This document shows, in pieces, positions 1 through 32,468 of a DNA stretch of 32,468 bases. Under the pieces are notes generated by a model. That model searched no databases. It was not told the DNA's origin and saw nothing but the letters and a program-made list of their open reading frames with translations. A program made the position numbers and the translations under genes. Source of the stretch: Magnetococcales bacterium (GTDB lineage Bacteria; Pseudomonadota; Magnetococcia; Magnetococcales; Magnetaquicoccaceae). Location: assembly GCA_015229095.1 (NCBI GenBank), contig JADGCE010000004.1, forward strand, positions 9,641 through 42,108, given 5' to 3'. Each line of letters begins with the position of its first letter. The first letter of the stretch is position 1.

Positions 1-2
1 TG

Positions 3-374
3 CTGTTTGTGATGGTGCCTCTGGCGATTGATCTTTGGCAACCCCGCCGCATTTTTCTGATTGTTTTGCTGGAGTTGGTGCTGGGATACGGCTTTTTGGT
101 CAACTTTGACATTCTGGATCGGAAATACAGCGCGGATGGCGGCGAGGCCATCGGGGCCGCTGTGGGGCTGTTTGTACGCCCCGGTGCGACGGTGGTAGAC
201 CTGCTGCGCCGGGACAGTTCGATGGAATTTTATATGATGCGCATGCACATCCAGGGTCACTACGGCAAATCCTGGGACCAGCGGGTGGGCAGCCGCTTTT
301 TTCTCCCCAGCGGCCTGGTTCGCACCTACAGGCAGACCGAAGAGCAGCGCCTCCAGGAGACGGCAACACCGTGA
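3..374 (+). CDS. C-terminal part of a hypothetical membrane-associated protein (open at the window edge)
   Basis: Reading frame is open to the 5' edge; hydrophobic segment IFLIVLLELVLGYGFLV; stop at 372-374. No family recognised. Confidence 0.5.
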   Translation: MFVMVPLAIDLWQPRRIFLIVLLELVLGYGFLVNFDILDRKYSADGGEAIGAAVGLFVRPGATVVDLLRRDSSMEFYMMRMHIQGHYGKSWDQRVGSRFFLPSGLVRTYRQTEEQRLQETATP

Positions 375-404
375 TGGCCTTGGTCAAGTCGGGTCAGAAG
401 CGAC

Positions 405-430
405 TTCAGAGTCCTTTTCCTGACTCTGGA
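405..430. terminator. Possible weak hairpin downstream of the first ORF
   Basis: CAGAGTC (407-413) / GACTCTG (422-428) perfect 7-bp inverted repeat; no T-tract after the stem. Confidence 0.25.
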
Positions 431-661
431 AGGCCTGGCAAAACACAAAATGAAATCGTGCCAATCCATGAAATTGCACGTGGTAAAAATCGCACCACAA
501 AAACCGCCAGCGGACCAGGGGGATGCCTGTCTCTATGGGGGGGGTTGCCGAAAAATGGACACATTCAAAACAGTTTGTCAACAAAGTGCTCTTGCCTCCC
601 TACCGCAAACCGGAACCCCCCAGTTTTCGCTTTTTTTCAGCCGATCCAAAGTGTTGCCATG

Positions 662-1750
662 CTATCCATCGCTTGACAGTGCCGGGTAATCGGTATACCC
701 GACTGCTCCCGGAGAATAGAATGTGGAGACATCGGCCGGATTCAAGGGGGCACCGATACGGAAGCGGGCGGGCAGATCGGGATTGGCCAGGAATGGCACC
801 CCGAAGGCGACCGCATCCACCTCACCCCGGGCGATGGCCAGCGTGGCCTCCTCGGCGGTATAGCCCATGTTGCTGATGAGCACCCCCTGATAATGGGCAC
901 GGATCGGCGTCACAATATCTCCGGTCTGTTGTTGGAACAAATCCCCGCGCAGGATATGCAGGTAGGCCAGGTGATAGCCGTTGAGGCGGTCGGCAAGCCA
1001 GGTCGCCAGGCCGATGGGATCGCTGTCCCGCATGCTGTTGAAACTGTTGAGCGGCGAAATGCGCACCCCCACGCGCGCGCTGCCCCACACCTGACTGACG
1101 GCCTCAATGACCTCCAGCAGCAGCCTTGCCCGGTTTTCGAGGGAACCACCGTAGGGACCGGTACTGCGCTGGTTGGAGCCGTCGCGCAAAAACTGGTCCA
1201 GCAGATATCCATTGGCCCCATGCACCTCCACCCCATCGAACCCGGCCGCCAGGGCATTCTCCGCAGCCCGTTTGAAGGCGGCAACAATCTCCGGTATTTC
1301 GTCATCCCCCAACATGCGCGGCACCACATAGGCCTGTTTGCCCTCTGGCGTATGCACAAGATCATCGGTGATGGCGATGGGACTGGCCCCGACGGGTAGC
1401 TGGCCATTGTTCAGGAGGGGATGGCAGGCGCGACCGCCGTGCCAGAGTTGCAAAAAGATGCGACCACCCGCAGCATGGACCCGGCTGGTGGTCTGTTGCC
1501 AGCCTGCCACCTGCGCGTCGGAATAGATGCCCGGCTCATGCCAGAAGGCCGAGTGGCCCTCCTGCACCATGGTGGCTTCGGCGATCAGCAACCCCGCACT
1601 GGCGCGCTGTGCATAATGCTCAGCGATCAATGCACCCGGCAGATGCCCCTCTTCGGCACGACACCGGGTCAGGGGTGCCATCAGGATGCGATTGGGCAAG
1701 GTCAGCGGCCCCAACGGTAACGGATCAAACAAAGTGGGCATCGTGTTCAC
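662..1750 (-). CDS. Old Yellow Enzyme family FMN ene-reductase (NemA-like)
   Basis: LFDPLPLGPLTLPNRILMAPLTRCRA, LQLWHGGRACHP, GFDGVEVHGANGYLLDQFLRDGSNQRSTGPYGGSLENRARLLLEVIEAV are OYE hallmarks. Start may be 1741 (MPTLF). Confidence 0.93.
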   Translation of the reverse strand: MNTMPTLFDPLPLGPLTLPNRILMAPLTRCRAEEGHLPGALIAEHYAQRASAGLLIAEATMVQEGHSAFWHEPGIYSDAQVAGWQQTTSRVHAAGGRIFLQLWHGGRACHPLLNNGQLPVGASPIAITDDLVHTPEGKQAYVVPRMLGDDEIPEIVAAFKRAAENALAAGFDGVEVHGANGYLLDQFLRDGSNQRSTGPYGGSLENRARLLLEVIEAVSQVWGSARVGVRISPLNSFNSMRDSDPIGLATWLADRLNGYHLAYLHILRGDLFQQQTGDIVTPIRAHYQGVLISNMGYTAEEATLAIARGEVDAVAFGVPFLANPDLPARFRIGAPLNPADVSTFYSPGAVGYTDYPALSSDG

Positions 1751-2049
1751 CTGTGCATGAGAGTCTTAAAGGGTTGTTTTCTGAAAAATCTGCACAGCAA
1801 TTCCAGAGAATTCCCCCCGAAATCTCAGGTTTACCATATATCACGTCCGTCGGCCAGATGGCGTTCCGCTTCCTGTCGGAGCCTCATTCCAGCCCTGCGG
1901 GGGTCGGAACGGCCACGGGCTGCAAAGCGCGCTGTGCAGGCGAATCAGCCCCGGCAGGCAGAAAATACCTTTCCTGCAGAGAAAAAACAAGGCCATAATG
2001 CCCCCCTCGGTCGTGTGGTCGTTTGCAACTCCTGATTCCAGCGGGACAC

Positions 2050-3540
2050 ATGTTTGAACCCCTGTATTATAAAGACAAATTATTACTGGTCAATCCCGCA
2101 GGTGATATCGGCGTGGTCACGCTCTGGTCACCGGTCAAGACCGTTTATAAAAAATTGGCTGCTGCGGGTATTGATCTGGGGGTTCAGAGCTCTCGTGTTG
2201 CTGTACTGGGCACCTTGTACGGCAACGGTCTCCCGGAATTGCTGCACAATCTTCTCTACAATCCGCAGATACGCCATTTGCTGCTGCTCGGCAAGGATCT
2301 CTCCGGCTCTCGACGGGAGTTGCAGGGCTTTTTTGAACGGGGCCTGGAGGAGAGCCGTTATCTGGGCAGCCCTGTATACCGCATCATCGGCACCGACCGA
2401 AAAATGGATGGTTCGGTACACCCTCAGGATTTTATCCATCGCCCCCTGACTTTGACCGATTTGAGCCAATGCCGGGAGCCGGAGCTGGCCGAGGCCATCC
2501 GTTCCTATTTTGCCCTCTCCCCCCCGCAACAGCCGTGTACGCTGGCACGTCTTCAACGCCCCATCCCCCAGCCCGCCATTCAGTGGTATCCTTCCCATCC
2601 TGGCGCGCATACCATCATCCGGCACACCCCCCTGGAGGCGTGGCGGGAGTTGATCTTTCGTCTGGTCCGTTTTGGCCACCGTCAGCAGCTCCGCAAGGGG
2701 GAGCGGATCGAACTGCACAACATGAAGGTGATCATCCAGGAGCCCTTTCCGGAAACAGCCCAGCAGTTGGCCCATTGGGGCTTTTCCCTCTCCGAACTGC
2801 ATGCCTATCAAGCCAGCCTGCTGGATCCCACACCCCCGGACGAACAACCATACACCTATGGCAACCGTTTGCGGGGCTATTTTCGATCGGACCAGGGGGT
2901 GATCGACACCCTGACGGCGGCCATCGCGCATCTCCAGGAGGATGGGGAGTCCCGGCGGGCCTATATCAGCCTGTGGGACAGCAACCGGGATACTCTGCCC
3001 CTTGTCAAAGGGCATCCCTGTCTGGTATCTCTGTTTTTCCGTAAATTTTCCGAACAATTGACCCTGACGGCCACCTTTCGTACCCACAATGCCCTGGATG
3101 GCTGGTTGCGCAATGTCTATGGGTTGATGGCCGTTTTGAAGTATGTGGCCGAGGCGGTTTCCCTGCCGATGGGTTCCCTCACCCTGATCAGCCACTCCAT
3201 CAGCATTGATCCCCAGGGCTCCGGTCTCACCCGGGCCCAGGCCATTGCTGCCAGCAAACAGAGTGACCATCGGCACGACCCCCACAGTGGCCGGGAGATG
3301 CTGCGCAGCGATCCCCAGGGGGAGTTTGTCGTTACCATCGATCAGACGACTCGGGAGTTGGTGGTGCAGCATCTTTACCAGGGGCAACGTCTCACCGAAT
3401 ATCGGGCCAGCAGTGCCGAAGCCCTGGAGGCGCAATTGGCCCGCGACTGCGCCCTCTCGGAGATCAGCCATGCCCTCTATCTGGGGCGCGAAATGGCCCG
3501 CCAGGAGATGCGTTTGAAACCGGCCAAGCAGCCCCAATAG
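2050..3540 (+). CDS. Thymidylate-synthase-fold protein with an N-terminal MtrA-like domain (archaeal-type TS-like)
   Basis: N-term VAVLGTLYGNGLPELLHNLLYNPQIRHLLLLGKDLSGSR resembles the MtrA/DUF4346-type domain; C-term SLWDSNRDTLPLVKGHPCLVSLFFR...LTATFRTHNALDGWLRNVYGLMAVLKYVAEAVSLPMGSLTLISHSISI resembles the TS catalytic core (PC motif). The ORF track starts at TTG 2023; ATG at 2050 preferred. Confidence 0.78.
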   Translation: MFEPLYYKDKLLLVNPAGDIGVVTLWSPVKTVYKKLAAAGIDLGVQSSRVAVLGTLYGNGLPELLHNLLYNPQIRHLLLLGKDLSGSRRELQGFFERGLEESRYLGSPVYRIIGTDRKMDGSVHPQDFIHRPLTLTDLSQCREPELAEAIRSYFALSPPQQPCTLARLQRPIPQPAIQWYPSHPGAHTIIRHTPLEAWRELIFRLVRFGHRQQLRKGERIELHNMKVIIQEPFPETAQQLAHWGFSLSELHAYQASLLDPTPPDEQPYTYGNRLRGYFRSDQGVIDTLTAAIAHLQEDGESRRAYISLWDSNRDTLPLVKGHPCLVSLFFRKFSEQLTLTATFRTHNALDGWLRNVYGLMAVLKYVAEAVSLPMGSLTLISHSISIDPQGSGLTRAQAIAASKQSDHRHDPHSGREMLRSDPQGEFVVTIDQTTRELVVQHLYQGQRLTEYRASSAEALEAQLARDCALSEISHALYLGREMARQEMRLKPAKQPQ

Positions 3541-3579
3541 ATCCATCACAATACCCTGTAAGGATGGTGCCAGGCAGCC

Positions 3580-4275
3580 ATGTTTGTTTTTTTGGATATC
3601 GGTTTTACCCTGATCGGCGGTCCCGGCGTGGGCCCGGCCAGACGTCTGGCGGAGGCACTGGCTCTGCCCGGTCATGCCAAGCCCATTCTGAGCGATCTGC
3701 TGTTTCGGAGCCCCTTTTCCCACCCGGATCAACTGGCAGAGGCGCTGCACGCCCAGTTCCACGGCCTGCCGGAACAGAGTCGTGCCGTGGTCCACGCCCT
3801 CTGGCAGGCCCAGAGCGACGAGGCCTATATCCTGCCAGGTGCAGCGGAATTGCTGGAAACATTGACGGAGGCCCGGATACCGTTCGGTTTTATCTCCAAC
3901 ATCTGGGCACCTTTCCATGCCGGTTTCACCCGCCTTTTTCCACAGGAGAGCCGGCAGCATCCCAGCTTTTTATCCTTTCAGCTGCAGATGGCAAAACCCG
4001 ATCTGGCCCTTTACCAAACCGCCCTCCGGCAGACCGGTGTTTCGCCTCGGCAGGCCATCATGATCGGTGACACCTATGGGATGGATATTGCCCCTCCGCA
4101 ACAGTTGGGCATGAAAACGGTTTGGATTTTGCATAGACCACAGCAGGAACTGGCGGATACCTTGCACATTCTGAATGGCCGCGCGCCCGCGCCGGACTTG
4201 GCGTTGGCCCATATCGGCCAGGTGCAGGTGGAACAGCTTCACACCCTTCTGACAGAGAGCAAACATGCCCAGTAG
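3580..4275 (+). CDS. HAD-superfamily hydrolase
   Basis: Motif I FLDIGFTLIG, motif II FISNIW, motif III/IV AKPDLALYQTALRQTGVSPRQAIMIGDTYGMDI. Confidence 0.88.
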   Translation: MFVFLDIGFTLIGGPGVGPARRLAEALALPGHAKPILSDLLFRSPFSHPDQLAEALHAQFHGLPEQSRAVVHALWQAQSDEAYILPGAAELLETLTEARIPFGFISNIWAPFHAGFTRLFPQESRQHPSFLSFQLQMAKPDLALYQTALRQTGVSPRQAIMIGDTYGMDIAPPQQLGMKTVWILHRPQQELADTLHILNGRAPAPDLALAHIGQVQVEQLHTLLTESKHAQ

Positions 4276-4915
4276 TCTTGCCCTCCGTATCACCCGCATT
4301 GAAACCATTCCGGTTGCCATACTCCTGGAACGATTCCGGCAGACCCGCCTGCGGGGTTGCGGCCAACCTTTCATCTATGCCGAAGCCCAGTTGGAATTGC
4401 TGCGGGATGTCGATCCCCGCAGCCTCTATCCGGCGCAAAACTATGTGCTCCAGGCCGATCATCAGCGACTCCTTGCCCTCTACCGCGCTTTTCTGGAGCG
4501 CGGTCATGATCTGTTTGCCCTGGAAGGAGGGCTGCATTTTTGGCTCCAGAACGAGGAGACGGGAGAAGAGGAGGGCCCCATTCCCCTCACTCCGCCGGTG
4601 GTGGAGCTCTCCCTGGAAGCGGATGGCCGCACCATTCCCCTGATCAACGACGGTATGCACCGGGTCTACACCGCCCTGCGTCTCCAGCGTACCATCCATA
4701 TCATTCAGGTGCGCAACGTGCCCAGGCAGTGGCCCTACTATGCCTACCCCCTCGCCAACGGTTGGGAGGATGTGGAAGAGTTGACCGAGTTGCCAGCCGA
4801 CTATGTCAAAAAAGCCTATCGGGATCCTGACCACTACAAGGATCTGTTTCGGGATTTTAACGCCCTGTTTCCAGGCATTCAGAAGAACCGCCCAAGGGGG
4901 AGGGGATTGACATGA
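4265..4915 (+). CDS. Hypothetical protein with ParB/sulfiredoxin-like nucleotide-binding motif
   Basis: TIPLINDGMHRVYTALRLQRTIHIIQVRNVP resembles the DG.HR..A signature of the ParB/Srx fold; overlaps the HAD gene by 11 bp and dcd by ATGA. Confidence 0.6.
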   Translation: MPSSLALRITRIETIPVAILLERFRQTRLRGCGQPFIYAEAQLELLRDVDPRSLYPAQNYVLQADHQRLLALYRAFLERGHDLFALEGGLHFWLQNEETGEEEGPIPLTPPVVELSLEADGRTIPLINDGMHRVYTALRLQRTIHIIQVRNVPRQWPYYAYPLANGWEDVEELTELPADYVKKAYRDPDHYKDLFRDFNALFPGIQKNRPRGRGLT

Positions 4916-5511
4916 GGCTGTCGGATGAGGATGTGCTGAAAAAAATACAAAGCGGTGAAATAGAGATCGACCCCCCGCCCGCTCCAGAGGCCATCGGCTC
5001 TTTTTCCGTCGATGTACGGTTGGGCCATGTGTTTCAAACCTTTCAACCCTGCCAAATCCCCTTCCTGGATCTGGCCGCCAGTACCGGCAGCTATACCCTC
5101 TCCGAACATGTCATGAAAACCGTCCGACTGGATGATGGAGAACATTTTTTCCTGCATCCCGGCGATTTCGCCCTGGGCATGACCATGGAGCGGGTAAAAC
5201 TGGCCAGTCATATCGTGGGCTGGCTGGATGGCCGCAGCAGTCTGGCCAGGGTGGGGTTGATGGTGCATATTACCGCCCACTCGGTGGATCCCGGTTGGAA
5301 TGGCCATATCACCTTCGAGTTTTTTAACGCCGGTCGCCTGCCCCTGGCTCTCAAGCCTGGCATGCGCATCGGGGCCATCTCCTTTGAAGTGCTCTCTTCC
5401 CCCACCAGCAAACCCTATGGTGAAAAACGCGGCGCCAAATATCATGGGCAGAGTGGACCGCTGCCCAGTCGTATCATAAGGGATTCATTCGCGGAGAAGG
5501 ATCATGCTTGA
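4912..5511 (+). CDS. dcd: dCTP deaminase
   Basis: IVGWLDGRSSLARVGLMVHITAHSVDPGWNGHITFEFFNAGRLPLALKPGMRIGAISFE...KYHGQSGPLPSRI closely matches the conserved Dcd core. Confidence 0.95.
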   Translation: MRLSDEDVLKKIQSGEIEIDPPPAPEAIGSFSVDVRLGHVFQTFQPCQIPFLDLAASTGSYTLSEHVMKTVRLDDGEHFFLHPGDFALGMTMERVKLASHIVGWLDGRSSLARVGLMVHITAHSVDPGWNGHITFEFFNAGRLPLALKPGMRIGAISFEVLSSPTSKPYGEKRGAKYHGQSGPLPSRIIRDSFAEKDHA

Positions 5512-6127
5512 GAAATTCAAGAATAAACGCACACTCATGATCGCTGGTGCCGCCCTTCTGGCCATTCTCCTTCTTGTGGTCGGCTATCGGCTGTTGTTTG
5601 GCTCTTCCCGTGGAGAGGAGGAGGGGGGTGGCAAGGTGAAAGGGGCGTGGGTGCCCAATGCCATTCCCGATCTGCCTCCCCTGATCTTTGATCCTCAAAA
5701 AGATTGGGGGGCACCGGCTGTCCAATTGGCACAATTGAATGCTGCCTCCCGGGCGAGGGTCAAGGCGGGTGTGCGTATCGAAAAGGGCCGCTCTTCGTCG
5801 TTTGACGATGAATTGATCGTGATCGAACAGTTGCAGGTGGACAAGTCGGTGGCGGAATGGCCCCGTATCCGCATCGCCTTGCGCTACAATGGCGACCGTG
5901 TCATCGACGAGGCCAAGTTGGATGTTCTTTTCCTGGACAGCAAGGCCACCCTGTTGGCCCGGCGGGCCATCAATCCTTTGGTGGTCTCTGGCAGCATGTT
6001 TGGGGATAAAATGCAGCCCCTGCATCCGGGAGAACTGCGCAATGTTGTTGTGGATGCTACCCAGGCTCCTCTGGGCTGGTTGGACCGTGTCTCCGTGGAG
6101 CTGATTTATTATCGGTATGCGCCATGA
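5504..6127 (+). CDS. Membrane-anchored protein of unknown function
   Basis: One N-terminal TM helix (LMIAGAALLAILLLVVGYRLLFG) and a ~170-aa soluble domain; 8-bp overlap with dcd and ATGA overlap with maf. Confidence 0.7.
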   Translation: MLEKFKNKRTLMIAGAALLAILLLVVGYRLLFGSSRGEEEGGGKVKGAWVPNAIPDLPPLIFDPQKDWGAPAVQLAQLNAASRARVKAGVRIEKGRSSSFDDELIVIEQLQVDKSVAEWPRIRIALRYNGDRVIDEAKLDVLFLDSKATLLARRAINPLVVSGSMFGDKMQPLHPGELRNVVVDATQAPLGWLDRVSVELIYYRYAP

Positions 6128-6720
6128 ACCCGGAATTGGTGTTGGCCTCCACATCGCCCTACCGACGCGCTTTGCTGGACCGTTTGGGTCTCTCCTATCG
6201 GACCGCCGCCCCACAGGTCAGCGAAGAGCGGCATGCCGGAGAGTCTCCCCAGGCACTGGCCGAGCGTTTGGCCATCAGCAAGGCGCGTGCTGTGGCGACG
6301 GCGTTCCCCGATGCCTTGATTATCGGAGCGGACCAGGTGGCGGTTTTGGAGGGGGATGGGGGAGAAGTGGATATCCTGAGCAAACCGGGCCACCATGCGG
6401 GTGCGGTGGCGCAGTTGCGCCGGGTTTCCGGGCAGCGGGTGCAGTTTTTGACCGGGCTCTGCCTCTACCACAGCCCCTCCGGTCGCTGCCATGTGACGGT
6501 TACCTCCTATGGGGTTCTCTTTCGTCCCCTGAGCGAGGCGTTGATCGAAGCCTATTTGCAGCGGGACAAACCCTACGATTGTGCCTGCAGTTTTAAATCC
6601 GAGGGGCTGGGCATCATCCTGTTCGAGCGTCTGGAAGGGGAGGATCCCACCGCCTTGATCGGTCTGCCGCTGATCGCCCTGCGGCGGTTGCTGGAACAGG
6701 AAAATTTTGCTATCCTCTGA
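6124..6720 (+). CDS. Maf-family nucleotide pyrophosphatase (YceF-like)
   Basis: LVLASTSPYRRALLDRLGL, ALIIGADQVAVL, KPYDCACSFKSEGLGIILFE, DPTALIGLPL. Confidence 0.93.
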   Translation: MNPELVLASTSPYRRALLDRLGLSYRTAAPQVSEERHAGESPQALAERLAISKARAVATAFPDALIIGADQVAVLEGDGGEVDILSKPGHHAGAVAQLRRVSGQRVQFLTGLCLYHSPSGRCHVTVTSYGVLFRPLSEALIEAYLQRDKPYDCACSFKSEGLGIILFERLEGEDPTALIGLPLIALRRLLEQENFAIL

Positions 6721-6756
6721 CCGTCGACACCCCGCCCTTTTTCCGTGGGAATCCCC

Positions 6757-7458
6757 ATGTACAAACGGTCGCTTGTGCTGCTTGTGGTGGCAGCCGTTGC
6801 CCTCTTCTTTTATGCGGATCTGGACCACTATTTGACTCTGGAGGCCTTGCAGGCCAATTATCAACAGTTGGCCCTCCTGCAAGCCGATTCCCCCTGGTGG
6901 TTTGGCGGGGCCTTTTTTGTGCTCTACGTGGGGGTGACGGCCCTCTCCCTGCCCGGCACCACCCTCTTGATGTTGGCCGGTGGGGCGCTGTTTGGCCTGG
7001 GTCCGGCCACCCTCCTGATCTCCTTTGCCGCCAGTCTGGGTGCCACCCTGGCCTTTTTGCTGGCCCGCTATCTGTTGCGGGAGAGCATTCAATCCCGTTT
7101 TTCAGCACGGCTGGCCCGCATCAACCAGGGCTTGAGCCGCCATGGCGTTCTCTATCTCCTCACCCTGCGCCTGCTGCCCATTGTGCCATCGGCACTGGTC
7201 AATCTGCTCATGGGGTTGACCAACCTGCCGGCCCGCACCTTCTACTGGGTCAGCCAGGTGGGCATGCTGGCCGCCATCCTGATCTATGTGCGGGCAGGCA
7301 CCCAGTTGACCACCCTGCAACATCCCTCCGAACTGCTCTCCCTGCAACTTTTTGGTCCGCTTGTGCTGCTCTCCGGGCTGCCCTTGTTGGTCAACTATGG
7401 GTTAAAATACAGGGCTTATAAAAAGACGCTCAGCTCAACCACTGGGCGATCCGTGTAA
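6757..7458 (+). CDS. TVP38/TMEM64 (VTT/DedA-like) membrane protein
   Basis: ALSLPGTTLLMLAGGALFGLGPATLLISFAASLGATLAFLLARYLLRESI...LTLRLLPIVPSALVNLLMGLTNLPARTFYWVSQVGM. ORF track begins at upstream GTG 6745. Confidence 0.92.
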   Translation: MYKRSLVLLVVAAVALFFYADLDHYLTLEALQANYQQLALLQADSPWWFGGAFFVLYVGVTALSLPGTTLLMLAGGALFGLGPATLLISFAASLGATLAFLLARYLLRESIQSRFSARLARINQGLSRHGVLYLLTLRLLPIVPSALVNLLMGLTNLPARTFYWVSQVGMLAAILIYVRAGTQLTTLQHPSELLSLQLFGPLVLLSGLPLLVNYGLKYRAYKKTLSSTTGRSV

Positions 7459-8044
7459 AATGCCAGGGCAGTTCAAGAAAGCCGGCCACTCCTGAAACCA
7501 CTCCGATCAGACCAACCAGGAACGACGGAATGAGCATCCAGCGCGCGCGCATCACACCGCTGATCCCCAGCAGGGCGAGGGCAATGTTGATGCTGGCCTC
7601 GGCAACATCAAACTGATCGTCCCGGGCGTTCAGAACCGTGTATTGCTTTTCATGTCCTTCCGCTTGCTCCTTGATTTGCTCTTTCTCCGTGACCAGGGTG
7701 GCGATTTGGGTGTGCAGGGCGGCGATCTGGCTCTCCAGAGCGGCACGGAACTCTGCGGAGTGGCCTCCGCGCAACTGTTCCAGGCGCATGGACTGCAAAG
7801 TATGCTCCGCGAGGTGCTGTTTGGTGCTTTTGGCCTGGAAATAGTTCCAGGCACCCACGGCCTTGCTCTGCTCCTGGCTCATGGCCTGGGCGGTATTGCC
7901 ACCTGTGACGTTGAGCACCCCCAGCAGGGTGGCCAACAGGGTCACTGCGATGGAGACGCCCCAATTGAAACGTGCATCCGGGTCATGTTCGGGGGCACAG
8001 GCCGGTGCGGAGGGGGCGGCATCGGAAGAATCGGCGGGGCTCAT
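7430..8044 (-). CDS. DUF4337-like membrane protein (copy 1)
   Basis: TM + AWNYFQAKSTKQHL + coiled-coil + DVAEASINIALALLGISGVM + terminal TMs; same architecture as the product of 9113-9712. Confidence 0.75.
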   Translation of the reverse strand: MSPADSSDAAPSAPACAPEHDPDARFNWGVSIAVTLLATLLGVLNVTGGNTAQAMSQEQSKAVGAWNYFQAKSTKQHLAEHTLQSMRLEQLRGGHSAEFRAALESQIAALHTQIATLVTEKEQIKEQAEGHEKQYTVLNARDDQFDVAEASINIALALLGISGVMRARWMLIPSFLVGLIGVVSGVAGFLELPWHFTRIAQWLS

Positions 8045-8080
8045 GGCGAACTCCTTGGGGTGTTTGATCGGTGGTTGTCG

Positions 8081-9067
8081 TCAATCACAGGTATTGCAGT
8101 GGTTGACCTCCACCGAGAGATGATCCAGGCCGGCAATACCGCGCAACAGCCCTTTGTAATAGGCAGCATCCTGGAGCTGGTGGACGACCAGGGAGACGAT
8201 GCAGGCGTGGCTGCTGGGACCGACACGCCAAACGTGCAGATCCCCGATTTCGCAGTCGGCATGGGTGGTCAGGCAGGCTCGGATTTTTTCCCGTATCGGC
8301 GAGGTCTCTTCGGCATCCAGCAGGGTTTTGGCACTCTCCCGGATCAATCCCACGCTCCAGACAGCGATGACGGCAGACCCCACAATGCCCATGAGGGGAT
8401 CCATCCATACCCAACCCAGACTCTTGCCGCAGAAAAGGGCGACAATGGCGGTCACCGAGGTCAGGGCGTCGGCCAGCACGTGCAAATAGGCCCCCTTGAG
8501 ATTATGGTCCTGGTGATGCGGCGCACTCTCATGGTCGTGATGGTCGTGATGGTCGTGATGGTCGTGATGGTCATGGTGGTCGTGATGGTCGTGATGGCCA
8601 TGATGGTCATGGGCACCCCCCAATATCCAGGCACTGAGCAGATTGACCAGCAACCCCAACACCGCCACCGTCAGAGCCGTTCCAAACTCTACCGGTATGG
8701 GAGAGAGCAGGCGTTGGCTGGATTCGATGGCCATGAGAAGGGCGACAATACTCAGGGCGATGGCGCTGGCGAAACCTCCCAGGGGACCGGCCTTGCCGAC
8801 CCCAAAGGTGAAGCGGGGATTGTGGGCATTGCGGCGGGCAAAGAGATAGGCAAAGGCGGTCAGACCCAGGGCAGCGGCGTGGGTGCCCATGTGCCAACCG
8901 TCGGCGGTGAGGGCCATGGAGCCGGTCGCGTAGCCCACCAGCAGCTCCACAACCATGGTGACCAGGGTCAGGCCGATCACCCAGTGGGTGCGCCGCTCAG
9001 CGATCTGCGGCAGGTGCAATCCAAAGTGATGTTCGTGCTGCCAAAGGGCGATATCGTGGTTGGGCAC
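8081..9067 (-). CDS. dmeF: Cation diffusion facilitator, DmeF-like, with His-rich loop
   Basis: MVVELLVGYATGSMALTADGWHMGTHAAALGLTAFAYLFARR, HADCEIGDLHVWRVG, and the loop HDHHGHHDHHDHHDHH. Confidence 0.88.
   Translation of the reverse strand: MPNHDIALWQHEHHFGLHLPQIAERRTHWVIGLTLVTMVVELLVGYATGSMALTADGWHMGTHAAALGLTAFAYLFARRNAHNPRFTFGVGKAGPLGGFASAIALSIVALLMAIESSQRLLSPIPVEFGTALTVAVLGLLVNLLSAWILGGAHDHHGHHDHHDHHDHHDHHDHHDHHDHESAPHHQDHNLKGAYLHVLADALTSVTAIVALFCGKSLGWVWMDPLMGIVGSAVIAVWSVGLIRESAKTLLDAEETSPIREKIRACLTTHADCEIGDLHVWRVGPSSHACIVSLVVHQLQDAAYYKGLLRGIAGLDHLSVEVNHCNTCD
8531..8610. repeat. 9-bp tandem repeat (consensus ggtcgtgat) encoding (HDH)n
   Basis: Run of atggtcgtgatggtcgtgatggtcgtgatg... 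with a few variant units (ggtcatggt, ggccatgat). Confidence 0.95.
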
Positions 9068-9112
9068 CCGCAGAACTCCCGAAGAATAAAAGGATGATGT
9101 GTAACGGCCACC

Positions 9113-9712
9113 CTACAGGTGAATCAGGGTGGGGGCAAGCCAACCCAACAGACCGAAGGCAACCCCTACCAGGCCCAGGGCACCTGCACCATAGGCGAGG
9201 ATGGTCATGCTGGTGACGACAGAGGCGGAGGCCAGCACGATGGCGATTTGCACGGCGGCCGCTCCATACTCAAACATGTGATAGGCGGCAAAAGATCGGG
9301 CGCGGTGATCTTCTGCCGTCTTGGCCCTGGCGGCCAGCTCCTTGCGTCCTTCCCCTTTTTCCGGTTCGCTGTCATACCGCTTGGCCTTGGCGCGCCAATC
9401 GTCGATCCGTTTTTTCCAGACCTCGTTGGCGGGTTGCCCGACGGGCGTCATGGCCTCCATCATTTCGGCAGCGGTCTCCATGGTGGTCATGCGGATGGAT
9501 TTTGCTTGAAAAAAGGCCCATAAATTGGAGGCTTCAATGTTGGACGACACGTAGGCGCTCTGGGAACTGTTGACGCCGGTCTCGATCAAGGCCAACAGAC
9601 AGGCCAGGATGCTGATCATGATGGCGACATATTTCTTGCCGCCCCCTTCATGTCCTTCGTGACCGCCATGGGCGGCCTCGTGGATCTGCTCGTGGGTTTC
9701 CAGAATTTCCAT
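9113..9712 (-). CDS. DUF4337-like membrane protein (copy 2) with His-rich N-terminus
   Basis: MEILETHEQIHEAAHGGHEGHEGGGKKYVAIMISILACLLALIETGVNSSQ...NLWAFFQAKSIRMT; start trimmed from the ORF track's 10051 to 9712. Confidence 0.78.
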   Translation of the reverse strand: MEILETHEQIHEAAHGGHEGHEGGGKKYVAIMISILACLLALIETGVNSSQSAYVSSNIEASNLWAFFQAKSIRMTTMETAAEMMEAMTPVGQPANEVWKKRIDDWRAKAKRYDSEPEKGEGRKELAARAKTAEDHRARSFAAYHMFEYGAAAVQIAIVLASASVVTSMTILAYGAGALGLVGVAFGLLGWLAPTLIHL

Positions 9713-9887
9713 TTTGTCTATTCCTTGAGTGTAGCCATGGGAACAAAGGCCCGCCGTTGCCCGCGCATTCAACACCATTTGCGGAATCGGTGTCAATGCC
9801 CGCAGAATCACGAGGATCTTTTGTCGGGTGGTGCAGTCTGTCAACCGGTTGGTCGGGCCGGAAACGCAATCCAGACACGCACCGCTG

Positions 9888-10946
9888 TCAGGGCACCCGG
9901 ATCGGTGCCCGTCGGCTTCCCCATCCCCCTGGTGGACCATCAAAGCGTCCTGCACAGGCCGTGTGACAGTGTTGACACTGCCCTTTATCATCCAGATTCC
10001 AGCCGTTGACCGTATATCCCGACCGTTCAATGACCATTTGCCCACAGCCATGGCAATGGGTTATCCCCCCCGCCCGGTCCACGACATTGCCCGTATAGGC
10101 ATAGCGGACACCATTGGCCAACGCAATGTGGCGGGCCCGTTGCACGGTTGCTGTGGGTGTCGGGGGCTTGTCCAGCATTTTCCACGCGGGATGAAAAGCG
10201 GAAAAATGGATCGGCACCTCCGGCCCCAACCGTTCCACCACCCAGTTTGTCAGGGCCTCCAACTCGGCCTGGGAGTCATTTTCTCCCGGAATCAGCAAAG
10301 TGGTCAACTCCACCCAGACCGAGCGCTCTTTTTTGAGATATTCCAGCAGTTCCAAAACAGGTTGCAGGTGTCCCCCGGTCAGGCGGTAATAAAAGTCTTC
10401 CGAGAAAGATTTGAGGTCGATGTTGGCCGCATCCATCTGGCCAAACAGGAGGGCAGCCGGTTCGAGATGGATATAACCGGCTGTGACCGCAACGGATTGG
10501 ATGCCCACGGCCCGACAGGCGTGCGCCACATCCACCGCATATTCCAAAAAAATGACGGGATCGTTGTAGGTGTAGGCCACGCTGCGACAGCCGCTCCGCA
10601 CGGCCGCTGCGGCAATCGCCTCCGGGCTGGCATATTCGGCAATTTTCTCCATTTGTCGCGCCTTGCTGATGTCCCAGTTTTGACAAAACGTGCAGGCCAG
10701 ATTGCAGCCCGCCGTGCCGAATGACAGAATCGGTGTGCCTGGCAAAAAATGGTTCAGCGGCTTTTTTTCCACCGGATCCACACAAAAACCACTGGAGCGA
10801 CCATAGGTGGTCAGGCGCATTTTTCCCCCCTCATGGGCTCGGACAAAACAGAAGCCCCGCTGCCCCTCCCCCAATTGACAGTGGCGCGGACAGAGGTCGC
10901 ACTGGATACGACCGCCCTCCAGGGCATGCCAAAAGCCTGTTTCCAT
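9888..10946 (-). CDS. amrS: AmmeMemoRadiSam-type radical SAM protein (AmrS-like)
   Basis: CDLCPRHCQLGEGQRGFCFVRAHEGGKM, GCNLACTFCQNWDISKAR (CxxxCxxC), AYTYNDPVIFLEYAVDVA, C-terminal CHGCG...CQHC. ORF-track N-terminal extension (to 11762) runs antisense to the rubrerythrin-like gene and is discarded. Confidence 0.9.
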   Translation of the reverse strand: METGFWHALEGGRIQCDLCPRHCQLGEGQRGFCFVRAHEGGKMRLTTYGRSSGFCVDPVEKKPLNHFLPGTPILSFGTAGCNLACTFCQNWDISKARQMEKIAEYASPEAIAAAAVRSGCRSVAYTYNDPVIFLEYAVDVAHACRAVGIQSVAVTAGYIHLEPAALLFGQMDAANIDLKSFSEDFYYRLTGGHLQPVLELLEYLKKERSVWVELTTLLIPGENDSQAELEALTNWVVERLGPEVPIHFSAFHPAWKMLDKPPTPTATVQRARHIALANGVRYAYTGNVVDRAGGITHCHGCGQMVIERSGYTVNGWNLDDKGQCQHCHTACAGRFDGPPGGWGSRRAPIRVP

Positions 10947-11117
10947 CTTTTTATCCTCCTGTAATTGTTTGTTAAAAGCGCATAAGAACCCCGGATGATC
11001 AGCAGATATTGAATTCCTGGCCAATCTGTGTCTTAATGGTCCACATCTGAATTGTGGTCCAGTATTCACGTGGGACACACAGTTTTTTGTCCATGACATT
11101 GATATGGGGAGGAGTTC

Positions 11118-11600
11118 ATGCAAGCTGCCATTCAATTTTTCAAGGATGCACTGCATCACGAAGTGAGAGCTGCCGCTTTCTACAACAAGGCCGCCGAGAT
11201 CACGCGGGATGATGAGTCTCGCATGCTCTACATCAAATTGGCCGGGATGGAGGAGGGGCATACATCCAGTTTGGTCGAAAAGGTCAAAACCGCCCCCTGT
11301 GGCAAGGCCTTCGATGTGGATGCGTTCGTCCGGGAGTTGGAGAACGAGGCGGCGGATGCCATCTCCCCAGAGCATCTCAGCCTGATTGAAACGGGCAGCA
11401 TGCGCCAGGTGCTGGAGTTGGCCATCCAGTTTGAAAACCAGGCTTGCCAGGACTACGAAAATCTGGCCCGGGAAGCGACCGATTTTTCGGTCAAGTCCTA
11501 CTGCCAGGAGGCTGTCAAGGAGGAACGGGGCCATATCCGGGAATTGTCCAACCTGCTGAACTCCCTGAGCATGTCCGAAGAGGACCGCCCCGGCCTGTAG
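11118..11600 (+). CDS. Rubrerythrin/ferritin-like diiron protein
   Basis: FFKDALHHEVRAAAFYNKAAE...KLAGMEEGHTSSLVEK...IQFENQACQDYENLA...AVKEERGHIREL: paired E..ExxH diiron motifs. Confidence 0.82.
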   Translation: MQAAIQFFKDALHHEVRAAAFYNKAAEITRDDESRMLYIKLAGMEEGHTSSLVEKVKTAPCGKAFDVDAFVRELENEAADAISPEHLSLIETGSMRQVLELAIQFENQACQDYENLAREATDFSVKSYCQEAVKEERGHIRELSNLLNSLSMSEEDRPGL

Positions 11601-11621
11601 GGGGATGCCTGCCAAGACACG

Positions 11622-11657
11622 CCCTCTTTCCCTGCCCCATTGTGCAGGGAAAGAGGG
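11622..11657. terminator. Perfect 14-bp inverted repeat between convergent genes, probable bidirectional terminator
   Basis: CCCTCTTTCCCTGC (11622-11635), 8-nt loop, GCAGGGAAAGAGGG (11644-11657). Confidence 0.65.
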
Positions 11658-11679
11658 GAGTGTGGACAAGGGCGGGATC

Positions 11680-12306
11680 CTATGGGGTCGGTTCGGGCAA
11701 CAGCCCCTGTTGCTGCATGGCCAGATAGATCTCCCGACTGACCCAGGCGTCTGTGGCCGCATAGGAAATTTGAAACGGCTTCAGCTCTTTGTTGTCCCAG
11801 TTGGAGCATTGTGCCCGTTTGGAGATGCGAAATCCCAAAAAGTGGGCCGACAGGCTGCGCAGTCCGTAGCTTTCGATACCGACCCGGCGCGTGACCTCGC
11901 TCAGATCCAGCAGTTGTTGCGGCCGGAAGGAGAAGACGGATTGCAGATTTTGCGCGTCATGGGCTAACCCCACCCCCACCTTTAAAATCTGCCGATCGCT
12001 CAGCAAATCCACCAGAGCTTCATAGTCGGAGAGTCGTGGCAACTGGAAAATGTTGACATAGTCCGTGCCGGCCATTTGAATCAACGAGGGACGATAGCTG
12101 ACCCCCTTTTTGAAGGCGGGTCTGGTCTCCACGTCAAAACCGATGACGTGCTCGTTCTGCAATTGCATCACCGCATCCGCTACCCGCACGTCCGAATCGA
12201 TCAGATTGATTTTTCCCTCCCATTTACGGATGGGCAGGTCGTTGATTTCAGATTTGGACAGCTTGCCGGTGGGTTCTGGTTGTTGTTTGGACGACGGTCC
12301 CATCAT
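11680..12306 (-). CDS. RNase D-like 3'-5' exonuclease domain protein
   Basis: HVIGFDVETRPAFKKGVSYRPSLIQMAG, ILKVGVGLAHDAQNLQ, LSAHFLGFRISKRAQCSNWDNKELKPFQISYAATDAWVSREIY: DEDDy pattern. Start chosen at MMGPSSK (12306). Confidence 0.85.
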   Translation of the reverse strand: MMGPSSKQQPEPTGKLSKSEINDLPIRKWEGKINLIDSDVRVADAVMQLQNEHVIGFDVETRPAFKKGVSYRPSLIQMAGTDYVNIFQLPRLSDYEALVDLLSDRQILKVGVGLAHDAQNLQSVFSFRPQQLLDLSEVTRRVGIESYGLRSLSAHFLGFRISKRAQCSNWDNKELKPFQISYAATDAWVSREIYLAMQQQGLLPEPTP

Positions 12307-12389
12307 AGACCCTCTGACAAAATACATGACCCCGAAACTGTAGATATCACAAAATTCCCTGTTCGGCAATTCCCGGTGAGGGTAACCCT

Positions 12390-13136
12390 CTATTTTACCT
12401 CGGCTCGGTTTTCCGGCGGGAGCCGACCGGCCAGCAGCAACCGGTTGAAGAGAATATTGGGGGAGATCCAGAAGAGTTGGTCGTCAAAACCTTGCTCCCT
12501 GTCAGTGTGGTAGGGGGCATGGACAAAACGGGCATCTCCATTGCTGTTCTCCTGCTCAGAGGGGCTGCGGGGAGGAGGGTTGGTCACCCCCAGCGCACTG
12601 AGGGCTCCCAGGCCATTGGCTCCGTGAGAGAGAAAAACGGCTGGGGTGTGATCGATGCCGTTGACTACCTGAATGGTTCCCGTGCTTGCCAGGGTGAAGG
12701 CGGGCCAGGGGGCTTTGCTGTCATCGGTAAACGGTTTCGAGACGGCGTAGGTAAAGCGGTTGTGCCAGGCGTCCTCCTCTCCCACGCCCAAGGTAAGCCA
12801 GGGAATGGTGCCCTGCCAGAGCGAGGCGGTTGGGTTGCCCGCGCACCCTGCGCCCTGTCGGTCTTCCCGGCCATCGCGGTCGATGTCGGGACAGGGGAGA
12901 TGACCATGCACCAGGGCAAATCCCAACAGAGCCTCATGCAGGCGTTCGAGTTGCTCCTTGGTCTCCCGTCGTTGGCTGTTTTCCCATTGGGTGGAGAGGG
13001 GCAGCAGCACCCCTCCCAGCAACAGGCTGAGGATAAGCATGACCATAGTCATCTCGATCAGAGTAAAACCGGCTGCAACAGACAGCTGGTGCCGTCGCAG
13101 GGGCAACAGACGGCCTGAGCGGTGGTGTGCATCCAT
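12390..13136 (-). CDS. Type II/IV pseudopilin-like protein (prepilin-type N-terminal motif)
   Basis: VAAGFTLIEMTMVMLILSLLLGGVLLPL after a ~24-aa leader; LPCPDIDRDGREDRQGAGC. Start trimmed to 13136. Confidence 0.82.
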   Translation of the reverse strand: MDAHHRSGRLLPLRRHQLSVAAGFTLIEMTMVMLILSLLLGGVLLPLSTQWENSQRRETKEQLERLHEALLGFALVHGHLPCPDIDRDGREDRQGAGCAGNPTASLWQGTIPWLTLGVGEEDAWHNRFTYAVSKPFTDDSKAPWPAFTLASTGTIQVVNGIDHTPAVFLSHGANGLGALSALGVTNPPPRSPSEQENSNGDARFVHAPYHTDREQGFDDQLFWISPNILFNRLLLAGRLPPENRAEVK

Positions 13137-13346
13137 GGGTGTATCCCTGTTGCAAGAGGGGCGTGGCTGTTGACGGGAGATCGCGTGAACAGTCGCGACC
13201 AGCCCCCCACGATAGGGAGAAGCGGGGCAGGATTCAAGGAAGGATTGCTCCCTTCCGATACAGTGTGGTATAGGTGGCTGCGGAGGAGGGGCATGGGTTG
13301 CCCCCCGTTCCTGCCCACAGCACACGGTTTTTCCACAGAGGCCAGC

Positions 13347-14261
13347 ATGGAAAACAGTCCATCGCATCCGGTCGACCTGCTGCCGGCTGCCGAACTCACC
13401 GTTCAAACCCTCCTGAATCGCTATCTGGCGGAAATTTCCAGTAAAAAGTCGCCTGTCGCCCAGGCGCAGGAGGGCCGCATGGCCCTCTATCTGAGCGCCC
13501 GTTTGGGCCCTTTGCCGCTCTCGGAGTTGACCCCCCTGGTGCTGACGCAATTTCGGGAGTCCCGCCTGCAAGAGGCCTCTGCCAGCACGGTGTCGCGTGA
13601 TTTTTCCTTCCTTTCCCAAGTGATGGAAAGTGCCATCCATCTCTGGGGTATCTCTTTGGCAGGTAATCCTCTGCATGTGGTGGCCCCCCCCGTGGATATA
13701 CGGGGACGGGGTCGCCAACTGCAACCTGGGGAACGGTTGCGCCTGATTGCTGCCTGTGCGCGCCACAGCAACCCCATGCTGGGCTGGGTGGTGCGCATTA
13801 TTTTGTCCACGGGGATGCGCAAGGCGGAGGTGTTGCACCTGCAGCGCAGCCATCTGGACCTCAAGGCCCGACTGCTCCATCTGCCCAAAGTGGGGGCCAC
13901 CGGGGTGGCCCGGGTGGTTCCCCTCGGCCAGGAGGCCGGCAAAGCCTGCAAAGAGGCCTTGCAGCACGCTCTGGCGAGCCTGGATACCCCGCTCCTGTTT
14001 TTTGGCGAACCCGGCAAATTTGGTCAACGACGTCCCTATGCCATCGACCGGGTACTCCGGCAGGCCATGAACCGGGCGCGATTGAAACCCTACAGTTGCG
14101 AGGAGTTGCGGGATGATGCCATCCTGCGCATGCGGGAAGCGGGATTGACGGAACAGGAGGTGGTGGCCATCACTGGTCTGCGCACCCTGCGTATCGATCG
14201 GCGTGCGCCGCATTTGCAAGGGGAGGTGCTCCTGCGCCGCCTGGATGAGCTGGGATTGTAG
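13347..14261 (+). CDS. Tyrosine-recombinase/phage-integrase-like protein with degenerate active site
   Basis: Box I ILSTGMRKAEVLHLQRSHLDL and LPKVGATGVARVVPL are present; box II reads EELRDDAILRMREAGLTEQEVVAITGLRTLRIDRRAPHLQ. Confidence 0.8.
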   Translation: MENSPSHPVDLLPAAELTVQTLLNRYLAEISSKKSPVAQAQEGRMALYLSARLGPLPLSELTPLVLTQFRESRLQEASASTVSRDFSFLSQVMESAIHLWGISLAGNPLHVVAPPVDIRGRGRQLQPGERLRLIAACARHSNPMLGWVVRIILSTGMRKAEVLHLQRSHLDLKARLLHLPKVGATGVARVVPLGQEAGKACKEALQHALASLDTPLLFFGEPGKFGQRRPYAIDRVLRQAMNRARLKPYSCEELRDDAILRMREAGLTEQEVVAITGLRTLRIDRRAPHLQGEVLLRRLDELGL

Positions 14262-14264
14262 GGG

Positions 14265-15209
14265 ATGGATGCGCCCCATGGCCCCATCCCTCTGCTGGTG
14301 ATTTTGGGTCCGACAGCGTCGGGCAAAACCCGCTTGGCTGTTGCCTTGTCCCAAACCATCCTGCAGCAGCGTCAACGGGGGTGCGAAATCATTTCCGCCG
14401 ACTCCAGGCAGGTGTTTCGCGGCATGGATATTGGCACCGGCAAAGATTTGGCGGAATATGGCGACCTGCCTTACCACTTGATCGATCTGTGTGATCCGGG
14501 TGTCGAGTTCAGCGTCTATGCGTTTCAACAGCAGTGCTACCAGGCCATGACCGCCATCCATGCCCGTGGCCATTTGCCCGTGCTGGTGGGGGGGAGCGGG
14601 TTGTATCTGGATGCCATTGTGCGGGGGTATGCCCTGTTGCCTGCGGCGATCAACCCGGCCCTGCGCCAAACGATGGCAGAGTGGACAGAGGAGAGGCTGG
14701 AGGCCCATTTGCGCCACCTGCGTCCCCAACTGCACAACCGTACCGACCTGGTGAGTCGGGAACGCCTGTTGCGGGCCATTGAAATTGCGGAACAGGAGGC
14801 CAACTCTCCTGCGTCACTGCCCGCTCCTCCTTTAAATCTGCTCATTTTTGGGATACGCTGGCCCCGCGCCGTGTTGCGGCAGCGCATTACCCACCGTTTG
14901 CAACAGCGATTGGAGAGCGGATTGCTGGCCGAGGTGGAGGGATTGCTGGCAGGAGGCCTCTCTTCCCGGCAGTTGGCGGCTTATGGCCTGGAATATCGGT
15001 TTTCTTGTGAATATCTGGCAGGTCAATGGAGCCGGGATGAATTTTTCCAGGGGTTGAACCGAGCCATTCATCAGTTTGCCAAACGCCAGGATACCTGGTT
15101 CCGGCGCATGGAACGCCAGGGTGTGGCCATTCGCTGGCTGGATGCGGAAGCGGATCCTTTGGCAGAGGCTGAACAGATTCTTCTGGCGCGGGGTTTTCCA
15201 GAGGAATAG
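14265..15209 (+). CDS. miaA: tRNA dimethylallyltransferase
   Basis: VILGPTASGKTRLAVALSQ, EIISADSRQVFRGMDIGTGK, YHLIDLCDPGVEFSVYAFQQQC, PVLVGGSGLYLDAIVRGY. Confidence 0.96.
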   Translation: MDAPHGPIPLLVILGPTASGKTRLAVALSQTILQQRQRGCEIISADSRQVFRGMDIGTGKDLAEYGDLPYHLIDLCDPGVEFSVYAFQQQCYQAMTAIHARGHLPVLVGGSGLYLDAIVRGYALLPAAINPALRQTMAEWTEERLEAHLRHLRPQLHNRTDLVSRERLLRAIEIAEQEANSPASLPAPPLNLLIFGIRWPRAVLRQRITHRLQQRLESGLLAEVEGLLAGGLSSRQLAAYGLEYRFSCEYLAGQWSRDEFFQGLNRAIHQFAKRQDTWFRRMERQGVAIRWLDAEADPLAEAEQILLARGFPEE

Positions 15210-15237
15210 GGGGGAATACGACGGAGGGAGAGTGTCG

Positions 15238-15648
15238 ATGGAAGAACAACCCCTTTATGATGTGCGCATCTTTTGTTGTGTCAACAGCCGGGATGCTGAC
15301 CATCCTCGTGGTTCTTGCAGCCGCCAGGGTGCCATCGACTTGCACGGTTATTTGGCAGCACGGCTGCAGCACTGGCCGGAGTTGGTGGGCCGTGTCCGGG
15401 TCAACGCTTCGGGTTGCCTGAACCGCTGTGAGTGGGGACCGGTGTTGGTGATCCACCCCCCAGGCGTTTGGTACCGTTATCGGACTCAAGCCGATTTGGA
15501 TGAGATCATCCAGAGCCATTTGGCGGGTGGTGCGGTGGTGCAGCGGTTGCTGTTGAGTGCGGCGACTGCTGCTTCCGGCGACAAGGGGCGGCGATCGGGG
15601 AGCAGAACGGGGGCGATGTCGCAGCGCGGGAGATCCAGGCAGCGTTGA
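15238..15648 (+). CDS. Thioredoxin-like (2Fe-2S) ferredoxin
   Basis: FCCVNSRDADHPRGSCSRQGA ... VNASGCLNRCEWGPVLVIHPPGVWYR; start trimmed to 15238. Confidence 0.88.
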   Translation: MEEQPLYDVRIFCCVNSRDADHPRGSCSRQGAIDLHGYLAARLQHWPELVGRVRVNASGCLNRCEWGPVLVIHPPGVWYRYRTQADLDEIIQSHLAGGAVVQRLLLSAATAASGDKGRRSGSRTGAMSQRGRSRQR

Positions 15649-15725
15649 CCGGGTGCGCAGGGTAACCGAGAGATTCACCACTGTGACCGTTGCCAGGATG
15701 ATGAGACCTGCATCAGGATTTTTGC

Positions 15726-15753
15726 TTGTTACCGCTTTTTTTGTTGTTATACT
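15726..15753 (+). promoter_or_regulatory. Candidate sigma70 promoter for the carbonic anhydrase
   Basis: TTGTTA (15726-15731), 16-bp spacer, TATACT (15748-15753), ~95 bp before the ATG. Confidence 0.4.
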
Positions 15754-15848
15754 CGGCGGAGGAGCCGTCGTCTGCGGAAGAGACGGAAATTTTTGTGTCT
15801 GCGGGCGTGCAGCGTTTTCAATTCAAAGTTTCAATGGGATACGATACC

Positions 15849-16556
15849 ATGAAAAACCAATCTCTTACCCGGCGCACTGTGTTGACCGGCATGGCCGTCG
15901 GCCTGAGCGCTTTTGTGTTGCCAAGGTTGCCTTGGGCCAGCGCGGCCGCCGATGCCCCCCGTGTTACCCCGGAACAGGCTCTGCAATGGTTGCGAGAGGG
16001 GCACGCCCGCTTTTTGGCTGGTAAATCGGAACGTCCCAATCTGACGCCACAACGTATCGCAGAGACCTTTGTGGGCGGTCAACATCCGTTTGCCACCCTC
16101 ATCTCCTGCTCGGATTCCCGCGTTCCTGTGGAGCATCTTTTCGACCGGGGGATCGGCGATCTGTTTGTGATTCGAGTGGCAGGCAATGTGGCAGATGTGG
16201 ATGAGATCGGTACCGCCGAGTATGGAGCCGGCCATCTGCACACCCCGGTCATTCTGGTGTTGGGCCACAGCAAATGCGGGGCGGTGACGGCGGTGGTCAA
16301 AGGGGATAGCGTCGGGGGCAGCATTCCCAAGCTGGTGGACAACATTATTCCGGCTGCCGAGCGGGCCAAAGCGAAGGGATTGAGCGGAGATGCGTTGGTT
16401 GCGGAGGCCATCCGGGAGAATGTGCAGCAGTCCATTCGGGATCTGCTGGCCCATAGCGAAGAGTTGCGCCATCTGGAGCATGCGGGCAAGTTGAAACTGG
16501 TGGGGGCGGTTTATCATATCGAAGATGGTTCTCTGGAGTGGTTGGAGCGCACTTGA
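15849..16556 (+). CDS. Beta-class carbonic anhydrase with Tat signal peptide
   Basis: LTRRTVLTGMAVGLSAFVLPRLPWASAAADA Tat-type leader; zinc motifs ISCSDSRVP and LGHSKCGAVTA. Confidence 0.93.
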   Translation: MKNQSLTRRTVLTGMAVGLSAFVLPRLPWASAAADAPRVTPEQALQWLREGHARFLAGKSERPNLTPQRIAETFVGGQHPFATLISCSDSRVPVEHLFDRGIGDLFVIRVAGNVADVDEIGTAEYGAGHLHTPVILVLGHSKCGAVTAVVKGDSVGGSIPKLVDNIIPAAERAKAKGLSGDALVAEAIRENVQQSIRDLLAHSEELRHLEHAGKLKLVGAVYHIEDGSLEWLERT

Positions 16557-16625
16557 CCCCCTCCAGGGGATGGGATGTTGCCTCGCGGCGGCGACAGGGC
16601 AGGCTGTGTTTGTTTGTGAAGGGTG

Positions 16626-17837
16626 ATGGACGTGTCAGAATTGGAGAGCAGTAGAAAAGAGACCCGCTATATTCAGGCCAGACGGGTCACTCAGGTTGGC
16701 ACCGCAGGGGATACCCTGTTGACCATCGGCAAAATTTCTGCCGGCTTGTTGACCCAGTCGTCGGCGCTGCTGGCGGAGGGATTGCACTCGGGTGCCGACT
16801 TGCTGTTCGATGTGGTGGTGTTGCTGGGCATGAAGATCGCCAAGCGCAAGCCGGATGAGAGCCACCCCTACGGCCATGGCAAATTTGAGGGATTGTTCAC
16901 CCTTTTCCTCTCTGCCCTGTTGTTGCTGGTGGCGGTGGGTGTGGTGTGGGATGCGATACACCGCATGGGAGCGGGGGATCTGCACGCCCCGGATGCCTGG
17001 GCGTTTTGGGTGGCTCTGCTCTCCATCGTCACCAAGGAGGGGTTGTTTCAGTACACCGTGCGGGTGGGGCGCCGGTTGAAGTCCAACATTATCATGGCCA
17101 ACGCTTGGCATCATCGGGCGGATTCCATCTCCTCCTTTGCAGCCATGCTGGGTATTGGCGGGGCCCTGTTGGGATATCCGATTCTGGACCCTGTGGCGGC
17201 CATTGTTGTGGCGTTCTTTGTCAGCAAGGTGGGCTTTGAGATCGGTTGGGATGCCATCAAGGAGTTGACAGATGCCTCCGATGCCGTGGATGAAGAGATT
17301 CGGCAGCGCATCAATCATCTGATCAACGAGATACCCGATGTCCTCTCAGCCCATTTTGTCACAGCCCGGCAATTGGGGCCGGATATTGTCGTCGATGTGC
17401 ATGTGGTGGTGCCACTCTGTCTCTCCGCCTCCGAAGGTCACCAGGTGGCCGAACAGGTCAAATATACCTTGCTGAAACAGGTGGACGCGATCACGGAAGT
17501 GGTGGTTCATGTGGATACGGAGGATGACATGGAGCGGACCATCCCCATGCAGCCCAGCCGAGAGGTGTTGCTGGATTGGGTGTTTCGGGAAATTCCCGAA
17601 GGTCGCGCTGTGGTGGGTGTGGTCCGCCTGCAGCCCAACTATACCAGCCGGGGCATTTACCTGGATCTGGTTCTGGAGGCGGACGAATCCTATTCGTTCG
17701 AAGCTGTGCACGAGGAGGCGCAGCAGCTGTGTGGTCGTTTGTTGAACGGAGGAAAAGGGATCCTGGAGGTGCGCACCAGCCTGGCATCGGCAGAACAGCA
17801 GCACGGTACGCTCGCTGCGTGCAAGGTCTCCGCTTGA
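16626..17837 (+). CDS. Cation diffusion facilitator transporter (FieF-like) with extended C-terminus
   Basis: LLTQSSALLAEGLHSGADLLFDVVVLLG, DESHPYGHGKFEGLF, NAWHHRADSISSFAAMLGIGGALLGYPILDPVAAIVVAFFV. Confidence 0.93.
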   Translation: MDVSELESSRKETRYIQARRVTQVGTAGDTLLTIGKISAGLLTQSSALLAEGLHSGADLLFDVVVLLGMKIAKRKPDESHPYGHGKFEGLFTLFLSALLLLVAVGVVWDAIHRMGAGDLHAPDAWAFWVALLSIVTKEGLFQYTVRVGRRLKSNIIMANAWHHRADSISSFAAMLGIGGALLGYPILDPVAAIVVAFFVSKVGFEIGWDAIKELTDASDAVDEEIRQRINHLINEIPDVLSAHFVTARQLGPDIVVDVHVVVPLCLSASEGHQVAEQVKYTLLKQVDAITEVVVHVDTEDDMERTIPMQPSREVLLDWVFREIPEGRAVVGVVRLQPNYTSRGIYLDLVLEADESYSFEAVHEEAQQLCGRLLNGGKGILEVRTSLASAEQQHGTLAACKVSA

Positions 17838-17860
17838 CGGAGTGCGTGTTGCAGGGGTGA

Positions 17861-17885
17861 CCTCCCCCCACCCGCCGCCGGGAGG
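17861..17885. terminator. Candidate hairpin between convergent genes
   Basis: CCTCCC (17861-17866) / GGGAGG (17880-17885), GC-rich 13-nt loop; no T-tract. Confidence 0.35.
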
Positions 17886-17890
17886 AGGAG

Positions 17891-18271
17891 TTACCTTTTG
17901 TTGCCGGACTTTTTCTTCGTCTTCCGATTATTGGAATGTGCAGGGGCAGGACGGGCGACGGCGGGGGCTGTCACCATTGCGGGAGGGGGGGGTGCCTCTT
18001 GCGTGCCGCAAAGCCTTTCGATGACGGCTTGCACCAGAGGGCGGCTGACATTGCGTGCGAGCAAGGCACTCTGAATCGTTTCCGGAGCTGTACCCAGACG
18101 CTGCTGCGCCATGACAAACTCCGCGACGATGATAACGGCCCCGACCACGTCCGTGTCGATGCCATACTCGACCAGGGCGCTTTGCACCTGAGCCGGGGAG
18201 GCTCCCTGTTGCAACCGCGAGGTGACAAACTCGGCGAGCATGGCCACGTTCTCTTCTCTTTTTGTCAGCAT
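17891..18271 (-). CDS. Small hypothetical protein with two ~35-aa internal repeats and a basic tail
   Basis: AEFVTSRLQQGASPAQVQSALVEYGIDTDVVGAVI / AEFVMAQQRLGTAPETIQSALLARNVSRPLVQAVI; tail NNRKTKKKSGNKR. Start trimmed to 18271. Confidence 0.65.
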   Translation of the reverse strand: MLTKREENVAMLAEFVTSRLQQGASPAQVQSALVEYGIDTDVVGAVIIVAEFVMAQQRLGTAPETIQSALLARNVSRPLVQAVIERLCGTQEAPPPPAMVTAPAVARPAPAHSNNRKTKKKSGNKR

Positions 18272-18435
18272 GATCGACCCTCCTGCAAGAATAATCCACC
18301 CAACGATGGCATGTTTGTAACCGCGCACTGGCCAACACTCCGACCGTGCTCTCTTTTCGCACAAAAACCCGTCCGTGGCAAGGGTTGAGCCTCCCCCTCT
18401 CCTGTGTATAAAAAAACCAGGGAGATGCAGAGGCT

Positions 18436-20079
18436 TCAGTTCTTGACAGTGTCGTTTGAGAGGTGGAGAAGCAACTGGTTCAGGTCCGTTTTGCCATTGG
18501 CATTCAGGGGCAGTTGGGAAAGACGTCGGATCTGCCGGGGCACCATGTAATAGGGCAGGCGTTTGGTACACTCAGTCAGGATCTCGGCATCGGCCAGGGA
18601 GGAAGCGCAGACGAACCCCACCACGCTGGTGACGTTGCCTCCGCCCGGGGGCCAACCGAGGACGGCCACCTGCTCTGTTCCGGCAACCTGACGCAGCACC
18701 TGTTCGATCTCCGCCAATTCCACCCGGTAACCTCGGATTTTTAACTGCCTGTCCAGTCGATCCACGTAGGAAAATCCCACCCCGGCCCTCCAGATGGCCA
18801 GATCTCCGGTTTTGTACCAGCGCTGCCGTTGCCCATCCGCCTCTGGCAGTTCCAGATAGCACCGCTCTGTTTCTGCGGCATTTTTCCAGTAACCGGGGGT
18901 GATTTGCGAGCCGCTGAGACAGAGCTCTCCTTTGATATTCTCAACGTTTTCATGTAACTGGCCATGAACCAGCAGTGCGGCGCGTTGACCGGCATAGGGG
19001 GTGCCGATTGGGACAACACCACGGTCGCAGTCGGCTTCGGAACGGCCAGTCTGCCATACGTAGCCGGTGATACAAATGGTGCCTTCGGTGGGGCCGTAGC
19101 TGTTTTCAATGCGGCTGTGGGGCGCGGCGGCTTGCCACCATTGGACCGCTTCCATGGTAAGCTGCTCCCCACCAAAGATGGACCAGCGCAATGAGGGGAA
19201 AAACCCCGGTTTGAGCAGGTACATGCGTTTCATGAAATGGATGACGGCGGGGACGGACTCCCAAAAAGTCAGGCCATGCTCCCTGATGAATTGAGCAGGG
19301 GCCATGCGGCTTTTTTGGGGGATGCAGTACAGGCAAGCCCCGGCCGCCCAGCAGACAAACTGATCATGCACCGAGGCGTCAAAGGTCAGGTCACTGTGCT
19401 GGGAAAAACGATCTTCCGGGGTGGGCTGATACCGTTCCAGCATCTGGCTGACAAAGGCATTGACATTGCCGGGGGAGACCATGACCCCTTTGGGCACGCC
19501 CGTGCTGCCGGAGGTGAAGAGCAGATAGGCGATGGGTGTCTGCGGTTGTTTGGGAGATTGCAGAGTGGGGGGGAGAGAAAAGATCTCATCACGCAAGAGG
19601 AAACGATGGCGGGAGAGGGTTTGGGTCCAGGGTGGCGCCGTTTCATGATCGGGGAGCAGGACCAGCAGGTTGCGTTGCACGGCCCGCAGCAGATCTTCAG
19701 CCAGGGGTTCACAGTGGCTGTCCAGGATCAGGAGATCCACCTCCGCCAAGTCGGCCATACGCAGGTTGCGCGCAACAGGAAAGGTGGGATTCAACGGGAC
19801 GTAACCCTTGCCCGCGTACAAAATGGCCAACAGTGCCCCGTAGGCGGTCAGGGAACGGTAGGCAAAAACGGCAGCAACCGGGTTGGCCGGATGAGGGTCC
19901 AGCCGTTCGATGGTGGAGGCGATTTGCAAGGCATAGTTTTTTAATTCAGAATAATTATAAAGTTTTTCATCCACAAACAGGGCAGGGCGGGAACCCTGTT
20001 GGCAGGCACTCCGGTGAAACCACTGAGCGATGTTGTCCTCTGAATGGGTGGAGATGGCAGGAGCGTTCTGGGTGTTCAT
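18436..20079 (-). CDS. Amino-acid adenylation enzyme (DltA/NRPS A-domain-like AMP-binding protein)
   Basis: LLFTSGSTGVPKGVMVSPGNV, LTFDASVHDQF, NSYGPTEGTICITGYVW, WYKTGDLAIW, DRLDRQLKIRGYRVELAEIE, LPLNANGKTDLNQLL. Confidence 0.92.
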   Translation of the reverse strand: MNTQNAPAISTHSEDNIAQWFHRSACQQGSRPALFVDEKLYNYSELKNYALQIASTIERLDPHPANPVAAVFAYRSLTAYGALLAILYAGKGYVPLNPTFPVARNLRMADLAEVDLLILDSHCEPLAEDLLRAVQRNLLVLLPDHETAPPWTQTLSRHRFLLRDEIFSLPPTLQSPKQPQTPIAYLLFTSGSTGVPKGVMVSPGNVNAFVSQMLERYQPTPEDRFSQHSDLTFDASVHDQFVCWAAGACLYCIPQKSRMAPAQFIREHGLTFWESVPAVIHFMKRMYLLKPGFFPSLRWSIFGGEQLTMEAVQWWQAAAPHSRIENSYGPTEGTICITGYVWQTGRSEADCDRGVVPIGTPYAGQRAALLVHGQLHENVENIKGELCLSGSQITPGYWKNAAETERCYLELPEADGQRQRWYKTGDLAIWRAGVGFSYVDRLDRQLKIRGYRVELAEIEQVLRQVAGTEQVAVLGWPPGGGNVTSVVGFVCASSLADAEILTECTKRLPYYMVPRQIRRLSQLPLNANGKTDLNQLLLHLSNDTVKN

Positions 20080-20115
20080 GGAGCGATTGCAGTCTCCCTT
20101 GTGCGTTCTGACGAT

Positions 20116-21642
20116 TCAAAGAGAGACGCCAAACAGGGCGAAGAAAAAGGTGGTATCCTGCATGAAGGAGGAACCGGGATGATCCCAAATGCGCAGGATG
20201 GAAAAAAAGAGCCAGACGCCGGCGATTTTACGGAGCGTCAGCAGGATGGTCAACACCGGGGAGGTGGTTGTCCGGGCTTTGCCCCGCTGATTTTTTTCGC
20301 GCAGCATGCTGACAAAAATGCCGAATCCCAGCACGAAAGAGTAAAAAAAGTAGGAAGAAAACTTTGTAAATGGGGCCAATGCCCCGTAGCCTATAAATGA
20401 ATCAAAGTTTTGCAATACGTGGTAATAGATGTTGCCCAGGAAGGCCGACATCATGGTGGCGGCAAAGATGCGCAGGGTGTGGTTTTTCTTGAAGAATGAC
20501 AGGTAGGTGGGATAGAAGAAAAATTCCACCAGAAGTTCTTTGAAATAATAGTAGTAACGGTTCCAGAAATCCACCAGGGAGGTGGCCAGCAGGGGTTTAT
20601 AGGTGTTGCGAAACACATGAAAACCGCAAAGACGCAGGGAACCGACAATCATATGTCCAACGATGGCCAGCTGCATGGTTTCATAAATCATGTCAACAAT
20701 CAGACTGGCCCAAACAACTTTCATGGCAGGCAGGGAGGCGCTGAGCCCGACCAGCGCATCCATGTGGTAGAGTTTCAGATAAAGGGGCTGCCCTCTGCTG
20801 CCAAAGAAGGCGGTATCCAGCAGATACAGGACAACGTGCCAGAGAGAGGCCAGCAGAAGCAGTTTCAGGCCGGCCAACTGGGATTTTGCCAAATCGAGCC
20901 GACTGTCGGCCTGTTTTTGGAGCAGATAGTCCAGCCCCTTCCCGTAGGGCACCTGGGTGGAACCCAGGTAGGGGAGGCAATAGATCAGGTGGTCCACGAA
21001 GCGGCTCTGTTTGATGGAACCGCGTCGGCCCGAATAGAGCATGAAGCCGATGCGCCAGATCAGAAAAGAGAAAAAAACCAGACAAACAGAGAGGTTATCG
21101 GCAACAGCCCAGGCGGGCAGATCCCGGAAACCGGATGGCAGAAAGACCAGGGCCAGGATGCAGCTCCACAGCAGCAGGTGGAGAAACATTTGTGGACTGT
21201 TGCGGACCACTCTGGGCAGGCTGGAGAATGCGCGGGCGACACGGAAAAAAAGGTAGAGCACGCCCACAATGATGCCGGCATCCACGGCCATCCACAGTGG
21301 TTCCGTGACCTCCAATCCTACCAGCTTTGTGTGCAAAAACAGGCTGCCTGCGCCGAGGCCCACAATCCACAGGCGATGGGCAGGAAAGATCTGTGCCAGG
21401 ATCATCACGGGCAGCAGGGGGAGATAGCGGGGAATGCTCAGGATCAGGGCGACCACCATCCACAGCAGCACATTGCCTTTCCATGTGGTTGAAAACTCAA
21501 GTATGCGTGTGTTTTCGTGAAATTGAGAAACTCGTTGGTACAAAGAGGGCGTTGTTCTCGCGGCTCCTTCCTGACGGATGGGCAGCGACCGCACCAGTTC
21601 GGCCGGACGGGAGAGTTGGCTCGTCATGGTGTTCATGGTCAA
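20116..21642 (-). CDS. MBOAT-family (DltB-like) membrane protein
   Basis: Multiple TM helices; SLVDFWNRYYYYFKELLVEFFFYPTYLSFF and a downstream His in LGNIYYHVLQN, consistent with an MBOAT core. Confidence 0.72.
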   Translation of the reverse strand: MTMNTMTSQLSRPAELVRSLPIRQEGAARTTPSLYQRVSQFHENTRILEFSTTWKGNVLLWMVVALILSIPRYLPLLPVMILAQIFPAHRLWIVGLGAGSLFLHTKLVGLEVTEPLWMAVDAGIIVGVLYLFFRVARAFSSLPRVVRNSPQMFLHLLLWSCILALVFLPSGFRDLPAWAVADNLSVCLVFFSFLIWRIGFMLYSGRRGSIKQSRFVDHLIYCLPYLGSTQVPYGKGLDYLLQKQADSRLDLAKSQLAGLKLLLLASLWHVVLYLLDTAFFGSRGQPLYLKLYHMDALVGLSASLPAMKVVWASLIVDMIYETMQLAIVGHMIVGSLRLCGFHVFRNTYKPLLATSLVDFWNRYYYYFKELLVEFFFYPTYLSFFKKNHTLRIFAATMMSAFLGNIYYHVLQNFDSFIGYGALAPFTKFSSYFFYSFVLGFGIFVSMLREKNQRGKARTTTSPVLTILLTLRKIAGVWLFFSILRIWDHPGSSFMQDTTFFFALFGVSL

Positions 21643-21741
21643 CGCGTTGTTCTCCTGTTCCCTTGAATCCAGAGAGAGCGAAATGTCCTGTGTGATGCGC
21701 GGCGAAAAGAGAGCCGGCAGGAGCCCGTGCCCGCGCGATGT

Positions 21742-21996
21742 CTATGATGCGCGTTTTTCTATCAGTTCCAGTATTTTCTGGATGGACTCAATCTCGAGGG
21801 GATCGATGCCCGTTTCGGAAAAATCCATTTTGAACTCTGATTCCAGAAAATCAATGATCTCCAGTGTGGCCAAGGAGTCGATCAGTCCGGACTTGACCAA
21901 TCCATCCCCGTCACCGATGCGGTCCACAGGGAGGTCGGGGCGGGCGATGGTTCTCAGAAACTGGATGAGTTTCTGTCTGTTGGCTTGGGTATTCAT
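21742..21996 (-). CDS. Acyl/peptidyl carrier protein (DltC/ACP-like)
   Basis: 84 aa; GDGDGLVKSGLIDSLATLEIIDFLESEFKMDFSETGIDPLEIESIQKILELI with DSL phosphopantetheine motif. Confidence 0.9.
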   Translation of the reverse strand: MNTQANRQKLIQFLRTIARPDLPVDRIGDGDGLVKSGLIDSLATLEIIDFLESEFKMDFSETGIDPLEIESIQKILELIEKRAS

Positions 21997-22368
21997 GGAG
22001 TTCTTTTTCTCAATAGCATGAAGGAGGCACTTTGTCTATGCCGTTTCTTGCGCGCGCAGCCAGCCCTCTTTTTCGTGGACAGGGCGCGCGCCGCCACAGT
22101 GGGGTGTATCCCACGTGTATTCAACCGTTGTCTTTTGGCGGGAATTCCGGAATCGTTGCCGGATGCACCACAAGCCACAGGGTTCCGATTGTAACGGAAT
22201 TTTTGTTTAAACGCAAGCATTTTCTGTTCTTCGTGCTCTTTTTGGGTGTGTAAAATACGACCCGGAGCTCTGATATCCGATAAACTATTAAAAATTTATT
22301 GCTGGGCAGGGGATACGATCGCTATGGATTGCAGGGGTTCGGCGCATGCATGGGAGGTACAGTCGTCA

Positions 22369-23940
22369 TTATGGGGAGGGGTCATCCTTGGGGTCGGCGA
22401 CATAGGCTTGCACAGACAAGGGTCGTTCATCCATCCACTCGACAACGCGAAGGGGCTTCCAGAGAGGCCTTTCGCTCTCTGTAACGCGGAGAGGTTCCCA
22501 GGGAGGTGTTTCATTCTCTGTCGGCATCGGCATCGGGGGGGTGGCCATGTCGGGCAGGGGGAACTGCGGTGGCTGGGGTGTGGCCATGTCGGGCAGGGCA
22601 AGCTGTAACTGGGCCAGCAACTTTCCCTGACTGAATGCCAGCCGGTAATTTTCTATCCCGCTCTGATAGTGTGCATCCATCAGGTTGTTGCGGGCAGCGG
22701 AGAGCTCACTTTCTGAATCCAGCAGATCCAACAGGGTGCGTTTGCCCAGTTGATACTGCTCCAAATAGGCCTCCTGTACCGTTTGTGCCTCTGCCGCCTG
22801 GGCTTTGTAGGTTTGCAGCAGGGCGTGTACCGTCTCCCAGAGTCGGTAGGCATTGGCCAACTGCTCGGTGACATCCAGGCGGCTCTTGGCCAAGGCGTTC
22901 TCTGCCTGCTGCGTCACAAAATGGGCTTCCCGCTGTGTGTGGGTATCCCGATAACCGGAAAAAAGGTTGACAGTCACCTCCAACATGGCACTCTGCACCG
23001 CCTGTTCTCCCGCGACGCCCCCCTGATCCTTGCCGTCGGAGGCGGTCAAAACCAGGTTGGCTGACGGGCTGTAGGCCCCCCTGTGGGATTGTTCTCTGGC
23101 CTTTTCCTCCATGACCCCCTCCTGGGCCGCCAGAATGGCGGGATGGGTGGCCAAGGCCGTCGCCAATAATACCTCATAGGGTGCGACCGGTGTCGACATG
23201 GGCAGCGGTTCGGTCAAGCCCTGGGCCTCCATGCCGAACACAGAGTAAAACAGAGCCTCGGCCCGCTGCTGGTTGCCCCTGGCCTGGGTCATGGCCGCCT
23301 CGGCCCGCTTGCCGCGAGAGCGGGCCTGGCTGACCTCCAGCAAACTGCCTACAGAGGCCTCGAAACGTTGCTCAGCCAGACGCAACAACCGATTGTGGGT
23401 CGCCAGGCTCTTTTCGCTCTGGCGGAATTGGGCCCGGTACTTCAACACGGTCAGATAGGACTCCACGCCCCGCATGGCCAAACTTTCCGCTGCTTCCAGG
23501 GTTTTCCATGCGGAACGCCGGGCACCGGCCTCGGTGCTGGTCACCTGATGGGAGGTACGCAACCCGTCAAATACATTTTGGTTCAAGCTGATGCTGCGAT
23601 CCTGCCGGTCCATCCAGAGATAATCGGTGTTGGAGGGGCGGGCGGCGGTGTTGCGGGTGCCCTCCCTGCCCGCAGCAACGCGCAGATTGATGGTGGGCAA
23701 AAAACCGGCATAGGCCTGTCCCACCCGCTCCCGGGCCGCCGCCACACCCAGTCGGGCTGTTTGCACCTCCGGGCGGTTGGCCAGGGAGTAAGAGATCGCC
23801 TCGGCCAACTCCAGGGCAGTGCCGTGCTTCGGAAAAACGCCGAACCCCAGGAGCATCCCCCAAACAGGCAGCCAAGAGTGCCAGAACCGCCCGCACGACC
23901 ATGGGAAATATACCGGTTCTTGCCGATCAGGCGCGGTCAT
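22369..23940 (-). CDS. TolC-family outer-membrane efflux protein with Pro-rich C-terminal extension
   Basis: LELAEAISYSLANRPEVQTARLGVAAARERVGQAYAGFLPTINLRVAAG ... YQLGKRTLLDLLDSESELSAARNNLMDAHYQSGIENYRLAFSQGKLL. Confidence 0.92.
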   Translation of the reverse strand: MTAPDRQEPVYFPWSCGRFWHSWLPVWGMLLGFGVFPKHGTALELAEAISYSLANRPEVQTARLGVAAARERVGQAYAGFLPTINLRVAAGREGTRNTAARPSNTDYLWMDRQDRSISLNQNVFDGLRTSHQVTSTEAGARRSAWKTLEAAESLAMRGVESYLTVLKYRAQFRQSEKSLATHNRLLRLAEQRFEASVGSLLEVSQARSRGKRAEAAMTQARGNQQRAEALFYSVFGMEAQGLTEPLPMSTPVAPYEVLLATALATHPAILAAQEGVMEEKAREQSHRGAYSPSANLVLTASDGKDQGGVAGEQAVQSAMLEVTVNLFSGYRDTHTQREAHFVTQQAENALAKSRLDVTEQLANAYRLWETVHALLQTYKAQAAEAQTVQEAYLEQYQLGKRTLLDLLDSESELSAARNNLMDAHYQSGIENYRLAFSQGKLLAQLQLALPDMATPQPPQFPLPDMATPPMPMPTENETPPWEPLRVTESERPLWKPLRVVEWMDERPLSVQAYVADPKDDPSP

Positions 23941-25061
23941 ACCGGTTTGCCAGTCGCCTGCAGATGCTGTTGAATGGTTTGCCGAACAGATTCCAGGGGG
24001 ATGTCGCGGCGGATGACCGCCTGACCAATGGCCTGCACCAAAACCAAACGCAGGGCACCATCCAACACCTTTTTGTCCCGGCCCATGGCTTCCAGATAGG
24101 CATCGACCGGAAAAGCGGGTGCCTGGAGGGGCAGACCACAGCGGGCGAGCAATTGCCGAATGCGGGCGACCGCCTCCGCCCCACAGAGACCCAGACGGTG
24201 GGAGAGATCCGCCGCCATGACCATCCCCATGGCCACTGCCTCTCCGTGCAACAACTGCCCATAACCGCTCAGGGTTTCTATGGCGTGGCCAAAGGTGTGT
24301 CCCAGGTTGAGCAGAGCGCGATGGCCCCCCTCCGACTCCCGTTCATCGGCGGCCACCACCGCTGCCTTGATGGTACAGCAGGTACGGATGGTCTCGATCA
24401 ACAGCTCCTGTTGCAGGAGCAACAGCCCATCCAGATCCCGCTCCAGACGCTGAAAAAAGGTCTCATCCCAGATAATGCCATATTTGATCACCTCTGCCAG
24501 ACCCGCCAACCGTTCGCGCACCGGCAGGGTGGTGAGGGTCTGGACATCGATCAACACCTGTCTGGGCTGGTAAAAGGCGCCGATCAAATTTTTGCCCAGA
24601 GCATGGTTGATGCCCGTTTTGCCCCCCACCGACGCATCCACCTGGGCGAGGAGGGTGGTGGGAATCTGCACAAAGTTGACCCCCCGCAAAAAGGTGGCGG
24701 CGGCAAAGCCGGTCATATCCCCCACCACGCCCCCCCCCAGGGCCAGCAGGGTGGCCGATCGCTCGAAATGGTTTTGAATCAGGGCATCGAAGAGGGTCTG
24801 CAGATGGGGCCAGGTTTTATACGCCTCCCCGTCCGGCAACAGGATGGCCAGGGTTGCAAAGCCCTGCTGCTGCAGTGCCTCTTCCACCTGTTCCAGATAG
24901 AGGGGGGCCACGGTGGTGTTGCTGACGATGGCCACCTGCCTGCCCGGAAGTAGCGGTTGCAGATAGGCACCGAGTTGCGGGAGCAGACGACTGCCGATCA
25001 CGATCGGGTAGGATCGCGAGCCGAGATCAACCGTCAGGGTTTCTGACAAGGTATGGGACAT
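23937..25061 (-). CDS. aroB: 3-dehydroquinate synthase
   Basis: LALGGGVVGDMTGFAAATFLRGVNFVQIPTTLLAQVDASVGGKTGINHALGKNLIGAFYQPRQVLID; LNLGHTFGHAIE; HGEAVAMGM. Confidence 0.98.
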   Translation of the reverse strand: MSHTLSETLTVDLGSRSYPIVIGSRLLPQLGAYLQPLLPGRQVAIVSNTTVAPLYLEQVEEALQQQGFATLAILLPDGEAYKTWPHLQTLFDALIQNHFERSATLLALGGGVVGDMTGFAAATFLRGVNFVQIPTTLLAQVDASVGGKTGINHALGKNLIGAFYQPRQVLIDVQTLTTLPVRERLAGLAEVIKYGIIWDETFFQRLERDLDGLLLLQQELLIETIRTCCTIKAAVVAADERESEGGHRALLNLGHTFGHAIETLSGYGQLLHGEAVAMGMVMAADLSHRLGLCGAEAVARIRQLLARCGLPLQAPAFPVDAYLEAMGRDKKVLDGALRLVLVQAIGQAVIRRDIPLESVRQTIQQHLQATGKPV

Positions 25062-25118
25062 GAAACACTCAACCCTTTGGAGGAAAAACCACAGGCTACC
25101 GCCTGTTCCCCCGGCACG

Positions 25119-27800
25119 TCAAGAGGGGCTGATGATGCGCGGAGTGATAAACACCAGCAATTCCGTCTGCCTGTTGGAGGTGGACTTGTTTTTGAACAGC
25201 CAGCCCAGGAGCGGAATCTCTTTCAACTCCGGAATGCCGCGCTGGGCGTCACTCTGGTTGTTCTGAAAAATGCCTCCCAGGACGATGGTCTGCCCATCTT
25301 TGACCAGGGCCTGGGTCTCCACTTCGCGGGTGTTGAGGGCTGGCAGGACTGTGGCGGAATCTGTAATAGAGTTGTTTTTTGCCGAAACCTCCAGGGTAAT
25401 ATAGCCGTTGGCTGTCACATGGGGGGTCACCTTGAGACTCAAGGCAGCATCGATATACTGGTAGGTGGTTCCGCCACTCTCCGACTCTGTGGGGTAAGGT
25501 TGGCGGATCCCTTGGCTGATGCTGGCTTCCTTGTTGTTGGTAGTCAGTACCCGTGGACTGGAGATGGTTCTGGCCTTGCCGTTCACCTCCAAGGCACCCA
25601 ATTCGATATCCAGATCCAGCAGGGGCGAAAGGGAACCCAGGTGGATCCCCAGATTGCTCGTCACCCCCGTGGGCAGCTGGCCACCGACATTGTAGGTGGG
25701 GCCCCCGCCCGTCATCATCGGGCGGCGGGCCGTGGTGCGGGTGACATTCTGCTGGACGGCGTAGGCATTGCTCGCTGAATTGGACAGGCCCAACGGGGCA
25801 TCCACCGAACCCTTGTAATTCAAACCCCAGTTGATCCCCAGTCCCATGCTGCTGTCACGTCCCACCTCGACGATACGTGCCTCAATTAAAACCTGTGGAA
25901 TGGGTTTGTCCAGCTTGGCCACCATTTCCCGGATTTTTGCCAGGTTGGCTGCCATATCCTTGACAATCAGGGTATTGGTTCTTTGATCCACAGAAACACT
26001 GCCGCTGGCGGAGAGCATGCGGGGATTGCGACCGGCCTCCCGGTTACTCTGCGGGGAGCTGCCCGAACTGGCGGCGGTGGTGGGGCGGGTCGCGGTTGCA
26101 CCGCCACTGGTCGCGCCACCGCTGGCCGCCGCACGCTGATCTGTCTCCATGAGCAGATCCCGGATCTCTGAGGCCTTGGCAAAACTGACCGGTATCAACT
26201 CGGTGACAATCGGTTCCAGTTTTTGCTTGCTTTCGTGGGCCAGCAACTGCGCATCCGCAATCCCTTGCAATTCCGCATGGGGCGCCACACGCAGCACATT
26301 GCCCTGCAACACCTTGCCCAAACCCTTGGTTTCCAGAATCAGATCCAGTGCCTGGTCCCAGGGTACTTCCAGCAGCCGCATGGTCACCGTGCCCCTGACC
26401 GCATCGGACACCAGCAGGTTGAGATGGTTGATATCCGCCAGCAACCGCAAGGCATTGTGAATATCAATCCCCTTGAAATCCATGGAAACCTTGGCGCCGG
26501 AATAGACCGGCGGGGCTTTGTTGTCCCCTGTGTCAGAAGGTTTTACCTGTACCAGGATGGTTTTGCCTTGCTGGATGATTTCGTGCTGGTCTTCCATTGC
26601 GCTGAAGGCGATCGCCACCTGGGTATCGGCGCCCTCTTCGTATGTGTCAATGGTCTGGATGGGACCGCCAAAACTCTGCACATCCTGGCGTTGTCCCCCT
26701 GTGCCGTCGTGAGAGAGGGATTCTGCCAGTCGGGTCTCTTTCAGCGTGACACGCAACCGCTGCCCTTCGCGATGGGTATCCAGCAGGATATCGTCCCGGT
26801 TGGTCTGCAGCGTGACGACTCCCGTCCTGCCCGCCTGGTTGAACTCAACCGCCTCCACCTGTGGTATAGTTGTCAGGGGTAACGTGCCGGGATGTGTGGA
26901 GGTCAAAGAGATGACCGGCAGCCCCTCATCCCGATCGATCCGAAAGCCGATTGCCGGGTCATTCAAGGCCACCACCAACCGGGTTTTTTGCGGTTCGGCG
27001 GCCAGGTGTACCGCCTTGATCTCCCCGGAGGAGAGTTCCAGATCCTGACTGGAAGCCGGCCCGCTCACACCGATAAAATCAAAGATCAATTGCGGCGGCT
27101 GATGCAGTCGGAAGCTTTTCGGGTCGGGGACGGGCCCCACCCCGGAGAGGCGGATGCGGGTACCGCTGGTCGTGTTTGTGATATGAAAAGCGTCAAGATG
27201 TCGCCCACCGGGAACCGGTCGCCCCTGTTGCGGGGCAGCCTCCTCTGCGGCGGCTGAAGGGTGCTGTACACTGCCCAGGATGGTAAGATCGAGACCATCC
27301 GGGCGCTCCTGCACGCGATAGGCGCGTTGCCCCTGCAGGAACACCTCCAGCCGACTGCCCTGTTCGCCCTCTGCCATGGGGAAGAGGCCCGATACGCCGG
27401 GCAGGTCCACTATTTTGGGCTGCACGGCAGGTTCCAGGCGAGCCGACGGGAAAGTCAGCAAAAGACGGGGGGGAGTATCCAGTCCGAACACCTGGTAAGG
27501 CAGCCTGCCATTGCTGTTCAGGACGATGCGCACCCCTTGGGTGCTCTCTACCGCATCGATGCGGGAGATGAAGGTGGCATCTGTGGTTGCCCCGGTAGAT
27601 TCCAGGGGTTGGGTGGATGCCGCCGCAGGGCGGTCAACCGCTTCTTGTACACTCTGGGTGGCCGGTTGTGTCTCGGCAGGGAATGGGCCAGAGGCGCTGG
27701 TACGCAGGCAACCGAGCAGGCCGAATGAACTGCTCAACAGCAGGCTGCCTGTCAGGGTGGCGGTGGCCAATCGTCTAGTGTTTCGTTTGTATGGACGCAT
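25119..27800 (-). CDS. pilQ: Type IV pilus secretin PilQ
   Basis: AMIN-like N-term repeats; STN-like VSMDFKGIDIHNALRLLADINHLNLLVSD; C-terminal secretin (IPQVLIEARIVEVGRDSSMGLGINWG; DGQTIVLGGIF; IPLLGWLFKN; ELLVFITPRII). Start trimmed to 27800. Confidence 0.96.
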   Translation of the reverse strand: MRPYKRNTRRLATATLTGSLLLSSSFGLLGCLRTSASGPFPAETQPATQSVQEAVDRPAAASTQPLESTGATTDATFISRIDAVESTQGVRIVLNSNGRLPYQVFGLDTPPRLLLTFPSARLEPAVQPKIVDLPGVSGLFPMAEGEQGSRLEVFLQGQRAYRVQERPDGLDLTILGSVQHPSAAAEEAAPQQGRPVPGGRHLDAFHITNTTSGTRIRLSGVGPVPDPKSFRLHQPPQLIFDFIGVSGPASSQDLELSSGEIKAVHLAAEPQKTRLVVALNDPAIGFRIDRDEGLPVISLTSTHPGTLPLTTIPQVEAVEFNQAGRTGVVTLQTNRDDILLDTHREGQRLRVTLKETRLAESLSHDGTGGQRQDVQSFGGPIQTIDTYEEGADTQVAIAFSAMEDQHEIIQQGKTILVQVKPSDTGDNKAPPVYSGAKVSMDFKGIDIHNALRLLADINHLNLLVSDAVRGTVTMRLLEVPWDQALDLILETKGLGKVLQGNVLRVAPHAELQGIADAQLLAHESKQKLEPIVTELIPVSFAKASEIRDLLMETDQRAAASGGATSGGATATRPTTAASSGSSPQSNREAGRNPRMLSASGSVSVDQRTNTLIVKDMAANLAKIREMVAKLDKPIPQVLIEARIVEVGRDSSMGLGINWGLNYKGSVDAPLGLSNSASNAYAVQQNVTRTTARRPMMTGGGPTYNVGGQLPTGVTSNLGIHLGSLSPLLDLDIELGALEVNGKARTISSPRVLTTNNKEASISQGIRQPYPTESESGGTTYQYIDAALSLKVTPHVTANGYITLEVSAKNNSITDSATVLPALNTREVETQALVKDGQTIVLGGIFQNNQSDAQRGIPELKEIPLLGWLFKNKSTSNRQTELLVFITPRIISPS

Positions 27801-28308
27801 TTTCCCGTCTCTTTTCGTCAGGAGTGTGCAAGTGTAATGTCGTGCGTTGCGTGGCGTGGGGATCGCGCAGCTTGGGTGCGGGCTCCTCGATGGTGATCTC
27901 CCCATCGCGAATTTCAATGATTTTTCCTTCATTGACGCCGAGATAACTGCCCACCTGGATCAGATGACCGATACCTTCCGGATCTTCAACCATGGCGACC
28001 GACTGGCCAGTTGATTCGGAACCCTTCTGGCGGTTTGCGTTTAAAACGATGGCGACCAGTTTTAGGCTGTCTATTTGAAAAGATTCTAAAAATTCTTTTT
28101 CACGTTTTTTGGCAGGCACCTTGGAATTGGTCGCTTCTTCCAAGGCAACGGCCACAGCAGGGGGTTGAAACGGATCCCGCCGTCCTTCCGCACGATAGTC
28201 GAAAGGGGGAAGTTCGGTCGACTGGGCTCCTGGTGCAGGGGTTTGGGCCAACACAGTGCTGCTGCTGCCTGCCAGTGCGGCGAGCATGATCCAAGCAGGG
28301 ATTTTCAT
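27775..28308 (-). CDS. pilP: Type IV pilus assembly protein PilP
   Basis: YRAEGRRDPFQPP...ESFQIDSLKLVAIVLN...VGSYLGVNEGKIIEIRDGEITIEE; position between pilO and pilQ. Confidence 0.93.
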   Translation of the reverse strand: MKIPAWIMLAALAGSSSTVLAQTPAPGAQSTELPPFDYRAEGRRDPFQPPAVAVALEEATNSKVPAKKREKEFLESFQIDSLKLVAIVLNANRQKGSESTGQSVAMVEDPEGIGHLIQVGSYLGVNEGKIIEIRDGEITIEEPAPKLRDPHATQRTTLHLHTPDEKRRENASIQTKH

Positions 28309-28922
28309 TTTTTTCCTGCTCCTTTGGCCTCTTGCCCCTTTTGTGCCAGGGCCTGCTGGTTGAGAAAACGGTAGGTGGCGGCACGAGCCTTGGTCTGTAG
28401 AATATTGCCTTTTTCCTTGTTGGTTTCCACGATCAGGTCCGCAAAGGTGACGATGCGGGGCATTTGGGCAACCTGATGGATGAACAGGGCGGTGGCGTGA
28501 AAGGATCCACGTACCTCAATACCGACGGGCACCTCGGCGTACAGTTCCCGACTGATTTCAGCACCCGGCGCGAACGAGACAAATTCCAAACCTTGTTCGT
28601 GCCCGGCATTGGAAATATCGGTGAGCAGATTGGGGATCTCCTTTTCCGACGGCAATTTTTGCGCCAACCTCTCTTCTTCCGCTTTGAGTACGGCCAGCTC
28701 CTCCCGTTTTTTGGGCAGTTGCGCCAGCAGACGTCGTTTGGATGCCAACTGCTCGGTTTGCTGTTGAATGTCAGCGCGCAACTGCTCCATTTGCGCGTGG
28801 CGATCGCGCCACACGAACCACCCATACCCCACGACGAGTATGAATATGAGCCCAGCACTGATGCCGATTCTGTACAGCGGTTTCAACCGCAGAATCACAA
28901 GAGGATCAAATCCAAGTTCCAT
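28305..28922 (-). CDS. pilO: Type IV pilus assembly protein PilO
   Basis: N-terminal TM + coiled-coil + GLEFVSFAPGAE...YAEVPVGIEVRGSFHATALFIHQVAQMPRIVTF; start trimmed to 28922. Confidence 0.94.
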   Translation of the reverse strand: MELGFDPLVILRLKPLYRIGISAGLIFILVVGYGWFVWRDRHAQMEQLRADIQQQTEQLASKRRLLAQLPKKREELAVLKAEEERLAQKLPSEKEIPNLLTDISNAGHEQGLEFVSFAPGAEISRELYAEVPVGIEVRGSFHATALFIHQVAQMPRIVTFADLIVETNKEKGNILQTKARAATYRFLNQQALAQKGQEAKGAGKK

Positions 28923-28926
28923 GATC

Positions 28927-29550
28927 TTATTTTCCCAAAGCGGATACCGTCTGTGCGCCACCCTGGGGGATGGAGGCTGTGGCTGTCGATGGTTTGGGTG
29001 TTGAAAACTTTAAATGAAGTGAAAAGTTGTGTGCTTTGCCCTGTATTGTTTTGGATGCCGGGGAGCGTGACAATTCAATGCTGGATAATTCGATATCTGA
29101 CAAATAAGGAGATTTTGCCAGTTTTCTCATGAAATCGGCAACGACGGCGCTGGAGGTGGCAGAGCCGGTCAAAGTCATCTGGTTTCTTTTCGTTTCGATC
29201 TTGGTCAGCCAGACTTGGTCGGGAATGGTTGTGGTCAACTCAGCCAGCACACGGATGGTGATGCTTTGTTCCTGGCTGAGCTGGTGAATCAATTTCAAAC
29301 GGGCCTCCGCCAACGCCTTTCTGTCATTGATCTCCTTGACCTCTCCCAGTTGTTCATCCAATGCCGCGATCATGTTGCTGTTGGAGGCTTTGGTGGCTGT
29401 TTGCTGCTGAATCTCACCCAGGATCAGCTGATCGACGCCGAACAGGAGCACGCAACCTGCCACGACCGTGCCCAGCCAAGTGAACAGGATGCGTTTAAGA
29501 GCGCGGAGTCGTTGTGCGGGGCGGTAGGGGAGCAGGTTGATGCGAATCAT
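28927..29550 (-). CDS. pilN: Type IV pilus assembly protein PilN
   Basis: MIRINLLPYRPAQRLRALKR, TM, coiled-coil, IPDQVWLTKIE. Confidence 0.95.
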   Translation of the reverse strand: MIRINLLPYRPAQRLRALKRILFTWLGTVVAGCVLLFGVDQLILGEIQQQTATKASNSNMIAALDEQLGEVKEINDRKALAEARLKLIHQLSQEQSITIRVLAELTTTIPDQVWLTKIETKRNQMTLTGSATSSAVVADFMRKLAKSPYLSDIELSSIELSRSPASKTIQGKAHNFSLHLKFSTPKPSTATASIPQGGAQTVSALGK

Positions 29551-30740
29551 GGCATATCTCCCCGCAGAGCCAACCCCAGGGCCACCATGAAACGGGGTGC
29601 CATCTGTTGAATCAACGATGCCGATCCGCTTCCTGGCTTGCCACGGCTGCGTGGATGTGTCAGATTGGCGAAGGTGGCTGTCTGAACCGGCAGTTCCAAC
29701 TGTTCGCTGATAAAGGGAGCCGCATTGGCCAACAGGGCGCCACCACCGGAGAGGCAGACAGCGGTAATCGGTTGTTCCTGTGTGCCTGTTTTGTGAAAAC
29801 TGATGGCTTGGCGAATCTGTTGCACCACCTGCTCCAGAAAGGGGTTGATGGCTTCGTTACGCAGATCCGTGGATGCGGAATGGCGCGGGTTCTCTTGTTC
29901 TGGCATAATGAGCCGCTGTTCCGCTGCCGCCCAGCTCAGATCGTAGCGCGACTGGATCTCCTGGATCAGTTGACGGCAGCCCAGGGCATGGTCGCGAATA
30001 TAGCCGGGCAACCCCTGGGAGGTGACCATGGCAATGTTCAGAAAAGTGGCGCCAAGATTGACCAGAACGACGGTCTCCATCGGTTGGTCATGGGTGCGTG
30101 CGGAGGCCTTCGGCAGGGTGGTTTTTCTCTCCGCTGGTTGTTGCAAAGATACCGTTTTTTCCAAGGGCCCGACGAAAGCGGTGTATGCATTGACCAGGCA
30201 AAACAGGTCCAGATCGCAGACCTGCGGCTGCAAACCTGCTTGACGAATGACCTCGGTGTGGTTATGAATAACCTCCTTCTTGCAGGCTGTTAAAAGGACT
30301 TCCATGCTCTCCTCCTGCTGGCTCAGGATCTGGAAATCCAGGTGCACATCGTCGATATCGAAGGGGATATACTCTTCGGCTTCCAGGGCGATCTGCTCCT
30401 CCAGATCCAGTTCCGTCATGCGGGTCATTTGGATCTTTTTGGTGATGACGGATGTGCCGCTCAGAGAGATGGCGGTCTGTTGGGTGGTGATGCCGCTGCT
30501 GGCCAGAACCTCCTTGATGGCCTGAGTGACCAGCTCCGGTTGTTTGATGTGACCGTCGATGACGGCGTCCGGGGCGAGAGGCTGCATGCCACAGTGCAAC
30601 AGTTGCCACTGTTTGCCCGAGCGTTTGATTTCTGCCACTTTAATGGCGGATGAGCCGATATCCAGGCCGACCACAGGGCGGTGTCGTGCCGGTGATGCTG
30701 CCGGGCGGTTGGCGTGGAACAGACGGGACAAAGAAAACAT
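29547..30740 (-). CDS. pilM: Type IV pilus assembly ATPase-fold protein PilM
   Basis: VVGLDIGSSAIKVAEIKRSGKQWQL, EEQIALEAEEYIPFDIDDVHLDFQIL, VNLGATFLNIAMV, ICLSGGGALLAN-like motif (AVCLSGGGALLAN). Start trimmed to 30740. Confidence 0.95.
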   Translation of the reverse strand: MFSLSRLFHANRPAASPARHRPVVGLDIGSSAIKVAEIKRSGKQWQLLHCGMQPLAPDAVIDGHIKQPELVTQAIKEVLASSGITTQQTAISLSGTSVITKKIQMTRMTELDLEEQIALEAEEYIPFDIDDVHLDFQILSQQEESMEVLLTACKKEVIHNHTEVIRQAGLQPQVCDLDLFCLVNAYTAFVGPLEKTVSLQQPAERKTTLPKASARTHDQPMETVVLVNLGATFLNIAMVTSQGLPGYIRDHALGCRQLIQEIQSRYDLSWAAAEQRLIMPEQENPRHSASTDLRNEAINPFLEQVVQQIRQAISFHKTGTQEQPITAVCLSGGGALLANAAPFISEQLELPVQTATFANLTHPRSRGKPGSGSASLIQQMAPRFMVALGLALRGDMP

Positions 30741-30891
30741 AGGGGTCTCAATCTCAGGAAACAGGTCGCTCTTGTGGTGGCAGACTGTTGCGCGCTGCTC
30801 AGCCAACCGGAATGCTGGACAGCCGTGGCGGCACTTTCTGTCAAACCGGGCAGCGTTGGTCCAACCTTTTTGGTGCGTTTATGTATAATCC

Positions 30892-32468
30892 ATGGATAAC
30901 AATCCAGAAATAAAGCCCTCCCGCCCGTCCAGACCGCGCACAACCACCACTGGGAGGGGCGCACCGCGTCGTTCTCCCCCTGCGCGTCGCCGGGAGATCG
31001 AACAGATGACAATCTCCGGCGGGGGATGGCGGTGGCTACGCTACATTGCCCTCTTCATCCTGCTGGCGGGTATTGGCGGTGCGGGTGTGGTGTGGGCGGC
31101 CTATTTCCATTTTTCCAAGGGGTTGCCCGCTCTGAACGGGTTGGCCGACTACCGACCCAGTTTGGTGACGCGGGTTTATGCCCGGGACTACCAATTGTTG
31201 GGTGAATTTTTTTTCCAACGCCGCCAATTTGTCCAAATGCGTGACGTGCCGAGGTCACTGGTCAACGCTTTTTTGGCGATCGAGGATGCCAAATACTTCC
31301 AGCACCCCGGTATTGACTTGTTAGGCATTTTCCGTGCCGCAATTGCCAACCTGCGCGCGGGTCGGGTGGTGCAGGGAGCATCCACCATTACCCAGCAGAT
31401 TGCCAAGACCTTTTTGCTCTCCTCCGTCAAGAGCATCGACAGGAAGATCAAGGAAATTATCCTTGCCCTGCGCATTGAGCGGGAATTTACCAAGGAGGAG
31501 ATTCTGGAGTTGTATGTCAACCAGATCTATTTGGGAGCGGGTGCATACGGGGTGGGGGCGGCGGCCCGCATCTATTTTGACCGGGATGTTTCGGAGTTGA
31601 CTTTGGGCCAGATGGCCATGCTGGCCGGATTGCCCAAGGCCCCCAACCACTACAGCCCATGGCGTTATCCAGATAATGCGCAAAAACGGCAGCGTTTGGT
31701 GCTGAACCGCATGGCAGAGGTAGGGTTTATCACCCAGGCAGAGGCGGATGCCGCCGCCGCCGAACCGTTGGGGTTGGCACGACCCCAGGAGCCGTTGGAG
31801 AGCGTGGCCCCCCACTATCTGGAGCATGTGCGGCGCATGATTCTGGGGGATTGGGGGGAAGGGCAACTGTACAAGGGGGGGTTGGATGTGTACACCCCTT
31901 TGGATCCGGTTTTGCAACGCCATGCCCAGGATGCGGTACGCCAGGGGTTGGTGGAGTATGATCGGCGCCATGGCTATCGAGGGGTGGTGGAGCACCTGGA
32001 CAAGGCAACCTCGCCTGAGACGCAGCGTACCTGGTTGGCTTCCAAACAGGTCACCGAATTTTCTTCCGTCTCCGACTATGTCATAGGCTTGGTGATCGGA
32101 GTGGAGAGCCGTCGCGCCCGGGTTTTGCTGGCGGACAAGCGCACGGTGGAGCTGCCATTGGAAGGCATGTTGTGGGCGCGCAAGCGCCTGGACGAACAAA
32201 AACGTCCAGGTAAACTGGTGGGAGCACCCATCAAAGCGGTCCAGGATCTGTTGGGGGTGGGGGATGTCATTCTGCTGGACCCTCCGGATGACAAGCGGAA
32301 GATCTATCATCTGGCGCAGGAACCAGAAGCGGAGTCCGCCCTGGTCAGTCTGGACCCCCACACCGGGCAGGTGTTGGCCATGGTGGGTGGTTACGATTTT
32401 GACCGCAGTGAATTCAACAGGGCCACCCAGGGGCAACGGCAGCCGGGCTCCTCTTTCAAGCCGTTTAT
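30892..32468 (+). CDS. mrcA: Penicillin-binding protein 1A (bifunctional transglycosylase/transpeptidase), truncated by window end
   Basis: Read by eye (absent from ORF track because no stop): AIEDAKYFQHPGIDLLGIFRAAIANLRAGRVVQGASTITQQIAKTFLL, KEEILELYVNQIYLGAGAYGVGAAA; ends at RQPGSSFKPF, the SxxK active-site motif. Confidence 0.95.
   Translation, partial: MDNNPEIKPSRPSRPRTTTTGRGAPRRSPPARRREIEQMTISGGGWRWLRYIALFILLAGIGGAGVVWAAYFHFSKGLPALNGLADYRPSLVTRVYARDYQLLGEFFFQRRQFVQMRDVPRSLVNAFLAIEDAKYFQHPGIDLLGIFRAAIANLRAGRVVQGASTITQQIAKTFLLSSVKSIDRKIKEIILALRIEREFTKEEILELYVNQIYLGAGAYGVGAAARIYFDRDVSELTLGQMAMLAGLPKAPNHYSPWRYPDNAQKRQRLVLNRMAEVGFITQAEADAAAAEPLGLARPQEPLESVAPHYLEHVRRMILGDWGEGQLYKGGLDVYTPLDPVLQRHAQDAVRQGLVEYDRRHGYRGVVEHLDKATSPETQRTWLASKQVTEFSSVSDYVIGLVIGVESRRARVLLADKRTVELPLEGMLWARKRLDEQKRPGKLVGAPIKAVQDLLGVGDVILLDPPDDKRKIYHLAQEPEAESALVSLDPHTGQVLAMVGGYDFDRSEFNRATQGQRQPGSSFKPF

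Follow-up and report, generated by a model that had tools for sequence, protein, structure and literature searches.

Three adjacent genes on the - strand of the DNA studied here, a 32,468-nucleotide stretch (the window) from the MAG of a magnetotactic, Gram-negative member of the Magnetococcales, are proposed to encode a system that transfers a basic amino acid, by way of a carrier protein, to a membrane-anchored acceptor in the cell envelope, a reading to which we give an even chance. A wider proposal is put forward with some doubt: an undescribed MBOAT clade, together with an adenylating enzyme (A-enzyme) and a carrier, could place ornithine or lysine on lipid A or a different membrane anchor, which would be a tRNA-independent cationic aminoacylation of the envelope in Gram-negatives, and related cassettes of rhizobia, Acidobacteria, Verrucomicrobia and Nitrospirae could carry different acyl or amino acids. 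If true, surface aminoacylation of the Dlt/Alm type would be extended to basic amino acids and to further Gram-negative phyla, for which no description was found in the literature searched.

The window is part of contig C186 of genome G000 (2.63 Mb, 200 contigs, 75% complete), to which, among named genomes, Magnetococcales MAGs and Candidatus Magnetaquicoccus inordinatus UR-1 come closest. LpxC was detected in this genome and in all relatives examined for it, supporting a Gram-negative host in which LPS is made. According to the ORF calls, the trio is transcribed in the order carrier protein (84 aa; 21742-21996, - strand), MBOAT-like membrane protein (508 aa; 20116-21642, - strand) and stand-alone A-enzyme (547 aa; 18436-20079, - strand), with gaps of 99 bp (carrier/MBOAT) and 36 bp (MBOAT/A-enzyme). 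The MBOAT gene starts with TTG, and AGGAG is found eight bases ahead of it. The carrier contains a phosphopantetheine attachment motif (GLIDSL, Ser41), and the motifs TSGSTGVPKG, FDAS and NGKTDL are present in the A-enzyme. An earlier note on this DNA had described the same gene order, gaps and motifs (with the attachment Ser in DSL) in an apparently Gram-negative genome, in agreement with the ORF coordinates, the translations and the presence of LpxC.

No condensation, thioesterase or extra A-domain modules lie near the trio, the neighbours being a TolC-like gene, AroB, PilMNOPQ, a cation efflux gene and carbonic anhydrase. The genes flanking the trio differ among relatives, so that it is self-contained. 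Both observations speak against a fragment of an ordinary NRPS cluster, which the earlier note had named as what would overturn its reading. The TolC-like and AroB neighbours were rejected as parts of the system, since the trios of relatives have no adjoining AroB and TolC gave weak matches in two only. The downstream ORF 17891-18571 was likewise rejected as a fourth gene, as relatives have no conserved equivalent of it and it reached the cut-off of no family. Elsewhere in the window, a PilM-PilN-PilO-PilP-secretin cluster followed by aroB (25119-30806) lies directly upstream of the TolC-like gene, and a cation efflux gene is flanked by two DUF4337 genes (7430-10051).

The middle protein had been called an MBOAT by eye. 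By sequence it had no match in Pfam (even at E 10), NCBIfam, PHROGs or the PDB, and PF03062 matched none of the 54 members of its family (the window protein and 53 aligned relatives), although this profile does pick up a different MBOAT encoded by this genome. AlphaFold was run on 17 sequences (pLDDT 78.6) and on 54 (pLDDT 90.1). With the second model, the 27 best PDB matches in Foldseek were all MBOATs, headed by DltB (E 4e-6, probability 1.00, TM about 0.5-0.6) and followed by HHAT, PORCN, MBOAT7, DGAT1, ACAT/SOAT and LPCAT3. Comparison of the family with five ordinary MBOATs by hhalign gave 96.3% (E 1.6e-9), pairing GFHVFRNTYKPLLATSLVDFWNRYYYYFKELLVEFFFYPTY of the clade with a 41-letter stretch of the ordinary proteins. 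This evidence on the fold outweighs the missing PF03062 match, and membership of the MBOAT superfamily was therefore kept. Models and profile comparison together confirm the predicted MBOAT fold of the middle protein, in a separate clade that lies outside the reach of Pfam and is distinct from DltB, exposing a branch of the superfamily that standard annotation misses entirely. The call made by eye is thus borne out, including the presence of the fold, the lack of which had been set beforehand as fatal to it. One sequence (L040) was rejected as a clade member, being an ordinary MBOAT wrongly drawn in. The literature searched, with most subscription papers outside its coverage, contained reports on AlmEFG, Dlt and Bordetella dra, and nothing on this clade.

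MBOATs use an invariant His and a second residue that may be Asn, Asp or His (PMC12979248), and in DltB residues 289 and 336 are named as active, residue 289 being given both as His and as Asn (PMC11035591). In the window's protein the invariant His, equivalent to His336 of DltB, is His408 (codon 20419-20421, - strand), which the alignment found in 81 of 86 relatives. The second position, occupied in ordinary MBOATs by the His of RWH, is Tyr364 (codon 20551-20553, - strand; placed by hhalign and alignment), which is nearly invariant in the 54-sequence alignment and is none of the three residues in use elsewhere. It lies within the stretch FWNRYYYYF (residues 359-367) of the clade motif FWNRYYYYFKELLVxFFFxP. 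Judged from the alignments, this Tyr is a real departure that extends across several phyla and a puzzle in MBOAT chemistry. Because Tyr replaces His, Asn or Asp, activity of the protein is not assured; another residue may fill the second catalytic role in this clade.

The A-enzyme matched the Pfam AMP-binding family at 1e-58 and TIGR01733 with 312 bits, just under the cut-off of 317. Its best solved stand-alone relatives were 8k4r (275 bits), AlmE (265 bits over most of the length; 4oxi, PMC11253843) and 6akd (257 bits), as compared with about 126-149 bits for DltA structures, so by sequence it appears nearer to AlmE than to DltA. The specificity code, the reading of which the earlier note had proposed, was obtained by placing ten pocket residues by motif alignment (D234, A235, H238, E274, I301, G303, S327, I335, C336 and K530), giving DAHEIGSICK. 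The Asp that opens the code and binds the alpha-amino group is retained, as is the closing Lys (equivalents of Asp235 and Lys517), and the Magnetococcales copies share the code DA[YH]E[VI]G[ST]ICK. The code of the window enzyme is identical at 7 of 10 positions to the ornithine code DVGEIGSIDK (PMC3992020) and at 5 of 8 to the lysine code DAESIGSV of bacitracin synthetase (PMC3207962), and has Glu at position 4, as does the ornithine domain BacB-M2 (PMC10522769). From this resemblance it is a fair inference that the substrate is a diamino acid of the ornithine/lysine type and not D-Ala. The carrier matched Pfam PP-binding at E 0.0068, below the Pfam cut-off, and curated carrier-protein models at 7e-7 to 2e-4; its GLIDSL-type attachment motif is conserved in relatives. 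Comparison of sequences and structures establishes the enzyme families of all three members of the trio.

The MBOAT, and likewise the whole trio, is present in each of the 11 searched family genomes with a completeness of 90% or more; in two of these (G008 and G013) the A-enzyme lies at a separate locus, unlinked from the MBOAT-carrier pair, and keeps the same code. The window's own clade comprises 13 loci, of which 12 have a neighbouring carrier and 11 a neighbouring ligase, so that the trio is not a chance arrangement. Outside the family the MBOAT is rare: a search of 299 genomes spread over the phylum gave 12 family matches and one other. Its relatives are scattered over rhizobia, Acidobacteria, Verrucomicrobia, Nitrospirae, Gammaproteobacteria and Desulfobulbaceae, and both carrier and ligase adjoin the MBOAT at 58 of 79 loci, some of the misses being due to contig ends. 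No plasmid-borne relative was found for the window's copy or for a rhizobial copy.

In the MBOAT tree three clades were distinguished, the first being that of the window, which takes in a single Desulfobulbaceae MAG whose code is of the same type. In the second, the partner ligase is without the amino-acid Asp and has a code beginning GHIS, like acyl-CoA ligases, while in the third the partner enzymes have many other amino-acid-type codes. An acyl-CoA-ligase-like enzyme is the partner in the closest sister clade, so that specificity for amino acids is not a property of the MBOAT clade. At 16 of 23 loci of the second clade there is a gene clustering with LtaS-like sulfatase-fold proteins (Pfam check on representatives only). 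At L079 and L082, which belong to the third clade, the gene that comes next encodes a CptA-type phosphoethanolamine transferase, and a profile match verified this for L082. These genes suggest that the sister systems act in the envelope. No such acceptor-making gene is linked at any of the 13 loci of the window's clade, and an LtaS-like partner was looked for and not found in the window's genome; the acceptor suggested by the sister loci was therefore not transferred to the window system.

A second trio with the same three enzyme types was found in the same genome (L136:8124-11638; G000:C154:33123-36637). It consists of an A-enzyme 40% identical to that of the window, an 81-aa carrier and an ordinary PF03062 MBOAT in which both active-site His are present. 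Unlike the window's enzyme, its A-enzyme has a code of the small-amino-acid type (DLHVLCLVAK), with a Leu/Cys pocket like those reported for AlmE and DltA. A-enzymes with nearly the same code occur in five other genomes of the family. The bacterium may therefore run two aminoacylation systems side by side, with a small amino acid as the substrate of one and a basic amino acid as that of the other.

The earlier note had regarded the window genes as a Dlt-like trio, after the Gram-positive DltABC(X)D system, which attaches D-Ala to teichoic acids. The architecture of A-enzyme, carrier and MBOAT, the catalytic His and DltB as the nearest structure fit with this, as they would with ordinary D-alanylation of a teichoic-acid-like polymer by a system whose DltD has been lost or escaped recognition. 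We consider such D-alanylation very improbable. DltD (PF04914), sought genome-wide, was absent from all 21 genomes (that of the window and 20 relatives) while the positive controls worked, as the note had reported for the window; as the window's genome is incomplete, this absence rests on the relatives. The A-enzyme scored 194.5 bits against the DltA model (curated cut-off 559.85), no enzyme in 16 genomes exceeded that cut-off, and no teichoic acid genes lie beside the trio. The DltA pocket was described with Leu198 and Cys268 (PMC11253843), where the window enzyme has Ala/His/Glu and Gly, and the Leu/Cys pocket is found in the second trio instead. The MBOAT, which has no RWH His, belongs to a clade other than that of DltB. 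Of the Dlt comparison, the architecture, the fold and the lack of DltD hold, while the A-enzyme and the MBOAT depart from it. The pocket code could still mislead, the enzyme activating some other amino acid (e.g. Gln, Asp or a non-proteinogenic one) with the rest of the pathway unchanged; code-based prediction is degenerate, as discussed in PMC10522769, and three of the ten positions differ from the ornithine code. This appears improbable, in that every Magnetococcales copy has the Glu4 and the Gly-Ser-Ile at positions 6-8 that are shared with the ornithine code, the sole changes noted there being Val/Ile swaps at position 5 and one Ser to Thr.

The chief rival to transfer onto an envelope acceptor is the production of a free aminolipid or small metabolite, in which the MBOAT would join the carrier-bound amino acid to a fatty acid, an alcohol or another partner. 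MBOATs often act on lipids and small molecules, the best curated match of the carrier is a carrier of ornithine-lipid synthesis (far under the cut-off of that model), and some distant relatives adjoin radical SAM or methyltransferase genes, as in biosynthetic clusters. Against this, the trios of the window's clade have no conserved neighbour of a biosynthetic, acyltransferase or export type, and occurrence in every near-complete genome of the family suits a core envelope function better than a metabolite cluster. A free product is accordingly held to be unlikely, and envelope transfer is the reading followed below.

Among Gram-negative systems the trio resembles AlmEFG of Vibrio cholerae, which adds glycine to lipid A and also combines a stand-alone A-enzyme, a separate carrier and a membrane transferase. 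The transferase AlmG is of the LPLAT type (PMC3783018), in contrast to the MBOAT fold of the window protein. The glycine pocket of AlmE contains Leu248 and Cys316 (PMC11253843), where the window enzyme has Ala and Gly (placed by motif, not by alignment with AlmE); its pocket predicts a basic amino acid in place of Gly, and lipid A, the acceptor of AlmEFG, would here be only a possible one. The trio thus falls outside both Dlt and Alm, yet it appears to work like both. PosA and epsilon-poly-lysine synthetase, which make cationic homopolyamino acids, likewise couple the adenylation of ornithine or lysine to a membrane protein (PMC10522769). These are single proteins with tandem condensation-like domains and Glu at code position 3, as opposed to three separate proteins, an MBOAT and Glu at position 4 in the window system. 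In lysyl-phosphatidylglycerol synthesis by MprF, a cationic amino acid is likewise placed on a membrane anchor; the predicted outcome is similar, but MprF takes the amino acid from aminoacyl-tRNA and the window system would use an A-enzyme and a carrier.

In the proposed pathway, the A-enzyme would adenylate a basic amino acid (ornithine, lysine or diaminobutyrate) at the expense of ATP and attach it, through a thioester bond, to the phosphopantetheine arm of the 84-aa carrier. The charged carrier would then dock at the cytoplasmic face of the MBOAT, and the aminoacyl group would travel through the MBOAT tunnel as far as His408. From there it would be handed to an envelope molecule anchored in the membrane, at a hydroxyl or an amine, with no need of a helper of the DltD type. 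Charging of the carrier and transfer by the MBOAT are inferred here by analogy, and the direction of transfer, the acceptor and the physiological role would follow those of Dlt and Alm. The acceptor is placed at the outer side of the inner membrane, and the likely result would be added positive charge at the cell surface. The envelope is a plausible target because of the polytopic MBOAT, the likeness to AlmE, and the LtaS-like or CptA genes beside the sister systems. The envelope aminoacylation suggested in the earlier note is therefore plausible, and the amino acid predicted from the pocket is of the ornithine/lysine type instead of D-Ala. The trio is small and self-contained, and is directly testable.

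Several further observations were made on the relatives. Loci of the sister clade (including L054:6161-8167, L065:11483-13489 and L069:6203-8125) combine the MBOAT, an acyl-CoA-ligase-like enzyme and a carrier, often with an LtaS-like membrane protein of the sulfatase fold, and some also carry a PEP mutase/methylisocitrate-lyase-like gene; these cassettes may represent a further undescribed decoration of the envelope. In Bradyrhizobium and Acidobacteria a fourth gene recurs, which was rejected as a DltD equivalent because it is a piece of an A-subdomain joined to a methyltransferase. This fusion lies beside A-MBOAT-carrier cassettes (L117:8395-9969 and L101:6610-7845), and may methylate the carrier-bound amino acid. 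Four tandem MBOATs of the family are found in a deltaproteobacterial MAG (L057:6624-12562). A more distant MBOAT group of about 570 aa, with the motif FWxRFTYHYREFLVR, lies next to carriers and ligases in further families of the Magnetococcales and in one other class (L035, L036, L037, L038 and L039). The match to one LtaS-like relative (L124; G024:C19:24477-26447) contains two in-frame stops, one TAG and one TAA, and this is perhaps a decayed gene.
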